This document shows, piece after piece, positions 1 to 64,000 of a DNA stretch of 64,000 nucleotides; within the stretch, counting starts at the first letter, position 1, and each line of letters opens with the position of its first letter. The translations under genes and the position numbers were made by a program. Origin of the DNA: Stutzerimonas stutzeri (GTDB lineage Bacteria > Pseudomonadota > Gammaproteobacteria > Pseudomonadales > Pseudomonadaceae); contig NZ_CP036186.1 of assembly GCF_015291885.1 (NCBI RefSeq), forward strand, positions 620,001-684,000, written 5' to 3'. The notes under the pieces were generated by a model. It had not been told where the DNA came from. It ran no database searches and saw only the letters and a program-made list of their open reading frames with translations.

Positions 1-1
1 G

Positions 2-388
2 GGCGGGCGTGCCGCCGAAAAGCTGGTGTTCGGCGAGTTGTCTACCGGGGCGGCGGACGATCTGGCGCGAGCCACCGACATCGCCCGTGACATGATCACC
101 CGCTTTGGCATGGACGAGGGCCTGGGCTACATCGCCTTCGAGGCGCAGCGGCCCCGCTTTCTCGATACACCTGAACTGGCCCACGGCGGTTGCCGGGTGG
201 CCGAATCGACCCAGGCGCGCATCGATCAGGCTATCCGCGACATCGTGATGGGCGTGTTCGAGCGCGCCTACCGGATTCTCGACATCAACCGCGCGGTGCT
301 GGAGCGCTGTGCGCGCGAGCTGCTGGCGCGGGAAACGCTCGACGAAAGCGATATCCGTCAATTGACTCAAGGACTTGTTCGGAACTGA
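2..388 (+). CDS. ftsH: ATP-dependent zinc metalloprotease FtsH, C-terminal part (island copy)
   Basis: This is the last 128 codons of an FtsH-family membrane protease; the gene enters from the left, so the AAA+ ATPase domain and the HEXXH zinc site lie outside the window. The visible part begins at GRAAEKLVFGELSTGAADD, the M41 peptidase segment that carries the third, aspartate zinc ligand. It ends with the helical stretch around ARELLARETLDESDI that is typical of FtsH C-termini. Family members degrade misfolded membrane and cytosolic proteins. Followed 87 bp later by a small heat-shock gene and then yfdX genes, the order of the stress-tolerance locus, so I take it as the island FtsH rather than the housekeeping copy. 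Confidence 0.9.
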   Translation, partial: GGRAAEKLVFGELSTGAADDLARATDIARDMITRFGMDEGLGYIAFEAQRPRFLDTPELAHGGCRVAESTQARIDQAIRDIVMGVFERAYRILDINRAVLERCARELLARETLDESDIRQLTQGLVRN

Positions 389-475
389 AAACAGTAGTAG
401 GTGCCATTCAGAGTAAACCGACGGCTCTGTTCAGTGCGTCATCCAATTCGTCGGCATTGTTCAAGGAGAACCGAT

Positions 476-934
476 ATGTCTGCATTGACTCCGTGGGACC
501 CCTTCCGGGAACTGGATGAATTGCAAAACCGCCTGGCGACGATGTTCGGACGGACACCCCAGCGACAGGGCGCCCGTACCGGCAACGAAGCCATGACCAC
601 GGCGGACTGGGCACCAATGGCGGACATCAGCGAGGATGAGAACGCATTCCTCCTCAAGCTGGATCTGCCGGAGGTCCCCAAGGATGCCGTGCGCGTCAGC
701 GCGGAAAACGGTGTGCTCACCATCAGCGGCGAGCGCAAACTGGAAAAAGAGGAGCAGGGCAAGAAGTTCCACCGCATCGAACGTGCGTATGGCCGCTTTG
801 TGCGCAGCTTTGTCTTGCCTGACAACGTTGATCCGACCAAGGTGACGGCTTCGATGAAAGACGGCGCGCTGGAAGTGCGGCTTGTCAAGGCCGAGCAAGC
901 CAAACCGAAACAGATTGAAATCTCAGTCAACTAA
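476..934 (+). CDS. Small heat-shock protein, Hsp20/alpha-crystallin family
   Basis: A 152-residue holdase chaperone. The alpha-crystallin domain spans about residues 42-140, with the conserved NGVLTISGER strand and a later DGALEVRL strand. The tail carries an I-x-I anchor (IEI) used in sHsp oligomer assembly. The ATG at 476 follows AAGGAG at 463-468 with good spacing; longer upstream starts lack such a site. The family binds unfolding proteins without ATP and passes them to ClpB/DnaK-type machines. It sits between the ftsH end and yfdX1, matching the second sHsp gene of the heat-resistance locus. Confident as to family; the island role is inferred from context. Confidence 0.94.
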   Translation: MSALTPWDPFRELDELQNRLATMFGRTPQRQGARTGNEAMTTADWAPMADISEDENAFLLKLDLPEVPKDAVRVSAENGVLTISGERKLEKEEQGKKFHRIERAYGRFVRSFVLPDNVDPTKVTASMKDGALEVRLVKAEQAKPKQIEISVN

Positions 935-956
935 CTTTAATCAAGAGCCCAAGATC

Positions 957-1871
957 ATGAATATCAAACAGCCAAAATACATCTTCTCCGCACTTGCCCT
1001 GGCGGTCGTCGTCGGACTGAGCGGACCGGCTCTGGCCCAATCAGCGGCAGGTTCTAGCCCAGGTGCTGCAGCACCCTCTGCCGCATCCAAGGCGGCGCAG
1101 CCACAGGTAGATGACAAGGTCGCCCGGGAAGCCGCGAAAAAGCGCGCCGAACTCGCCCAAGATGCAATCACTGCGCTGGCCAAGACCCATGAGGCATTGA
1201 TCCTCCTTGATGCAAAGAAGACCAAGGAGGCGCTCGCTGCGCTGGAACTGGCCAGCGGAAAGCTGGAACTGGTATTGGCGCGTGAGCCAAAACTTGCTTT
1301 GGCGCCCGTCGATGTAAGCGTCATCACCCATGACATCCACGCCGACGTGGAATCGGTCAAGAAAGCGGTCAAGTTGTCTCGGGAGTTGTTGGATGATGGC
1401 GAGGTGCAAAAGGCACGGCCCATCGTCGCCAATCTTGCCAGCGAAATCGTGATCGAAACCGACAACCTGCCGATGGCAACGTACCCGGCAGCGATCAAGT
1501 CGGCCGCACGGCTCATCGACAGCGGCAAGATCGACGACGCCAAGGCGGAACTCGCCCGAGCACTGAACACGCTGGTGGTGACCTCGGTCGCCTTTCCTCT
1601 GCCCGTGCTACGGGCCGAAGCCGCGATGGCAAAAGCGGAAAAGCTGGCCGAGACCGACAAGCGCGATGCCAAACAGAGCGAGGAGCTCAGCGCCCTGCTG
1701 GCCTACGTGCGCACGGAAATCGAGCTGGCGCAGATCCTGGGTTATGGCAAGAAGGCGGATTTCGAACCCATCTTCGATCAGGTGAAGTCCATTGAGCAAA
1801 AGTCGGCTGGTGGCAAAAGCGGCAAGGGATGGTTCGACGAGTTGAAGACGCGCATCCAAAAGCTGTTTTGA
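957..1871 (+). CDS. yfdX: YfdX family protein 1, exported form
   Basis: A 304-residue YfdX-family protein. Residues 1-25 form a signal peptide: a basic start, a hydrophobic run, and an ALAQ-type cleavage site, so it should be periplasmic. The mature part is helical and charged, with a conserved core including ATYPAAIKSAARLIDSGKI and a C-terminus GKGWFDELKTRIQKLF. YfdX proteins are linked to acid, heat and oxidative tolerance; the biochemical activity is poorly defined. The ATG at 957 is chosen because it yields a clean signal peptide; a longer frame open from 882 would bury it. It starts 22 bp after the sHsp stop and is probably co-transcribed with it. Its closest relative in the window is the next gene. 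Confidence 0.9.
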   Translation: MNIKQPKYIFSALALAVVVGLSGPALAQSAAGSSPGAAAPSAASKAAQPQVDDKVAREAAKKRAELAQDAITALAKTHEALILLDAKKTKEALAALELASGKLELVLAREPKLALAPVDVSVITHDIHADVESVKKAVKLSRELLDDGEVQKARPIVANLASEIVIETDNLPMATYPAAIKSAARLIDSGKIDDAKAELARALNTLVVTSVAFPLPVLRAEAAMAKAEKLAETDKRDAKQSEELSALLAYVRTEIELAQILGYGKKADFEPIFDQVKSIEQKSAGGKSGKGWFDELKTRIQKLF

Positions 1872-1973
1872 GGTGATGAAGGGGCTGACTGCTCTGTCGG
1901 TCAGTCTCGCGATGTTCGCATTCAGCCCCAATAGATTCGCCTATTTTCACTATCTCATACGAGGCATATCACC

Positions 1974-2861
1974 ATGAATGAGCAAACACCGAATCCCAAT
2001 GCGACGAACGAAGGAATAAACGAACAGGCCGCGGTAAGCAGCCTTCCTGTCAGTCCAGAGTCCAAGCCTGAAGTCGTCACGGAGGTACAGCCTGAGGTTC
2101 AGAAAGAAACGGACTCGCAGGCGGCAGACAAACGTAAACAAGTCCTCGATGAGGCAGTCTCGGCCTTGTCGCTGACCAAATCCGCGCTGGCCGCACTTGA
2201 CGGCAAGGACACTGCACGCGCATTGGCAACGCTGGCCGAAGTGACGGGAAAGCTGGAGCTGATCGTTGCGCGCGAACCCACGCTCGCCCTGGCCCCCGTT
2301 GATGTGGGCACCATCGTGCACGACTTGTTCGCCAACACGGAAACCATTGAGGCGATGACCGACGAGGCGCTGGATGCCCTCAAACATGGCGAGGTGCAAC
2401 AGGCTCGCCACGTGCTGGCTTTGCTGGCCAGTGAAATCGTGATCACGGTCACCAACATCCCTTTGGCGTCCTATCCCGCAGCCGTGAAGGCAGTCGTGCC
2501 GCTGATCGATCAGGGCAAGATCGAAGAAGCCAAAGCCGCGCTGCAGGCAGCGCTCAGCACGCTGGTCGAGACGCGCAGCGTGCATCCGCTGCCCGCCCTG
2601 CGCGCCAGGCTGCTCCTGAAGCGCGCCGAGACCCTGGTAGAAGATGGTCAGCGGAGCGAAGCGTCCAATGAGCGCCTGGAGACATTATTGAACGAAGCGC
2701 GGCAGCAGTTGGAAATGGCAGAACTGCTGGGCTATGGAAAGAAGAAGGACTTTGAGCCCCTGTATGCTGAACTCAAGAAAGTCAAGCAAAAGACGGCTGG
2801 GGGAGGCGGCGGAAAAGGCTGGCTCGATGAAATCAAGGCAAAGCTGTCCAAGTTGTTCTGA
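1974..2861 (+). CDS. yfdX: YfdX family protein 2, non-exported form
   Basis: A 295-residue paralogue of the preceding gene. It shares the same helical core (ASYPAAVKAVVPLIDQGKI) and the same end pattern (GKGWLDEIKAKLSKLF), but it starts with a polar, Asn/Glu-rich 50-residue stretch and has no signal peptide. I therefore expect it in the cytoplasm, giving a periplasmic/cytoplasmic pair. A GAGG site lies about 12 bases upstream of the ATG. The intergenic gap from yfdX1 is 102 bp. A strong hairpin terminator follows. Function beyond stress tolerance of the locus cannot be read from the sequence. Confidence 0.9.
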   Translation: MNEQTPNPNATNEGINEQAAVSSLPVSPESKPEVVTEVQPEVQKETDSQAADKRKQVLDEAVSALSLTKSALAALDGKDTARALATLAEVTGKLELIVAREPTLALAPVDVGTIVHDLFANTETIEAMTDEALDALKHGEVQQARHVLALLASEIVITVTNIPLASYPAAVKAVVPLIDQGKIEEAKAALQAALSTLVETRSVHPLPALRARLLLKRAETLVEDGQRSEASNERLETLLNEARQQLEMAELLGYGKKKDFEPLYAELKKVKQKTAGGGGGKGWLDEIKAKLSKLF

Positions 2862-2880
2862 AACCGCTGGATAGGGCGTA

Positions 2881-2903
2881 AGAGGGGCGCGTCGCGCCCC
2901 TCT
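2881..2903 (+). terminator. Hairpin terminator after yfdX2
   Basis: A near-perfect GC-rich inverted repeat (AGAGGGGCGCG and its complement) lies 20 bases after the yfdX2 stop. A T-rich run occurs only further downstream (about 2924), so intrinsic termination is likely but not certain. It separates the sHsp-yfdX unit from hdeD. Confidence 0.65.
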
Positions 2904-2957
2904 CTTGGCTCAGGAGTGTTTGCTTTTTCACCCCATTAGATCTTTAGGAGATATAGC

Positions 2958-3569
2958 ATGAATACAGACACCATCACCGATTCCAGTGCGGATGAGCCCA
3001 CCAAAACACTGTGTTCATTGACCGAAAATTGGTGGATTTTTGCGTTGCGCGGTGTCTTGGCATTGATTTTCGCAGCCCTTGCGTTCTGGATGCCACAATC
3101 GGCTCTGTTGGCCATGACCTTAGTGTTCGGCGCATTTTCCTTGGTCAATGGCGCTTTCAACTTGGTTGCAGCGGTGCGCCATATCCAGAAAAAAGAGCGC
3201 TGGGGCTGGCTGCTGTTCAGCGGCATTGTCGGCATACTTACCGGCGTCGTCGTCCTGGTTGCTCCTTGGGTCGCCACGATGGTCATGGCTTCTTTTTTAT
3301 GGGCTAGCGTGGGGTTCTGGGCGATTTTCACCGGTGTGCTGGAGATATCCGCCGCGGTTCGGCTGCGTCAAGAAATCAAGGGTGAAATCTGGCTTGCCTT
3401 CAGTGGACTGCTCTCGATTGTCCTTGGCGCTATCGTCTTGTGGATATTTTTTTCCCGTCCGGTCGAGTCATTCCTGGCCGCAGGCTGGCTGTTGGGCTTC
3501 TATGCGGCAGTCTATGGTGTCACGCTTTTGTTCTTGAGTTGGCGTCTTCGCAAAACGCGCCAGGGATAA
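2958..3569 (+). CDS. hdeD: HdeD-like acid-resistance inner-membrane protein
   Basis: A 203-residue protein with a short polar N-terminus (about 30 residues) and then six hydrophobic segments, the DUF308/HdeD pattern. It shows the conserved internal duplication of three-helix units, with basic cytoplasmic loops (RHIQKKERWGW, RLRQEIKGEIW). In E. coli HdeD contributes to acid resistance at high cell density; the mechanism is unclear. TAGGAG lies eight bases before the ATG. The gene follows a terminator, so it likely has its own promoter in the AT-rich 2905-2957 stretch, although I see no certain -35/-10 pair. The position after yfdX2 is that of hdeD in the stress-tolerance locus. Confidence 0.9.
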   Translation: MNTDTITDSSADEPTKTLCSLTENWWIFALRGVLALIFAALAFWMPQSALLAMTLVFGAFSLVNGAFNLVAAVRHIQKKERWGWLLFSGIVGILTGVVVLVAPWVATMVMASFLWASVGFWAIFTGVLEISAAVRLRQEIKGEIWLAFSGLLSIVLGAIVLWIFFSRPVESFLAAGWLLGFYAAVYGVTLLFLSWRLRKTRQG

Positions 3570-3648
3570 GAGCGGGTCAAACTAAATTCTATGGATATGA
3601 GCATTTTCGGTTCGTGCCTCCATAGAAATGACATTAAAGGAGTCATAC

Positions 3649-4794
3649 ATGCAGATGCAATATAGCTATCGAGCTGTCGACAAAGAGTTTCATGAACCAT
3701 GGCAGAGAGCTTTGGGAAATGCGGTCGAGCGCGACCTCAAGCCATTGCTCGACAAACACACTAAAGATTCAGTGCGACTTCGAATCGTCCTTGATCGCGA
3801 CAAGACCAAGCGGCAATTTCTGGCCAGTGGCTATATGCACCTGCCCGGCAGAAAGATTGTCAGCGTTACTGCATCACATGACGAGCTGACGCCCCTCGCG
3901 CAGATGCTCGCACAGTCGTTGTTCCGTCAGGCCAAGAAGCATTTTGACCGGCTGCATGCTCAGGACCAAATCAAGCGCAAAGCACGACGCAAGCGCTTGC
4001 GCGAGCTCAAGGTGCGAATTGCCGCAAAACCCGCGTCAGCCGCCCATGAGGCCAAAGTGACCCGAATGCCTCTACTGTCGAAACTTGAGGCTGTCGCAAG
4101 GCGTGAGCTGGCTTATCTGCGTGCCGTCGGCGATTTACCGCGCGATTATCCGACGCTGCGCGACGTGGTGGATGAAGCGATTGTCCAAGCTGAGGTGGAA
4201 TGGCAATCCGTGCCGGAAGAAAAAGCGGCTTACTTCGGTCTTCTGAAGCATCTGTTCGCCGTCCTGGATCACGAAGTGGCAAACAGCCGGCAATTTGGCG
4301 AATTCGTTTCTCTGGACGCGCCGGTCGAAGCGGATGCCCAGGACGTCGCCGAGGCCATGGTGGAAGAGGAAGTCTTCGAATTTTATCAGCCCGATGACAC
4401 ACTCAGGCTGGCCGATATCATCGCTGACAGTCAGCATCCCGATGCCGCAACGATCGCGGAAGAGCAGGAGCTAGTTGATCGGTCGAGCGAGTTCGCTTTC
4501 GCATTCGACCTGCTGAAGGACATGCCGCGTTTGTGGCGGCGCATTTTTCTGCTTATCCGTGTGGACGGGCTGGATGCCAGCAGCGTCTCTGAGATCCTGC
4601 TGATTCCTAGTAAGGAAGATACTGTCCAAAGGTGGCTGATGCAGGCCGAAGCGTTCATCGCTGCTCATTTGGAAGAGGCCGGAGTAAGCAAAGACGGGAA
4701 CGATTGGCTCCAAGGCGTTGATTGGTCGGCATTGTCTGTGACCCGAAGCGCGGCAGCCTCACTGTGGTCCAAGGAGGCGAACCATGAAGAATGA
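3649..4794 (+). CDS. Putative hibernation-factor/sigma-like fusion protein of the stress island
   Basis: A 381-residue protein usually left as hypothetical in this locus. Residues 1-110 resemble an HPF/RaiA (S30AE) domain: beta strands, a GYMHLPGRKIVSV strand pair, then a helix ending FRQAKKHFDRL. From about 143 it looks like a sigma-70 factor: a region-2-like helix (143-182), VSLDAPV at 220-226, a TLRLADIIAD linker at 251-260, and a region-4-like helix-turn-helix at about 280-343 with LPRLWRRIF-like spacing and DGLDASSVSEIL. The ATG at 3649 follows AAAGGAG at 3636-3642, better than the in-frame ATG at 3628. The stop overlaps the start of the trx pseudogene. The domain reading is by eye and needs a profile search; it could instead only mimic sigma structure. 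Confidence 0.75.
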   Translation: MQMQYSYRAVDKEFHEPWQRALGNAVERDLKPLLDKHTKDSVRLRIVLDRDKTKRQFLASGYMHLPGRKIVSVTASHDELTPLAQMLAQSLFRQAKKHFDRLHAQDQIKRKARRKRLRELKVRIAAKPASAAHEAKVTRMPLLSKLEAVARRELAYLRAVGDLPRDYPTLRDVVDEAIVQAEVEWQSVPEEKAAYFGLLKHLFAVLDHEVANSRQFGEFVSLDAPVEADAQDVAEAMVEEEVFEFYQPDDTLRLADIIADSQHPDAATIAEEQELVDRSSEFAFAFDLLKDMPRLWRRIFLLIRVDGLDASSVSEILLIPSKEDTVQRWLMQAEAFIAAHLEEAGVSKDGNDWLQGVDWSALSVTRSAAASLWSKEANHEE

Positions 4795-5223
4795 TCTTCA
4801 CCTCGTCTGCCCGCATGCCAGTCCATCAACCGCGTACCGACTGCGAAGCTATCGGAACATCCCAACTGTGGCCGCTGCCAGCAGCCCTTGTTCACGGGCG
4901 AGCCCATCGAGTTGACCACGGCGACGTTCTCGCGCCACGTGGAGCGCAGCGATCTGCCGCTGCTGGTCGATTTCTGGGCGCCATGGTGCGGGCCGTGCAA
5001 GATGATGGCCCCGTAGTTCCAGCAAGCGGCGCACCAGCTCGAACCCAGGGTCAGGCTGGCCAAGGTCAATACCGAGGCCGAGCCTCACCTGGCCGCCCAG
5101 TTCGGTATTCGCAGCATTCCAACCCTGATTTTGTTCCGAGGGGGACATGAGGTTGCACGTCAGGCGGGCGCCATGGGCGCGCAGGACATTATGCGCTGGG
5201 TAACATCCCGCTTGCCGCAATGA
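4784..5223 (+). pseudogene. trx: Thioredoxin (Trx2-like, zinc-ribbon type), frameshifted and nonsense-mutated
   Basis: The intact reading would give a thioredoxin 2-like protein: an N-terminal zinc ribbon (CPHC...CGRC), then WCGPC in a [13 protein letters not shown] context, IRSIPTL, and a C-terminal helix ending at 5220. Two lesions break it. One base is missing near 4816/4817, which turns the CPHC codons out of frame about ten codons after the ATG. The codon at 5014-5016, expected to be CAG, is TAG, five codons after the active site. The total length, 440 bases, is one short of a multiple of three. An AAGGAGG site precedes the ATG, which overlaps the previous gene's stop. No functional thioredoxin should be made. 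Confidence 0.9.
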
Positions 5224-5378
5224 CCCGGCGCGAACCACCCTGCTTATCAGTTGTTCGATCCTTGAAGAAAGTGCGTAGCCGCGATGCATAGCGACCCCAA
5301 CTATACAATCTTTGACGAAATGCGTTCCCAGTTGCAGAAACTTTGGAACCTCTGTTTCACCCATAAGGAGCGTCACCT

Positions 5379-8186
5379 TTGAACGAGGCTCCTCAAATCT
5401 CAGCCCGACACTGTGGCCAGATTAACCAGAATGCCCATTTTGGCAGTTGGCATCTCGATCTTGGCTCGCAACTCCTCACTTGCTCCGATGAAGCCTGCCG
5501 CGTGCTCGGCCTGGATGTTGGTGCGCCAATAGCCTTCGAGCGATTCCTGCAGTGCATTCACCCTGAAGACCGCCCCCTCTTCGATAGGGCATGGGATGCT
5601 GCCATGTGCGGAAAGTCCCTTGATCTGCGGTATCGCATCGTCAGCGGAGGGCAGGTTCGCTGGATACACCTGCGGGCAACATTCAAGGGCGACGCCTCTG
5701 GTCGGCCCAGAGCGGCAGACGGGACGGTAGAGGACATCACCGATCTCAAGAGGGTCGAGCAGGCGCTGAACGCTATGCGCCGACAGCGAGAAGAGTTGGC
5801 CAGCCACGTTCCCGGTATGCTTTACCAATACCGTCTTCGTCCGGACGGCAGCTCGCACTTCCCTTATGCCAGCGCGAGGATACAGGAAATATACGGGGTT
5901 GCACCGGAGGATGTTGTCGAAGATGCCACTCCTGCGTTCGCTGCGCTCCATCCTGAAGACCGCGACCGTGTGCATGAAACCATACAGGCGTCGGGGCAGT
6001 CACTCGCGCTTTGGCATGACGAGTACCGAGTGCAGTTTCCAGACGGTCGGGTGATCTGGGTCGAAGGCGAGGCGTCGCCTGAAGCCATGCCTGATGGGAG
6101 CATCCTCTGGCACGGCTATATCCATGATGTCACCTCACGCAGAATATCCGCGGAAGAGCTTCGCCTTGCGGCTAAAGTTTTTGCGCACGCAGGAGAGGGC
6201 ATCCTCGTTACCGACGCTCAGGCCCACATTGTCAACGTCAACCGGGCGTTTACCGTGATCACTGGTTATGCGCGGGAGGAAGTATTGGGCCAGACACCCC
6301 GTCTACTCCAGTCCGATCACTATGACGATGAGTTCTATCAGACCGTTTGGCAGGCTGTGCGTGAGCACGACTATTGGCACGGAGAGCTCTGGTGCCGACG
6401 CAAGAACGGCAGTCAGTTTGCCGCGCTGCTGACGATCAGTGCAGTCCCGGATATGCGGGGCAATATCGAGCATTACGCAGCCATGTTTTCCGACATCACG
6501 GCGCTGAAGGAGAACCAGCGACAGCTTGAACGCGTTGCTCATTACGACCTGCTCACCGGCTTGCCCAATCGACTATTGCTTGGAGACCGCCTTAAGCAGG
6601 CTATTGGTCAGACACGTCGGCGTGGCATGCACCTGGCGGTTGTCTTTATCGATCTGGATGGATTCAAGGAGGTCAACGACCAGCACGGTCACGCAGTCGG
6701 CGACAAATTGCTGTCCGTCCTGTCCAGGCGTATGACGCAGGTGTTGCGCGAAGGCGATACCTTGGCCCGCCTTGGTGGTGATGAGTTTGTCGCTATTCTG
6801 GTCGACCTGCCGGATGTTTCCATCAGCGTACCGATTCTCGATCGCCTGATCGAGGCAGCGGCACAGCCCGTACCGATTGGTGACGCACTGTGCGAGGTGA
6901 GCGCGAGTATCGGTGTGAGCTACTACCCGCAAGGCGAAGATATCGACGCCGACCAACTGCTGCGGCAGGCAGATCAGGCTATGTATCGCGCCAAGCAAGC
7001 CGGCAAGAATCGATATCACGTTTTCGATACGGAGAAGGATCGTACGCTGCGCACCCGTCACGAAGGATTTGACAGCATAAAGAATGCACTTGCCAATGGG
7101 CAGTTTCTGCTTTATTTCCAACCTAAGGTCAACATGCGCACCGGTGAGGTGCTGGGCGCCGAAGCCTTGATCCGCTGGCAACATCCGACGCGTGGCTTGT
7201 TATCTCCTGCCTCCTTCATACCCATCATTGAGAACCATCCGCTCGGGATTGACGTGGGGAAATGGACCATCGAAGCTGCGCTGACCCAGATCGAAGTTTG
7301 GCGCAAGGCCGGCCTTCATGTCCCGATCAGCGTGAATATCGGTGCGCGGCACTTGTTGCAACCGGACTTCATCATGCATCTACGGGGTATGTTGTCACGA
7401 CATCCCGGCGCCCAGCCGCAAGACCTTGAACTGGAAATCCTCGAAACCAGCGCCGTGGAGGACTTCGTTCAAGTGTCTCAGTTGATGGCGCTATGCGAGA
7501 GGATGGGATTGCGTTTTGCCCTCGACGATTTCGGCAGCGGCTATTCATCGCTGACCTATCTGAAGCGCCTGCCCGCGCACCTGCTCAAGATCGACCAAGG
7601 TTTTATACGCGACATGCTCGAGGATCCGGACGATATCGCCATCCTGGATGCGCTACTGGCACTGGCAAGGTCGTTTGGCAGGAACTGCATCGCGGAGGGA
7701 GTCGAATCCATTCGGCATGGTGAAATGCTGCTGCGTATGGGATGCGAGTGGGGCCAGGGTTATGCCATCGGGCATCCGATGCCGGCGCATGAATTCGAGC
7801 AATGGCTACACACCTGGCAGGTCCCCTTATCCTGGAAGGGATTCAAACCTGACAGTCGCTCCGCGCTGCCCGTGCCGTTCACATACGCCGACCACCGGGC
7901 CTGGATTTCCCAGATGATCGACTATCTGTCAGGCAAGACCCAAGTGCCGCCTCAACCCGAAGCACTCCAATACTGGCGGGATCAAAGTGGCCGCCCGACG
8001 TTCTTCGGCAAGGATCCTGATGATCAGGTCGATGTCCTGCATCAGAGCATCCAGCAGTTAGCGCACACCCTGAGTGAAATGAATAATGCCGGCCGTGTCG
8101 AGGCATTGAAGGCTGGCATCGACAAGTTGCAACATTTGCAGGCGGATCTGCTGGGATTGCTGCCGCCAGACCAGAAGCCGGATTGA
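5379..8186 (+). CDS. Three-PAS GGDEF-EAL c-di-GMP turnover protein (island-borne)
   Basis: A 935-residue cytoplasmic signalling protein with no membrane segment. PAS-like domains lie at about 20-125, 140-255 and 260-378; GGDEF at 466-470 is intact, with an RxxD inhibitory site (REGD, 457-460); the EAL domain starts with EALIRW at 595 and keeps DDFGSGYSS and IAEGVE. The glutamate motif reads LEILETSA instead of the usual EITES-like form but keeps its glutamates. Residues from about 835 to the end resemble a CZB domain (HRAW ... LHQSIQQLAH), with no cysteine where one is expected. Start is TTG at 5379, eight bases after AAGGAG at 5365-5370. It sits between two thioredoxin remnants, where kefB is usual. 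It may be bifunctional; the dominant activity cannot be told. Confidence 0.88.
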   Translation: MNEAPQISARHCGQINQNAHFGSWHLDLGSQLLTCSDEACRVLGLDVGAPIAFERFLQCIHPEDRPLFDRAWDAAMCGKSLDLRYRIVSGGQVRWIHLRATFKGDASGRPRAADGTVEDITDLKRVEQALNAMRRQREELASHVPGMLYQYRLRPDGSSHFPYASARIQEIYGVAPEDVVEDATPAFAALHPEDRDRVHETIQASGQSLALWHDEYRVQFPDGRVIWVEGEASPEAMPDGSILWHGYIHDVTSRRISAEELRLAAKVFAHAGEGILVTDAQAHIVNVNRAFTVITGYAREEVLGQTPRLLQSDHYDDEFYQTVWQAVREHDYWHGELWCRRKNGSQFAALLTISAVPDMRGNIEHYAAMFSDITALKENQRQLERVAHYDLLTGLPNRLLLGDRLKQAIGQTRRRGMHLAVVFIDLDGFKEVNDQHGHAVGDKLLSVLSRRMTQVLREGDTLARLGGDEFVAILVDLPDVSISVPILDRLIEAAAQPVPIGDALCEVSASIGVSYYPQGEDIDADQLLRQADQAMYRAKQAGKNRYHVFDTEKDRTLRTRHEGFDSIKNALANGQFLLYFQPKVNMRTGEVLGAEALIRWQHPTRGLLSPASFIPIIENHPLGIDVGKWTIEAALTQIEVWRKAGLHVPISVNIGARHLLQPDFIMHLRGMLSRHPGAQPQDLELEILETSAVEDFVQVSQLMALCERMGLRFALDDFGSGYSSLTYLKRLPAHLLKIDQGFIRDMLEDPDDIAILDALLALARSFGRNCIAEGVESIRHGEMLLRMGCEWGQGYAIGHPMPAHEFEQWLHTWQVPLSWKGFKPDSRSALPVPFTYADHRAWISQMIDYLSGKTQVPPQPEALQYWRDQSGRPTFFGKDPDDQVDVLHQSIQQLAHTLSEMNNAGRVEALKAGIDKLQHLQADLLGLLPPDQKPD

Positions 8187-8239
8187 TGCCATGCATGGGA
8201 CAAAGGGTTGACGTGCAAGAGGCTGATCCACCCATCGGC

Positions 8240-8299
8240 GGCGCCACGCGCGCGCAGGACATTATGCGCTGGGTGGCTTCGCAATTGCCTCGGCAATCC
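8240..8299 (+). pseudogene. 3' scrap of a second thioredoxin gene
   Basis: In one frame this reads GATRAQDIMRWVASQLPRQS, matching the end of the decayed trx at 5177-5220 (AMGAQDIMRWVTSRLPQ). Twenty-five bases are identical between 5177-5201 and 8250-8274, and the sequences diverge afterwards at silent and replacement positions. It is therefore a related but distinct trx end rather than a fresh copy. It has no start, active site or in-frame stop at the expected place. It marks a recombination or deletion scar downstream of the GGDEF-EAL gene. Confidence 0.8.
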
Positions 8300-8337
8300 A
8301 GGTGTAATCGAGTCGTCTTCTCGGACTGCCCGTTCCA

Positions 8338-8341
8338 TTAG
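8338..8341. repeat. Target-site duplication, left (TTAG)
   Basis: TTAG abuts the left inverted repeat of the insertion sequence; the same four bases abut the right end at 9534-9537. A four-base YTAR duplication is usual for the IS5 group of the IS5 family. Confidence 0.85.
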
Positions 8342-9533
8342 GGAAGGTCTGAAAAAGACTTCCCGAATCTGGTGAAACACGCCGATCCCGCCAGCCGAGT
8401 TTTTCCATGAAGCAGATGACCTTCGCCGACGCCGAGTACGCCGGCAAGCGCAAGCAGACCCGTAAGGAGTTGTTCCTGATCGAGATGGATCAGGTGGTGC
8501 CGTGGAAGGGATTGATTGCCCTGATCGAGCCACACTACCCAAAGGGTGAAGGTGGTCGTCCAGCCTATCCGCTGATGGCCATGTTACGTATCCATCTGAT
8601 GCGGAACTGGTTCGGCTACAGCGACCCGGCCATGGAAGAAGCGCTCTACGAGACGACCATCCTGCGTCAGTTCGCCGGGCTGAGCCTGGAGCGTATTCCC
8701 GACGAAACCACCATCCTAAATTTCCGTCGCTTGCTGGAGAAACATGAGCTGGCAGCCGGCATCCTCGGCGTAATCAATGGCTACCTGGGGGATCGCGGCC
8801 TGTCGCTGCGCCAGGGCACTATCGTCGATGCCACACTGATCCACGCGCCCAGCTCGACCAAGAACCAGGACGGCAAGCGCGATCCGGAGATGCACCAGAC
8901 CAAGAAGGGCAACCAGTACTACTTCGGCATGAAGGCCCACATCGGTGTGGATGACGAGTCGGGGCTGGTGCACAGCGTGGTCGGCACGGCGGCAAACGTG
9001 GCGGATGTCACCCAGGTCGACAAACTGCTGCATGGTGAAGAGAACGTCGTCTGCGCCGATGCCGGCTACACCGGCGTCGAAAAGCGCCCCGAACATGCTG
9101 GCCGCGAAGTGATCTGGCAGGTCGCAGCACGCCGCAGCACCTACAAGAAGCTCGATAAACGCAGCGCCCTGTACAAAGCCAAGCGCAAGATCGAGAAGGC
9201 CAAGGCACAAGTGCGAGCGAAGGTCGAGCACCCGTTTCGAGTGATCAAGCGCCAGTTCGGTTACGTGAAGGTGCGCTTCCGTGGCCTGGCCAAGAACACC
9301 GCTCAGCTGGTGACGCTGTTCGCGCTGTCGAACCTATGGATGGCGCGCCGACATTTGCTGACTACCGCAGGAAAGGTGCACCTGTAATGCGGAAAATGGC
9401 TGCTGCGAGGTGCTCGCGGCGGCCAAAAACGGAGAACTGAGCGGGTTACCTGGTCGATTTTGATCGACGGCCCGCTTTCAAAAGCAGCGAGGGCTGAAGT
9501 CGACCGGAAATACAGGGTTACTTCAGACCTTCC
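8342..9533 (+). mobile_element. IS5-family insertion sequence, complete, 1192 bp
   Basis: Terminal inverted repeats GGAAGGTCTGAA (8342-8353) and its complement (9522-9533) bound a single transposase gene, and TTAG is duplicated on both sides. All parts needed for transposition appear intact: uninterrupted transposase, matching ends, matching target duplication. This suggests a recent insertion. It lies between the second trx scrap and psiE. Confidence 0.92.
8407..9387 (+). CDS. IS5-family transposase (DDE type)
   Basis: A 326-residue transposase. The N-terminal third (about 1-120) is the DUF772-type DNA-binding part with GRPAYPLMAMLRIHLMRNW and the DETTILNFRRLLE motif. The DDE catalytic residues are visible in VDATLIHAP (first Asp), CADAGYTG (second Asp) and RAKVEHPFRVIKRQFG (Glu, in the Y-2-R-3-E-6-K-like region of IS5 proteins). 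The length matches the family and no frameshift is needed. It starts 65 bp inside the left inverted repeat. It moves its own element by cut-and-paste or copy-out; there are no cargo genes. Confidence 0.95.
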   Translation: MKQMTFADAEYAGKRKQTRKELFLIEMDQVVPWKGLIALIEPHYPKGEGGRPAYPLMAMLRIHLMRNWFGYSDPAMEEALYETTILRQFAGLSLERIPDETTILNFRRLLEKHELAAGILGVINGYLGDRGLSLRQGTIVDATLIHAPSSTKNQDGKRDPEMHQTKKGNQYYFGMKAHIGVDDESGLVHSVVGTAANVADVTQVDKLLHGEENVVCADAGYTGVEKRPEHAGREVIWQVAARRSTYKKLDKRSALYKAKRKIEKAKAQVRAKVEHPFRVIKRQFGYVKVRFRGLAKNTAQLVTLFALSNLWMARRHLLTTAGKVHL

Positions 9534-9537
9534 TTAG
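9534..9537. repeat. Target-site duplication, right (TTAG)
   Basis: This is the second copy of the TTAG duplication made on insertion of the IS. Removing the element plus one TTAG restores a continuous sequence that leads into psiE. Confidence 0.85.
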
Positions 9538-9565
9538 CGCTTCATTGAAAGAGAGAGCAACGCTT

Positions 9566-10036
9566 ATGCATAAAGAATCTGGCCACACGGCCCTTGACGA
9601 GATGCGCTCCCAGTGGCGGTTGATGACGGTTTACGAGCGCTTCGAGCAGGTCGTCGCCCTCGTTCTGTCGGCGGTAATTGCCGTCATCATCGTGGTGTCG
9701 CTGTTCCAGCTCATCGCCATCGTCTTCACGCTGCTGGTTCTCGATGCCTTCAATCCCCTGGATCAAAAGGTATTCCAGAGTGTGTTCGGCATGATCATGA
9801 CGCTCTTGATCGCGATGGAGTTCAAGCATTCCATCGTGCGCGTGGCGCTGCGTAAGGAAAGCATCATCCAGGTCAAGACCGTCATTCTGATCGCGATCCT
9901 GGCACTGGCCCGCAAGTTCATCATCCTTGACCCCGACGTTGATCCTGCCAAATTGGCCGCCCTGGCGGGGACGATACTGGCCTTGGGTCTGACCTATTGG
10001 CTCATGCGTGAACGCGACGACCGGAAGAGCGAGTGA
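9566..10036 (+). CDS. psiE: PsiE family phosphate-starvation-inducible membrane protein
   Basis: A 156-residue membrane protein of the PsiE family. After a polar 30-residue start come four hydrophobic helices (about 30-58, 70-90, 100-120, 130-148), with the conserved MEFKHSIVRVALRKESIIQVKTVILIA-type loop and helix between them. Its molecular function is unknown; E. coli psiE is induced by phosphate starvation. The ATG at 9566 has AGAGAG just upstream; a TTG at 9545 is possible but less likely. psiE is a usual right-hand member of the stress-tolerance locus. The IS inserted about 30 bp upstream may have changed its expression. Confidence 0.87.
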   Translation: MHKESGHTALDEMRSQWRLMTVYERFEQVVALVLSAVIAVIIVVSLFQLIAIVFTLLVLDAFNPLDQKVFQSVFGMIMTLLIAMEFKHSIVRVALRKESIIQVKTVILIAILALARKFIILDPDVDPAKLAALAGTILALGLTYWLMRERDDRKSE

Positions 10037-10074
10037 TTGGACCATGGCTCTTTATAGTCTAGACGGTCGACACG

Positions 10075-10302
10075 ATGCCAGGTCGAGGCACCGCTGGCTC
10101 AATCCGCTTTCAAGCCGTGTTGCTGGTTTTGACCCTGGTGGGGATCGCGGCTGCCGTTGGCAGTCTGCTGTTGGGCGAGCATGGCCTTTGGCTGGCACTG
10201 GCAACATGCGCATTGACCCTGCTGATCGAACCTGTCGTCGCCTCCGCGATGACCTTGCGCCTGTATGGCGTTTATGTGGTACTAGTGGTGCCACATGTTT
10301 GA
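10075..10302 (+). CDS. Short two-helix membrane protein, probably truncated
   Basis: A 75-residue ORF with two hydrophobic segments (about 11-30 and 38-58) and then LRLYGVYVVLVVPHV. I do not recognise it. It follows psiE by 38 bp and there is no convincing ribosome site. Its stop falls exactly where the sequence turns from GC-rich island DNA to the AT-rich msrA segment, and its last codons look like a chance continuation across that join. It is probably the 5' part of a longer island membrane gene; the degP gene expected further right in this locus is absent. Confidence 0.45.
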   Translation: MPGRGTAGSIRFQAVLLVLTLVGIAAAVGSLLLGEHGLWLALATCALTLLIEPVVASAMTLRLYGVYVVLVVPHV

Positions 10303-10827
10303 TTATTTTTTGATTATTTTTTCCAGTTTTGCGAGCTTTGGTGAGATTGATATCTGGCAGTATCTGTTGCTTGGATTCTTTGTGAAGAAGTCTTGGTGAT
10401 ACTCCTCAGCCTCGAAAAATTCAGCTAACCTCTCTAGGGTGGTTACCACTGGGCTTTTCCAGGTGCCTTTTTTTTCGGTTTCTAGTATTGCGTTTTTCGC
10501 GATTTCTAGCTGTTCGTCGTTATTATAAAATATGGCGGATCGATATTGGGTTCCAGTATCTGCGCCTTGTCTGTTTAGAGTGGTTGGGTCATGTATTGCA
10601 AAGAAAATATCAAGTAATTCGGATAGGCTAATATCGCTACTGTCAAATTCAACTTTTATTGCTTCAGCATGACCTGTTTTGCCAGTGCATACATCATCAT
10701 AAGTTGGTGCGTTTAGGGTTCCTCCCGTGTAGCCACATATCACAGACTGAACGCCTTTGATTCTCTTGAAGACCGGTTCAAGACACCAAAAGCAACCGCC
10801 TGCTAGAACTATTTTTTCAGTTTTCAT
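10303..10827 (-). CDS. msrA: Peptide methionine sulfoxide reductase A, foreign low-GC copy
   Basis: A complete 174-residue MsrA, which reduces S-methionine sulfoxide in proteins. The catalytic cysteine is in GGCFWC near residue 12; the conserved CGYTGG, GKTGHAEAIKV, FFAIHDPTTLNRQG and GTQYRSAIF motifs follow, and EEYHQDFF near the end completes the fold. AGAGG precedes the ATG by about seven bases. Hand counts on three 60-base rows gave 37-45 % GC, far below its neighbours, so it was acquired from a lower-GC source. It stands directly beside the truncated native msrA and could restore the lost activity. The C-terminus is Lys/Ile-rich and is encoded by a tandem 11-base repeat spanning 10301-10322. 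Confidence 0.95.
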   Translation of the reverse strand: MKTEKIVLAGGCFWCLEPVFKRIKGVQSVICGYTGGTLNAPTYDDVCTGKTGHAEAIKVEFDSSDISLSELLDIFFAIHDPTTLNRQGADTGTQYRSAIFYNNDEQLEIAKNAILETEKKGTWKSPVVTTLERLAEFFEAEEYHQDFFTKNPSNRYCQISISPKLAKLEKIIKK

Positions 10828-10926
10828 TGGGGCCTCTGTATAAAAGTCAGGGGGGCTGGGGTGCGGCCGATATGGGGGCAGCGTGGCTGCTATGCTTTCA
10901 CGTAGATCGTCTGGCCGGCGCTATAG

Positions 10927-10965
10927 CTATGCTGAGGCGTCCTAGCAATAGGATTCCTAGCATAG
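10927..10965. repeat. Imperfect palindrome at the island/core junction
   Basis: CTATGCT (10927-10933) is complementary to AGCATAG (10959-10965), with CCTA/TAGG nested inside and CCTAGCA repeated directly at 10941 and 10956. It lies within 30 bp of the point where native msrA sequence ends (about 10990). It could be part of a recombination site or an element end. I do not see the core sites of an integron attC. Confidence 0.4.
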
Positions 10966-11379
10966 ATTGACTCTTGACGATCCTCCTAATCCCTGCGTCG
11001 GGTTGTGCGCTTCCCAGAAATTGCGCAGTAGCGTGCCGTAGTCGATCTGCTGCGGATCGAACACCACGAGTACTGCCTCGGTATGGCCGGTCAGGCCGGA
11101 GCATACCTCGTCATACGTTGGGTTTGGTGTCAGCCCGCCGGCATAACCCGCGGCCGTGGACCAGACACCCGGCTGCTCCCAGAACCGCCGTTCCGCGCCC
11201 CAGAAGCAGCCCATGGCAAACACCGCCTGTTCCAAAACTTCAGGGAATGGCGCCTGCAGCGAATTGCCATTGACGTAGTGTGCTGCGGGGACCGACATGG
11301 GCGTTGAGCGGCCGGGTAGGGCCTGCTCTGGCGTGGGTAAGGCTTGCTTGCTGACCAGTATTTCTGAGCGTAGCGACAT
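10957..11379 (-). pseudogene. msrA: Native chromosomal msrA, 3' end lost at the island junction
   Basis: It starts as the Pseudomonas MsrA ([19 protein letters not shown] ...), with the catalytic GCFWGAERR and the [12 protein letters not shown] motif, and runs normally to the NPTQG codons at about 10990. There it jumps to ten unrelated codons and a TAG at 10957. Family members are about 215 residues; only some 130 native residues remain. The GTQYRS strand and the later region with the recycling cysteines are gone, so activity is unlikely. Its neighbour dipA matches the PAO1 order msrA-dipA, so this is the original locus. The ATG at 11379 is the start of the conserved sequence; a longer frame continues upstream without homology. 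Confidence 0.88.
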
Positions 11380-11496
11380 GCGTGCCTCGATCGGAGCGGG
11401 AGGGGGACGATGTAGGCTACAAAAGCTCGGGCAGCTGTGAAAGCACGGTCGATACCGCACGTCGCTGAAATAGGCGTTGCGGCGACGATGTGGCGC

Positions 11497-14169
11497 TCAG
11501 CTCCAGCGTGGATAACGTCGCAGGGCTTCGCTCAGATTGTTTCCCGGAATGGGTTTGTCGAACAGGTAGCCCTGGCCGATGTCGCAGCGGTGCAGGCGAA
11601 GGAACTGCAGCTGCGCCTGCGTTTCGATGCCCTCGGCAACAACCTTGAGGTGCAGCTTGCGAGCCATGGCGATTACTGCAGAGGTGATTTCCACATCGTC
11701 CTGATTGTCGGGAATGTCCTTGATGAAACTGCGATCGATCTTGATGACATCGATGGGGAATTTCTTGAGATAACTCAGCGAGGAATAGCCTGTGCCGAAG
11801 TCGTCCATGGCCAGCGTCAGCCCCAGTGCCTTGAGACCAATCAGCTGTTGGCGGGTTTCCTCTGTGGCATCGAGTAGAAGGCTTTCGGTCAGCTCCAGCT
11901 CCAGCTGGGCTGGCGGAAGCTGCTCCTCAAGCAGGATCGCCGCAATCGACCCCAGGAGGTCCGGGTCAGAAAACTGCTTGGGCGATAGATTGATCGCTAT
12001 CTGCGGGTTGCCAAGGCCTAGCGCTGACAGTCTGACACCCATGCGACATGCTTCGCGAGCGACCCATTTGCCGATGGGGATGATCAGTCCGGTTTCTTCC
12101 GCGACGCTGATGAACTGATCCGGGCTGATCATGCCCTTTTCCGGATGGTTCCAGCGCAGCAACGCCTCCAGACCCTGCAGCCGGCCAGTACGCAGGCACA
12201 GTTTGGGCTGGTAGAACACCTCCAGCTCGTTCTGCAGGAGGGCCCGGCGCAAGTTGTTTTCGACGAACAACTTGTAGTTGGCCTCGGCATGCAGCGCTTC
12301 GGTGAATATCTGTACCTGATTCTTGCCATTGGCTTTGGCCTTGTGCAGCGCCTGCCCGGCATGCTTCATCAGTGTTTCCGGATCGCTACCGTGCTGCGGT
12401 GAGCAAGCAAGCCCTAGTGACCCGCTGACGCTGATCAGTTGTTTATCGACGAACAGCGGCTTGTCGAGAATGCGCAGCACCTGATCTGCCAGTCGGATAC
12501 CTTCATCCAGCCCCTTGTCGTCGAACAGCAGGGCAAATTCATTGCTGGCGAAACGCGCCAGTACGCTTTGCTGGCTCAGCCCGTTGCGCAGGCGGCGAGC
12601 GAGGGCGGTCAGCAGTTTGTCGCCGATCTGGTGGCCAAGGCTGTCGTTGATACGTTTGAAGTTGTCGATGTCCACCAGTAGCAAGCAAAGCCTGGGCTCT
12701 GCACCAGCGGCGAAGCGTTCTTCAAGGCTGCGGATGAAACACGGCCGGTTGCCCAGGTTGGTCAGGTTGTCGGTGTAGGCCAGGCGTTCGATGTGCTGGT
12801 GCGCCAGCTTGTTACGGGTGATGTCTTCGTAGATGCCGATGTAGTGGGTAAGTGCGCCTTCGTCGTTGAAGACTTTGGAGATCGACAGCTGCCCCCAGTA
12901 GGGCTCCAGATTCTTGCGTCGGGAGCGGAATTCCCCTTGCCAGCTATTGCTATGGGCAAGTGCCGAGGAGGTGTCGAAAAGCAGCTCGCTGAGGTTTTCC
13001 AGAGCCTTCAGGTCGGCCAACCGCTGCCCTCGTACCTCGGATGCGGAAAACTGGCTGATGACGGTAAAGGCCGGATTGACGTATTCCACCCGTCCGTCTC
13101 GATCGACCAATATGAACGCGCTGGCGCTCTGTTCCACCGCGCGCTGGAACAGATTCAGCATATGTGTGGCGCTCAGGCGCTGCTGGTTCGCCAAGACCTG
13201 GGCGTACTGATCGGCCAGTTCGCCGGCAAAGGCGATCTCGTCGGCTTGCCAGGCTCGCAGTTTGCCGGTGTGTTGCAGGCTGAGCACGCCTATTACCTCG
13301 CCGCCGACGCGGATGCTGGCGTCGAGGATCGAGCAAATACCCTGGGGACGATAGTAGTATTCGCCCAGCTCGCAGGTGCGATGGTCCTGCAAAACGTCCT
13401 GAGCATCGACGGCGCGGCCACTCTGCAGGGCCTGCAAATAGCGCGGGTATGGAGCCAGCTCCAGCGCTGACAGCGTTTCGTAGCTGTCGCTGGCGCGACG
13501 GTAGCAGGCGACTGGCTCCAGGCGGGTGCCATTCAGATGCCAAATCACTGCGTGGTTGAGTTCGTAGACCTCACTGGCGGCCTGAGTTATCAGTTGCGCC
13601 GCCTCCAGTTGCGGATTGCCGGAGCCATAGCGATGGCGCGCCAGTCTGACGATCAGGCTCTGCTGGGTGCGCGAGCGCAGCATGTGCTCGATGTGCTCGT
13701 CCTGCGTTTGCTGATGCTGCTGCAGCGCCGTTCGTAGTCTGGCGTTCTGCACCCTGAGATCCTGATCCGACTCAGGTTGTCGACCGGTCATGAGATAGCC
13801 CCGGAGCAGCTCGCGGCCGTATTGCTGGCAGACTTCCCCCAGTTCGGTGATGTCCAGCACGTCATCTGGCGTATGCAGACGGTAGCTGACCGAATAGTGC
13901 CCACGACCTGCCAATTGCTGCTGGATATCCTCATGCAACTGATGGCGGGTGCTGGGCTCCATCAGGCTGGCATAGGGAGAGTCGACCAGCGAGCAGAGGT
14001 CTGCGGCGGAAACGCCGAGGTACCGATCGCAGGCAGGGTCGAGAAATAGTAGTGTCCAGCTGGATTCGTTCAGGCGCTCGAAACGCAGCATGCCGAGCCG
14101 TGAAGGCACTGGCAACTGCGTCACAACCTCGGTCGCCAGACGGCTGGCGGCATCGGTATGTATTTTCAT
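11497..14169 (-). CDS. dipA: Cyclic-di-GMP phosphodiesterase DipA (PAS-GAF-PAS-GGDEF-EAL)
   Basis: An 890-residue cytoplasmic protein. PAS-like segment 25-130, GAF at about 185-325, PAS at 340-450, GGDEF domain at about 460-620, EAL domain 645-885. The GGDEF signature is degenerate (ASNEF at 541-545), so no cyclase activity is expected. The EAL domain is intact, with EALLRW at 668, ELTES, DDFGTGYSS and the KIDRSFI and VAEGIE segments, so it should hydrolyse c-di-GMP. Position next to aceF and msrA equals PA5017 (dipA/pch) of P. aeruginosa, where the enzyme controls biofilm dispersal and motility heterogeneity. It is transcribed away from a short exported protein gene. Confidence 0.92.
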   Translation of the reverse strand: MKIHTDAASRLATEVVTQLPVPSRLGMLRFERLNESSWTLLFLDPACDRYLGVSAADLCSLVDSPYASLMEPSTRHQLHEDIQQQLAGRGHYSVSYRLHTPDDVLDITELGEVCQQYGRELLRGYLMTGRQPESDQDLRVQNARLRTALQQHQQTQDEHIEHMLRSRTQQSLIVRLARHRYGSGNPQLEAAQLITQAASEVYELNHAVIWHLNGTRLEPVACYRRASDSYETLSALELAPYPRYLQALQSGRAVDAQDVLQDHRTCELGEYYYRPQGICSILDASIRVGGEVIGVLSLQHTGKLRAWQADEIAFAGELADQYAQVLANQQRLSATHMLNLFQRAVEQSASAFILVDRDGRVEYVNPAFTVISQFSASEVRGQRLADLKALENLSELLFDTSSALAHSNSWQGEFRSRRKNLEPYWGQLSISKVFNDEGALTHYIGIYEDITRNKLAHQHIERLAYTDNLTNLGNRPCFIRSLEERFAAGAEPRLCLLLVDIDNFKRINDSLGHQIGDKLLTALARRLRNGLSQQSVLARFASNEFALLFDDKGLDEGIRLADQVLRILDKPLFVDKQLISVSGSLGLACSPQHGSDPETLMKHAGQALHKAKANGKNQVQIFTEALHAEANYKLFVENNLRRALLQNELEVFYQPKLCLRTGRLQGLEALLRWNHPEKGMISPDQFISVAEETGLIIPIGKWVAREACRMGVRLSALGLGNPQIAINLSPKQFSDPDLLGSIAAILLEEQLPPAQLELELTESLLLDATEETRQQLIGLKALGLTLAMDDFGTGYSSLSYLKKFPIDVIKIDRSFIKDIPDNQDDVEITSAVIAMARKLHLKVVAEGIETQAQLQFLRLHRCDIGQGYLFDKPIPGNNLSEALRRYPRWS

Positions 14170-14278
14170 CGAGCGGGTGGCTTCCAGTATGCTCCCTGAA
14201 GACGGGCTGCCTGTGCTCCAGGCGCCGTTCCAGCGAAGGACGATGGCTAAATAATATTAATTTCGGCAAGGGTGCATC

Positions 14279-14806
14279 ATGCGACAGGGACTGACAAGTC
14301 GGCTGGCAAAGTTAGTGATGGTCTCGGTTTTCTGCGTGATCGGAACGCCACTGATAGCGGGCGAAACGGTCGAGTTCGGCTCCGACGAATCGGCGCGTTA
14401 TCTTACTGAACTGCGCAAACTCTATCTAACCAATAACGACCGTGAGGCGTTGTTGGCGCATAGCAATGGAATGCTCGATACCTACGCTCTGCGCGCGGGC
14501 TACCAGGTTGGACAGGCCAACCCGCAGGACTTTCTTTACGAGCTGAGCGTGTCGACTCCCGGCGAGCTGCGCATTCGCGAAGAGGTGCGGGGCAACAGCG
14601 GCGGCGTGGCAGTGCGCAATCGGAGCCTGTCTGTATTCGGTCTCGATCCTTACCTGCAATATCAATGTCCTTCTCAGGGGTTTAGCTGCTCGATCAACAG
14701 CCCTGTCGATGGTCTGCCCCTGCTGGTCATTCTTCGCGACCCAGAGGGCGCCGAAGAGCTGGCGAAGGCGTTGTCGTTCCTGATCCGTAATCTGCAAAAG
14801 GGCTGA
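14279..14806 (+). CDS. Conserved exported hypothetical protein
   Basis: A 175-residue protein with a signal peptide (about 1-27, basic start, LVMVSVFCVIGTPLIA core). The mature part shows YQCPSQGFSCSIN at about 123-135, with two cysteines that could form a disulfide, and a C-terminal helix. It resembles unnamed Pseudomonas proteins and I cannot assign a function. AAGGG lies nine bases before the ATG. It is divergent from dipA with 109 bp between the starts. A strong terminator follows about 85 bp after the stop and serves the convergent aceF as well. Confidence 0.7.
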   Translation: MRQGLTSRLAKLVMVSVFCVIGTPLIAGETVEFGSDESARYLTELRKLYLTNNDREALLAHSNGMLDTYALRAGYQVGQANPQDFLYELSVSTPGELRIREEVRGNSGGVAVRNRSLSVFGLDPYLQYQCPSQGFSCSINSPVDGLPLLVILRDPEGAEELAKALSFLIRNLQKG

Positions 14807-14889
14807 GGTAGTGCTGGATGTCCTGCGCTGAGGCTGACTAGATTTCCCATCATCTTCGGCAAGCGCAACGTCCGGCGTGGCTGGATAGA

Positions 14890-14926
14890 AAAACGCCGCA
14901 TCTTCGTTAAGAGGATGCGGCGTTTT
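14890..14926. terminator. Bidirectional terminator between the exported protein gene and aceF
   Basis: AAAACGCCGCATC pairs with its exact complement at 14914-14926 across an 11-base loop, giving a GC-rich stem with A and T runs at the feet on both strands. It should end both the aceE-aceF transcript and the convergent gene. Confidence 0.9.
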
Positions 14927-14942
14927 CGTCTGGCTCAGTCGC

Positions 14943-16946
14943 TTACAGCAGCAGCGTGCGGATATCCGCCAGCACCTCGGACAGACGCTTGGTGAAGCGC
15001 GCTGCAGCAGCCCCGTTGATCACACGGTGATCGTAGGACAGCGAGAGCGGCAACATCAGACGAGGCTCGAAAGCCTTGCCGTCCCAAACGGGCTGCATCG
15101 TCGCCTTGGAAACACCGAGAATTGCCACTTCCGGCGCGTTGACGATCGGCGTGAAGCCGGTGCCGCCAATATGACCAAGGCTGGAAATGGTGAAGCAAGC
15201 GCCCTGCATCGCATCGGGCGACAGCTTCTTGGTGCGGGCTTTCTCTGCCAGCTGTGCCGCTTCGCCGGCCAGTTGTAGCAGGCTCTTCTGATCGACATTG
15301 CGAATCACCGGCACCATCAGCCCGTCCGGTGTATCTACTGCGAAGCCGATGTGTACGTACTTCTTGCGGATAAGCGCCTTGCCACTTGGCGCCAGCGAAC
15401 TGTTGAAATCCGGCAGCTCCTGTAGCAAGTGTGCACACGCCTTGAGCAACAGTGGCAGCACGGTGAGCTTGACGCCGGCTTTCTCGGCTGCGGCCTTCTG
15501 AGCCACGCGGAAGGCTTCAAGTTCAGTGATGTCAGCCGATTCGAACTGCGTCACGTGTGGCACATTGAGCCAGCTGCGGTGCAGGTTGGCTGCGCCGATC
15601 TGCATCAGGCGCGACATCGCGACTTCTTCGACCTCGCCGAACTTGCTGAAGTCCACGGCCGGGATCGGCGGAATGCCGGCACCGCCCGCTGCACCTTCGG
15701 CCGAAGCATGCTTGGCCTTGTGCAGCATGTTCTTGACGTAGGCCTGGACGTCCTCCTTGAGGATTCGTCCCTTGGGGCCGGTAGCCGGAACGTCGACCAG
15801 CTCGACGCCGTACTCGCGCGCGGTCATGCGTACCGCGGGCCCGGCGTGAACCTTGGTGCCGGTCTTGCTCGGACCGCTGACTGCCGGCGCGGGTGTAGCG
15901 GCAGCCTTGGCTTCAGGTACGCCCTGCTTGTTCGGTGCGACAGCCTGCTGCTGCGGTGCAGCTTCCTCCGGCTTGGCGGCCGGCTTCTTCGCCGGTGCGG
16001 CGCCTTGGACTTTGAGGGTCAGGATCAGGTCGCCAGTCTTGGCATCGTCACCCACCTTGATCGACAGGGATTCCACCACACCCGCCTTGGGGGCCGGGAT
16101 TTCCATGCTGGCCTTGTCGGATTCAAGGGTGATCAGCGATTGGTCTGCCTCGACGCTGTCGCCGGCCTTGATCATGACTTCGATGACCTTGGCGCTGCCG
16201 CTGGAGCCGATGTCCGGAATACGAACCTCTTCGACGGACTCGCCTGCAGCTTCGGCTGGCGCTTCTGCTGCCTGCTCGGTCAGTTTCTCCTTGGCCGGGC
16301 TTTGTGCCTGGCTGGTCGGAGCACTGGCCGCTGCCGGCTTGCTTGAGGCGGCGCCCTTGAGGATCAGGATCAGATCGCCGGTACCGACTTCATCTCCCAC
16401 CTTCACCGAAATGCTCTCGACCACACCGGCGGCTGGAGAGGGGATCTCCATGCTGGCCTTGTCGGATTCCAGGGTGATCAGCGCCTGCTCGGCGGCAATG
16501 GTGTCGCCGACTTTGACCGAGATCTCGATTACGCTGGCCTTGCCGGACGAGCCGATGTCCGGAACCTTGATCTCCTGCGATTCGCCTTCCTCAGCCGAAG
16601 CTGACGGATTTGTATCGCCCGGAGGAGTCGGCTCTTCAGCTTCATCGGCAGGGCCGCCACTGCTGGCGGCGGCAGGCTCGGCTGCGGCTTGCGCCGGCGC
16701 TTCGCTGTCCTGTTCTTCGCTTTCCAGTTCGAGCAGGTCGTCGCCTTCTTTCAGGCGATCGCCGAGCTTGACCTTCAGGCTCTTCACCACGCCCGCCTTG
16801 GGCGCGGGAATTTCCATGCTGGCCTTGTCGGATTCGAGCGTCAGGATGCTCTGGTCGGCTTCGATACGGTCGCCGACCTTGACGAACAATTCGATTACTT
16901 CACCCTCACCGCTGCCGATGTCGGGTACGCGTATGGTTTCACTCAC
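14943..16946 (-). CDS. aceF: Pyruvate dehydrogenase E2, dihydrolipoamide acetyltransferase
   Basis: A 667-residue E2 core subunit that passes the acetyl group from lipoate to CoA. Three lipoyl domains have their lysines in ESDKASME motifs at about K41, K163 and K278, separated by Ala/Pro/Glu-rich linkers. The peripheral-subunit-binding domain (VRMTAREYGVELVDVPATG) follows at about 365-400. The acetyltransferase domain ends with the catalytic HRVING at about 640. Start is GTG at 16946, nine bases after AGGAG; the open frame upstream overlaps the leader and is not conserved. It starts 24 bp after aceE and is part of the same operon. Three lipoyl domains are more than the two typical of P. aeruginosa AceF. 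Confidence 0.95.
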   Translation of the reverse strand: MSETIRVPDIGSGEGEVIELFVKVGDRIEADQSILTLESDKASMEIPAPKAGVVKSLKVKLGDRLKEGDDLLELESEEQDSEAPAQAAAEPAAASSGGPADEAEEPTPPGDTNPSASAEEGESQEIKVPDIGSSGKASVIEISVKVGDTIAAEQALITLESDKASMEIPSPAAGVVESISVKVGDEVGTGDLILILKGAASSKPAAASAPTSQAQSPAKEKLTEQAAEAPAEAAGESVEEVRIPDIGSSGSAKVIEVMIKAGDSVEADQSLITLESDKASMEIPAPKAGVVESLSIKVGDDAKTGDLILTLKVQGAAPAKKPAAKPEEAAPQQQAVAPNKQGVPEAKAAATPAPAVSGPSKTGTKVHAGPAVRMTAREYGVELVDVPATGPKGRILKEDVQAYVKNMLHKAKHASAEGAAGGAGIPPIPAVDFSKFGEVEEVAMSRLMQIGAANLHRSWLNVPHVTQFESADITELEAFRVAQKAAAEKAGVKLTVLPLLLKACAHLLQELPDFNSSLAPSGKALIRKKYVHIGFAVDTPDGLMVPVIRNVDQKSLLQLAGEAAQLAEKARTKKLSPDAMQGACFTISSLGHIGGTGFTPIVNAPEVAILGVSKATMQPVWDGKAFEPRLMLPLSLSYDHRVINGAAAARFTKRLSEVLADIRTLLL

Positions 16947-16970
16947 AATAGGTTCTCCTGTGCGCACGCA

Positions 16971-19616
16971 TCAGCAATCCAGTGGATTGCGCTTCTCGGG
17001 GTCGATACCGAACTCGGTGATGGCCTCGGCCACGACCTTGCGTTCGATGGCGCCGCGATCGGCGAGTGCTTGCAGTGCGGCGACAGTCACCCAGCGACGA
17101 TCGACCTCGAAGAAATCACGCAGCTTGGCGCGCGAGTCGCTGCGGCCGAAGCCGTCGGTACCCAGCACCTGGTATTCGCGTGACGGCACCCATTGGCGGA
17201 TCTGGTCGGCGAACAGCTTCATATAGTCGGTCGAGGCGATGACCGGGCCTTCGCGGCCTTCCAGGCACTGCTGGACGTAGCTCTTGCGCGGCTCCTCGGT
17301 CGGGTGCAAACGGTTCCAGCGATCTACCGCCAGGCCGTCACGGCGCAGTTCGTTGAAGCTGGTCACGCTCCAGACGTCGGCGCCTACGCCCATCTTGGCG
17401 AGGATGTCCACCGCAGCACGGACTTCGCGCAGGATGGTGCCCGAACCCAGTAGCTGCACGCGGTGCTTGAAGTCGCCTTTGGCTTCTTCGAGCAGGTACA
17501 TGCCCCTGATGATGCCGTCTTCGACACCCTGCGGCATGGCTGGCTGCTGGTAGTTCTCGTTCATCACAGTGATGTAGTAGTAGACGCTCTTCTGCTGCTC
17601 CATCATCTCGTGCATGCCGTGGTGCATGATCACCGCCAGCTCGTAGCCGTAAGTGGGGTCATAGCTGCGGCAGTTGGGGATGGTGCTGGCGAGGATGTGG
17701 CTGTGGCCGTCCTCGTGCTGCAGGCCTTCACCGTTCAGCGTCGTACGCCCGGAAGTGCCGCCCAGCAGGAAGCCGCGGGTCTGGGCATCGCCAGCCGCCC
17801 AGGCCAGGTCACCGATTCGCTGGAAGCCGAACATCGAGTAAAAGATGTAGACCGGCAGCATCGGCTGGTTGTAGTTGCTGTAGGCGGTACCTGCGGCGAT
17901 GAACGAGGAGAAGGCACCCGCTTCGTTCAGGCCTTCCTGCAGGATCTGGCCGTCTTTCTCTTCGCGGTAGTACATCACCTGGTCGCGGTCGACCGGCTCG
18001 TACAGCTGCCCGACCGGAGAGTAGATACCCAGCTGACGGAACATGCCTTCCATGCCGAAGGTGCGCGCCTCGTCGGCGAGGATCGGGACGATACGCTTGC
18101 CCAGATCCTTGTCCTTCACCAGCTGCGAAAGGATGCGACCGAACGCCATGGTGGTGGAAATCTCGCGGTCACCGGAGCCGTCGAGCACTGCCTTCAGGGT
18201 ATCCAGCGGCGGTGTCGGGATGCTGAAGCTCTTCGGCCGACGCTGCGGCAGGTGACCGCCCAGCTTGTCACGGCACTTGCGCAGGTATCTCATCTCCGCA
18301 CTGTCTTCGGCCGGACGGTAGAACGGCAACTCTTCGAGCTGCGAGTCGTTGACCGGGATGTCGAAGCGATCGCGGAATTTCTTCAGGCTGTCGATATCGA
18401 CTTTCTTGGTGTTGTGGGCGATGTTCTTCGCCTCACCGGCACCGGTGCCGTAGCCCTTGATCGTGTGCGCCAGGATGACAGTTGGCTGGCCTTTGTGGTT
18501 GACCGCCTGATGATAGGCCGCATAAACCTTGTAGGGATCGTGGCCGCCGCGGTTGAGCTTCCAGACTTCTTCGTCGGACATGCTCTCGACGCGCTTGAGC
18601 AGTTCTGGGTCGGCCCCGAAGAAATGCTTGCGCACGTAGGCGCCGTCCTTTGCCTTGTAGTTCTGGTATTCGCCGTCGATTGCCTGGTCCATGCGGCGTT
18701 GCATGCGACCATCTTCATCGATCGCGAACAGTGGATCCCACAGGCGACCCCAGACGACCTTGTTGACGTTCCAGTTGGCGCCTTTGAATACGCCTTCCAG
18801 TTCCTGAATGATCTTGCCGTTACCGCGAACCGGGCCGTCCAGGCGCTGCAGGTTGCAGTTGATGACGAACACCAGGTTATCGAGGTTCTCACGGCCGGCC
18901 AGGGAGATCGCGCCAAGGGTTTCCGGCTCGTCGCACTCGCCGTCGCCAATGAAGCACCAGACGCGCTGTTTGCCTTTCGGAATGAAACCGCGGTTTTCCA
19001 GGTACTTCATGAAGCGCGCCTGGTAGATCGCGGTAATCGGGCCGAGGCCCATGGACACGGTCGGGAACTGCCAGAAGTCTGGCATCAGGTGCGGGTGCGG
19101 GTAGCTCGATAAGCCCTTGCCATCCACTTCCTGGCGGAAGTTGAGCATCTGCTCTTCGCTCAGGCGACCTTCCAAAAAGGCGCGTGCGTAGATGCCGGGG
19201 GAGGCGTGGCCCTGATAGTAGATCAGGTCGCCGCCATGCTCTTCGGTCGGCGCCTGGAAGAAGTAGTTGAAGCCGATGTCGTAGAGCGTCGCGCTGGAAG
19301 CGAAGGTGGAAATGTGCCCACCCAGATCCGGATCCTTGAGGTTTGCGCGCATCACCATGGCTAATGCGTTCCAGCGGACCAAAGAGCGGATACGGCGCTC
19401 CATGAAAAGGTCGCCGGGCATCTTGGCTTCACGGGTAACGGGGATGGTGTTGCGGTACGGCGTAGTGATGCCGTAGGGCAGGGGGGTGCCGCTACGTGTG
19501 GCCAGTTCGCCCATCCGGGTCATCAGGTAGTGAGCGCGGTCTTCGCCCTCGCGGTCGAGGACGGACTCGAGGGCGTCCAGCCATTCCTGGGTTTCGACGG
19601 GATCGAGATCTTGCAT
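16971..19616 (-). CDS. aceE: Pyruvate dehydrogenase E1 component (homodimeric)
   Basis: An 881-residue thiamine-diphosphate enzyme that decarboxylates pyruvate and loads acetyl on the E2 lipoyl groups. The TPP motif runs from GDGECDEPE through to VINCNLQRLDG. Other conserved parts are HTIKGYGTG, LADEARTFGMEGMFRQ and the HEDGHSHI segment. Start is the ATG at 19616 (MQDLDPVETQEW), with GGAG seven bases upstream; an in-frame ATG four codons earlier lies over that site. It is the first gene of the aceE-aceF operon and is divergent from glnE. Regulation is likely through the paired palindromes about 115-180 bp upstream. Confidence 0.97.
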   Translation of the reverse strand: MQDLDPVETQEWLDALESVLDREGEDRAHYLMTRMGELATRSGTPLPYGITTPYRNTIPVTREAKMPGDLFMERRIRSLVRWNALAMVMRANLKDPDLGGHISTFASSATLYDIGFNYFFQAPTEEHGGDLIYYQGHASPGIYARAFLEGRLSEEQMLNFRQEVDGKGLSSYPHPHLMPDFWQFPTVSMGLGPITAIYQARFMKYLENRGFIPKGKQRVWCFIGDGECDEPETLGAISLAGRENLDNLVFVINCNLQRLDGPVRGNGKIIQELEGVFKGANWNVNKVVWGRLWDPLFAIDEDGRMQRRMDQAIDGEYQNYKAKDGAYVRKHFFGADPELLKRVESMSDEEVWKLNRGGHDPYKVYAAYHQAVNHKGQPTVILAHTIKGYGTGAGEAKNIAHNTKKVDIDSLKKFRDRFDIPVNDSQLEELPFYRPAEDSAEMRYLRKCRDKLGGHLPQRRPKSFSIPTPPLDTLKAVLDGSGDREISTTMAFGRILSQLVKDKDLGKRIVPILADEARTFGMEGMFRQLGIYSPVGQLYEPVDRDQVMYYREEKDGQILQEGLNEAGAFSSFIAAGTAYSNYNQPMLPVYIFYSMFGFQRIGDLAWAAGDAQTRGFLLGGTSGRTTLNGEGLQHEDGHSHILASTIPNCRSYDPTYGYELAVIMHHGMHEMMEQQKSVYYYITVMNENYQQPAMPQGVEDGIIRGMYLLEEAKGDFKHRVQLLGSGTILREVRAAVDILAKMGVGADVWSVTSFNELRRDGLAVDRWNRLHPTEEPRKSYVQQCLEGREGPVIASTDYMKLFADQIRQWVPSREYQVLGTDGFGRSDSRAKLRDFFEVDRRWVTVAALQALADRGAIERKVVAEAITEFGIDPEKRNPLDC

Positions 19617-19728
19617 GGCTTGCTCCATGGCGGAAAGGCTTCCAGAATCGGTCGCCTGTTCGCTACCGGCTTTGTGGGCCGGTGCGTGTAATGTTCTTGG
19701 ACGAGTGCCGGGGATAGGACCGGGCGCC

Positions 19729-19743
19729 TGTAGTTTTACTACA
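19729..19743. promoter_or_regulatory. Predicted GntR/FadR-type operator, copy 1
   Basis: TGTAGTTTTACTACA is a perfect palindrome and contains TAGTTTTACTA, which fits the TNGTNNNACNA pattern of FadR-subfamily GntR repressors such as PdhR. It lies about 113 bp upstream of aceE and about 143 bp upstream of glnE. The regulator itself is not in the window. Confidence 0.6.
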
Positions 19744-19779
19744 AAACGGCGTCAGGATCAGCCCCCTGAAACACTCTTT

Positions 19780-19794
19780 AGTAGTAAAACTACA
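19780..19794. promoter_or_regulatory. Predicted GntR/FadR-type operator, copy 2
   Basis: AGTAGTAAAACTACA differs from the complement of copy 1 at one end position only and is oriented oppositely to it. The centres are 51 bp apart, close to five helical turns, as expected for two dimers that cooperate or form a loop. Confidence 0.6.
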
Positions 19795-19885
19795 GATCAG
19801 CGGCACTGGCATTTTCCTGTGAAGGGTTTATGTGAGGCTCTGAATCGCGCGGTTTCACTGTATTGCTGGTGTGAAGGAAACCTCC

Positions 19886-22831
19886 ATGAGTCTGCCATCG
19901 CTGGTTGCATTGCCGCCCTCGCTTCTGCCTTTTGTCAGTCGTGCCGAAGAGTCGTTCCTCAGTGCCGCCGGCAGCCTGTCGGAAGCTATTGCGGCACGTT
20001 GTCGCGCCTGGTTAACAGAGCACCACGATGCTTTCGCTCGAGTATGTGCGGCGAGTGATTTCGTCAGCGAACAGGTTAGTCGAGAACCGCAGATGTTGCT
20101 GCAGCTGGCCGAGCGGGGCTGGCTGGATCGCTCGTTTGCGCCTACTGAGATGCGCGACGCGCTTAACGAGCAGATTGCCGCCTGCGATAACGAGGACGCC
20201 CTGGCGCTGACCCTCCGGCGCTTTCGCACGCGCCAGCAGGTGCGGATCATCTGGCGCGATCTGACCCGTCAGGCTGACCTGGCCGAAACCTGTCGCGACC
20301 TCTCCGATCTCGCCGACGCCTCGGTCGATCTGGCGTATCACTGGCTCTACACGCGCCACTGCGAACAGTTCGGCGTGCCTACTGGGCGCCGCAGCGGCAC
20401 GGCGCAGCACATGGTCATCCTTGGCATGGGCAAGTTGGGCGCCCATGAACTGAATCTGTCCTCGGACATCGACCTGATCTTTGGGTACCCCGAAGGCGGC
20501 GAAACCGTGGGAGCGAAGCGTTCGCTGGACAATCAGGAGTTCTTCGTCCGACTCGGTCAGCGGCTGATCAAATCGTTGGATGCCATCACCGTCGACGGCT
20601 TTGCCTTCCGCGTCGATATGCGCTTGCGTCCGTACGGCTCCTCCGGGCCGTTGGTCTACAGCTTCAATGCGCTGGAGCAGTACTACCAGGACCAGGGGCG
20701 TGACTGGGAACGCTATGCGATGATCAAAGCGCGCGTCATTGGTGGCGATCAGCAGGCTGGCAAGGAGCTGCTGGAAATGCTGCGGCCGTTCGTCTATCGG
20801 CGCTATCTGGATTTCTCCGCCATCGAAGCGCTGCGCACCATGAAGCAGCTGATTCAGCAGGAAGTCCGGCGCAAGGGCATGGCTTCGAATATCAAGCTGG
20901 GTGCCGGTGGAATCCGTGAGGTTGAGTTCATCGCCCAGGCGTTTCAGCTGATTCACGGCGGGCGGGATCTCAGCCTGCAGCAACGGCCGTTGCTCAAGGT
21001 GCTGGCGACGCTGGAGGGTCAGGGCTATCTGCCGGGCGCAGCGGTGAAGGAGCTGCGCGAAGGCTACGAGTTTCTGCGCTATACCGAGCATGCGCTGCAG
21101 GCCATTGCCGATCGCCAGACGCAGATGCTGCCGGAGACTGAAGTCGACTGCGCGCGGGTTGCCTTCATGCTTGGTTTCGAAAGCTGGCAGGCTTTCCACG
21201 AGCAACTGTTGCACTGGCGTGGGCGTATCGACTGGCATTTCCATCAGGTCATCGCTGACCCGGATGAGGACGAGGATGCCGAGGGCGAAGCGTTGGTGGG
21301 TGGTGAATGGCTGCCGCTCTGGGAGCAGGATTGGGACGAGGAGTTCGCCTGTCGACAGCTGTCCGAAGCCGGATTCCGTGATGGTCAGGTTGCCTGCCAG
21401 CGCCTTGCCGCACTGCGCAATGCCAGTCAGGTCAGGACCATGCAACGTCTCGGTCGCGAGCGTCTGGATGCCTTCATTCCTCGCCTGCTGGCGCAGGCTG
21501 TCGAGCAGGATGACCCGGATCTGGTGCTTGAGCGCGTGCTGCCGCTGGTCGAGGCGGTGGCCCGGCGTTCGGCCTATCTCGTATTGCTGACCGAAAATCC
21601 TGGCGCGCTGCAGCGTCTGCTGGAGCTCTGTGCGGCGAGCCCGTGGATCGCCGAACAGATCGCGCGCTTTCCCTTGCTGCTCGATGAACTGCTCAATGCC
21701 GGGCGCCTCTACAGTCCGCCGCTGGCGCCGGAACTGGCGGCCGAATTGCGCGAGCGGCTGATGCGCATTCCCGAGGACGATCTGGAGCAGCAAATGGAAG
21801 CGCTGCGCCATTTCAAGCTGGCGCACCGACTGCGCGTCGCCGCCTCGGAGATCGCCGGCACGCTGCCGTTGATGAAGGTCAGCGACTACCTGACCTGGCT
21901 GGCCGAGGCCATCCTGCAGGAGGTGCTGACCCTGGCCTGGCGTCACACCGTCGCGCGTCATGGCCAGCCACAGCGCAGCGATGGCACGCTGTGCGATCCG
22001 GCCTTCGTCATCGTCGGCTATGGCAAAGTCGGTGGGATCGAGCTCGGCCACGGTTCCGATCTGGATCTGGTGTTCATCCACGACGGTGACCCTGCCGCCG
22101 AGACCAATGGCGCCAAGTCCATCGACACCGCGCAGTTCTTTACCCGCCTCGGTCAACGCATTATTCATTTGCTGACTACCCAGACCACCTCCGGCCAACT
22201 CTATGAAGTGGACATGCGGCTGCGTCCGTCCGGTGCTTCCGGGTTGCTGGTCAGCTCCCTCGGCGCCTTTGAGCGCTACCAGAGTCAGGAAGCCTGGACT
22301 TGGGAACACCAGGCGCTAGTGCGTGCGCGGGTGCTGGTTGGCTGCTCGCAGCTGACCGCCGACTTCGAGCGGGTGCGCGCTGGCGTGCTCGGGCGTGAAC
22401 GCGATCTGGATGCGCTGCGTCGCGAAGTCAGCGACATGCGCGCGAAGATGCGTGACAACCTCGGGACCCGCGCGACGCATGCGGGGACCGCCGAGCAAGC
22501 CTTCGACGGTGCCGCCGAGTTCAATCTCAAGCAGGACGCCGGTGGTATCGTGGATATCGAATTTATGGTGCAATACGCGGCTTTGGCGTGGTCGCACCAG
22601 CATCCCGAACTGCTGCGCTATACCGATAACATCCGCATTCTCGATGGGTTGGAGCAGGCCGGGTTGATGACCGGCGATGAGGTTCGGCTGCTGCAGGACG
22701 CCTACAAGGCCTACCGCGCAGCAGCCCACCGGCAATCACTGCAGAAGCAGCCCGGAGTGGTGAGTGGGGATCAATTCCACGACGAGCGTCGCGCTGTCAT
22801 GCGTATCTGGCGCGAGCTGGGGCTCAGCTGA
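19886..22831 (+). CDS. glnE: Bifunctional glutamine synthetase adenylyltransferase/deadenylase
   Basis: A 981-residue enzyme that adds and removes AMP on glutamine synthetase in response to PII and glutamine. Two nucleotidyltransferase domains are evident: the N-terminal deadenylylating domain with GMGKLGAHELNLSSDIDLIF (about 175-195) and the C-terminal adenylylating domain with GYGKVGGIELGHGSDLDLVF (about 710-730). Each carries the G-S-x-(9)-D-x-D metal site. The helical regulatory region separates them. Start is the ATG at 19886, preceded by AAGGA; an upstream start at 19871 would overlap that site. Length is normal. It is divergent from aceE and followed by ilvE after 48 bp. Confidence 0.96.
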   Translation: MSLPSLVALPPSLLPFVSRAEESFLSAAGSLSEAIAARCRAWLTEHHDAFARVCAASDFVSEQVSREPQMLLQLAERGWLDRSFAPTEMRDALNEQIAACDNEDALALTLRRFRTRQQVRIIWRDLTRQADLAETCRDLSDLADASVDLAYHWLYTRHCEQFGVPTGRRSGTAQHMVILGMGKLGAHELNLSSDIDLIFGYPEGGETVGAKRSLDNQEFFVRLGQRLIKSLDAITVDGFAFRVDMRLRPYGSSGPLVYSFNALEQYYQDQGRDWERYAMIKARVIGGDQQAGKELLEMLRPFVYRRYLDFSAIEALRTMKQLIQQEVRRKGMASNIKLGAGGIREVEFIAQAFQLIHGGRDLSLQQRPLLKVLATLEGQGYLPGAAVKELREGYEFLRYTEHALQAIADRQTQMLPETEVDCARVAFMLGFESWQAFHEQLLHWRGRIDWHFHQVIADPDEDEDAEGEALVGGEWLPLWEQDWDEEFACRQLSEAGFRDGQVACQRLAALRNASQVRTMQRLGRERLDAFIPRLLAQAVEQDDPDLVLERVLPLVEAVARRSAYLVLLTENPGALQRLLELCAASPWIAEQIARFPLLLDELLNAGRLYSPPLAPELAAELRERLMRIPEDDLEQQMEALRHFKLAHRLRVAASEIAGTLPLMKVSDYLTWLAEAILQEVLTLAWRHTVARHGQPQRSDGTLCDPAFVIVGYGKVGGIELGHGSDLDLVFIHDGDPAAETNGAKSIDTAQFFTRLGQRIIHLLTTQTTSGQLYEVDMRLRPSGASGLLVSSLGAFERYQSQEAWTWEHQALVRARVLVGCSQLTADFERVRAGVLGRERDLDALRREVSDMRAKMRDNLGTRATHAGTAEQAFDGAAEFNLKQDAGGIVDIEFMVQYAALAWSHQHPELLRYTDNIRILDGLEQAGLMTGDEVRLLQDAYKAYRAAAHRQSLQKQPGVVSGDQFHDERRAVMRIWRELGLS

Positions 22832-22879
22832 GCCTGCGTCGGGCTACCGAGCAATATCGAATTCTGAGGAGCTGGCAAG

Positions 22880-23803
22880 ATGTCGATGGCCGATCGTGAT
22901 GGCGTCATCTGGTATGACGGCGAACTGGTGCAGTGGCGCGATGCGACCACCCATGTGCTGACCCATACCCTGCACTACGGCATGGGCGTGTTCGAAGGTG
23001 TTCGCGCCTACAACACCCCGGATGGCACGGCGATCTTCCGCCTGCAGGCGCACACCGACCGCCTGTTCGATTCGGCTCACATCATGAACATGCCGATGCC
23101 GTACTCGAAGGAAGAGATCAACGAGGCGACCCGCGCCGCAGTTCGCGAGAACAACCTGGAAAGCGCCTACATCCGCCCGATGGTGTTCTACGGAAGTGAA
23201 GGCATGGGGCTGCGCGCCAGCGGCCTGAAAGTGCACGTGATCGTCGCTGCCTGGCACTGGGGCGCCTACATGGGCGACGAGGCGCTTGAGCTGGGCATCA
23301 AGGTGCGCACCAGTTCCTTCACCCGCCACCACGTCAACATCACCATGACCCGCGCCAAGTCCAACGGTGCGTACATCAACTCGATGCTGGCCCTGCAGGA
23401 AGCCATTTCCGGCGGCGCCGACGAAGCGCTGATGCTGGACCCCGAAGGCTATGTGGCCGAGGGCTCGGGCGAAAACATCTTCATCATCAAGGATGGCGTG
23501 ATCTACACCCCGGAAGTCACCGCCTGCCTGAACGGCATCACCCGTGGCACCGTGCTGACTCTGGCCGCCGAGCACGGCCTGAAGATCGTCGAGAAGCGCA
23601 TCACCCGCGATGAGGTGTACATCGCCGACGAAGCCTTTTTCACCGGTACCGCCGCCGAAGTCACGCCGATTCGCGAAGTGGACGGTCGCGCCATCGGTAT
23701 CGGCCGTCGTGGCCCGATCACCGAGAAGCTGCAGAAAGCCTACTTCGATCTGGTCTCCGGCAAGACCGCGGCGCATGCCGAATGGCGGACACTGGTCAAG
23801 TAA
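22880..23803 (+). CDS. ilvE: Branched-chain amino-acid aminotransferase
   Basis: A 307-residue fold-type IV PLP enzyme that catalyses the last step of Leu, Ile and Val synthesis and the first step of their breakdown. The N-terminal LHYGMGVFEGVRAY substrate-loop motif, the PLP-lysine in RAKSNGAYINSMLALQEA and the EGSGENIFI and LNGITR phosphate-binding segments are all present. Length is normal for the family. A GAGG site precedes the ATG by about ten bases. It follows glnE by 48 bp in the same direction, and precedes the LPS heptosyltransferase genes, the PAO1 order PA5014-PA5013-PA5012. Confidence 0.95.
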   Translation: MSMADRDGVIWYDGELVQWRDATTHVLTHTLHYGMGVFEGVRAYNTPDGTAIFRLQAHTDRLFDSAHIMNMPMPYSKEEINEATRAAVRENNLESAYIRPMVFYGSEGMGLRASGLKVHVIVAAWHWGAYMGDEALELGIKVRTSSFTRHHVNITMTRAKSNGAYINSMLALQEAISGGADEALMLDPEGYVAEGSGENIFIIKDGVIYTPEVTACLNGITRGTVLTLAAEHGLKIVEKRITRDEVYIADEAFFTGTAAEVTPIREVDGRAIGIGRRGPITEKLQKAYFDLVSGKTAAHAEWRTLVK

Positions 23804-23877
23804 GCGCAGGCACCAAGCTGCACGCGGCCGATGGTTTACCGCTTGCAGCTTGAGGCTCGTGGCTTGAAGCTGCCTTT

Positions 23878-24912
23878 ATGAATATTCTGATTGTGGGACC
23901 CAGCTGGGTTGGCGACATGGTGATGGCGCAGACGCTGTTCGTCTGCCTGAAACAGCGCCATCCCGACTGCCAGATCGACGTGCTGGCGCCCGAGTGGAGC
24001 CGGCCGATTCTCGAGCGCATGCCCGAGGTACGTCAGGCGCTGAGCTTTCCGGTCGGGCACGGCGTGCTCGATATGGCGACCCGGCGCACAGTTGCGCAGA
24101 GCCTGCGTGGTCAGTATGAGCAGGCGATCCTCTTGCCCAATTCGCTGAAGTCGGCACTGGTGCCGTTCTTCGCCGGTATTCCCAAGCGCACCGGCTGGCG
24201 CGGCGAAATGCGCTTCTGTCTGCTAAACGATATGCGCAAGCTCGACAAGCAGCGCTATCCGCTGATGATCGAGCGCTTCATGGCGCTGGCGTTCGAGCCT
24301 GGCGCCGAGTTGCCCAGACCGTATCCGACCCCTTCGCTGCGTATCGATCCCGTGACTCGCGATGTGGCACTGGCACGTTTCGGCCTCAGTCTGGATCGTC
24401 CGGTACTGGCGCTGTGTCCGGGCGCCGAGTTCGGCGAATCCAAGCGCTGGCCGGCCGAGCACTTCGCCAAGGTCGCCGAGCTGAAGATTCGTGACGGTTG
24501 GCAAGTCTGGCTGTTCGGCTCGAAAAACGATCATCCGGTGGGCGAGGAGATTCTTGCGCGATTGATTCCTGGTTTGCGCGAGGAAGCAGTGAACCTGGCC
24601 GGCGAAACCAGCCTGGCCGAGGCCATCGACCTGCTCTCCTGTGCCGATGCGGTGGTGTCCAACGATTCCGGTTTGATGCACGTCTCTGCTGCGCTGGCCC
24701 GGCCATTGGTGGCCGTGTACGGCTCCACTTCGCCAGCCTTCACCCCACCACTTTCCGAGCAAGTCGAGGTGGTGCGCCTAGGGCTGGATTGCAGTCCTTG
24801 CTTCGAGCGTACCTGCCGTTTCGGCCACAACAACTGCATGCGCGAGCTGAAGCCGCGCGCGGCGATCGAGGCGCTTGATCGCCTGGCTCCGCAGTCGGTC
24901 GAGGTACGCTGA
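23878..24912 (+). CDS. waaF: ADP-heptose:LPS heptosyltransferase II
   Basis: A 344-residue GT9-family enzyme that adds the second heptose to the LPS inner core at the inner face of the membrane. Typical motifs are MNILIVGPSWVGDMVMAQ at the start, LCPGAEFGESKRWP in the nucleotide-binding half, and VVSNDSGLMHVSAAL near the end. A cysteine-rich DCSPCFERTC segment close to the C-terminus is characteristic of WaaF. It opens the LPS core operon: waaC follows with no gap, and waaG starts one base into the waaC stop. The 74-bp gap before it holds imperfect repeats of a GCTTGAAGCT-like sequence but no clear terminator. Confidence 0.96.
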   Translation: MNILIVGPSWVGDMVMAQTLFVCLKQRHPDCQIDVLAPEWSRPILERMPEVRQALSFPVGHGVLDMATRRTVAQSLRGQYEQAILLPNSLKSALVPFFAGIPKRTGWRGEMRFCLLNDMRKLDKQRYPLMIERFMALAFEPGAELPRPYPTPSLRIDPVTRDVALARFGLSLDRPVLALCPGAEFGESKRWPAEHFAKVAELKIRDGWQVWLFGSKNDHPVGEEILARLIPGLREEAVNLAGETSLAEAIDLLSCADAVVSNDSGLMHVSAALARPLVAVYGSTSPAFTPPLSEQVEVVRLGLDCSPCFERTCRFGHNNCMRELKPRAAIEALDRLAPQSVEVR

Positions 24913-25914
24913 TTGAAGGTCCTGCTGGTCAAAACCTCGTCGTTGGGCGATGTCGTGCATACCCTGCCGGCGCTGACCGACGCGCAGCGGGCGTTGCCCG
25001 GCATTCAGTTCGACTGGGTCGTAGAGGAGGGCTTCGCCGAGATCCCGGCCTGGCATCCAGCGGTGGCGCAGGTGATCCCGGTGGCGATTCGTCGCTGGCG
25101 CAAACATCCGATCGATACCCTGCGTAGCGGCGAGTGGCGACGCTTCAAGGCGCGTCTGCGCGAAAGTCGTTACGACCTGGTAATCGACGCCCAGGGCTTG
25201 CTCAAGAGCGCCTGGCTGACCCGCTACGTCAAGGCGCCGGTCGCCGGGCTGGACCGCGATTCGGCGCGCGAGCCGCTGGCGACACGCTTCTATGATCGGT
25301 GCTATGCCGTGCCGCGTGAGCAGCATGCGCTGGAGCGGGTGCGCCAGCTATTCGCTCAGGCGCTCGGTTATCCGCTGCCGCAGGATGTTGCCGACTACGG
25401 CCTGAATCGCGAGCAGATGGCCGCGCCGAGTGATCAGCCCTATCTGTTGTTCCTGCATGGCACCACCTGGCCGAGCAAGCACTGGCCGGAAGCCTACTGG
25501 CGTGAGATGGCCGAGCGCATGAGCGATTTCGGCTGGGCGATCCGCCTGCCGTGGGGCAATGCCGAAGAGAAGGCGCGGGCCGAGCGCATCGTCAGCGGCA
25601 TAGCCGGCGCGGCGGTGTTGCCGAAGCTCAATCTTGCCGGTGTCGCCCGGGTCATCGCCGGTGCACGCGCCTGCGTCGCGGTGGACACCGGTCTCGGCCA
25701 CCTGGCCGCGGCGCTGGATGTGCCGAGCATTTCGCTTTATGGTCCGACCCTGCCCGGGCGAGTCGGCGCCTATGGGCGCTCTCAGGTGCACCTGTGCGCG
25801 AGCGGGCCGAATGCCGGTCGCGGTGATCGGCGTAAGCCCTGTTTCGACGATTTGCGCCCCGAGCGCGTCGTCACCGAACTGAAAGCCCTGCTGCGGGCCC
25901 CGGAGTCCGTCTGA
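24913..25914 (+). CDS. waaC: LPS heptosyltransferase I
   Basis: A 333-residue GT9 enzyme that transfers the first heptose to Kdo2-lipid A. It begins MKVLLVKTSSLGDVVHTLPALTDA, the conserved WaaC start, so the TTG at 24913 directly after the waaF stop is the initiation codon. LFLHGTTWPSKHWPE and AVDTGLGHLAAALDVP are the two donor-binding segments. The length is normal. Abutting stop and start codons suggest translational coupling to waaF. Confidence 0.95.
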   Translation: MKVLLVKTSSLGDVVHTLPALTDAQRALPGIQFDWVVEEGFAEIPAWHPAVAQVIPVAIRRWRKHPIDTLRSGEWRRFKARLRESRYDLVIDAQGLLKSAWLTRYVKAPVAGLDRDSAREPLATRFYDRCYAVPREQHALERVRQLFAQALGYPLPQDVADYGLNREQMAAPSDQPYLLFLHGTTWPSKHWPEAYWREMAERMSDFGWAIRLPWGNAEEKARAERIVSGIAGAAVLPKLNLAGVARVIAGARACVAVDTGLGHLAAALDVPSISLYGPTLPGRVGAYGRSQVHLCASGPNAGRGDRRKPCFDDLRPERVVTELKALLRAPESV

Positions 25915-27035
25915 TGCAATTGGCGTTCATTCTCTACAAGTACTTTCCCTTTGGCGGGCTGCAGCGCGATTTCATGCGCATTGCCCTCGAATGCCAGCGT
26001 CGCGGCCACTCGATCCGCGTCTACGCGATGATCTGGGAAGGTGACGTGCCTGAAGGCTTCGAGGTACTGATCGCCCCGGTAAAGGCGCTGTTCAACCACA
26101 CCCGCAACGAGCGCTTCACTGTCTGGGTCGAGGCGGATCTGGCTAAGCGGCCGGTCGACCGCGTGATCGGCTTCAACAAGATGCCCGGGCTCGATGTGTA
26201 CTACGCCGCCGACCCCTGTTTCGAGGACAAGGCGCAGACCCTGCGCAACCCTATCTATCGCCGCTGGGGTCGCTATAAACACTTCGCCGAGTACGAGCGC
26301 GCGGTGTTCGCGCCCGAGGCGAAGACCGAAATCCTGATGATCTCCGAGGTGCAGCAGCCGCTGTTCGTCAAACACTACGCCACGCCCCCCGAACGCTTTC
26401 ACCTGTTGCCGCCGGGCACCGCCCAGGATCGCCGCGCGCCGGCCAATGCCGCGCAAATCCGTGCCGAGTTTCGCGAGGAGTTCGAGGTCCGGTCGGAAGA
26501 ACTGCTGCTGGTGCAGATCGGTTCCGGCTTCAAGACCAAGGGGCTGGACCGCAGCCTCAAGGCGCTCGCCGCATTGCCCCGTGAGCTGAGCCAGCGCACA
26601 CGGCTGCTGGTGATCGGCCAGGACGATCCCAAGCCGTTCAAGCTGCAGGCCAAGGCGCTGGGCGTTTCCGGCATGGTCGAGTTTCTCAAGGGGCGTAGCG
26701 ACATTCCACGATTCCTGTTGGGCGCCGATCTGCTCATCCATCCGGCCTACAACGAGAACACCGGTACCGTGCTGCTGGAGGCGCTGGTCGCCGGGCTGCC
26801 GGTGCTGGTCACTGATGTGTGCGGCTATGCGCACTACATTACCGACGCCGACTGCGGTCGCGTGGTGCCCAGCCCGTTCGAACAGCGCACGCTCGACCAG
26901 CTGTTGACGCAGATGCTGAGCGACGAGCAGCAGCGCGCGACCTGGAGCCGCAACGGGTTGGCGTATGCCGCCAGCGCCGATCTGTACTCCATGCCGCAGA
27001 AGGCGGCCGATGTGATCCTTGGAGAGCAGGCATGA
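25914..27035 (+). CDS. waaG: LPS core glucosyltransferase I
   Basis: A 373-residue GT4-family (GT-B fold) enzyme that adds the first outer-core hexose to heptose II. It starts MQLAFILYKYFPFGGLQRDF, with the glycine-rich acceptor loop, and carries the GSGFKTKGLDRSLKAL donor-binding region and the E-x7-E motif in HPAYNENTGTVLLEALVAGLP. The ATG overlaps the waaC stop by one base (TGATG). Length and order (waaF-waaC-waaG-waaP) match P. aeruginosa. In that species the sugar added at this point is GalN. Confidence 0.95.
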   Translation: MQLAFILYKYFPFGGLQRDFMRIALECQRRGHSIRVYAMIWEGDVPEGFEVLIAPVKALFNHTRNERFTVWVEADLAKRPVDRVIGFNKMPGLDVYYAADPCFEDKAQTLRNPIYRRWGRYKHFAEYERAVFAPEAKTEILMISEVQQPLFVKHYATPPERFHLLPPGTAQDRRAPANAAQIRAEFREEFEVRSEELLLVQIGSGFKTKGLDRSLKALAALPRELSQRTRLLVIGQDDPKPFKLQAKALGVSGMVEFLKGRSDIPRFLLGADLLIHPAYNENTGTVLLEALVAGLPVLVTDVCGYAHYITDADCGRVVPSPFEQRTLDQLLTQMLSDEQQRATWSRNGLAYAASADLYSMPQKAADVILGEQA

Positions 27036-27246
27036 GGCCCATGACCGGCATGTCCCCAAGCCGATCGCAAGCCACAGGCTTGCCCACAGCACTCAAAAGC
27101 CACGCCCCGAGGTCGGGCCCCCCACAAACGTGTCGAGTGCCCGCCGATTCCGTGGGTGGTGCGCTCTCGCGGCGATTGCAGCCTGCAGGCCTGCGCGGGT
27201 TTTCAGCTCCTCGACCAGGGTTGATGCCTCGAGCTGCGGAGGCTAC
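27036..27246 (+). other. Unusual 211-bp gap inside the LPS core operon
   Basis: No ORF here has coding character, although the stretch is open in the waaP frame. It contains a GC-rich hairpin-like CCCCGAGGTCGGGC segment and CCTGCAGGCCTGC. The waaC-waaG and waaP-wapP junctions around it overlap, so the gap is out of pattern. It may hold an internal promoter or be the remains of an insertion. Confidence 0.5.
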
Positions 27247-28053
27247 ATGCGACTGATTTTATCGGAGCCGTTCAAAAGCCTCTGGCACGGCAAGGATCCC
27301 TTCGTAGAAGTCGAGCGTATTGAAGGTCAGGTCTACCGCGAGCTGGAAGGCCGCCGCACGCTGCGTACCGAGGTAGAGGGACGCGGATACTTCGTTAAGA
27401 TCCACCGTGGCATCGGCTGGGGCGAGATCACCAAAAATCTGCTCACGGCCAAGGCGCCAGTGCTTGGCGCTGGTCAGGAGTGGCGCGCGATTCAGCGGCT
27501 GCATGAAGTGGGTGTTCCTACCATGACCGCAGTTGCTTACGGCGAGCGTGGCAGCAATCCGGCGACTCAACACTCCTTCATCATCACCGAAGAGCTGGCG
27601 CCGACCGTCAGCCTCGAGGACTTCTCGGCAAACTGGCGAGAACAGCCCCCGGCGCCGGCACTCAAGCGTGCGCTGATCGCCGAGGTCGCGCGCATGGCCG
27701 GTACCATGCACCGTGCCGGCGTCAACCACCGCGATTTCTATATTTGCCACTTTCTGCTGCATACCGACAAGCCGGTGACAGCAAGTGATTTCCGTCTGTC
27801 GCTGATCGACCTGCACCGCGCGCAGGCCCGCAGCCAGACGCCGCGGCGTTGGCGCAACAAGGACCTGGCAGGACTGTATTTCTCGGCACTGGAGATCGGC
27901 CTGACCCGTGGCGACAAGTTGCGCTTCCTGCGCGACTACTTCCAGCAACCAGTGCGCGAAATCCTGCACGAGGAGGCGTCCCTGCTGGTCTGGTTGCAGC
28001 GCAGGGCGGAAAAACTGCAGGGCCGCAAGCAGCGCTACGGAGGGGCACTTTGA
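27247..28053 (+). CDS. waaP: LPS core heptose I kinase
   Basis: A 268-residue kinase that phosphorylates heptose I of the inner core, which in Pseudomonas is needed for outer-membrane integrity. The fold is protein-kinase-like: VKIHRGIGWGEITKNLL near the N-terminus, HRDFYICHFLL with the catalytic Asp at about 163, and LIDLHRAQ with the metal-binding Asp. GGAGG lies just upstream of the ATG at 27247, which begins the conserved MRLILSEPFKSLWHGKDPF sequence. Its stop overlaps the next start (TGATG). It is the first of four kinase-family genes in a row. Confidence 0.95.
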   Translation: MRLILSEPFKSLWHGKDPFVEVERIEGQVYRELEGRRTLRTEVEGRGYFVKIHRGIGWGEITKNLLTAKAPVLGAGQEWRAIQRLHEVGVPTMTAVAYGERGSNPATQHSFIITEELAPTVSLEDFSANWREQPPAPALKRALIAEVARMAGTMHRAGVNHRDFYICHFLLHTDKPVTASDFRLSLIDLHRAQARSQTPRRWRNKDLAGLYFSALEIGLTRGDKLRFLRDYFQQPVREILHEEASLLVWLQRRAEKLQGRKQRYGGAL

Positions 28054-28787
28054 TGGCTGGCTGGACACTGGATCCAGCATACGCTGACCTTCGGGATGAG
28101 TTCGGCAGCCTGATGACTGTATTTGCGCTTGAGGGTGAGCGCCTGACGAAAGACCCGTTGTCGGAAGTCATTCGTGTCGAACTCAATGGTGTGCGTTATT
28201 ACGTCAAACGCTACTCGGGGGCAGGCAAGGGCTTGCGGCGATTCGTTGGGCGCCCACGAGTAAAGGCCGAGTGGCAGAATCTAATGCTCTTTCGCCGCTG
28301 GGGCATCCCGACCGCCCCAATCGTGGCATACGGCATGGAGCGCCGAGGCGGCGCATTTTTACGAGGCGCTTTGATCACCCGCGAATTGGAGCAGACCGAA
28401 GATCTGGCTTTGCTGGCGGCAAGCCATGATCCTCGCCTTCGTGATCGGCGCTGGGTACATGAAGTCAGCCTGCAACTGGCGCGCTCGACTCGCGCATTGC
28501 ATGACCGGGGCTTCGCCCACAATGATCTCAAATGGCGCAACCTGCTGGTTGATCCGCAGCGGCGCTTGTATTTGATTGATTGTCCGACCGGCTCATTCTG
28601 GCGCGGCCCGTTTCTGCAGCGGCGCATCGTCAAGGATCTAGCCTGTTTGGACAAGGTGGCCAAGTACCAGCTTACTCGCACTCAGCGCCTGAGATTCTAT
28701 TTGCAGTATTGCCAGCGCCCGCGGCTGGCACCCCAGGACAAGCCGCGGATACGGCAGATATTGAACTACTTTCAGGGACGAGAATGA
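28053..28787 (+). CDS. wapP: LPS core kinase-family protein WapP
   Basis: A 244-residue member of the lipopolysaccharide kinase family. The ATP-site lysine is in RYYVKRYSG, the catalytic loop reads HNDLKWRNLL, and LIDCP supplies the metal-binding Asp, so the enzyme looks active. In P. aeruginosa the equivalent gene (PA5008) is one of three proposed inner-core kinases with WaaP and WapQ; the exact site it modifies is not established. The start overlaps the waaP stop by one base, and its stop overlaps the next start by four (ATGA), which indicates tight coupling. Confidence 0.87.
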   Translation: MAGWTLDPAYADLRDEFGSLMTVFALEGERLTKDPLSEVIRVELNGVRYYVKRYSGAGKGLRRFVGRPRVKAEWQNLMLFRRWGIPTAPIVAYGMERRGGAFLRGALITRELEQTEDLALLAASHDPRLRDRRWVHEVSLQLARSTRALHDRGFAHNDLKWRNLLVDPQRRLYLIDCPTGSFWRGPFLQRRIVKDLACLDKVAKYQLTRTQRLRFYLQYCQRPRLAPQDKPRIRQILNYFQGRE

Positions 28788-29530
28788 CTGATTTCATAGA
28801 AGAGTCCGACCGTCCTTTACTCGAGCGCAGCGGCCTAAGTGACTTCGACGCGCTCTGGGCTGTACAGCTCGAAGCTGTGGATGAGCCGAATATCGAGCGC
28901 GGAGGGTGGAGCAGCGTCTTTCGGCTTGAGCTCAATGGCGCGGCCTTCTACCTCAAACGGCAGAGCAATCACCTGACGCGGAGCCTGACGCACCCGTTTG
29001 GCGAGCCCACTTTCGCCCGAGAATTCCGCAGTATCCGCCGCTACGCTCAGCTTGGTGTACCGGCATTACAGGCGAGCTTTTTCGGCCAGCGCAAGGTGGG
29101 TGGAGAGCGGCGAGCAGTCCTTTTGACTCGTGCGTTGGATGGCTGGATGGATTTGGATGGTTGGCTAGCTCAATGGCCGCAGCTGGCCGAATCGCAACGC
29201 CAATCGATCCTTCGCGCAACCGGAAAGTTGGCTCGCGCCCTTCACCGAGCGGGGCAAATGCATGGCTGCTTCTATCCCAAACATATCTTCCTGCGAGAGC
29301 TAGCTGGTCAGTGGCAGGCTTGTCTTATCGATCTGGAAAAAACGCGCCCGCTGCTGTTTGGCCAGCGTGACCGTATCAGGGATTTGGAGCCACTCGTGCG
29401 TCGTGCTGCCTGTATTGGTGACGACGGCGTGCGCTCCCTGCTGTCAACTTACCTTGATGACGATCGCTTGCTCGATTCATGGGTGCAGCGCCTCAATCGT
29501 CGGCGCAGAGAAAAAGAGGCGCGTGGATGA
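28784..29530 (+). CDS. wapQ: LPS core kinase-like protein WapQ (InaA type), catalytic Asp replaced
   Basis: A 248-residue InaA-type protein of the lipopolysaccharide kinase family. A lysine strand (AFYLKRQSN) and a later CLIDLEKTR with a metal-site Asp are present. The expected HRDFY catalytic loop reads HGCFYPKHIFL here, so the aspartate used as base in WaaP is a cysteine. It may be a pseudokinase or use a different residue. The order equals PA5007. It overlaps the previous and next genes by ATGA, so all are made together. The N-terminus begins MTDFIEESDRPLLERSGL. Confidence 0.82.
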   Translation: MTDFIEESDRPLLERSGLSDFDALWAVQLEAVDEPNIERGGWSSVFRLELNGAAFYLKRQSNHLTRSLTHPFGEPTFAREFRSIRRYAQLGVPALQASFFGQRKVGGERRAVLLTRALDGWMDLDGWLAQWPQLAESQRQSILRATGKLARALHRAGQMHGCFYPKHIFLRELAGQWQACLIDLEKTRPLLFGQRDRIRDLEPLVRRAACIGDDGVRSLLSTYLDDDRLLDSWVQRLNRRRREKEARG

Positions 29531-30972
29531 ATCTGTCCCAGTTGGCTGGTACGGGGCGTCAGCCAGGCAGCCCGCTACAAGTAGCGCTGCCTGGTAATGG
29601 AGTGCTGAATATTGTTCGCTGGCTGCGGATTTTGCCTGGTCATCGATATGTCGGTTGTGCCGAGTGGAACGGTCGCACCGTACTGGCCAAGCTGATAGTG
29701 GGCTCCAAAGCGCAGCGTCATCATCAGCTCGAGCGAAGTGGCGCGCGGCTAATGGCGGAGCAGCAGCTGCCGACGCCCGGCTTGCTGGCCGAGGGGTGGC
29801 AGGAGGGCGAAGGTGGCTGGCTGATTTTCGATTGGCTCGACGATGCCGAAAGCCTCTGGGATGCCTGGCGCGCTGTAGAAACTGATGTGATGCTGTCTGA
29901 CGGGCAAAGGGGTGTCCTTGGCGAAGCACTTGAATTGATCGCCAGGATGCATGCGCGCGGCATCTGGCAGGCCGATCTGCATCTCGATAACTTATTGCGG
30001 GCGGGCGACCAGCTTTACGTTGTCGATGGCGGCGGTGTGAAAGCGAAAGTGCCCGGAGCTCCGTTGTGCCGCGAGCAAGTGCTGGAAAATCTTGGCGTGT
30101 TCTTCGCGCAGTTGCCCGCGGAGGTCGATCCGTTCATTGAAGAGCTGCTGGTCCACTACCTGCTCGCCAATAGCGAGCATGCGTTGCCGCTGGAAGCGTT
30201 GCTCAAAGACATTCACAAGACTCGCGCCTGGCGCTTGAACGATTATCTGAAGAAGGTAGCGCGCGACTGTAGTCTGTTCAGTGCGCGTATCGGCGCGTTT
30301 GGTGCGCAGGTGGTGCGGCGTGACGAGGAAGCAGCGCTGCGGGTTGTTCTCGCTGATCCCAATGCATTTATCGCACAAGGCGAGCTTCTGAAAGACGGTG
30401 GCAGCGCGACGGTCGCCAGCATTGAGTCGAACGGTCGAGCGCTTCTTATCAAGCGCTACAACATCAAGAATCCGCTGCATTGGCTCAAACGCTTCTGGCG
30501 CCCCAGCCGGGCCTGGCACAGTTGGGTCGAAGGTAACCGTCTCGATTTCTTAGGGATTGCCACGCCCCGCCTGCTGGCTGTGATCGAGCGTCGTTGGTTG
30601 TGGATGCGTGGCCCTGCGTGGCTAATTACCGAATTGCTGCACGGTAAAGATATAATCGCGCGTTTTAAGCCATACCTGGATGGTTGCCCGCCCGAGCTTG
30701 AGCTGTCCGCTTTGGATCGACTGTTCGCTGCGCTGATTCGTCAGCGCATCAGTCATGGCGATCTAAAGGGACATAATCTGTTTTGGGAGCAGGGTCGTTG
30801 GGTCCTGATCGACCTTGATGCTGTGCAGCAGCACAACAGCGACTCGAGCTTTGCACGCGCCTATGCCAAGGATCGTGCACGCTTTCTGCGTAACTGGCCG
30901 GTCGATAGCGCCCTGTATCGGCTGCTTGACCAACGTTTACCCGCGGTGCCCGGCACCCGTATCGAAGATTAA
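29527..30972 (+). CDS. Tandem double kinase-like protein of the LPS core cluster
   Basis: A 481-residue protein made of two kinase-like halves. The first (about 40-215) has WQADLHLDNLL and VVDGGGVK in the places of HxDxxxxN and DFG. The second (about 290-470) has ALLIKRYNIK as its lysine strand, then HGDLKGHNLFW and LIDLDAV, a standard active site. The position corresponds to PA5006 of P. aeruginosa. The substrate is unknown; the context points to inner-core LPS sugars. The first half may act as a regulatory or second-site kinase. Start overlaps the wapQ stop (ATGA). Confidence 0.83.
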   Translation: MNLSQLAGTGRQPGSPLQVALPGNGVLNIVRWLRILPGHRYVGCAEWNGRTVLAKLIVGSKAQRHHQLERSGARLMAEQQLPTPGLLAEGWQEGEGGWLIFDWLDDAESLWDAWRAVETDVMLSDGQRGVLGEALELIARMHARGIWQADLHLDNLLRAGDQLYVVDGGGVKAKVPGAPLCREQVLENLGVFFAQLPAEVDPFIEELLVHYLLANSEHALPLEALLKDIHKTRAWRLNDYLKKVARDCSLFSARIGAFGAQVVRRDEEAALRVVLADPNAFIAQGELLKDGGSATVASIESNGRALLIKRYNIKNPLHWLKRFWRPSRAWHSWVEGNRLDFLGIATPRLLAVIERRWLWMRGPAWLITELLHGKDIIARFKPYLDGCPPELELSALDRLFAALIRQRISHGDLKGHNLFWEQGRWVLIDLDAVQQHNSDSSFARAYAKDRARFLRNWPVDSALYRLLDQRLPAVPGTRIED

Positions 30973-30984
30973 GAGGCATTACCC

Positions 30985-32739
30985 GTGGCATTGACGATTC
31001 TCGGCCTTTCCGGCGCCCTCAGTCATGATCCTTCCGCCGCCCTGTATATCGACGGCAAGCTGATCGCCGCCGTCGAAGAAGAACGCTTCGTGCGCGACAA
31101 GCATGCCAAGAACCGCATGCCCTACGAGTCGGCCAAGTTCTGCCTGGAACAGGCGGGTATCAAGCCATCCGATGTCGACGTGGTGGCGATTCCCTTCGCA
31201 CCGATCAGCATCTTCGAGAAGGCCCGCTGGCATTACGCCAAGCGCTACTGGTACGCCCCGGACCGCGCGCTGGACGCCATTCTCATGGGCAACCGCCGCT
31301 ACCACCGCTACAAGAAGCGCATCCAGTGGTGCCTGCAGCAGCTCGGCTTCGACCTGAAGAAGGTTAAGCTGCAGCCGGTCGAGCATCACCTGGCTCACGC
31401 TTCCAGCGCCTACCACTGCTCGGGCTTCACCGAGAAGACCGCCATCCTCGGTATCGACGGCAAGGGGGAGTACGCCACCACCTTCTTCGGTTGGGGCGAA
31501 AACGGCAAGATCCACAAGATCAAGGAATTCTACGACCCGGATTCGCTCGGCGGCCTCTACGGCGCCATCACCGAGTACCTCGGTTTCGAGATGCTCGACG
31601 GCGAGTTCAAGGTCATGGGCATGGCGCCCTACGGCGATGCGGCGAAGTACGATTTCTCCCGCCTGGCGAAGTTCGAGAACGGCGAGCTGACCGTCAACAC
31701 CGACTACGCAAACGTCATCGGCTTCCGCCGCTACAAGGAAAACGGCAAGGGCTACTACTTCTCCCCCAAGCTGATCGAATGGCTCGGGCCCAAGCGCGAA
31801 GGCGACATCGCCGACGATCCCTACATCCATTACGCCGCGGCCATGCAGGCGCTGTTCGAGAAGCTGGCGCTGGAGATGATGGAGTACTACTTGGGTGACA
31901 TCATCAAGCAGACAGGCAAGATCGCCTTCGCCGGTGGCTGCGCGCTGAACGTCAAGCTCAACCAGAAGATCATCGCCCGGCCCGAGGTCAAGGAACTGTT
32001 CGTCCAGCCGGCTTCCGGCGATGCCGGCACCGCGGTGGGCGCCGCTGCCTACGTCTCGCACCAGCGCGGCGTGCCGGTGGAAAAGATGGAACACGTCTAC
32101 CTCGGCCCCGCCTACAGCAACGAGGACGTCATCGCTGCCTGCGCGCGCCACCCGAACAAGCCGACGTGGCAGAAGATCGACGATGTGCCCGAGCGCATCG
32201 CCAAGATCATGGTCGACGGCAACCCGGTGGCCTGGTTCCAAGGTCGCATGGAGTTCGGCCCGCGCGCTCTTGGTGGCCGTTCCATCATCGGCTGCCCCAG
32301 CGTGCCGGGCGTTGCCGACCGCATCAACGAGCAGATCAAGTTCCGCGAGCGCTGGCGCCCTTTCTGCCCATCGATGCTCGACACCGTGGCGCCGCAGATG
32401 CTCAAGGTCGATCACCCAAGCCCCTTCATGACCTTCACCTTCGAGGTCAACGAGGGCTGGAAAGAGCGCGTCGGCGAAGTCGTCCACGAAGACGGCACCT
32501 CCCGCGCCCAGGTCCTAGAACGCCGCTATAACCCGCGCTGGTACGACCTGATGCTGGAGCTGGAAAAACTCACCGGCAATGGCGTCTCGCTCAATACCTC
32601 CCTCAACCGCCGTGGCGAACCCATGGTCTGCTCGCCGACCGATGCGTTGAACATGTTCTATGGGTCGGATCTGCAGTATCTGATCATGGAGGATGTTTTG
32701 GTGGTGAAGGAAACGAAGGGCAGGCATGACCAGCCCTAA
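30985..32739 (+). CDS. wapO: LPS core carbamoyltransferase (NodU/CmcH family)
   Basis: A 584-residue O-carbamoyltransferase that uses carbamoyl phosphate and ATP. The N-terminal YrdC/TsaD-like half begins with LGLSGALSHDPSAALYIDGK and carries HHLAHASSAY and GIDGKGEYATT; the C-terminal half has the EFGPRALGGRSII and NTSLNRRGEPMV motifs of the family. In P. aeruginosa core LPS a carbamoyl group is carried on heptose II, and the equivalent gene is PA5005. Start is GTG at 30985, 12 bp after the previous gene, with AGAGGC just before it. GC content is higher than in the glycosyltransferase genes that follow. Confidence 0.9.
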   Translation: MALTILGLSGALSHDPSAALYIDGKLIAAVEEERFVRDKHAKNRMPYESAKFCLEQAGIKPSDVDVVAIPFAPISIFEKARWHYAKRYWYAPDRALDAILMGNRRYHRYKKRIQWCLQQLGFDLKKVKLQPVEHHLAHASSAYHCSGFTEKTAILGIDGKGEYATTFFGWGENGKIHKIKEFYDPDSLGGLYGAITEYLGFEMLDGEFKVMGMAPYGDAAKYDFSRLAKFENGELTVNTDYANVIGFRRYKENGKGYYFSPKLIEWLGPKREGDIADDPYIHYAAAMQALFEKLALEMMEYYLGDIIKQTGKIAFAGGCALNVKLNQKIIARPEVKELFVQPASGDAGTAVGAAAYVSHQRGVPVEKMEHVYLGPAYSNEDVIAACARHPNKPTWQKIDDVPERIAKIMVDGNPVAWFQGRMEFGPRALGGRSIIGCPSVPGVADRINEQIKFRERWRPFCPSMLDTVAPQMLKVDHPSPFMTFTFEVNEGWKERVGEVVHEDGTSRAQVLERRYNPRWYDLMLELEKLTGNGVSLNTSLNRRGEPMVCSPTDALNMFYGSDLQYLIMEDVLVVKETKGRHDQP

Positions 32740-33643
32740 CACAGTGATCAGCGTTGTCATTCCGGCTTACAACTATGCGCTGACTCTGCCACGTGCTGTG
32801 GAGTCGGTGCTGGAGCAGCTAGATAAGGCGGTAGCTGAACTGATTGTGATTGATGACGGTTCCATCGACGACACGCCGCAGGTACTCGGAACGCTTCTAG
32901 CCAGGCACCCTGGGAGGTTCCGAGCGCTACGTAAAGAGAACGGCGGGTCGGCATCAGTGCGCAATAGGGGCATTCGCGAAGCCCGAGGAGATTATCTGGT
33001 TTTCCTCGACGCTGATGATGAGTTGGCGCCAGGAGCATTGGAAGCGTTAGTGCAGCATATAGAACAGCATCCCGAGACGCGGATGGTAATCGGTGGGCAT
33101 GTAGCTGTCTTGAGTAGTGGCAAGCGCCGCTCCCACATACCGCCCGCTTTACCGGAGTCCCGCTTGGAAAGGTTGCGTGCATACCTGCTGGACAAGCAGA
33201 TCGCTTTGTCAAACGGGGCTTGTGCGATGCATCGTGAAGTTTTTGCACGTGGTGATTATCCAGAGCAGTTTCGTAGCGCCGAAGATATCCCGGTATTCAG
33301 CCAGGTATTGGCCTATTACCCGTGCACGGTGGTCACCCAGCCTCTGGCTGTGATTCATAAACATGACGATAGCCTTCGACATCAGTTTAGCCATGCCAAA
33401 GCCGGAGGCCTGGCGCTAGTTGATGAGGTGTTTTCACCGCAACGGCTGGGACAGGAATTTCAGATATTGAAAAAGGAATTTGCAGTGCAGCGGTGCCTTT
33501 CGCTGTTTCGTAGTGCTTATCTGGCCCGCGATGCTGCGGCCGCCAAGGGGTATTTTCGCGCGGCGTTACGGCTTGATCGTCGCGTGTTATTGAATATTTC
33601 CTATGCGCGTAAGGCGCTCAGATTGTGGCTGGGCAGTTGGTAA
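32726..33643 (+). CDS. Family 2 glycosyltransferase, LPS core
   Basis: A 305-residue GT-A enzyme. The nucleotide-sugar site is visible in VVIPAYNYALTLPRAVESVL and VIDDGSIDDTP, the metal-binding DxD in FLDADDE, and an acceptor-side ED in SAEDIPVFSQ. The C-terminal 60 residues are basic and helical, suiting a membrane-face enzyme. The start overlaps the carbamoyltransferase by 14 bases. The sugar transferred cannot be read. GC is lower than in the waaF-waaG genes, as is common for outer-core and O-antigen genes acquired by transfer. Confidence 0.85.
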   Translation: MTSPNTVISVVIPAYNYALTLPRAVESVLEQLDKAVAELIVIDDGSIDDTPQVLGTLLARHPGRFRALRKENGGSASVRNRGIREARGDYLVFLDADDELAPGALEALVQHIEQHPETRMVIGGHVAVLSSGKRRSHIPPALPESRLERLRAYLLDKQIALSNGACAMHREVFARGDYPEQFRSAEDIPVFSQVLAYYPCTVVTQPLAVIHKHDDSLRHQFSHAKAGGLALVDEVFSPQRLGQEFQILKKEFAVQRCLSLFRSAYLARDAAAAKGYFRAALRLDRRVLLNISYARKALRLWLGSW

Positions 33644-34788
33644 TGACTCGTAAGATCAAAGTGTTACAACTGCAGAATCGCTATAACGTCAACGCCTCAG
33701 ATCTTGCAGAACAGATCATTCAAGGGTTACCGACGCATGCCTACGAGGTGACGACTGTATTTCTGCGTGGCCGGCCAGCGCCCGGCGAACCGGAAAGTAG
33801 AGCTGCACGGTCGGTGTACCTCGACTTAAGTAGCTCCTCCACCCAAGGTCTTCGTCTCAAGGCGCTCTGGCTGCTTTATAAGCATTGTCGTGCTGAGGGC
33901 TACGATGCCGTTATTGCCCATCGCTTCAAGCCAATCAACATGATGATGTTGCTGAATCGCTGGTTGCGCATACCGGCCTGTATCGGAGTCTTGCATGGCC
34001 TTGGCGAGTATGACCGCCCTTATCGCCGCTGGGAGAGTCGCGCCTTGATCAGCAAGGCCTGGCGAATAGTGGGAGTTTCCCGCGCTGTTTGCGATGACTT
34101 GCTTAAAAGCAACGCTGGATTCGTATCGCATAACGTTCGCCAGGTCAACAACGCCATCGATGTCTCTCGCGCCGAACGTCTGCAACACTCCAAGTCGCAC
34201 GCGCGTCAGTTGCTTGGCTTGCCTCAGGAGGCATTTATTATCGGCACCATCGGGCGACTGGTGCCAGTCAAAGGGCATATTCAACTGCTGGAGGCGTTCA
34301 GCGCCATAAAGGACGAGCACCCCGAGACGTTACTGGTGATTATCGGTGAGGGTCGGTTACGCCAAGAAATGGAAGCGATGATCCAGGCCAGGGAGATGCG
34401 CGAGCGGGTACGTTTGCTAGGCGCAAAAGACGATGCACTGCAATATGTAAAGGCCTACGACGTTTTCGTAATGTCATCTACTAGTGAGGGCTTGCCTCTG
34501 GCTCTACTCGAGGGGATGAGTGCTCGCTTACCGGTTGTTGGCTCGGATATCGATAGTATGCGACCAATCCTAGAGGACTGCGGTGGGCGTCTCTATCCCG
34601 TTGGGAATCCGGCCATATTGGCGGAACGGCTACGCGAAATAGTGTCGCTAACGCAACAGGAACGTGCCGAGGAAGGGCAAAGATCATACGAGTATCTTTG
34701 CCGTGCGCACGCTATCGAGGATTTCCGCAAACAGTATCGGGATCTGCTAGATGAAATGCTGAGTGATGGAAAACAAAGCTATGAGTGA
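33643..34788 (+). CDS. Family 4 glycosyltransferase, LPS core (WapH-like)
   Basis: A 381-residue GT-B enzyme. The C-terminal half shows the GT4 features IIGTIGRLVPVKGHIQLLEAF, VRLLGAKDDALQYVKAYDVF and the E-x7-E motif in SSTSEGLPLALLEGMSA. It resembles what I recall of the start of P. aeruginosa PA5004 (WapH, an outer-core glucosyltransferase), which also follows the carbamoyltransferase there; I keep the symbol blank because the comparison is from memory. Start ATG 33643 overlaps the previous stop by one base. Confidence 0.85.
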   Translation: MTRKIKVLQLQNRYNVNASDLAEQIIQGLPTHAYEVTTVFLRGRPAPGEPESRAARSVYLDLSSSSTQGLRLKALWLLYKHCRAEGYDAVIAHRFKPINMMMLLNRWLRIPACIGVLHGLGEYDRPYRRWESRALISKAWRIVGVSRAVCDDLLKSNAGFVSHNVRQVNNAIDVSRAERLQHSKSHARQLLGLPQEAFIIGTIGRLVPVKGHIQLLEAFSAIKDEHPETLLVIIGEGRLRQEMEAMIQAREMRERVRLLGAKDDALQYVKAYDVFVMSSTSEGLPLALLEGMSARLPVVGSDIDSMRPILEDCGGRLYPVGNPAILAERLREIVSLTQQERAEEGQRSYEYLCRAHAIEDFRKQYRDLLDEMLSDGKQSYE

Positions 34789-35641
34789 TCTCCCGCTTGT
34801 AACGGTGATTATTGCGTCCTATAACCACGGGCCTTACATCGGCGAAAGTATTCGGAGCGTTCTTCAACAGACGTATCCGAATATTGAGCTGTTGGTCGTG
34901 GACGATGGCTCAAAGGATGATAGCGTCGAGCGGATCCAGCGTTTACGGGAGAGGTACGGGTTTGATTTTCGCACTCAGCCCAACCAAGGGCTCGCTCGAA
35001 CCCTAAACGATTGTATCGCTCGAGCTCAAGGGAGCCTGATCGCGCCACTCGGCTCGGATGATGTGATGCTTCCAGAGCGAATAGCTACGCAAGTGGCTTA
35101 TATGCAGGGAAAGCCAGAGGTAGGGATCTGTGCCGGGAATATTCAAACGATTGATGCTCAAGGCAATGTCATTCAAAAGCGGTGCCGAGCCAGAGCGTTT
35201 CGTCGGTTGGATTTCAGTGCGATGTTCAATGCAACGGAGATAGGGCCTCCTGCCCCAACGTTATTATTCCGACGCGAAGCGTTGGATGCGGTGGGCGGCT
35301 TTGATCCGGAGATACGCCTGGAAGATTTGCAAGTTGAATTGAAGATCACTTATGCGGGCTACTATATCGATGTGCTAAGCGAAGTCTTGGCAAAGTATCG
35401 AGTTCATGGTGCTAATACGTACAAGAATCGGCGCTTCATGGTAGAGCAGGTGATGGCGACCTATGCCTATTTCCAAGATCACCCGGACTACCCGAGCGCT
35501 CGCGCTAAGTTTTTGAATTCGATGCTCCTCAAGTGCGCTAAAGATGACAAAACGCTGGCGCGCGAATTGCTACGACAATTGCCACCACGTTACTGGGATA
35601 TGAAGACGCTGCGTGGATTAGGGCGGTTGTTGATAAGTTGA
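34781..35641 (+). CDS. Family 2 glycosyltransferase, LPS core/O-chain
   Basis: A 286-residue GT-A enzyme with VTVIIASYNHGPYIGESIRS at the N-terminus, VVDDGSKDDS, and a DxD-equivalent PLGSDDVMLPE. RRIRLEDLQVE-like acidic residues (EIRLEDLQVELK) take the place of the catalytic ED. The start overlaps the preceding gene by eight bases; an in-frame ATG at 34766 is possible. GC is low for the window (about 47-53 % in three rows counted by hand). It is the last gene of the plus-strand LPS operon and a weak hairpin follows the stop. Confidence 0.83.
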   Translation: MSDLPLVTVIIASYNHGPYIGESIRSVLQQTYPNIELLVVDDGSKDDSVERIQRLRERYGFDFRTQPNQGLARTLNDCIARAQGSLIAPLGSDDVMLPERIATQVAYMQGKPEVGICAGNIQTIDAQGNVIQKRCRARAFRRLDFSAMFNATEIGPPAPTLLFRREALDAVGGFDPEIRLEDLQVELKITYAGYYIDVLSEVLAKYRVHGANTYKNRRFMVEQVMATYAYFQDHPDYPSARAKFLNSMLLKCAKDDKTLARELLRQLPPRYWDMKTLRGLGRLLIS

Positions 35642-35666
35642 ACCCACTCAAAGAACCAAAGTGGGT
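35642..35666 (+). terminator. Weak hairpin at the end of the LPS core operon
   Basis: ACCCACT and AGTGGGT pair across an 11-base loop directly after the last glycosyltransferase stop. There is no T run, so it may be only part of the termination signal. The next gene is convergent. Confidence 0.45.
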
Positions 35667-35810
35667 GTGTATCAGATAAATAAAAGTCCCGTTGCCCTGC
35701 AGGCGTTTTGACGCTGGGTATACCGGAGTCGCCGTTATGACCGCTCTACGCTCTAAAGGAAGGCGGTCGATGGCTCCTGCGTGTTCTCCCTTGGAGCGGT
35801 TATGGGCGGC

Positions 35811-37646
35811 TCATAGAGCACCAGGATTCATGGCCTCGAGTCGCTGTTCCAGTTGCCGGGCCGCGGAGTGGCCGCATTGATTGGCATAGCCTGAAATCAG
35901 AGCAGAGATGTGCTGGACGGTTAGCCAATGGCTATCTTCGCTATAGCGCAGCATGTGGGCTAGGTTGCGGCGGCGCTTCCAGCGCGAAAGTGTGTGCTGT
36001 GCAATCGTCATATCGGAGACATCGATCAAACCCAGTCTCCCGTCGGGCTGCTTTACGACATTGCCCAAGTGAAGCGAGCGAAAGTAGATGCCGGAGTCAT
36101 GGAGTCGCCCGAGAAAGGCGCCAAATTGATGAACATCCCGCTCGCGTTCCTCATCTCCCAAGCTTCGCCAGAGATTACGCAGCGTTTCACCGGGAAGCGG
36201 TTGATAGATAATGCCGTCCAGGTCTGCTTCTGGAATTCGAACGAAACCATCAACCAAAGGCGCTGCAAATCCCCGCTGCTGCAGCTGCTTGGCATTCTCC
36301 GCAAATCGGCGTGAAGGTGGAGCCCATAGCGCTGTCGAGAGCATTCGCCTGCGTCGAAAAAGTTTCAGATACGTGCCGTCCGCCAGCTCCGCAACTTTTA
36401 CTCCGTGACCGTCCTCTTCGATGATGCGAGCGGTTTGTAGAAGCTCATTGAGCTGGCTCCTGGCCATGACTCTGCTCCGCGGCGCCTCTTGTCGCAGGCT
36501 TATTGATAGCGCCGCGATTAGTGAGAGCGGTATCCAAATCAAAAACCAGTTTTCGTTAGGGCGCGAAAGAAAGTTGCTTCCTTCGGTAAGGCCAGCAGCC
36601 AGCCCATATACCGCCAAAGCCGAAGCCAGCCGAAGACCGGCATGATGCTGTTTGGACAGGCAGCGTAAGAATGCTAGCAGATACATCAATAGCCAAAGGG
36701 CGAGTCCTACTATCCCTAGTTCCAGAAGTACTGCTAATTGAACGTTGTGTGGATCGGTCAGAGTGTGCCCGAGCCCAGCTATGTCGAAGGTGAACTCCGC
36801 GCCGTAACCATGACCGGTCCAAAGGTGGTCAGACGCCTGCCGTATGGCATCGCTCCACAATTCGGGCCGGAAGGAAAGTCCTCGCTGCAGAAGCACTTCC
36901 GGCATCAGCACAACGCCCGAAATTACGGTCGCTATGATTGCTGCCATCAGATAAAGAGCACGCCGCCCGGCCAGGGCTACCATCCAGAAACTCGTCAACG
37001 CCATCGCCATTAGAGGGGTGCGTGAGCCGGTTGCGAGCACAGCGGCCAACAGCGGGATCGTAAAAACGATTGGGATCCAGGAAGGACAGTCGCGATCTGT
37101 CACCCAGACCGCCACCCAGTAAGTACAGAACAAACCAAACACATGGGAGGACAGTAGCGGATTGGATAACGCCCCAGTGCCGACCATGCGCTCGCCATCA
37201 GCGCCAGTCATGAATATGGCCAGGCTGATAGTTGCTGCCAGAGCGGCGAGCATGGCAGCAATGCGTAGCGCTCTCATAAATAGAGGCTGATTCTTTATCG
37301 CCATGATCGCGCAAGAAGCGAACATCATGAATACGTAAACGGGACGCTTCGCGAGCCCGGTTGGTTCGTCCTCGCTGCTGGTCCAGGAGAGGCTTAGCAA
37401 AAGCCAGGCGGCCAGGGCCAAGAACGCCAATATGACCGGCTCGCGGAGCAAAATCAGCCCATAGCGTGGGCGGACAATGAGCGCTGCTAGCGCGGGTGCG
37501 GCCATCAAACCGTAGTAAAGCTTGGTATACGAACTGGTATCGCCCAGCCAGAATAAACCGGTCAGAAGCGCAACGTAACCAACGATCAGCCAGCGGCGAG
37601 CGATGAAATCGTCTAGGCGGTCTACAGAAGGAAATAATCTCGTCAC
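35811..37646 (-). CDS. waaL: O-antigen ligase WaaL fused to a kinase-like domain
   Basis: A 611-residue fusion. Residues 1-395 form a WaaL-type ligase with about ten to twelve membrane helices and a large periplasmic loop (about 270-305) ending GHTLTDPHNVQLAVLLELGIVG, which holds the conserved PHN histidine region; the enzyme joins O-antigen or capping sugars to lipid A-core. Residues 405-611 are a cytoplasmic kinase-like domain similar in kind to the separate PA4998 next to waaL (PA4999) in P. aeruginosa. Its catalytic loop reads FRSLHLGNVV where HGDLHPGN is usual, so the base Asp is missing, though LIDVSDM remains. Convergent with the core operon and divergent from msbA. Confidence 0.87.
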   Translation of the reverse strand: MTRLFPSVDRLDDFIARRWLIVGYVALLTGLFWLGDTSSYTKLYYGLMAAPALAALIVRPRYGLILLREPVILAFLALAAWLLLSLSWTSSEDEPTGLAKRPVYVFMMFASCAIMAIKNQPLFMRALRIAAMLAALAATISLAIFMTGADGERMVGTGALSNPLLSSHVFGLFCTYWVAVWVTDRDCPSWIPIVFTIPLLAAVLATGSRTPLMAMALTSFWMVALAGRRALYLMAAIIATVISGVVLMPEVLLQRGLSFRPELWSDAIRQASDHLWTGHGYGAEFTFDIAGLGHTLTDPHNVQLAVLLELGIVGLALWLLMYLLAFLRCLSKQHHAGLRLASALAVYGLAAGLTEGSNFLSRPNENWFLIWIPLSLIAALSISLRQEAPRSRVMARSQLNELLQTARIIEEDGHGVKVAELADGTYLKLFRRRRMLSTALWAPPSRRFAENAKQLQQRGFAAPLVDGFVRIPEADLDGIIYQPLPGETLRNLWRSLGDEERERDVHQFGAFLGRLHDSGIYFRSLHLGNVVKQPDGRLGLIDVSDMTIAQHTLSRWKRRRNLAHMLRYSEDSHWLTVQHISALISGYANQCGHSAARQLEQRLEAMNPGAL

Positions 37647-37763
37647 GGTTTAAGTCGTTCGACTATTGCTACGGAGCCGGCATGGTAAAGCAATAGCGCG
37701 ACGAGAGGCAGCTGCGGACGTATGGTAATCTCTCTCGTCTTTTCCAAAGATTTACGTGGACGC

Positions 37764-39596
37764 ATGCCAGATCAACAACCCAGCGCTAACCAGTCTTCCA
37801 GCCTGAAGATCTACCTCCGCTTGCTCGGCTACGTAAAGCCTTACGTCGCCCTTTTCATGTTGAGTATTCTCGGCTTCCTGGTTTTCGCTTCCACCCAGCC
37901 CATGCTGGGCTACATCCTCAAGTTCTTTGTCGATGGGTTGAACAATCCTGATGCCAGTTTTTTTGCGCAAGTACCTCATCTGAACGAGCTGGGATGGCTC
38001 GCCGAGGTGAAGCTGCTGCAGGCCGTGCCGTTGCTTATCGTGCTCATCGCCCTGCTGCAGGGGATTGGTTCCTTCCTGGGCAACTATTTCCTGGCGCGTG
38101 TTTCCCTTGGCCTGGTCCACGACCTGCGCGTCGCGCTTTTCAACAACATGCTGACGCTGCCGAATCGTTACTTCGACAGCCACAACTCCGGCCACCTGAT
38201 CTCGCGCATCACTTACAACGTGACCATGGTCACCGGGGCGGCAACGGATGCGATCAAGGTGGTCGTTCGCGAAGGGATGACAGTGATCTTCCTGTTCGCC
38301 ACGTTGCTGTGGATGAACTGGAAGCTGACGCTAGTGATGGTGGCGATCTTGCCGGTCATTGGTGTGATGGTGTCCAGCGCCAGCAAGAAATTTCGCAAGC
38401 AGAGCAAGAAGATTCAAGTTGCAATGGGCGACGTGACGCATGTGGCGTCCGAGACCATTCAAGGTTACCGGGTGGTGCGCAGCTTCGGCGGCGAACACTA
38501 CGAACAGGAACGCTTTTTGACGTCCAGTCAGGACAACACAGCCAAGCAGTTACGCATGGTGAAGACCAACGCCGTCTATACGCCCAGCCTGCAACTGGTC
38601 ATTTACAGCGCGATGGCCGTGTTGATGTTTCTTGTCCTCCTGCTGCGTGGCGATGCGTCTGCTGGTGATCTGGTGGCCTATATCACCCTGGCAGGCCTGT
38701 TGCCGAAGCCAATCAGGCAGCTTTCCGAAGTGAGTTCCACCATCCAGAAAGGCGTGTCCGGTGCCGAGAGCATCTTCGAGCAGCTGGATGAAGCCCCAGA
38801 GCTGGATACCGGTACGGTTGAGCGCGAGAAGGTCAGCGGCCGACTGGAAGTACGGAATCTTGCTTTCGTCTACCCAGGTACCGACAAGCAGGTGCTGCAT
38901 GACATCAGTTTTGCTGTCGAACCAGGCCAGATGGTGGCGCTGGTAGGGCGCTCGGGTAGTGGCAAATCGACCCTTGCGAACCTGATTCCCCGTTTCTATC
39001 ACCACGACCAGGGGCAGATCCTGCTGGATGGCGTCGAGGTTGCCGATTACAGGCTACGCAACTTGCGTAGGCATATCGCCCTGGTTACCCAACAGGTCAC
39101 GCTATTCAACGACACAGTTGCCAACAACATCGCCTATGGTGATCTCGCCGGAGCGCCCCTGGAGGATATCCAGCGAGCGGCTCGTGACGCCTACGCCGAT
39201 GAGTTCATTCAGCAGATGCCACAGGGCTACCAGACGCAGGTAGGCGAGAATGGCGTGCTGCTGTCCGGCGGCCAGCGCCAGCGTCTGGCCATCGCCCGTG
39301 CGCTATTGAAGAATGCACCGGTGCTCATTCTGGATGAGGCGACCTCGGCCCTAGATACAGAATCGGAACGTCATATCCAGGCCGCGCTGGATCATGCCAT
39401 GACAGGGCGAACCACTCTGGTTATCGCTCATCGGTTGAGCACGATTGAAAAGGCCGATCTCATTCTGGTCATGGACCAGGGTCGAATTATCGAACGCGGC
39501 ACCCATGCTGAACTGATTGCCGCTAACGGCGCCTACGCAGGCCTGCATGCCAGGCAGTTCAAGGATGACGACGAGGTCCAGGCCTCAGCCGAGTAG
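37764..39596 (+). CDS. msbA: Lipid A-core flippase MsbA (ABC exporter)
   Basis: A 610-residue half-transporter that flips lipid A-core across the inner membrane using ATP. Six membrane helices lie in residues 20-320; the ATPase domain has Walker A GRSGSGKST, the Q-loop VTQQVTLFNDTV, the LSGGQRQR signature, Walker B VLILDEATSALD and the H-loop IAHRLST. The ATG at 37764 (MPDQQPSANQ) fits the family start; the frame is open further upstream to 37722 with no conserved sequence. It is divergent from waaL and followed by hldE, the PAO1 order. Confidence 0.95.
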   Translation: MPDQQPSANQSSSLKIYLRLLGYVKPYVALFMLSILGFLVFASTQPMLGYILKFFVDGLNNPDASFFAQVPHLNELGWLAEVKLLQAVPLLIVLIALLQGIGSFLGNYFLARVSLGLVHDLRVALFNNMLTLPNRYFDSHNSGHLISRITYNVTMVTGAATDAIKVVVREGMTVIFLFATLLWMNWKLTLVMVAILPVIGVMVSSASKKFRKQSKKIQVAMGDVTHVASETIQGYRVVRSFGGEHYEQERFLTSSQDNTAKQLRMVKTNAVYTPSLQLVIYSAMAVLMFLVLLLRGDASAGDLVAYITLAGLLPKPIRQLSEVSSTIQKGVSGAESIFEQLDEAPELDTGTVEREKVSGRLEVRNLAFVYPGTDKQVLHDISFAVEPGQMVALVGRSGSGKSTLANLIPRFYHHDQGQILLDGVEVADYRLRNLRRHIALVTQQVTLFNDTVANNIAYGDLAGAPLEDIQRAARDAYADEFIQQMPQGYQTQVGENGVLLSGGQRQRLAIARALLKNAPVLILDEATSALDTESERHIQAALDHAMTGRTTLVIAHRLSTIEKADLILVMDQGRIIERGTHAELIAANGAYAGLHARQFKDDDEVQASAE

Positions 39597-39708
39597 TAGC
39601 GGATAAGTGCAGGGCCTGGTGCCATCGCAGGCCTGCAGACACAACTGAAATGGCCGGCTCCATGCTGGTATCCTTCGCAGCGTTTTCCATTCCGCCCCCG
39701 GAGCCCCC

Positions 39709-41130
39709 ATGAAGCTGTCCATGCCCCGTTTCGACCAAGCCCCCGTTCTGGTGGTTGGCGATGTCATGCTCGATCGTTACTGGCACGGCGGTACCTCGCG
39801 GATTTCGCCCGAGGCGCCGGTGCCGGTGGTCAAGGTCGAGCAAATCGAGGATCGGCCTGGTGGCGCGGCCAACGTTGCACTGAATATCGCCGCGCTGGGT
39901 GCGCCGGCTGCGCTGGTGGGTGTGACCGGTGAAGATGAAGCGCGCCAGAGCCTGGCCGACAGCCTTGCGGCGGCGGGCGTGCAGGCGCACTTCCAGCGCA
40001 TCGAGGACCAGCCGACGATCGTCAAGCTGCGGGTGATGAGTCGCCATCAGCAGCTGTTGCGCATGGATTTCGAAGAGCCGTTCGATACCGATCCTGCCGC
40101 ACTGCTGGCCGACGTGGAGGGCTTGCTGGCTGGGGTCAAGGTGCTGGTGCTGTCGGATTACGGCAAGGGCGCGTTGAAGAACCATCAGGCACTGATCCAG
40201 GCTGCGCGCCGTCGCGGCATTCCGGTCCTCGCCGACCCCAAGGGTAAGGATTTTGAAATCTACCGCGGCGCTTCGCTGATTACGCCGAACCTGGGCGAGT
40301 TCGAGGCGATCGTCGGACATTGTGCCGATGAGGCCGAGTTGGTGAGCAAGGGCGCCGAGCTGATGGCGTCTCTCGACCTTGAGGCACTGCTGGTCACCCG
40401 CGGCGAGCACGGCATGACCCTGCTGCGTCCCGATCAGGCGCCGCTGCACCTGCCGGCTCGTGCCCGTGAAGTGTTCGACGTGACCGGCGCCGGGGATACC
40501 GTCATTTCAACTCTGGCGGCAGCCATCGCTGCCGGTGAGCAGCTGCCACAGGCCGTGGCACTGGCCAACCTGGCCGCCGGCATCGTGGTCGGCAAGCTGG
40601 GTACCGCCTGTATCAGCGCACCCGAGTTGCGCCGAGCCGTACAGCGCGAAGAGGGCTCCGAGCGCGGTGTAATGACCGTCGAACAACTGCTCACTGCGGT
40701 CGAGGATGCACGGGCAGAGGGCGAGAAGATTGTCTTCACCAATGGCTGTTTCGACATCCTGCACGCTGGCCATGTGACCTATCTGGAACAGGCCCGGGCG
40801 CAAGGTGATCGTCTGGTCGTGGCAGTCAACGACGACGGCTCGGTCAGCCGCCTGAAGGGGCCGGGGCGGCCGATCAACTCGGTGGATCGCCGCATGGCGG
40901 TGCTCGCCGGTCTGGAAGCGGTGGATTGGGTGGTGTGCTTTTCGGAGGACACGCCGGAAAACCTGCTGGCTCAGGTTCGCCCCGATGTGCTGGTCAAGGG
41001 CGGCGACTACGGCGTCGACCAGGTGGTCGGCGCTGAGCTGGTCAAGGCGTACGGTGGGGTGGTGAAGGTGCTGGGTCTGGTGGAAAACAGCTCGACCACC
41101 GCCATCGTCGAGAAGATCCGCAGCCGCTGA
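39709..41130 (+). CDS. hldE: Bifunctional heptose-7-phosphate kinase / heptose-1-phosphate adenylyltransferase
   Basis: A 473-residue enzyme that makes ADP-glycero-manno-heptose for the inner core used by WaaC and WaaF. The N-terminal ribokinase-like domain (1-315) has [25 protein letters not shown] and the anion hole DVTGAGDTV. The C-terminal cytidylyltransferase-like domain (about 340-473) has [20 protein letters not shown], the H-x-G-H catalytic motif. Domain order and length are normal. It lies 112 bp after msbA, with GGAG shortly before the ATG, and probably has its own promoter in that gap. Confidence 0.96.
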
Positions 41131-41199
41131 GTCTGGATACGTCGACAGCGTATCGTCAGTCAAAATGGATAGCCGTTTTCCGCGGCGATCCACGTTACT

Positions 41200-42087
41200 T
41201 CACCGGGCTGCCGCCACCGGCCGTGCCGCCCACCAATCCCGCCAGCGAACCCGCTCGTCGCGCACCACCCAGCCTTCCTGCGGCGCAAAGCTTTCCGATA
41301 GCCACAGGCCGCGAGTGTTCACCGGGCTGAACTGGCCATTGCGCAGTTGCAGCAGCTGATCCTGCGGCTGGCCCTGATGCAGCGGTATCAGGTAGATGTC
41401 GGGCCGGCTGCGCTCCAGACGCGCAACAAGTTGACCGTCTTCCAGGCGTTCGTCGACATGAAAAAGACTGAGCTGTCGCGTCTCCTTCGGTAGCTCCATG
41501 CGCATGTCATAGACCAGCTGCAGCGATGCGGTCGGCAGGTGTACATAGGCGCGAGGACGTTCCATCAGCACCATGTTGCCGCATTGCACCGGGCGTGTGG
41601 CGCCGGATTGCGAGGCGAGCTTGAAGTGCACCGCCTCGCGGTAGTGCAGGCTGGCCTGGTACGGAGTGGGCAGCCAGGTATCGCCGAAACGCCCGGCAAG
41701 CCAGCCTTCAGGGGTTTCCAGCAGGCATTCTTCGGCGATCTCCTGGATGGCGGTAAGCAGCGGCAGGTTCAGCTCATGGGCTGGGATGTAGCCGGAAATC
41801 AGTTTGAGCACAACGTCACCACGGTCCGGCCGCTGCTGACGGACCAGCACCCAGTATTCGCGGCCCTGCCAGCTCATGGTCAGACGTACCGACACGCCGA
41901 GATTGGCCAGTTCGATGGCAAAGCGGCCCGGATCGGAAACATCAACCGGGCGGCGGCGCTCGATCACTTCGCTGAAGTTCAACGGCCTGCCCAGACTCTG
42001 GTAGCTCAGGTTGTCCTGACTGGCCTCGACATAGAGGGGCAGGGTCTTGAATGCGGCAGGGCTCTTGCGCACCAGAACTCTTGGCAT
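41200..42087 (-). CDS. Conserved Pseudomonas protein with a Nudix-like motif
   Basis: A 295-residue soluble protein of a family well conserved in Pseudomonas and often labelled, without good reason, as a metal ABC transporter ATPase; no Walker A or B motif is present. Residues 95-125 read KLISGYIPAHELNLPLL then TAIQEIAEECLLETPEGWL, which resembles a Nudix box (G-x5-E ... Q-E-I-x-E-E) with a two-residue insertion and Arg replaced by Gln. Function is unknown; a divergent Nudix fold is a guess. It is convergent with hldE and stands alone. Confidence 0.75.
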   Translation of the reverse strand: MPRVLVRKSPAAFKTLPLYVEASQDNLSYQSLGRPLNFSEVIERRRPVDVSDPGRFAIELANLGVSVRLTMSWQGREYWVLVRQQRPDRGDVVLKLISGYIPAHELNLPLLTAIQEIAEECLLETPEGWLAGRFGDTWLPTPYQASLHYREAVHFKLASQSGATRPVQCGNMVLMERPRAYVHLPTASLQLVYDMRMELPKETRQLSLFHVDERLEDGQLVARLERSRPDIYLIPLHQGQPQDQLLQLRNGQFSPVNTRGLWLSESFAPQEGWVVRDERVRWRDWWAARPVAAAR

Positions 42088-42176
42088 TCGGTTTCTCCTT
42101 GCGGCGAAGACAGTAACCGCGCGGTATCAGCGTAATAAGCTCCCGCGCAGCGGATGAACGTTGGCGTCAGGACCGT

Positions 42177-42986
42177 TTAGTTGCCGGTCAGAACGGCAGC
42201 AGCAGTCCGTACGTTAGCCGTCAAATGCTGCAGATTGATAGTGCCGATGATCGCGCCACTGACCCCAGGGTGGCTGAACAGCAACTCGAAGCTGCGGCGC
42301 ACCGGGTCTTCACCTGGCTTGAGGCAGGCGTGGCCGCTGGCCAGGGCCTTCTTTATCAGAATGCCCTTACCGTGGGCTGCAGCGTAGTCGAGCACCGGTC
42401 GCTCGGCCTGTTCGTTGAGGTTGTAGGTGACCATTGCGCAGTCGCCCTGCTGCAGCGCCAGCAGCCCGCCATCCACAGTCTTGCCGGAAAGGCCGTAGCC
42501 GAGAATCTTGCCCTCGCGCTTGAGCTCGGCAAGGGCCTGGTAGACCTCGGCGTGCTGCAGGATGTCCAGATCGTTGCCATCGGAATGCACCAGCACCAGC
42601 TCGATGCGGTCGGTGCGCAGTCGCTTGAGGCTGCGTTCGACCGAAAAGCGCGTGTGTGCGGCGGAAAAGTCGAAGCGCGACTGGCCGTTCTCGAACTCCT
42701 CGCCGACCTTGCTGACAATCACCCAATCATCGCGCTGACCGGCCAGCAGCGGGCCGAGCCGCTCCTCGCTGACGCCGTAGGCTGGCGCGGTATCGATCAG
42801 GTTGATCCCCAGCTCGCGGGCCAGTGCCAACAGCTGGCTGGCTTGGGCATCATTGGGAATGGAGAAACCGTTGGGATATTTCACGCCCTGGTCGCGTCCG
42901 AGCTTCACCGTTCCCAGACCCAGCGGTGAGATGCTCAGGCCGGTGCTGCCCAGCGGGCGGTGCAGCTCATGCAGCGTTGTGGTCAT
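42177..42986 (-). CDS. Aldo/keto reductase
   Basis: A 269-residue NADPH-dependent aldo/keto reductase with a TIM-barrel fold. The tetrad is visible: Asp and Tyr in DTAPAYG, Lys in VSKVG, His in LVHSDG. The cofactor-binding end of the barrel includes SGAIIGTINLQHL near the C-terminus. It is shorter than the usual 310-320 residues but belongs to a compact subgroup. The start overlaps the stop of the upstream oxidoreductase by four bases (ATGA), so the two are co-translated; this pair matches PA4992-PA4991. The substrate is unknown. Confidence 0.88.
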   Translation of the reverse strand: MTTTLHELHRPLGSTGLSISPLGLGTVKLGRDQGVKYPNGFSIPNDAQASQLLALARELGINLIDTAPAYGVSEERLGPLLAGQRDDWVIVSKVGEEFENGQSRFDFSAAHTRFSVERSLKRLRTDRIELVLVHSDGNDLDILQHAEVYQALAELKREGKILGYGLSGKTVDGGLLALQQGDCAMVTYNLNEQAERPVLDYAAAHGKGILIKKALASGHACLKPGEDPVRRSFELLFSHPGVSGAIIGTINLQHLTANVRTAAAVLTGN

Positions 42987-44158
42987 GGCAGCAGGCCCTG
43001 CCAGAACGGCCCGGTCAACGGTGGTCGCGGCAGTTCCGGTAGCGCGGGATGCTGGCCGGGACGAATGCCGTCGCGGGCGAGGGCGGCTTCGACACGGTCG
43101 GAAAAGTCTGGTGAAAGCGCCAGCTTGGTCGGCCAGCCGACCAGCAGCCGGCCCTGCTCGGCGAGAAAGGCATTGTCCGGACGGGCGAGGGCCGATTGCG
43201 CCGGCTCGGCGCGGTCGATGCGTAGCGTGGCCCAGTGCGCTGCGGACAGGTCGATCCAGGGTACCAGCTCGGCCAGTTCCTTCTTCGCCGCGGCGATCTG
43301 GCTGGCTTCGTCGCGCGCCACGCCATCGGCTTCGGCCAGATCGCCGCCCAGGTACCAGACCCACTCGCCGTCTGCCGCCGGATGGCTGGTCACGGTGATT
43401 CGCGGTTTGGTGCCGCCGCCCAGGCAGTGGGCGTAGAGCGGCTTGAGCGTCGGCGCCTTGACGATGACCATGTGCAGCGGTCGGCGCTGCATGGCCGGCT
43501 GCTGCAGGCCGAGCGAAGTGAGCAGCTCGGCCGTTCCGCCGCCGGCGCTGAAAACGATGCGCTGAGCGCGGATCTCGCGGCCGTCGACGCGCAGACCGAC
43601 CAGCTCGTCGCCATCGAGCAGCGGTTCGACCTGCTGGCCGGCGAGCAGGCTGTCGCCGGCCAGCTCGGCCAGACGGGCGATCAGACTGGGCACATCGAGC
43701 ACCAGTTCGCTGAGGCGGTAGACCTTGCCTTTGAATTTCGGGTGTTGCAGAGCGGGTGGCAGTTCGTCGCCCTTGACCTGACCAACCCGCGAGCGCACGG
43801 CCTTGCTGGCGAAGAAGCTGGTGAGGTTGCCGGCCAGGGTGCCGGGCGACCAGAGGTAATGAGCATCGGAGAGCAGGCGCACGCCGCTGAGATCCAGTTC
43901 GCCGTTGCCTTCGAGAGCCTCGCGCCAGCGCCGCGGCATGTCGGCGATGGCTTCGGATGCGCCGGTGAGGGCGCCGCTCAAGGCGTACTTGGTGCCGCCA
44001 TGAATGATGCCCTGGGACTTCACGCTCTGCCCGCCACCCAGCGTTCCCTTGTCCACCAGCAACGTGGCAAAACCTTGTCTGCGCAGGCGCGCGTTGAGCC
44101 AGAGGCCGGCGACGCCGCCGCCAACGATCAGGACGTCGGTGCTGAGGGATTCAGGCAT
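42983..44158 (-). CDS. FAD-dependent oxidoreductase (DAO-like)
   Basis: A 391-residue flavoprotein. The Rossmann dinucleotide motif VLIVGGGVAGLWLNARL lies at about 9-25, and SQGIIHGGTKYA resembles the substrate side of glycerol-3-phosphate dehydrogenase and D-amino-acid oxidase-type proteins. LLVGWPTKLALSP closes the FAD site at the C-terminus. The physiological substrate is unknown. It forms a two-gene unit with the aldo/keto reductase downstream. The emrE pseudogene lies 60 bp upstream on the same strand. Confidence 0.85.
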   Translation of the reverse strand: MPESLSTDVLIVGGGVAGLWLNARLRRQGFATLLVDKGTLGGGQSVKSQGIIHGGTKYALSGALTGASEAIADMPRRWREALEGNGELDLSGVRLLSDAHYLWSPGTLAGNLTSFFASKAVRSRVGQVKGDELPPALQHPKFKGKVYRLSELVLDVPSLIARLAELAGDSLLAGQQVEPLLDGDELVGLRVDGREIRAQRIVFSAGGGTAELLTSLGLQQPAMQRRPLHMVIVKAPTLKPLYAHCLGGGTKPRITVTSHPAADGEWVWYLGGDLAEADGVARDEASQIAAAKKELAELVPWIDLSAAHWATLRIDRAEPAQSALARPDNAFLAEQGRLLVGWPTKLALSPDFSDRVEAALARDGIRPGQHPALPELPRPPLTGPFWQGLLP

Positions 44159-44218
44159 GTGCAGACCTCGGATAAGGAAACGGATGCGCAGTATAACTGC
44201 ATGCAGTTCGCAGGGCGT

Positions 44219-44546
44219 TCAGTGGCCGGTGCTGCCGAAGAGCAGCTGAATGACCGCCACACCGGCGATGATCTGGGTCATGCCGAGCATCGCCGGCAGG
44301 TCCAGGTCCAGGTCCAGGTGCTGGCGATAGATCATCGCCGCAGCGATGCTGACCAGTACGATGCCCGGGCCCGCCCGGATGGCGTAGGCGATCCCCACCG
44401 GAATCGTCTTCACCACCAGCGCCAGCATCCAGAACGACAGGCTATAGCAGGGGCAGAGGGCGGCTGAAGCCGGTCTGGGCTTTCATCGAGATGGTGGCGA
44501 CCACTTCGGCGCAGATGGCGATGGCCAGGTAAACGTAACCGGACAT
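44219..44546 (-). pseudogene. emrE: SMR-family multidrug exporter EmrE, decayed
   Basis: The 5' part reads MSGYVYLAIAICAEVVATIS with the essential Glu14 and then KAQTGFSRPLPLL, where it hits TAG. The next frame continues YSLSFWMLALVVKTIPVGIAYA to the normal C-terminus, so about 17 bases are missing between the two. The conserved Trp63 codon (AYAIWxG) is now Arg. A hexanucleotide run adds four residues (HLDLDLDLP). Each change alone would harm the pump. The intact gene stands in this place (PA4990) in P. aeruginosa. Confidence 0.88.
44297..44319. repeat. Hexanucleotide repeat in the emrE pseudogene
   Basis: Just under four units of CAGGTC stand in tandem. In the related intact genes the peptide here is HLDLP; the repeat gives HLDLDLDLP, so it grew by two units, probably through strand slippage after selection was lost. 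Confidence 0.8.
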
Positions 44547-44664
44547 GGGAAATCCTGATCGTGGGCTGGAGAAGGTGAACTTCGTTCGGTCGCGTCCTCG
44601 CCAACTAGCTAGTCACTGCGGTGGTTGTGGCTCGCCGGCAGGCGGCTTGCTAAGCTCCGCGCCC

Positions 44665-45933
44665 ATGAATCGCACCCTCTACACCCTTCTGTTCCATCTT
44701 GGCCTACCGCTGGTATTTCTGCGTCTGCTCTGGCGCGCCAGGCAAGCGCCGGCCTATTCGCGGCGTATCGGCGAGCGTTTCGCCTTCGGCCTTCCGCCGC
44801 TTCGCCCGGGCGGTATCTGGGTACATGCGGTGTCGGTCGGCGAGAGCATCGCCGCGGCGCCGATGATCCGCCAGCTGATGGCGCGCTATCCGCAGCTGCC
44901 GATTACCGTCACCTGCATGACACCGACCGGCTCGGAGCGGATTCAGGCGCTGTTCGGTGACAGCGTGCAGCACTGCTATCTGCCCTATGATCTGCCCTGG
45001 GCGGCTGCGCGGTTTCTTGACCGCGTGCGGCCGAAGCTGGCGGTGGTGATGGAAACCGAACTCTGGCCCAACCATATCCATCAGTGTGCACGCCGCGGCA
45101 TTCCGGTAGCGCTGGCCAATGCGCGCTTGTCCGAGCGCTCGGCCCGCGGCTACGCGCGCTTCGCCCGCCTGACCGCGCCGATGCTGGCCGAGCTGAGCCT
45201 AATTGCCGTGCAGACAGAGGCTGAAGCCGAGCGTTTCCGCCAGCTCGGTGCGCGCCGCGAGTGCGTCGACGTGACCGGCTCGATCAAGTTCGATCTGACC
45301 ATCGACCCGGCGCTGCTGGCGCGAGCGACGGAGTTGCGCGGCCAATGGGCGGCCCTGGAGCGGCCATTATGGATCGCCGCCAGTACTCACGCTGGCGAGG
45401 ACGAGATCATTCTCGCTGCTCATCGCCAACTGCTCAGCAAGCATCCGCAGGCGCTGCTGATCCTGGTGCCCAGGCACCCGGAGCGCTTTGCCTCGGTGTA
45501 CGAGCTGGCGGGTAGGGAGGGGTTTTCCGCCGTGCGCCGCTCGACGGGCGAGGCGGTTGGCGCCGGCACCCAGGTGCTGGTCGGCGACACCATGGGCGAG
45601 CTGCTGTTTCTTTACGCACTGGCGGATATCGCCTTCGTTGGCGGCAGCCTGGTGCCCAATGGCGGGCACAACCTCCTTGAGCCCGCAGCGCTGGGCAAGC
45701 CGGTGCTCAGTGGTCCGCACCTGTTCAACTTTCTCGAGATATCGGTGCAGCTGCGCGATGCCGGTGCTCTGCGCGAAGTGCATGATGCCGCGCAATTGTC
45801 TCTGACAGTCAGCGAGCTTTGGCGCGACCCGGATGTGGCAGAGCGTATGCGCAATGCCGGCCTCGGCGTGCTCAGGGCCAATCAAGGGGCGCTGGAGCGA
45901 TTGCTGGCAGGTTTGGGGCGATTGCTCGGCTAG
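44665..45933 (+). CDS. waaA: 3-deoxy-D-manno-octulosonic acid transferase
   Basis: A 422-residue GT30 enzyme that adds Kdo residues to lipid IVA, the first step of core synthesis. One N-terminal membrane anchor (about 2-22) precedes PAYSRRIGERFAFG and the conserved GGIWVHAVSVGESIAA with the catalytic Glu. The C-terminal half has STHAGEDEIILAAH, LVPRHPER and VGGSLVPNGGHNLLEPAALG. The ATG at 44665 begins the conserved sequence. It lies apart from the waaF-waaG operon, as in P. aeruginosa. Divergent from the emrE remnant. Confidence 0.95.
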   Translation: MNRTLYTLLFHLGLPLVFLRLLWRARQAPAYSRRIGERFAFGLPPLRPGGIWVHAVSVGESIAAAPMIRQLMARYPQLPITVTCMTPTGSERIQALFGDSVQHCYLPYDLPWAAARFLDRVRPKLAVVMETELWPNHIHQCARRGIPVALANARLSERSARGYARFARLTAPMLAELSLIAVQTEAEAERFRQLGARRECVDVTGSIKFDLTIDPALLARATELRGQWAALERPLWIAASTHAGEDEIILAAHRQLLSKHPQALLILVPRHPERFASVYELAGREGFSAVRRSTGEAVGAGTQVLVGDTMGELLFLYALADIAFVGGSLVPNGGHNLLEPAALGKPVLSGPHLFNFLEISVQLRDAGALREVHDAAQLSLTVSELWRDPDVAERMRNAGLGVLRANQGALERLLAGLGRLLG

Positions 45934-45992
45934 CGGTTGCGTCAGGCCTGGAAGGTAAAGCCTGCACGACTGCCGCCGCCGTCCGTGGTGCG

Positions 45993-46017
45993 CGAGCTTG
46001 GTGGGCGGAGGCCCACC
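45993..46017. repeat. REP-like hairpin, unit 1
   Basis: GCGAGCTTGGTGGGC is followed by GGAGGCCCACC, giving a short GC-rich hairpin. The same lead sequence recurs 80 bp later. GGTGGGC...GCCCACC hairpins are frequent between genes in P. stutzeri-like genomes. Confidence 0.65.
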
Positions 46018-46071
46018 CTACGGACCGGCCGCGTTGCAGCTTCCCACCGCTGGTACTTCGTTTTGCTTGGC

Positions 46072-46100
46072 GGCGAGCTTGGTGGGCTTGAGCCCACCAA
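46072..46100. repeat. REP-like hairpin, unit 2, possible terminator of waaA and tolC
   Basis: The same lead (GCGAGCTTGGTGGGC) forms TTGGTGGGC-TTGA-GCCCACCAA. With unit 1 it fills the convergent gap between waaA and tolC and could stop both transcripts, although no long T run follows. Confidence 0.65.
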
Positions 46101-46133
46101 TCTGCGGGTCAATCAAACACAGCGGCTTTCTGA

Positions 46134-47588
46134 TCAATAGTCAATTCGCACCGGCTGACCGATGGTCTGCGGCAGATCCGGCGGCAAGAAGTCGGTGTCC
46201 GGGTTGTAATCGGGCTTCAGGTAGGCCGCCAGCTGCTGCAGGTCGTCCGGGTTCAGCGTGCCGGCGGCCTGTTTCAGACGCAGGTTGTCGAGAATGTAGT
46301 CGTAGCGGGCGTTGTTGTAGTCGCGCACAGCGCCATACAGCCGGCGCTGAGTGTCGAGCACGTCGACGATGTTACGCGTGCCGACCTGATAGCCGATTTC
46401 AGTAGCCTCGAGCGCGCTCTGGTTGGAGATGATCGACTGCCGGCGGGCTTCGACCTGCTCGATATCGGTATTCACCGCCCGATGCAGATTGCGTGTGGAT
46501 TCGACCACCTGGCGGCGCAGGCTTTCGCGCTGCTGCTCGCTCTGGCTGAGCTGGTAATACGCCTCGCGGCTCTGCGAGGTGGTCAGCCCGCCGCTGTAGA
46601 GCGGGATGTTCAGCTGCAGGCCAATGCTGCGTTGTTCGACATCGCCGGTATAGCGCGGCATGTCGACGCTCGGGATGCTCTGGGAATTGCTGAAACCCAG
46701 CGAGTCGTTGTCGCCCTTGCGATAGGACGCCACCGCATCGAGCGTCGGTGCATGGCCGGAGCGGCGCTGGCGCAGGGTTTCTTCCGCCGCTGTCACCGCG
46801 TAATTCACTGCCAGCAGGTTGAGGTTCTGCCGCGTCGCCGTATCGACCCAGGCCTTGGCTTCGTTAGGTATCGGGGCCAGCACCGGCAGGGTGTGGCGGA
46901 TGCCTTCCAGCGCGATGTATTCGCGGTTGGTCAGGGTGAAGAGAGCCTGGAAGGCGTCGTCAACCTGGCGCTGCGCGATGGAGCGGTTGGCCCGCGCGGT
47001 ATCGAATCCGGCCTGGGCCTCGAGCACGTCCGTCTTGTCGGAAAGGCCGACCTCGAAGCGCTCGTTGGCCTGATCGAGCTGGCGCTTGAATGCGGCTTCT
47101 TCGGCTTTTACCGCGGCCAGATTGTCCTGCGCGCGTAGCACGGCGAAGTAGGCCTGGGCGCTCTGCAGGATCAGGTCCTGCTCGGCGATGGAGTATTCGA
47201 TTGCGGCCTGCTCGCTCACGGCTTCCGCGGCCTTGAGCTGGAACCAGCGATCAGCACGGAAGATCGGCTGGTTCAGCGTCGCCTGATAGGCTGTGCCGCT
47301 GCGCGACAGCGAGGTTGAGCCCATGCTGGTATCGACGTCCGTCTCGGTATCGCTCATTTCGGCGCCGGCGCTGAGGTTGGGCAGCAGTCCGGCACGCGCC
47401 TGGGGCACGATTTCCTGGCGAGCACGGAATTGCGCGCGGGCCGCAGCCAGGTCGGCGTTGTTGTTGACGGCTTGCTGATAGACGCTTACCAGATCGGTCT
47501 TGCTGGCGAGGGGGATGGTTTCCTGCGCCCAGGCTGCTCCGGCGGTGAGGGAGGCCACGGCGAGAGCCAGGGGGAGTCTGCGCAGCAT
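46134..47588 (-). CDS. tolC: TolC family outer-membrane efflux/secretion channel
   Basis: A 484-residue outer-membrane channel. Residues 1-21 are a signal peptide ending AGAAWAQ. The protein shows the two-fold repeat of TolC: long alpha-helical stretches with heptad character around QARAGLLPNLSAG and the equivalent RQRRSGHAPTLDAVASY, each followed by strand segments (ATLNQPIF, LNIPLYSGG) for the barrel. VLDTQRRLYGA is a conserved late motif. It serves type I secretion and RND pumps; no partner genes are nearby. The ATG at 47588 gives the signal peptide. The order tolC-thiC divergent equals PA4974-PA4973. Confidence 0.93.
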   Translation of the reverse strand: MLRRLPLALAVASLTAGAAWAQETIPLASKTDLVSVYQQAVNNNADLAAARAQFRARQEIVPQARAGLLPNLSAGAEMSDTETDVDTSMGSTSLSRSGTAYQATLNQPIFRADRWFQLKAAEAVSEQAAIEYSIAEQDLILQSAQAYFAVLRAQDNLAAVKAEEAAFKRQLDQANERFEVGLSDKTDVLEAQAGFDTARANRSIAQRQVDDAFQALFTLTNREYIALEGIRHTLPVLAPIPNEAKAWVDTATRQNLNLLAVNYAVTAAEETLRQRRSGHAPTLDAVASYRKGDNDSLGFSNSQSIPSVDMPRYTGDVEQRSIGLQLNIPLYSGGLTTSQSREAYYQLSQSEQQRESLRRQVVESTRNLHRAVNTDIEQVEARRQSIISNQSALEATEIGYQVGTRNIVDVLDTQRRLYGAVRDYNNARYDYILDNLRLKQAAGTLNPDDLQQLAAYLKPDYNPDTDFLPPDLPQTIGQPVRIDY

Positions 47589-47767
47589 GTTGGGTCCATC
47601 CTGAATAGAGCTGATGGGCAAGGCTAAGCGGCAGGTGACGGGGGGTCAAGGTGCGTGTGCAAAGCTCCGTGCGATGGGACTGCAGCCGCGCCCGAATGAC
47701 CGAACGGTCGACTACTTTCGCCCTTGGCATGGCGTTCGTACTGGGTCTTGATTAGACTCGATGGCGT

Positions 47768-49851
<2,084 letters not shown>

Positions 49852-49863
49852 CAACTGAAGGCA

Positions 49864-49893
49864 TCGCGGGCCGGCAGTGACACCGGCCCGCGA
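49864..49893. terminator. Convergent hairpin between thiC and the DUF3298 lipoprotein gene
   Basis: TCGCGGGCCGG pairs perfectly with its complement at 49883-49893 over an eight-base loop. The stem is very stable but lacks T runs, so it may act as a transcription barrier or RNA 3' end rather than a classic intrinsic terminator. Confidence 0.6.
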
Positions 49894-49902
49894 CGGCTCG
49901 GC

Positions 49903-50640
49903 TTAGAGATACTCGGGTTTCACAATGCCCTTGAGCTGTTCGAGCGGAATGAACAGCTCAGGGTGTCCGCTTGAGTAAGGGGCGATGCTGTACACATCGT
50001 ACTTGAGCAGCACACTGTCCTTGAGCAACGCGATATGCGCGGTTTGCTGGAACGGCCAGAAGTCGACGAACTCGGCGTCCTGATCGTGCTCGTTCTCTAC
50101 CAGCCAGCGCTGATGCGCCTGGCGTGCGGCGCGCCAGAAGTTGCCCTCTTGCCCTGGGATCAGCAGATCTTCCAGCCGCAGTTCCTTGTTCCGCTCCCGG
50201 TCGTAGTTGATGAATCCACGGCCAGGCATTCCATGGGCTCCACCTACGTAGAGATAGCTGGACAGCTCGATAACCAGAATATCGCCGTGTTGTTCACGTA
50301 GTTTGGCCTGCAGGTAGCTGCTCCAGGTCGGCTCAGCCGTGCTCAGGAACTGCTCCTCATAACTCCGTAGCGATTCAGGTAGTCGATCATCCGGACCATT
50401 GATGGTCATCCGCCGCAGACGGGCATCGATCAGACGATTCAGTTCCGGTTCGTCGGCAAATTCCAGTGAGTCGATGTTTACCAGCGGGCAGCTTTCCTCT
50501 TTGCAACCCGCAGGTCGCTGTTCCGTAACGTTCTGGTGGACCTCGAGTGGGCGCTCGAAGGCGAAGTGCTGGCAGCCGCTCAGCAGCACGGCAAGGCTGC
50601 TCAGCATGATGAGATTGCGGATGGATGCGGTTGGATTCAT
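49903..50640 (-). CDS. DUF3298/RsiV-like lipoprotein
   Basis: A 245-residue lipoprotein. After a hydrophobic segment the lipobox LSGC at about 20-23 gives a lipidated Cys. The rest has the DUF4163/DUF3298 layout seen in RsiV-type lysozyme-binding proteins: SYLYVGGAHGMPGRGFINYD, an LEDLL helix, and the C-terminal FSIAPYSSG-like YSIAPYSSGHPELFIPLEQL. Function in Pseudomonas is unknown; no sigma factor is adjacent, so an anti-sigma role is not supported. ATG 50640 is chosen to keep the lipoprotein signal short; an in-frame ATG at 50655 is possible. Confidence 0.8.
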   Translation of the reverse strand: MNPTASIRNLIMLSSLAVLLSGCQHFAFERPLEVHQNVTEQRPAGCKEESCPLVNIDSLEFADEPELNRLIDARLRRMTINGPDDRLPESLRSYEEQFLSTAEPTWSSYLQAKLREQHGDILVIELSSYLYVGGAHGMPGRGFINYDRERNKELRLEDLLIPGQEGNFWRAARQAHQRWLVENEHDQDAEFVDFWPFQQTAHIALLKDSVLLKYDVYSIAPYSSGHPELFIPLEQLKGIVKPEYL

Positions 50641-50856
50641 GGTTCGTCCAGACATGACAGTGCGCTTTCGATTACCGACCAGGCGTGAAGTTCGTACAGT
50701 TCGGCCAACGGAGCTTTCTTCGACTAAGGTGGTCTGCAAAGGGCTGCGCCAGAGGCGATGCCGCGTTAGGATGGCCACGATGCCGCTCACGACGTGACGG
50801 TTGCAGTCATTCGCCGCCGCGTCCGGCGCGGATCAAACCGATATGAGTAGTACCCC

Positions 50857-51474
50857 ATGAGCGAGACCTTCAAGCCCGGCCCGGATGATGTCGAGATCCT
50901 CCGACGAGAGCAATGCTTCAGCGGTTTCTACCGGCTGGAACGCCTGCACCTGCGCCATCGCCAGTTCAGCGGCAGCATGGGCAGGGAACTGACTCGCGAG
51001 CTGTTTGTACGCCACGATGCCGTTTGCGTGCTGCCTTACGATCCACAGCGCGATCAGGTGGTGGTGATCGAGCAATTCCGGGTGGGTGCGGTGGGCAAGG
51101 TCGAGAATCCCTGGTTGATTGAGCTGGTGGCAGGCCTGATCGACAAAGACGAGTCGCCCGAAGAGGTTGCCCGACGCGAGGCGATCGAAGAAGCCGGCTT
51201 GGAGCTGGGCGAGCTTTTGCCGATCACACAGTACTTCCCGTCTCCGGGCGGCAGCGACGAGCGTGTTCATCTGTATGTCGGTCGCTGCAACAGTGAGGGC
51301 GCGCAGGGCGTCTTCGGCCTGGCCGAGGAAGGCGAGGACATTCGTGTGCACGTCTGGTCGCTGCAGGAGGCACTCGGCGCAGTGAACGACGGTCGTATCG
51401 ACAATGCGGCAAGCATCATTGCACTGCAGTGGCTGGCCTTGAATCGCGAGCAGGTGCGGGGGGCATGGACATGA
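50857..51474 (+). CDS. nudF: ADP-ribose pyrophosphatase (Nudix hydrolase)
   Basis: A 205-residue Nudix enzyme that splits ADP-ribose to AMP and ribose-5-phosphate. The complete Nudix box is GLIDKDESPEEVARREAIEE followed by AGLEL (about 91-115). The N-terminal dimer domain with GREL...LFVRHDAVCVLPYDP and the loop YFPSPGGSDERVHLYVG fit the ADPRase subgroup. It begins the unit nudF-yqiB-cpdA, as in E. coli and P. aeruginosa. Its stop overlaps the start of the next gene. Confidence 0.93.
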   Translation: MSETFKPGPDDVEILRREQCFSGFYRLERLHLRHRQFSGSMGRELTRELFVRHDAVCVLPYDPQRDQVVVIEQFRVGAVGKVENPWLIELVAGLIDKDESPEEVARREAIEEAGLELGELLPITQYFPSPGGSDERVHLYVGRCNSEGAQGVFGLAEEGEDIRVHVWSLQEALGAVNDGRIDNAASIIALQWLALNREQVRGAWT

Positions 51475-51917
51475 GAAGGACGCGCGAGCGCTACCGAGTC
51501 GATCTGCTCGAACTGCAGTCGGCCTGCGAGGCCAATTACCTGCGCCTGATGCGATTGCTGCCGGGCATGCGCAACGGTTGCGCCGCGCGCCGTATCGCCA
51601 TCAGTCAGGGCGACCAGTTGCTCGGTGTACTGGTACTTGAAGTGCTTGAAGCCTGCCCTTACACCACGACCTTGCAGGTCAGTCAGGAGAATTGCCTGAC
51701 TTGGCTGCCGGTGCCGAAGATGGAGGTGCGTGTTTACCACGATGCGCGCATGGCCGAGGTGATTCGCGCCGAGAATGCTCGGCGCTTTCGCGGTATCTAT
51801 CACTACCCCAACGCGCAAATGCACCAGCCGGATGAGAAGAACCAGCTCAATCTTTTCCTTGGCGAGTGGTTGGGTCACTGCCTGGCTTGCGGGCACGAGC
51901 TCGAGCCGGTGCTGTAA
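51471..51917 (+). CDS. yqiB: YqiB family (DUF1249) protein
   Basis: A 148-residue conserved protein of unknown activity. Recognisable segments are RYRVDLLELQSACEANYLRL at the start, CPYTTTLQVSQ, MEVRVYHDARMAEVI and YPNAQMHQPDEKNQLNLFL, the last being highly conserved. It always sits between nudF and cpdA, so a link to nucleotide turnover is suspected. The ATG at 51471 overlaps the nudF stop (ATGA) and has a G-rich site seven bases upstream; an ATG at 51465 has no room for one. Confidence 0.88.
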   Translation: MRRTRERYRVDLLELQSACEANYLRLMRLLPGMRNGCAARRIAISQGDQLLGVLVLEVLEACPYTTTLQVSQENCLTWLPVPKMEVRVYHDARMAEVIRAENARRFRGIYHYPNAQMHQPDEKNQLNLFLGEWLGHCLACGHELEPVL

Positions 51918-52069
51918 CCGCTCCAACTATTCTTGCTGACCCACGCTGGCGCTTCGCCATCTTTGGCGTGTGCTGTACGGTTCTGTGATCCAAGCCCACA
52001 TCCCGCGGTTTACCCTCCTGATGGGCTCCTACCATAATTCCGTTGCGTTTTAGCTCAAGGAGAAGGGTC

Positions 52070-52885
52070 TTGCCTGGTGCGTCCCTGACTGCTGTTGAAG
52101 ATTCGGTATTGCTGGTGCAACTAACCGATAGCCATCTGTTTGCCGAGGCGGACGACAACCTGCTGGGCATGAATACCTGCGACAGCCTCAGGCAGGTGGT
52201 TGAGCTGGCCATTGACGAGCGGCCGCGCATCGACCTGCTGCTGGCCACTGGCGATCTGTCGCAGGATGGATCGGTGGCGTCCTACCAGCGTTTTCGCCGT
52301 ACTGTAGAGCCTATCCGGGCTCAAGCCCGCTGGTGCCCAGGCAACCACGATGAGCTATGCGCGATGCGCGAGGCGGCGCATGGAAGCTCGCTGATGGAGC
52401 CAGTTCTGGATATTGGCAACTGGCGTGTGGTGATGCTCGATACGCTGGTGGCGGGTTCGGTGTTTGGCATGCTCCGCGGTGATCAGCTGGAGTTGCTCGA
52501 GCGCGCCCTGAGCGAGGCGCCGGATCGGCATCATCTAATCTGTCTGCACCACCACCCCGTTTCCATCGGCAGTCGCTGGATGGATGCCATCGGACTACGA
52601 AATTCCGATGAGCTATTCACGGTGCTTGATCGACACAGCAACGTGCGGGCATTGCTCTGGGGGCATATTCACCAGGAGTTCGATCAGTTCCGCAATGGTG
52701 TACGCCTGCTTGCATCGCCGTCGACCGGTGTGCAGTTCACTCCGCAGAGCGAAGACTTTCAGGTCGACAGCGCCGCGCCGGGTTATCGCTGGTTGCGTTT
52801 ACACCGCGATGGGCAGCTGGATACCGGAGTGTCACGGGTCAGCGGCATCGAATTTGAGATCGATTACACCGTAAAGGGTTATTGA
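52070..52885 (+). CDS. cpdA: 3',5'-cyclic-AMP phosphodiesterase
   Basis: A 271-residue class III metallophosphoesterase that hydrolyses cAMP and so tunes Vfr/CRP-dependent genes. All metal-binding blocks are present: LTDSHL (D-x-H), ATGDLSQDG, GNHDE, HHHPVSIGS and GHIHQ. Start is TTG at 52070 after AAGGAGAAGG; the frame is open to 52043 without conserved sequence. A 152-bp gap separates it from yqiB, giving room for a promoter; in P. aeruginosa cpdA is activated by Vfr, but I cannot point to a clear binding site here. Confidence 0.92.
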   Translation: MPGASLTAVEDSVLLVQLTDSHLFAEADDNLLGMNTCDSLRQVVELAIDERPRIDLLLATGDLSQDGSVASYQRFRRTVEPIRAQARWCPGNHDELCAMREAAHGSSLMEPVLDIGNWRVVMLDTLVAGSVFGMLRGDQLELLERALSEAPDRHHLICLHHHPVSIGSRWMDAIGLRNSDELFTVLDRHSNVRALLWGHIHQEFDQFRNGVRLLASPSTGVQFTPQSEDFQVDSAAPGYRWLRLHRDGQLDTGVSRVSGIEFEIDYTVKGY

Positions 52886-53055
52886 ACACCCAGTGGTTGG
52901 CGACTCGTTATGGCGCCAACTGGCCGTAAACGTGGTCGAGACGGTTTTTCTTTTCATCTTTCACCTGTTTGGCTGGGCGTGACCTTCCAGGTCAGGTCGC
53001 TTGCAGAGGGCGACGGGTGCCTTGTAGCCTTGCCCTTTTTCAACGAACTGTATTC

Positions 53056-53661
53056 ATGTCCAGTTACCCGCCTGCCATCCTTTATATCCATGGCCTCAAC
53101 AGCTCACCTGTTTCACAGAAGGCGAGCCAGCTATCCGCTGCGCTGAAAAAGCTAGGCCTGGCTGATCGATTGCGGGTTCCTGCACTGCATCATCATCCAC
53201 GCCAGGCCCTCATCCAGCTCGAAGCCTGCCTCGCCGAGCTCGGGCGCCCGCTGCTGGTCGGCAGCTCGCTTGGCGGCTACTATGCGACCCACCTCGCCGA
53301 GCGCCATGGCCTGAAGGCTTTGCTCATCAACCCGGCCGTGACACCGCACCGCCGTTTCGACGGTTACCTCGGGCCGCAGACAAACCTCTATAGCGGGGAA
53401 GTCTGGGATCTTACCGAGGATCATGTGGCCGCTTTGGCGGAACTGGAAACCGCGCCGCCGCAGGATGCTGAGCGCTATCAAGTCTGGCTGCAGACAGGTG
53501 ATGAAACGCTGGATTACCGTGATGCTGCACAGTTCTATCGTGGCTGTGCCTTGCGCATTCAGGCTGGCGGCGACCATGGCTTCCAGGGGTTCGCTGAGCG
53601 TCTGCCGGCGCTCTTGGCGTTCGCTGGCTTCGAGCCGAATAAGTGGTTGGAGCAGCTCTGA
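53056..53661 (+). CDS. yqiA: YqiA-type alpha/beta-hydrolase esterase
   Basis: A 201-residue esterase of the YqiA (UPF0227) family. It opens with ILYIHGLNSSPVSQKA, has the nucleophile elbow GSSLGGYYATHLA with Ser at about 74, and the catalytic His in GGDHGFQGF near the end. E. coli YqiA hydrolyses short acyl-CoA and p-nitrophenyl esters; the natural substrate is unknown. It lies between cpdA and parE as in E. coli and Pseudomonas. The frame is open upstream to 52969 without homology; ATG 53056 starts the conserved sequence. Confidence 0.9.
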   Translation: MSSYPPAILYIHGLNSSPVSQKASQLSAALKKLGLADRLRVPALHHHPRQALIQLEACLAELGRPLLVGSSLGGYYATHLAERHGLKALLINPAVTPHRRFDGYLGPQTNLYSGEVWDLTEDHVAALAELETAPPQDAERYQVWLQTGDETLDYRDAAQFYRGCALRIQAGGDHGFQGFAERLPALLAFAGFEPNKWLEQL

Positions 53662-53787
53662 CAGAAACATGTGCAGGCGGAGCAGGTCGATCTTCGCCAC
53701 GTGCGACGCTTTATCCCGGCCGGTGCGCTGGTTTTTTCGCGGCCCTTAGCGGCTGATTGTTCAGAACATAAGGACAGTGCCAGACAG

Positions 53788-55674
53788 ATGTCTTATACCG
53801 CAGAAGCCATCGAGGTTCTTTCCGGCCTCGACCCAGTGCGCAAGCGCCCGGGCATGTACACCGACACCTCGCGGCCCAATCATCTTGCCCAGGAAGTCAT
53901 CGACAACAGCGTCGATGAAGCCCTTGCCGGTCATGCCCGCGCGGTTCAGGTGATCCTGCATCAAGACAGCTCGCTTGAAGTGATCGACGATGGCCGCGGC
54001 ATGCCGGTTGATATCCACCCTGAAGAGGGTGTACCCGGTGTCGAGCTGATCCTCACCAAGCTGCACGCAGGTGGCAAGTTCTCCAACAAGAACTACCAGT
54101 TCTCAGGTGGTTTGCACGGCGTTGGTATCTCTGTGGTCAATGCGCTGTCCACGCGCGTCGAAGTGACCGTCAAGCGTGACGGCAGCGAGTACCGCATGAG
54201 CTTCGCCGACGGCTTCAAAGCCGCCGACCTGGAAGTCATCGGTAGCGTCGGCAAGCGTAATACCGGCACCAGCGTGCGCTTCTGGGCTGATCCCAAGTAC
54301 TTCGATTCACCCAAGTTTTCCATCACTCGCCTCAAGCATGTGCTCAAGGCAAAGGCGGTCCTGTGTCCAGGGCTGAACGTCAGCTTCGAGGACAAGAGCA
54401 CCGGCGAGAAAGTCGAGTGGCATTACGAGGATGGTCTGCGCTCCTATCTCGTCGACTCGGTCAGCGACTACCTGCGCCTGCCCGATGAGCCCTTTGTCGG
54501 CAAGCTGGCCGGAAATACCGAGGCGGTAGACTGGGCCTTGCTCTGGCTGCCGGAGGGCGGCGAAAGCGTTCAGGAGAGCTACGTCAACCTGATTCCCACG
54601 GCCCAGGGCGGCACCCACGTCAACGGTCTGCGCCAGGGTCTGTTGGATGCGATGCGTGAGTTCTGCGAGTTCCGCAATCTGCTGCCGCGCGGACTCAAGC
54701 TGGCGCCTGAGGACATCTGGGAGCGCATCTCTTTCGTCCTATCGATGAAGATGCAGGAGCCTCAGTTCTCCGGTCAGACCAAGGAGCGCCTGTCGTCTCG
54801 CGAAGCTGCCGCTTTCGTTTCCGGCGTGGTCAAGGATGCCTTCAGCCTGTGGCTCAACGGGCATCCCGAGTTGGGTATGCAGCTAGCCGAGCTGGCGATC
54901 AACAATGCCGGGCGTCGTCTCAAGGCCGGCAAGAAGGTAGAGCGCAAGAAGATCACCCAAGGCCCCGCGCTGCCGGGCAAACTGGCCGACTGCGCCGGGC
55001 AGGATCCGATGCGCTCCGAGCTGTTCCTGGTCGAGGGTGATTCGGCCGGTGGCTCTGCCAAGCAGGCGCGGGACAAGGAGTTCCAGGCGATCATGCCGTT
55101 GCGCGGCAAGATCCTGAACACCTGGGAAGTCGACGGCGGCGAAGTACTCGCCAGCCAGGAGGTCCACGATATTGCCGTAGCGATTGGCGTCGACCCGGGA
55201 GCGGCGGATCTGGGGCAGCTGCGTTACGGCAAGGTCTGCATCCTCGCCGATGCCGACTCCGATGGTCTGCACATCGCCACGCTGCTGTGCGCCTTGTTCG
55301 TCCAGCATTTCCGTCCATTGGTCGAAGCCGGACATGTCTATGTTGCCATGCCGCCGCTGTATCGAATCGATCTGGGTAAGGACATCTTTTACGCGCTCGA
55401 TGAGGCTGAGCGCGACGGCATCCTCGAGCGTCTGGTCGCCGAGAAGCGTCGTGGCAAGCCGCAAGTCACGCGCTTCAAGGGGCTTGGCGAAATGAACCCG
55501 CCGCAACTGCGTGAAACGACCATGGACCCGAACACCCGTCGGCTGGTGCAGTTGACCCTGGACGACTTCGAGGGAACCCGCGAAATCATGGACATGCTGC
55601 TTGCCAAGAAGCGCGCCGGCGACCGCAAGAGTTGGCTCGAATCCAAGGGCAATCTGGCGGAGGTGCTGGTTTGA
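53788..55674 (+). CDS. parE: DNA topoisomerase IV subunit B
   Basis: A 628-residue GHKL ATPase subunit that, with ParC, unlinks daughter chromosomes. ATP-site motifs are EVIDNSVDEALAGHA, DDGRGMPVDIH and GGLHGVGISVVNALS; the Toprim part has VEGDSAGGSAKQARD and the metal-binding LADADSDGLHI. The 3' end has GLGEMNPPQLRETTMDP. Start ATG 53788 begins MSYTAEAIEVLSGLDPVRKR; the open frame reaches 53671. Its TGA overlaps the TTG start of the next gene. Confidence 0.96.
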   Translation: MSYTAEAIEVLSGLDPVRKRPGMYTDTSRPNHLAQEVIDNSVDEALAGHARAVQVILHQDSSLEVIDDGRGMPVDIHPEEGVPGVELILTKLHAGGKFSNKNYQFSGGLHGVGISVVNALSTRVEVTVKRDGSEYRMSFADGFKAADLEVIGSVGKRNTGTSVRFWADPKYFDSPKFSITRLKHVLKAKAVLCPGLNVSFEDKSTGEKVEWHYEDGLRSYLVDSVSDYLRLPDEPFVGKLAGNTEAVDWALLWLPEGGESVQESYVNLIPTAQGGTHVNGLRQGLLDAMREFCEFRNLLPRGLKLAPEDIWERISFVLSMKMQEPQFSGQTKERLSSREAAAFVSGVVKDAFSLWLNGHPELGMQLAELAINNAGRRLKAGKKVERKKITQGPALPGKLADCAGQDPMRSELFLVEGDSAGGSAKQARDKEFQAIMPLRGKILNTWEVDGGEVLASQEVHDIAVAIGVDPGAADLGQLRYGKVCILADADSDGLHIATLLCALFVQHFRPLVEAGHVYVAMPPLYRIDLGKDIFYALDEAERDGILERLVAEKRRGKPQVTRFKGLGEMNPPQLRETTMDPNTRRLVQLTLDDFEGTREIMDMLLAKKRAGDRKSWLESKGNLAEVLV

Positions 55675-56654
55675 GCCGCCGTTGGCTGGCACTGCTGTGC
55701 CTGGCTTCTGCGCCGCTTTGGGCCAACGAGCCGGCGCCCGAACTCAAATTGCTCGGCGAGTATCCGGTTGAGGGCATGACCGGCGGCAACCTGTCAGGGA
55801 TGGCCTGGTGTGGCGACGCACTATGGGCTGTATCGGACCGTGAGGACGACGTTCTCTATCGTCTGGACACCAGTGTCTCGCCTTGGCAGGCAGAGCCTGA
55901 GCGCTTCGAGGCCGGCCCGCCGCCTCACAGCGGTTTGCCCTGGGGTATGCGCATGCGCGCCTGGCTCAGTGGACACGTGCGCGGTGGTCATCTGGATTTC
56001 GAGGGTTTGAGCTGCGATAGCTCGGGTAATCGCTATGTGGTCAGCGAAGCCCATGCGGCTGTACTGCGAGTCAGCCCGGCAGGTACTGCGGAATGGCTTC
56101 GCCTGCCCGACTCACTGGTTCGTCAGGCACGGGCCAGCGGTATGCTCTGGCACTTCAACGCCCTGTTCGAAGGCATCGCGGTAGACCCTAAGGCCGAGCG
56201 CATGTGGTTGGCGGCAGAGCGCGAACGCCGCGGTTTGCTGGTATTGCATCGAAAGCAGAGCAGCTGGCAATGCACCGGCGGCTGCGTATTGATGGCTCAG
56301 GGCGGCCACCAGCAGCCGCCGGAAGCGTTAGGTGAGATGCCGGTCCCGCGCAGCTTTTCGGCCATCGCGTTCTTTGGCGACAAGTTGTTCGTGCTGGAGC
56401 CATCGGCCTACCGGATTTGCCGCCGCAGCCCGGCCACCGGGGCGGTCGAGCGTTGCTGGTCATTTGCCGCCGAAGCCTTGACCGAGGAGCGTCGCTACGG
56501 GGAACCCTATGGCAATGCCGAGGCGTTGTGGGTTGACGCCGAAGGCGCCTGGATTGGCGTAGATAACAATGGCAAGGCCCGTGGCGATGGAGAAAAGCGT
56601 CCGATCGTCTGGCGCTTCGCAGCGCCGAATGGCGGTTGGAGCGCGCGGCCGTGA
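55671..56654 (+). CDS. Esterase-like activity of phytase family protein, exported
   Basis: A 327-residue exported protein. A signal peptide (RRWLALLCLASAPLWA, about 3-18) leads into a beta-propeller-like sequence with repeated acidic and tryptophan-containing strands such as GNLSGMAWCGDALWAVSDRED, HLDFEGLSCDSSGNRYVVSE and EALWVDAEGAWIGVDNNG, features of the SdiA-regulated/phytase-esterase-like family. The function is not established. Start is TTG 55671, overlapping the parE stop, with GGAGG about eight bases before. Order equals PA4966. Confidence 0.8.
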   Translation: MSRRWLALLCLASAPLWANEPAPELKLLGEYPVEGMTGGNLSGMAWCGDALWAVSDREDDVLYRLDTSVSPWQAEPERFEAGPPPHSGLPWGMRMRAWLSGHVRGGHLDFEGLSCDSSGNRYVVSEAHAAVLRVSPAGTAEWLRLPDSLVRQARASGMLWHFNALFEGIAVDPKAERMWLAAERERRGLLVLHRKQSSWQCTGGCVLMAQGGHQQPPEALGEMPVPRSFSAIAFFGDKLFVLEPSAYRICRRSPATGAVERCWSFAAEALTEERRYGEPYGNAEALWVDAEGAWIGVDNNGKARGDGEKRPIVWRFAAPNGGWSARP

Positions 56655-57184
56655 GCCAGACCGCCGGGCGTCGCGCCGGGCGCGTGATGTTGGTGCTGGC
56701 CTGGGGTGCAGGTTTGTTCTTGGCCACCCGGTTCTTCGCGGCGTGGGAGGAAGGCCGAACCAATCCCAATCGCGAGCCGCTATCCTTGGTGCAGGGCGAG
56801 CAAATCGAGGTGCAGTTGACCGGAAATGCCCAAGGGCACTTCGTCGCCAGCGGGCGTATCAATGGCGAGTCTGTGACCTTTCTGCTCGATACCGGCGCTA
56901 CGGATGTCGCCATCCCCGCCGAATTGGCCGAGCGCCTGGGTTTGCAGCGCGGTACGGCGGTGATGCTGCACACTGCCAATGGCCAGACCACCGGCTATCG
57001 CACTGTGCTGTCGAGCCTCGATCTGGGTGACATTCGCCTGCGCGACGTGCGCGCTATCGTCGCTCCCGGCTTTCGCGGCGAGCAGGTACTGCTCGGCATG
57101 AGCGCCTTGAAACAACTTGAATTCACCCAGCGCGCCGGCACCTTGGTGCTGCGCCAGCAGTTACCGGAGAGGCGAGCTCAATGA
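56651..57184 (+). CDS. Membrane-anchored retropepsin-like aspartic protease (TIGR02281 type)
   Basis: A 177-residue protein with one N-terminal membrane anchor (about 13-32) and a periplasmic retropepsin-like domain. The catalytic signature is FLLDTGATDVAIP, with ILG-equivalent LLGMSALKQLEF near the end, as in clan AA proteases. Only one Asp-Thr-Gly is present, so it would act as a dimer. Relatives process ATP-grasp peptide ligation systems or have unknown roles. Start is GTG 56651, seven bases after GGAG and overlapping the previous stop (GTGA). Order equals PA4965. Confidence 0.83.
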   Translation: MSQTAGRRAGRVMLVLAWGAGLFLATRFFAAWEEGRTNPNREPLSLVQGEQIEVQLTGNAQGHFVASGRINGESVTFLLDTGATDVAIPAELAERLGLQRGTAVMLHTANGQTTGYRTVLSSLDLGDIRLRDVRAIVAPGFRGEQVLLGMSALKQLEFTQRAGTLVLRQQLPERRAQ

Positions 57185-57564
57185 GCGCGCTAATACAGGC
57201 CGCAGTGCCGGTGCTTGCTTCGCTGAACCTCGATGAAAGCCGCGACTTTTATACGGCGCTTCTCGGCTTTCATGTGCGCCTGCAAGCCTCTGACTATCTG
57301 ATCATGATGCGCGATGGCGTCGAGCTGCACTTCTGGCTCTGCCCAGAGCGACACATTGCGCAGAACACCTCCTGTTATCTCCGTACCGGTGACTGTCAGG
57401 CGCTGTATCAAGAGTTCAGCCAACGTGGCTTGGCCCTCGATGCACCTGTTTTGCGGTCCTGGGGCATGAAAGAACTTTACGTCATCGACGCCCATGGCAA
57501 TTTGCTCAAGTTCGGCGAGCAGCCTGTCGTGAGTCATCCAACCATTGCTGAAGAAAACTGCTGA
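57181..57564 (+). CDS. VOC superfamily (glyoxalase/bleomycin-resistance-like) protein
   Basis: A 127-residue vicinal-oxygen-chelate-fold protein with two beta-alpha-beta-beta-beta modules: [21 protein letters not shown] then [18 protein letters not shown], and a second half ending [18 protein letters not shown]. The glutamate and histidine positions suggest a possible metal or drug-binding site, as in bleomycin-binding proteins, but the substrate is unknown. The start overlaps the previous gene by four bases and the stop overlaps the parC start by one, so it is translated with them. Confidence 0.82.
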
Positions 57565-59816
57565 TGAGCGAAACCATCGACCTGAGCCTGGACGGCGTGG
57601 AGCGTCGCTCCCTCGCCGATTTCACCGAGCAGGCTTACCTCAACTATTCCATGTACGTGATCATGGATCGTGCGCTGCCGCATATCGGCGACGGCCTCAA
57701 ACCGGTGCAGCGGCGGATCATCTACGCCATGAGCGAGCTCGGCTTGAACGCCGACGCCAAGCACAAGAAGTCCGCCCGGACTGTCGGTGACGTGCTCGGT
57801 AAGTTCCATCCCCATGGTGACAGTGCCTGTTACGAGGCCATGGTGTTGATGGCGCAGCCATTCAGCTATCGCTATACGCTGGTCGACGGCCAGGGCAACT
57901 GGGGCGCCCCGGACGATCCGAAGTCCTTTGCCGCGATGCGCTACACCGAGGCGCGTCTGTCGCGCTATTCCGAGGTGCTGCTCAGCGAGTTGGGACAGGG
58001 CACGGTGAATTGGGTGCCGAATTTCGATGGCACGCTCGACGAACCGGCGACGCTGCCGGCGCGCCTGCCCAACCTTTTGCTCAACGGCACCACCGGTATC
58101 GCCGTGGGCATGGCCACTGACGTGCCGCCGCACAACCTGCGCGAAGTGGCGGCCGCCTGCGTACGCTTGCTTGACGAGCCGGGCGCCAGCGTCGAGCAGC
58201 TCTGCGAGCATGTGCTTGGGCCGGATTTCCCGACCGAGGCGGAGATCATCACGCCGCGTGCGGATCTGCTGAAGATCTATGAGACAGGTCGAGGTTCCGT
58301 GCGCATGCGGGCCGTTTACCGTGTCGAGGACGGCGACGTCGTGGTCACCGCGCTGCCGCATCAGGTTTCCGGATCCAAGGTGCTGGAGCAGATCGCCGGA
58401 CAGATGCAGGCCAAGAAATTGCCGATGGTCGCTGACCTGCGCGATGAGTCCGATCACGAGAACCCATGCCGCATCGTCATTATCCCGCGCTCCAATCGGG
58501 TCGACGTGGAAGCGCTGATGCAGCACCTGTTCGCCACTACCGATCTGGAGTCCAGCTACCGCGTCAACGCCAACGTCATAGGTCTCGACGGCCGCCCGCA
58601 GGTGAAAAATCTGCGCACGCTGCTTAGCGAATGGCTGACCTATCGCATCGGTACTGTACGCCGTCGCCTGCAGTTCCGTCTGGACAAGGTCGAGCGACGC
58701 CTGCACCTGTTGGAAGGTTTGCTGGTGGCCTTCCTCAATCTGGATGAGGTGATCCATATCATCCGTACCGAGGATCAGCCCAAGCCGGTGTTGATGGCCC
58801 GCTTCGAGCTCTCCGAACTGCAGGCCGACTACATCCTCGACACCCGCCTGCGGCAGTTGGCGCGGCTGGAAGAGATGAAGATCCGCGGCGAGCAGGACGA
58901 GCTGGCCAAGGAGCGCGAAAAGCTGTTGGCGCTGCTGGGTAGCGAAACCAAGCTGAAGAAGCTGGTGCGCAAGGAGCTGATCGAGGACGCCGAAACCTAC
59001 GGCGACGATCGCCGCTCGCCGATCGTCGAGCGTGCCGAGGCGCGGGCGCTGTCGGAAAATGAGCTGCTGCCTTCCGAGCCGGTTACCGTGGTGATCTCCG
59101 AAAAAGGTTGGGCGCGCTGTGCCAAGGGCCACGATGTCGATGCCAATGGGCTTTCCTACAAGGCCGGCGACGGCTTCAGGGCCGCCGCCGTCGGGCGCTC
59201 GAATCAGTACGCAGTGTTCATAGACTCCACCGGCCGCAGCTATTCGCTCGCGGCGCACTCGCTGCCCTCGGCACGTGGACAGGGCGAGCCGCTCACCGGA
59301 CGCCTGACGCCGCCGCCGGGTGCCAGCTTCGAATGCGTAATGCTGCCCGACGACGACGCGCTTTATGTGATCGCCTCGGATGCCGGATACGGTTTCGTCG
59401 TCAAGGGTGAGGATTTGCAGGCCAAGAACAAGGCGGGCAAGGCTCTGCTCTCGCTGCCCAAGGGCGCCAAGGTGGTTGCGCCACGGCCGCTGGCCAGCCG
59501 TGATGACGACTGGTTGGCCGCTGTGACTACCGAGGGCCGCCTGCTGGTGTTCCCGGTGCGCGATCTTCCGCAGCTGGGCAAGGGCAAGGGCAACAAGATC
59601 ATTGGCATCCCTGGCGAGCGGGTTGCCAGTCGCGATGAGTACCTGATCGACCTCGCCGTGCTGCCTGCTGGCGCCACCTTGGTGCTGCAGGCCGGCAAGC
59701 GCACGCTGTCGCTCAAGGCCGAAGATCTGGAGCATTACAAAGGCGAGCGTGGTAGGCGCGGCAACAAGCTGCCGAGAGGCTTCCAGCGCGTCGAGGGTCT
59801 GCTGGTCGAAGTGTGA
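57564..59816 (+). CDS. parC: DNA topoisomerase IV subunit A
   Basis: A 750-residue DNA-cleaving subunit. The catalytic Tyr is in [15 protein letters not shown]; the quinolone-determining region reads [13 protein letters not shown] with Ser and Glu in their sensitive wild-type form. The IGD/GNWG and breakage-reunion tower are present, and the C-terminal beta-pinwheel (about 500-740) holds repeated strand pairs such as [18 protein letters not shown]. The start overlaps the VOC gene stop (TGATG). No terminator is obvious directly after it; the 180-bp gap to the next gene shows no other feature I can support. Confidence 0.96.
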
Positions 59817-59997
59817 CAATGTGCATTGGCGCTGGAATCGACGGCCGGTTTCACGGAAGATAGCGGCCTTTCCAGCCTGCGGCGTTTTGCCCGCTGCTTC
59901 ATTTGCGTCGGCTAATCCGATTGTCCGGCGCGCCATGCATGAGGCATCGGTGCCTTAGAAGGCCGCTAGCGGCCTGAACTTTGGTGTTATTACGGTA

Positions 59998-60705
59998 ATG
60001 ATGAACTTGCTGCGTGTTCCGACTGTTTTGTTGCTGGCCAGCATTGGTTTGTCCGGTTGTATCGGCTTGCAACCTGCGCCGATGTATCGGCTCGACAGCG
60101 GTACTACCGAAGTGCCGGAGCGAACCGATGGAGCCTCCGTGTTGCTGGCGCCTGTCACGCTTGCCGATTATCTACAGCGCGATGCACTGCTTCAGCGTCT
60201 GGCTGACGGTAGTCTGGCCGGTGATGTTCAGCAGGCCCGTTGGGCCGGCAGTCTGAAGGCCGATATCGAGCAATTGCTGTTGCGGCAACTGGCTTGGCAG
60301 CTGGATACCCAGAGCCTGGTGCTTGGCCCGGCCGATGAAGGTTTTGCGCCGGAGGTGCAGATCGAGCTGTCCATCACTCGCCTCGACTCCGGTCCGCAAT
60401 ACCCCGCCGTACTCGAAGCGCAATGGCGGCTGCGGGACAAAGCGGGCAAGCACCTGGGCAGCCGTCTGGTGCGACTGCAGGAAGAACATCAAGGTAGCGC
60501 AACCGATCAGGTGCGTGCACAGAGCCTGTTGTTGCAGCGCCTGAGCGAGATGGTAGCGGGGGCGGTCGAGCCTGCGCTGGTCGCCAAGACGCCACCCAAG
60601 CCGGCGCCCGCCAAGCCACAGGTGAACAGGTCTGCTGAAGCGCCGGTGCCGCGCATTCCGGCGGCCGAGCCGATTCGTACCGATATGGAAGTGTTTCGCT
60701 TCTAA
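59998..60705 (+). CDS. PqiC/YmbA-like (ABC-type transport auxiliary) lipoprotein
   Basis: A 235-residue lipoprotein. The lipobox LSGC lies at about 18-21, followed by QPAPMYRLDSG, the start typical of the DUF330/PqiC family that works with MCE lipid-transport systems. The middle holds LADYLQRDALLQRLADG and a helix ending QLAWQLDTQSL; the last 45 residues are Pro/Ala/Lys-rich and probably disordered. No MCE or permease gene is adjacent. Two ATG codons (59998, 60001) are equally possible and neither has a strong ribosome site. A strong terminator follows. Confidence 0.78.
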   Translation: MMNLLRVPTVLLLASIGLSGCIGLQPAPMYRLDSGTTEVPERTDGASVLLAPVTLADYLQRDALLQRLADGSLAGDVQQARWAGSLKADIEQLLLRQLAWQLDTQSLVLGPADEGFAPEVQIELSITRLDSGPQYPAVLEAQWRLRDKAGKHLGSRLVRLQEEHQGSATDQVRAQSLLLQRLSEMVAGAVEPALVAKTPPKPAPAKPQVNRSAEAPVPRIPAAEPIRTDMEVFRF

Positions 60706-60743
60706 GCGAAGCCCAACGGAAAACTGCGGTTATCTGCTGCAGC

Positions 60744-60792
60744 AAAAAAGCCCGATCAGGCCAGCGCTAGTCGCTTCCCGTCGGGCTTTTTT
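60744..60792 (+). terminator. Intrinsic terminator after the PqiC-like gene
   Basis: AAAAAAGCCCGA pairs with TCGGGCTTTTTT across a 25-base loop that itself can fold (CCAGCGCTAG). T and A runs on the two sides make it useful in both directions, also for the convergent gene that ends at 60884. Confidence 0.88.
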
Positions 60793-60883
60793 GTGTCTCT
60801 CGGATGAGCGCTGTTGCGGCCGGTAGGGCTCCTGCTATCACCAGCGCACGCTGCTGGGCGCGAGCGCTGGTGTGCATTCCGGA

Positions 60884-62410
60884 TCAGTGAGGGCGATTGC
60901 GCAGTTCGTGCATACGCGCCAGCTGGCGCTCCAGCAGCGAGGGGTAGGGTTCCAGTAGCCGCTCCACACAGCAGGCGCCTTCCGGGCTGGCGATCGGGCG
61001 GATACGGGCACGCTGCTGAATCAGCGAATCTTCACTGATGCTGCGCTCGACCAGCAGCAGGTTGCGGCTGTGCAGAGACATATCCAACGCTGCCTGGGCC
61101 GGCTCGCTGAGTAACAGGTCGCCCTGACTGAGATCGACCAGGTTATCGCCGCGAGTCAGGCCGAGCTGCAGCTGTAGGGCAATTCCGCTGTCAGCAACCT
61201 CGATCTGCAGCGCGTGGCCAAGAGCCCGCATCAGTTCACCGCAGCAGATCGCGTGGGTGAGGTAATTCTGCTCGTCGTCCTGGCTATGGAACAGCATCAG
61301 GCTGCTGCCGTCATTGAGCGTGTGCAGCTCGGCCTGGTAGAGGGTGGCGGCCTGTTGCAGGCAGTCGCGATAGCGTTGCAGCAACTCGGTAAGGCGCGGG
61401 CGGGGCAGGCGGCGCAACTGCTCCTGGCCGCCAAGCTGAATGGCCAGCACGGCACTGCAGCTTGGGCGTGGCGCTGCGGGTTGTGCGACTTTGGCCGCTA
61501 CGGGCGTAGCGTCGAAGGTCACTTCGTCGTCAAGCACCTCCAGCTCGTCATCGGCGCTTGTCGATAGCCGTGGCGAGCGCCTTGGCTCGTCGTCCAGTTC
61601 CATATCAAAGCGCTCGAATTGCGGCGCGTAAGACTGGTCCGAGGGCGAGTGCTCGTCACGCTGGTCGAAATAATCATCGTCCAGCGCATCGCTCATATCC
61701 AGCTCCGGCTCGGGCTTCTCGGGTATCAGGCGTGCCTGCAGTTGGCGTGCAAGGTCGCCGATCTCGTCCTGCCGTCCTGCACCCGGGGCGGGATCATCTG
61801 GATCGCGCAGCCACAGGCGTAGCTGCATCAGCGGCGTTGCCAACTGTCTGCCCAGTCGTAGGCTCAGTATCAGTGTCAGTGCGAGCAGAATCAGACTGAG
61901 CAGGCCCATGCTCTGAAGGCTGATGGTCATCGGTTGCTGGAACTGCTGCATATCCAGGCTAACGCGCAAGTGCCCGGCTATTACTTCCTGGAAGCTGATC
62001 GGCGTCGAGTAAAGGCCGTTGTCGTCACCGAGCAGGCCCTGCTGAGGGCGAGTGCCGGATTCGGCGAGCACGCGGTTGTCCACGCTATAGATTGCGGCGT
62101 GGGCGACCAGCGGGTTCTTCACCAAGTTACTCAACAGCACGTTGAGGCTGAGGATATCGTTGGCGACCAATAGATCAGTGGCTGATGCGGCTGTCTGGGT
62201 GACCAGGCTCTGGCCGAGGGCGTCGGCCTGCTGCTCCATGGCATGCTTGAACTGCATGCCGATCACCCACGCATAGATGACCAACGCGAGTGCTACGAGC
62301 AGCAGCGTATGGCTGGCAATACGCAGCACAAGCGGCACACGATGCTGGCGCACTGCGCGATAGACCATCAGGAAGAAGTTGTCTGGCTTTACGGATGCGG
62401 GCCGGTTCAC
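60884..62410 (-). CDS. Two-helix HAMP-type membrane protein with a cyclase-like C-terminal domain
   Basis: A 508-residue protein of a conserved Pseudomonas family (PA4961-like). A first membrane helix (about 32-54) and a second (about 160-182) enclose a periplasmic sensor-like domain with IYSVDNRVLAESG. A HAMP-like segment (RLGRQLATPLMQLRLWL) and a long acidic linker follow. Residues of about 345-470 resemble the fold of class III nucleotide cyclases: LTELLQRYRDCLQQAATLYQ, then ELHTLNDGSSLMLFHS and LQLQLGLTRGD, but without the metal-binding aspartates. Start is GTG 62410 (VNRPASVKPDNFF); an ATG at 62368 is also possible. Divergent from serB, whose start lies 223 bp away. Confidence 0.78.
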   Translation of the reverse strand: MNRPASVKPDNFFLMVYRAVRQHRVPLVLRIASHTLLLVALALVIYAWVIGMQFKHAMEQQADALGQSLVTQTAASATDLLVANDILSLNVLLSNLVKNPLVAHAAIYSVDNRVLAESGTRPQQGLLGDDNGLYSTPISFQEVIAGHLRVSLDMQQFQQPMTISLQSMGLLSLILLALTLILSLRLGRQLATPLMQLRLWLRDPDDPAPGAGRQDEIGDLARQLQARLIPEKPEPELDMSDALDDDYFDQRDEHSPSDQSYAPQFERFDMELDDEPRRSPRLSTSADDELEVLDDEVTFDATPVAAKVAQPAAPRPSCSAVLAIQLGGQEQLRRLPRPRLTELLQRYRDCLQQAATLYQAELHTLNDGSSLMLFHSQDDEQNYLTHAICCGELMRALGHALQIEVADSGIALQLQLGLTRGDNLVDLSQGDLLLSEPAQAALDMSLHSRNLLLVERSISEDSLIQQRARIRPIASPEGACCVERLLEPYPSLLERQLARMHELRNRPH

Positions 62411-62633
62411 AGAGCGCGGCTCTTCTCGTCGGGAATTTGCCGAGCAGTATACGGAAAGCGCAGGAGGCGCTGAAGGTCTGCGACGGTAAGCTGACGAATT
62501 GCGTCGAAATCCTCGACTTGCGAGTTGGCAGGTTCCACCGAGCAGGCACATGGCAGAGGTGTGGGCGCTGTCCAGCGTGCAGACCAGCTGATGTAGAATG
62601 CCAGCCTTCATTGCCTGCCATGGGAGCTGCGCC

Positions 62634-63848
62634 TTGCGCGAAATCGTCCTGATCAATATCACTGGAGAAGATCGTCCAGGTCTTACAGCCGCCATCACTG
62701 GTGTGCTCGCCCAGGGTGGCGTGACCATTCTCGACATCGGCCAGGCGGTGATCCATGACACCCTGTCGTTCGGCATCCTGATCGAGATTCCGGATAACGA
62801 GCGCGCCTCGTCGGTGCTCAAGGACGTGCTGTTCATGGGCTACAAGCATGACCAGCAAGTGCGCTTCACGCCTGTGGCCGAGGCCGACTACCAGCATTGG
62901 GTAGCCGGGCAGGGCAAGTCCCGACATATCGTGACCTTGCTTACGCGCAAGGTCACTGCCGAGCAGCTGCAGCGAGTCAGCTCGATCACCGCCAAATATG
63001 GCCTCAACATCGATCATATCGATCGCCTCTCCGGGCGCATGCCGCTGGACATGCCGGAGGAGCTGGGCAAAGGCTGTATCGAGTTCTCGGTGCGTGGCGA
63101 ACCAGCTGATACTGCGGCCCTGCGCGCTGAGTTCCTCAGCGTGGCGCAGGAGCTCAACGTCGACATCGCATTCCAGCGCGATTCGGTCTACCGGCGTAAC
63201 CGTCGTCTGGCGGTATTCGACATGGACTCGACGCTGATCGAGGCCGAGGTGATCGACGAGCTGGCCAAGGCGGCCGGTGTAGGTGAGCAGGTCTCCGAGA
63301 TCACCGAGCGCGCGATGCGTGGCGAGCTGGATTTCCGTGCCAGCTTCAAGGAGCGTCTGGCGCTGCTGGAGGGCTTGTCGGAGGACGTGCTTGTCGATAT
63401 CGGCGCCAGCCTGCGCCTGACCGAGGGGGCCGAGGTGCTGTTTGCCGAACTCAAGCGCCTGGGTTACAAGACGGCAATTCTGTCCGGTGGCTTCAGTTAC
63501 TTTGCCAAGCAGCTGCAGGCCAAGCTAGGCATCGACTACGTGTTCGCAAACGAGCTGCAGATCGAGAACGGCAAGGTCACCGGCGTGGCGGTCGAGCCTA
63601 TCGTCGATGCGCAGCGCAAGGCCGATCTGCTACGGCAGCTGGCGGAACAGGAAGGTCTCTGTCTGGAGCAGACCATTGCGGTGGGAGATGGCGCCAACGA
63701 CTTGCCGATGCTGGGCCTCGCCGGGCTTGGCGTTGCCTTCCGTGCCAAACCACTGGTCAAACAGTCGGCCAAGCAGGCCATCTCCACCCTGGGTTTGGAC
63801 GGTATCCTTTATCTGCTGGGCTTCCGCGATCGCGAAGGCACCGAATAA
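62634..63848 (+). CDS. serB: Phosphoserine phosphatase
   Basis: A 404-residue HAD phosphatase that makes serine. Two ACT-like regulatory segments occupy about 1-170 (REIVLINITGEDRPGLTAAI). The HAD domain begins with FDMDSTLIEAEVIDELA (nucleophile Asp), has AILSGGFSYFAKQL as motif II, a conserved Lys in AQRKADLL, and VGDGANDLPML as motif IV. Start is TTG 62634, with GGAG nine bases before, which begins the conserved sequence; an ATG at 62598 would add twelve unlikely residues. An intrinsic terminator follows. Confidence 0.94.
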   Translation: MREIVLINITGEDRPGLTAAITGVLAQGGVTILDIGQAVIHDTLSFGILIEIPDNERASSVLKDVLFMGYKHDQQVRFTPVAEADYQHWVAGQGKSRHIVTLLTRKVTAEQLQRVSSITAKYGLNIDHIDRLSGRMPLDMPEELGKGCIEFSVRGEPADTAALRAEFLSVAQELNVDIAFQRDSVYRRNRRLAVFDMDSTLIEAEVIDELAKAAGVGEQVSEITERAMRGELDFRASFKERLALLEGLSEDVLVDIGASLRLTEGAEVLFAELKRLGYKTAILSGGFSYFAKQLQAKLGIDYVFANELQIENGKVTGVAVEPIVDAQRKADLLRQLAEQEGLCLEQTIAVGDGANDLPMLGLAGLGVAFRAKPLVKQSAKQAISTLGLDGILYLLGFRDREGTE

Positions 63849-63880
63849 GGGCAACTGCCAGCGGCAAGCCCCTGGAAAGA

Positions 63881-63912
63881 AAAGCCCTGGGCCTGTTTCG
63901 ACCCAGGGCTTT
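63881..63912. terminator. Bidirectional intrinsic terminator after serB
   Basis: AAAGCCCTGGG pairs exactly with CCCAGGGCTTT across a ten-base loop, with T and A runs at the feet. It lies between serB and the convergent gene at the right edge. Confidence 0.92.
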
Positions 63913-63947
63913 TTACTGCCGCCCGACACTTCTGGCTTGCAGCTGGT

Positions 63948-64000
63948 TCAGGGCTTGATTGCCACTTTCAGCACGCCATCGCGCTGATTGGCAAACAGGT
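63948..64000 (-). CDS. C-terminal end of an unidentified gene entering from the right
   Basis: The minus strand reads LFANQRDGVLKVAIKP and a TGA at 63948. The serB terminator ends 36 bp away, which suits a convergent gene end. Seventeen residues are too few to assign; the ending DGVLKVAIKP recalls C-termini of medium-chain dehydrogenases, but this is only a guess. Confidence 0.45.
   Translation of the reverse strand, partial: LFANQRDGVLKVAIKP

Follow-up and report, generated by a model that had tools for sequence, protein, structure and literature searches.

A mobile element with a trio of tyrosine recombinases splits the methionine sulfoxide repair gene msrA of Stutzerimonas stutzeri, and the complete, diverged msrA that it carries, which lacks the target codons, likely takes over the function of the broken gene. 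The DNA analyzed (the window) is a stretch of 64,000 nucleotides, positions 620001-684000 of a genome that consists of one contig of 4,639,098 bp; coordinates below refer to the window unless genome positions are stated. The ends of the element, its 6-bp core, both halves of the native gene, the carried gene and the recurrence of the arrangement in six genomes can all be read in the sequence.

The native msrA lies on the minus strand and starts at 11379. Its 5' fragment (10996..11379) matches positions 1-80 of the PMSR profile and lacks the second half of that profile. Homology extends through HNPTQG and is followed by 10 foreign codons and a stop, giving a frame of 140 codons that ends at 10957; the initial annotation had likewise placed the loss of homology after NPTQG and the stop ten codons later. 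By junction alignment, the crossover core of attR is the 6 bp at 10990..10995, which read CAGGGA on the minus strand. Beside it is the right terminus of the element, which reads CTAA on the plus strand at 10986-10989 and TTAGGAGGA on the minus strand, so that the element ends at 10989. This terminus and the leader of the carried msrA together span 10828..10989 (minus strand), as defined by junction alignment over the six genomes. The carried msrA itself (10303..10827, minus strand) is complete, encodes 174 aa and matches positions 1-153 of PMSR with an E value of 5.4e-65. Its ATG is 129 bp from the stop of the native frame and 162 bp from the core, and its GC content is 40.8%, versus 61.8% for the native fragment, in agreement with the low-GC msrA described about 130 bp into the island. 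The missing 3' half, which had been expected at the far left end of the island, is indeed there, at G000:C1:604523-604753 (profile 78-152), to the left of the window, on the same strand and 26.2 kb away. A search of the genome with PF01625 returned three matches. Two are the native parts, 5' (1-80) and 3' (78-152); the third, the carried gene, is the one complete PMSR gene among them. With both native halves and a complete PMSR gene identified, the initial proposal that an element has broken msrA and brought a complete msrA with it is borne out. The island occupies genome positions 604751-630989, or 26,239 bp.

The split is recurrent. Six genomes have msrA split at the same codon, and each of them has a carried msrA (6/6), confirming that an msrA of the low-GC type accompanies this junction. 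Within the genus, msrA is split here in 3 of 56 genomes, all with a carried msrA, and the other 53 have a full-length, unsplit gene. When a profile of 24 relatives of the second recombinase was scanned over species genomes, 13 loci were obtained. Four of the 13 genomes behind these loci have the same split (S. stutzeri 24a13, the metagenome-assembled Pseudomonas sp. Ga0074129, P. chengduensis 402 and Halomonas sp. LBP4), one of which is also among the three from the genus; the remaining nine have no split here. The carried gene and the 5' fragment are co-oriented on one contig in five of the six genomes and lie on two contigs in P. chengduensis. In Halomonas the distance from the core to the carried ATG is 133 bp. 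The second recombinase is 93-97% identical to that of the S. stutzeri element in the four nearer genomes (over a partial length in P. chengduensis) and 51% identical in Halomonas. At a threshold of E 1e-60, the second-recombinase profile matched only the S. stutzeri genome itself among 390 genomes of the order and 369 of the class. The second-recombinase protein searched against 398 genomes of the family gave full-length matches only in three genomes already known, plus 29 weak partial matches. A search of viral contigs found no relative; 14 pattern matches were obtained there, about the number expected by chance according to our own estimate. Partial PMSR matches away from this break were seen in G028:C22 (118-153) and in G404:C224 (two pieces).

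In all six genomes the break falls at the codons for QG (or HG) that follow PT; it is flanked on one side by CTAA-N6 and on the other by N6-TTAGGAGGA. The six msrA insertions share a 6-bp spacer with arms of the form CTAA-N6-TTAG, and their junctions are identical to the base; the match of the outer arms is weak, at 7 and 8 of 16 bases. An alternative to site-specific integration is that the native msrA was already broken, and that a foreign msrA and a stress-tolerance locus came to lie beside it through homologous recombination or through rearrangement by insertion sequences. Copies of insertion sequences are present in and beside the island, and the elements of the S. stutzeri genome and of G033 share only their ends apart from insertion sequences, which indicates that the interior was exchanged by some route. 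That six genomes have the break at the identical base, together with shared arms and a 6-bp core, nonetheless makes this alternative highly improbable.

The core sequences also bear on how integration took place. At attL the cores are CAAGGG in the S. stutzeri genome, CAGGGG in G033, CAGGGA in G035, and CAGGGC in G399, G403 and G410. At attR they are CAGGGA in the S. stutzeri genome, G033, G399 and G403, CACGGG in G035 and CATGGC in G410. According to the available text of PMC10214605, the rule for SEs (strand-biased circularizing integrative elements) is that the 6 bp of the target end up in attL and the 6 bp of the donor in attR. The 6-mer of the nearest intact locus equals attL in four of the six cases and attR in none, and the S. 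stutzeri genome and G035 are undecidable from the relatives compared. The nearest intact locus to that of G033, 92-94% identical to it, has exactly the attL core and the bases that follow. The best intact loci for G399, G403 and Halomonas agree with attL as well, though they are only 74-82% identical. CARGGN-ATG is found at the site in 25 of 27 intact loci of the genus, and the other two read PTPN and have no core. The recombinases probably made the insertion by transposition of the SE type.

Several features suggest that the carried msrA is functional. Alignment with solved MsrA structures indicates that GCFW, GHAE and DTGTQYRS are kept. Comparison of the carried msrA of the S. stutzeri element with that of G033 over 172 codons gave a dN of 0.061 and a dS of 0.353, and the resulting dN/dS of 0.17 shows purifying selection on the carried gene. 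From the complete motifs and this ratio we infer that it keeps methionine sulfoxide repair going. In all eight carried copies HDPTTLN replaces the target codons, so the carried copy would not itself be a target at that place. The carried gene lies directly downstream of the native 5' fragment and is co-oriented with it. Its transcription would start at the native promoter or within the leader of the carried gene itself, and either would make the insertion nearly cost-free. A consensus scan of the minus strand between the fragment and the carried gene detected no terminator-like or promoter-like site, and read-through from the native promoter is therefore something that we infer. The RNA fold of the leader is not unusual (z -1.27). 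The carried MsrA of Halomonas is 55% identical to that of the S. stutzeri element, and in a tree of 85 MsrA rows it falls outside the other carried copies, with metagenome proteins in between. The idea that the carried MsrAs form one clade was rejected, as three label changes are required on that tree.

Four genes make up the left end of the element: first an integrase gene, then one whose 686-aa product has no Pfam match, then a large integrase gene, and last one with a 156-aa product. This four-gene set is intact on the Pseudomonas aeruginosa plasmid pF061_1, where the products are 373, 686, 623 and 156 aa. The Pfam family Phage_integrase matches the first and third genes of the trio and not the second; the RHRY residues, which in SEs are present in IntA and IntB and lacking in Tfp, were judged by eye only. 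Alignment to the intact copies revealed two interruptions in the recombinase genes of the S. stutzeri element: an IS30-family insertion in the first gene, and in the third an insertion that carries a DDE transposase. Because insertion sequences interrupt both genes, this element is probably immobile now.

The right-hand interior of the element (1..10302) holds stress-tolerance cargo; the element itself extends leftward beyond the window as far as genome position 604751. Genes for HSP20 (401-934), YfdX (1974-2861), an HdeD-like DUF308 protein (2958-3569), a DDE transposase (8407-9387) and PsiE (9545-10036) were located from Pfam matches and open reading frames, and a GGDEF/EAL protein (5379-8186) was named from its translation, without a family search. 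Over the whole element, the cargo that follows the recombinases is HSP20, a ClpB-like ATPase, FtsH, a second HSP20, YfdX, the HdeD-like protein and PsiE, after which comes msrA, reading inward. The first YfdX-like frame, and one HSP20 that lies to the left of the window, were named by reading, and the other genes of this list by Pfam matches. A set of HSP20, Clp ATPase, FtsH, YfdX, HdeD and PsiE is what we take to be a heat-resistance or stress-tolerance locus (tLST), and by Pfam the cargo of this element has that composition.

Other copies of the element carry other interiors. Over 23.5 kb the G033 element shares 99.96% identity with the one on pF061_1, whose ends lie next to a small gene and close to umuD, outside msrA. 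On the S. stutzeri plasmid S116 the same msrA end, the only end seen there, lies beside a DNA cytosine methyltransferase gene, also outside msrA. The presence of a near-identical element both in msrA (G033) and outside it (pF061_1) indicates that such elements move together with their msrA. The interior of pF061_1 contains ptxD and phnCDE (phosphite), as does G033 by its 99.96% identity. In S116 the genes adjoining msrA are IetA/IetS-like, and sequence that matches them is present in G033 and others. Once insertion sequences and host flanks are set aside, the S. stutzeri element and that of G033 have nothing in common but their recombinase and msrA ends. Three kinds of interior are thus found between conserved ends: stress tolerance in the S. 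stutzeri element, phosphite with IetAS, and CBASS in Halomonas. The room between the two fixed ends would hold interchangeable cargo. Of the defence genes, the IetA/IetS-like pair is at L067:12979-16420 in S116 and at L065:1903-5019 in pF061_1; in the latter the IetA-like gene is kept, and in the place expected for IetS the annotation has an IS30-family transposase. The CBASS genes of Halomonas LBP4 (JAB, E1-E2, cyclase and SAVED nuclease) are at L139:1322-6304, between the recombinase end and msrA. Plasmid pF061_1 has a further, distantly related trio of recombinases with its small gene, beside umuD (L066:2911-7933).

The plasmid copies bear on two points of the initial annotation. Its suggestion that the substitute msrA fixes the island in place is not supported, given the 23.5 kb that are 99.96% identical in msrA and on a plasmid outside msrA, and the interrupted recombinase genes are a likelier reason for a stuck island than the carried msrA. 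It had also reasoned that a low-GC msrA should not be found apart from the island in a genome with an intact native msrA. That expectation holds for the eight copies whose surroundings were seen, all of them at an element end; on the two plasmids, however, the element lies outside msrA, and the comparison there covered the plasmids and not the chromosomes of the hosts.

These copies can also be taken as support for the idea that the carried msrA is ordinary stress cargo, an extra gene for oxidative repair, that matches the target by accident and was not kept as a substitute. MsrA by itself is a plausible stress gene, copies persist outside msrA on the two plasmids, and sister elements in comM and in a TauE-family gene have no replacement. 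Against it, msrA occupies the terminus away from the recombinases in 8 of 8 copies, whatever lies in the interior, and in all six chromosomal cases with a carried msrA the broken gene is msrA. We therefore consider an accidental match unlikely.

The sister elements were identified among relatives in other targets. Ends were placed in two relatives outside msrA, and four further loci (three from Shewanella, and short contigs) were left out. The relative in P. faucium splits comM, a gene named by its ChlI match and by reading, and carries no replacement. The relative in Cobetia is in a TauE-family gene, is about 13.2 kb long, with its right end placed by the arm motif, and has no replacement either. 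A rule that every such element carries its target was dropped, since the comM and TauE relatives do not. The TauE fragment is also present in Halomonas 25-S5 and in a metagenome-assembled genome named Rhodopirellula, and right element ends were not found in these two. In P. faucium, comM is split at bases that code for QG, with CAAGGT/CAGGGT (L076:7376-8506 and L137:2698-3190). The TauE-family insertions are at the same place in the gene, with cores CATGGC/CACGGC (L080:8128-8722, L081:8122-8716 and L079:5197-5790), and by our reading the contig named Rhodopirellula looks gammaproteobacterial. The P. putida plasmid pKF715A has a 54% relative and no msrA.

The strategy itself, in which an element breaks a gene and brings a homolog of it, is known already. 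The target of SE-6283 (Tn6283) is bcp, and its cargo includes a bcp homolog (PMC9345347; PMC5991714, with 54.8% protein identity, in the available text). Both elements have a recombinase trio and a small gene at one end, a 6-bp core that follows the attL/attR rule, a conserved oxidative-stress gene as target and a diverged homolog as cargo, and SE-6283 too is reported, in the text available, on a plasmid outside bcp. They differ in the gene, msrA here being both target and cargo, and in its place: the carried msrA lies at the far end from the recombinases, the bcp of SE-6283 after the small fourth gene. The first recombinase is 27% identical to IntA of SE-6283 (1.6e-8). Tfp, IntB and Srap of SE-6283 had no significant match to the genes of the element (the published grouping used many PSI-BLAST rounds), and a search of pSEA1 with an SE Tfp profile gave no match. 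The SE gene order intA-tfp-intB-srap corresponds to that at the left end, which on pF061_1 is integrase, a 686-aa product with no Pfam match, large integrase and a 156-aa product. SEs have imperfect inverted terminal repeats around a 6-bp spacer, and the arms and core of the six msrA insertions agree with this. We call the element SE-like, by its layout and core rule; among the SE-6283 proteins only the first recombinase shows a resemblance.

Other known elements share parts of this design. The recA mobile element of Vibrio cholerae is an island in a specific site of recA that carries a diverged recA (PMC4405046, available text); it resembles the element described here in using a specific site in a repair gene and carrying a diverged copy, and differs in that the gene is recA, not msrA. 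Tn552-II is a tnpABC element with a target-gene-like gene, tgl, for which its authors suggest rescue (PMC12486829, available text). The two elements are alike in being of the tnpABC type, with a short core from the donor and a carried homolog of the target; the core of Tn552-II is 7 bp and, in the same text, its tgl keeps a core copy, unlike the msrA here, which is without the target codons. GInt (ginABCD) likewise has three integrase-like genes and a small one at one end, variable cargo, a specific target and 6-nt staggered cuts (PMC5385486, available text). Its degenerate member, ginC, is the third gene, whereas here it is the second gene that has no integrase match, a comparison made by Pfam only. 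Gene replacement is not described for GInt in the available part of PMC5385486. A literature search, with supplements and subscription papers outside its scope, found no element in the methionine-repair gene msrA, and msrA is absent from the main texts of PMC10214605, PMC5385486, PMC9345347 and PMC5991714. As far as searched, what is new is the msrA target/replacement pair, the position at the opposite end, the missing target codons and the persistence in two diverged lineages whose interiors differ.

To bcp, recA and tgl the element adds one more pair of target and replacement for tyrosine-recombinase transposons. A broader reading, which we offer tentatively and rate slightly short of even, is that an SE-like lineage fixed a principle of "repair what you break" in its backbone. 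Recombinases that aim at one msrA codon and, at the other end, a target-immune msrA that comes to lie directly behind the host promoter would make integration harmless and leave the interior as a free slot for cargo, be it heat tolerance, phosphite, IetAS or CBASS. Together with SE-6283 and bcp, genes for the repair of oxidative damage would then be recurrent docking sites, chosen as replaceable. Two diverged lineages and three kinds of interior make the idea that elements pay for their docking site testable by comparison. By inserting into a conserved repair gene, at a cost expected to be small, such elements would give stress-tolerance and phage-defence genes a route into the chromosome. The finding also calls for caution with msrA annotations in such genomes, since the annotated gene may belong to the element and not be the species' own.

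Minor observations concern msrA genes and their ends. Three genomes of the genus have a second msrA, a 183-aa open frame, in addition to an intact native msrA (G004:C27, G010:C20 and G047:C1:1457909). At the 3' end of the carried msrA there is a short tandem duplication (TTTGATTATTT; window 10289-10320), past which the near-identical database proteins P0064 and P0065 continue into different sequence.
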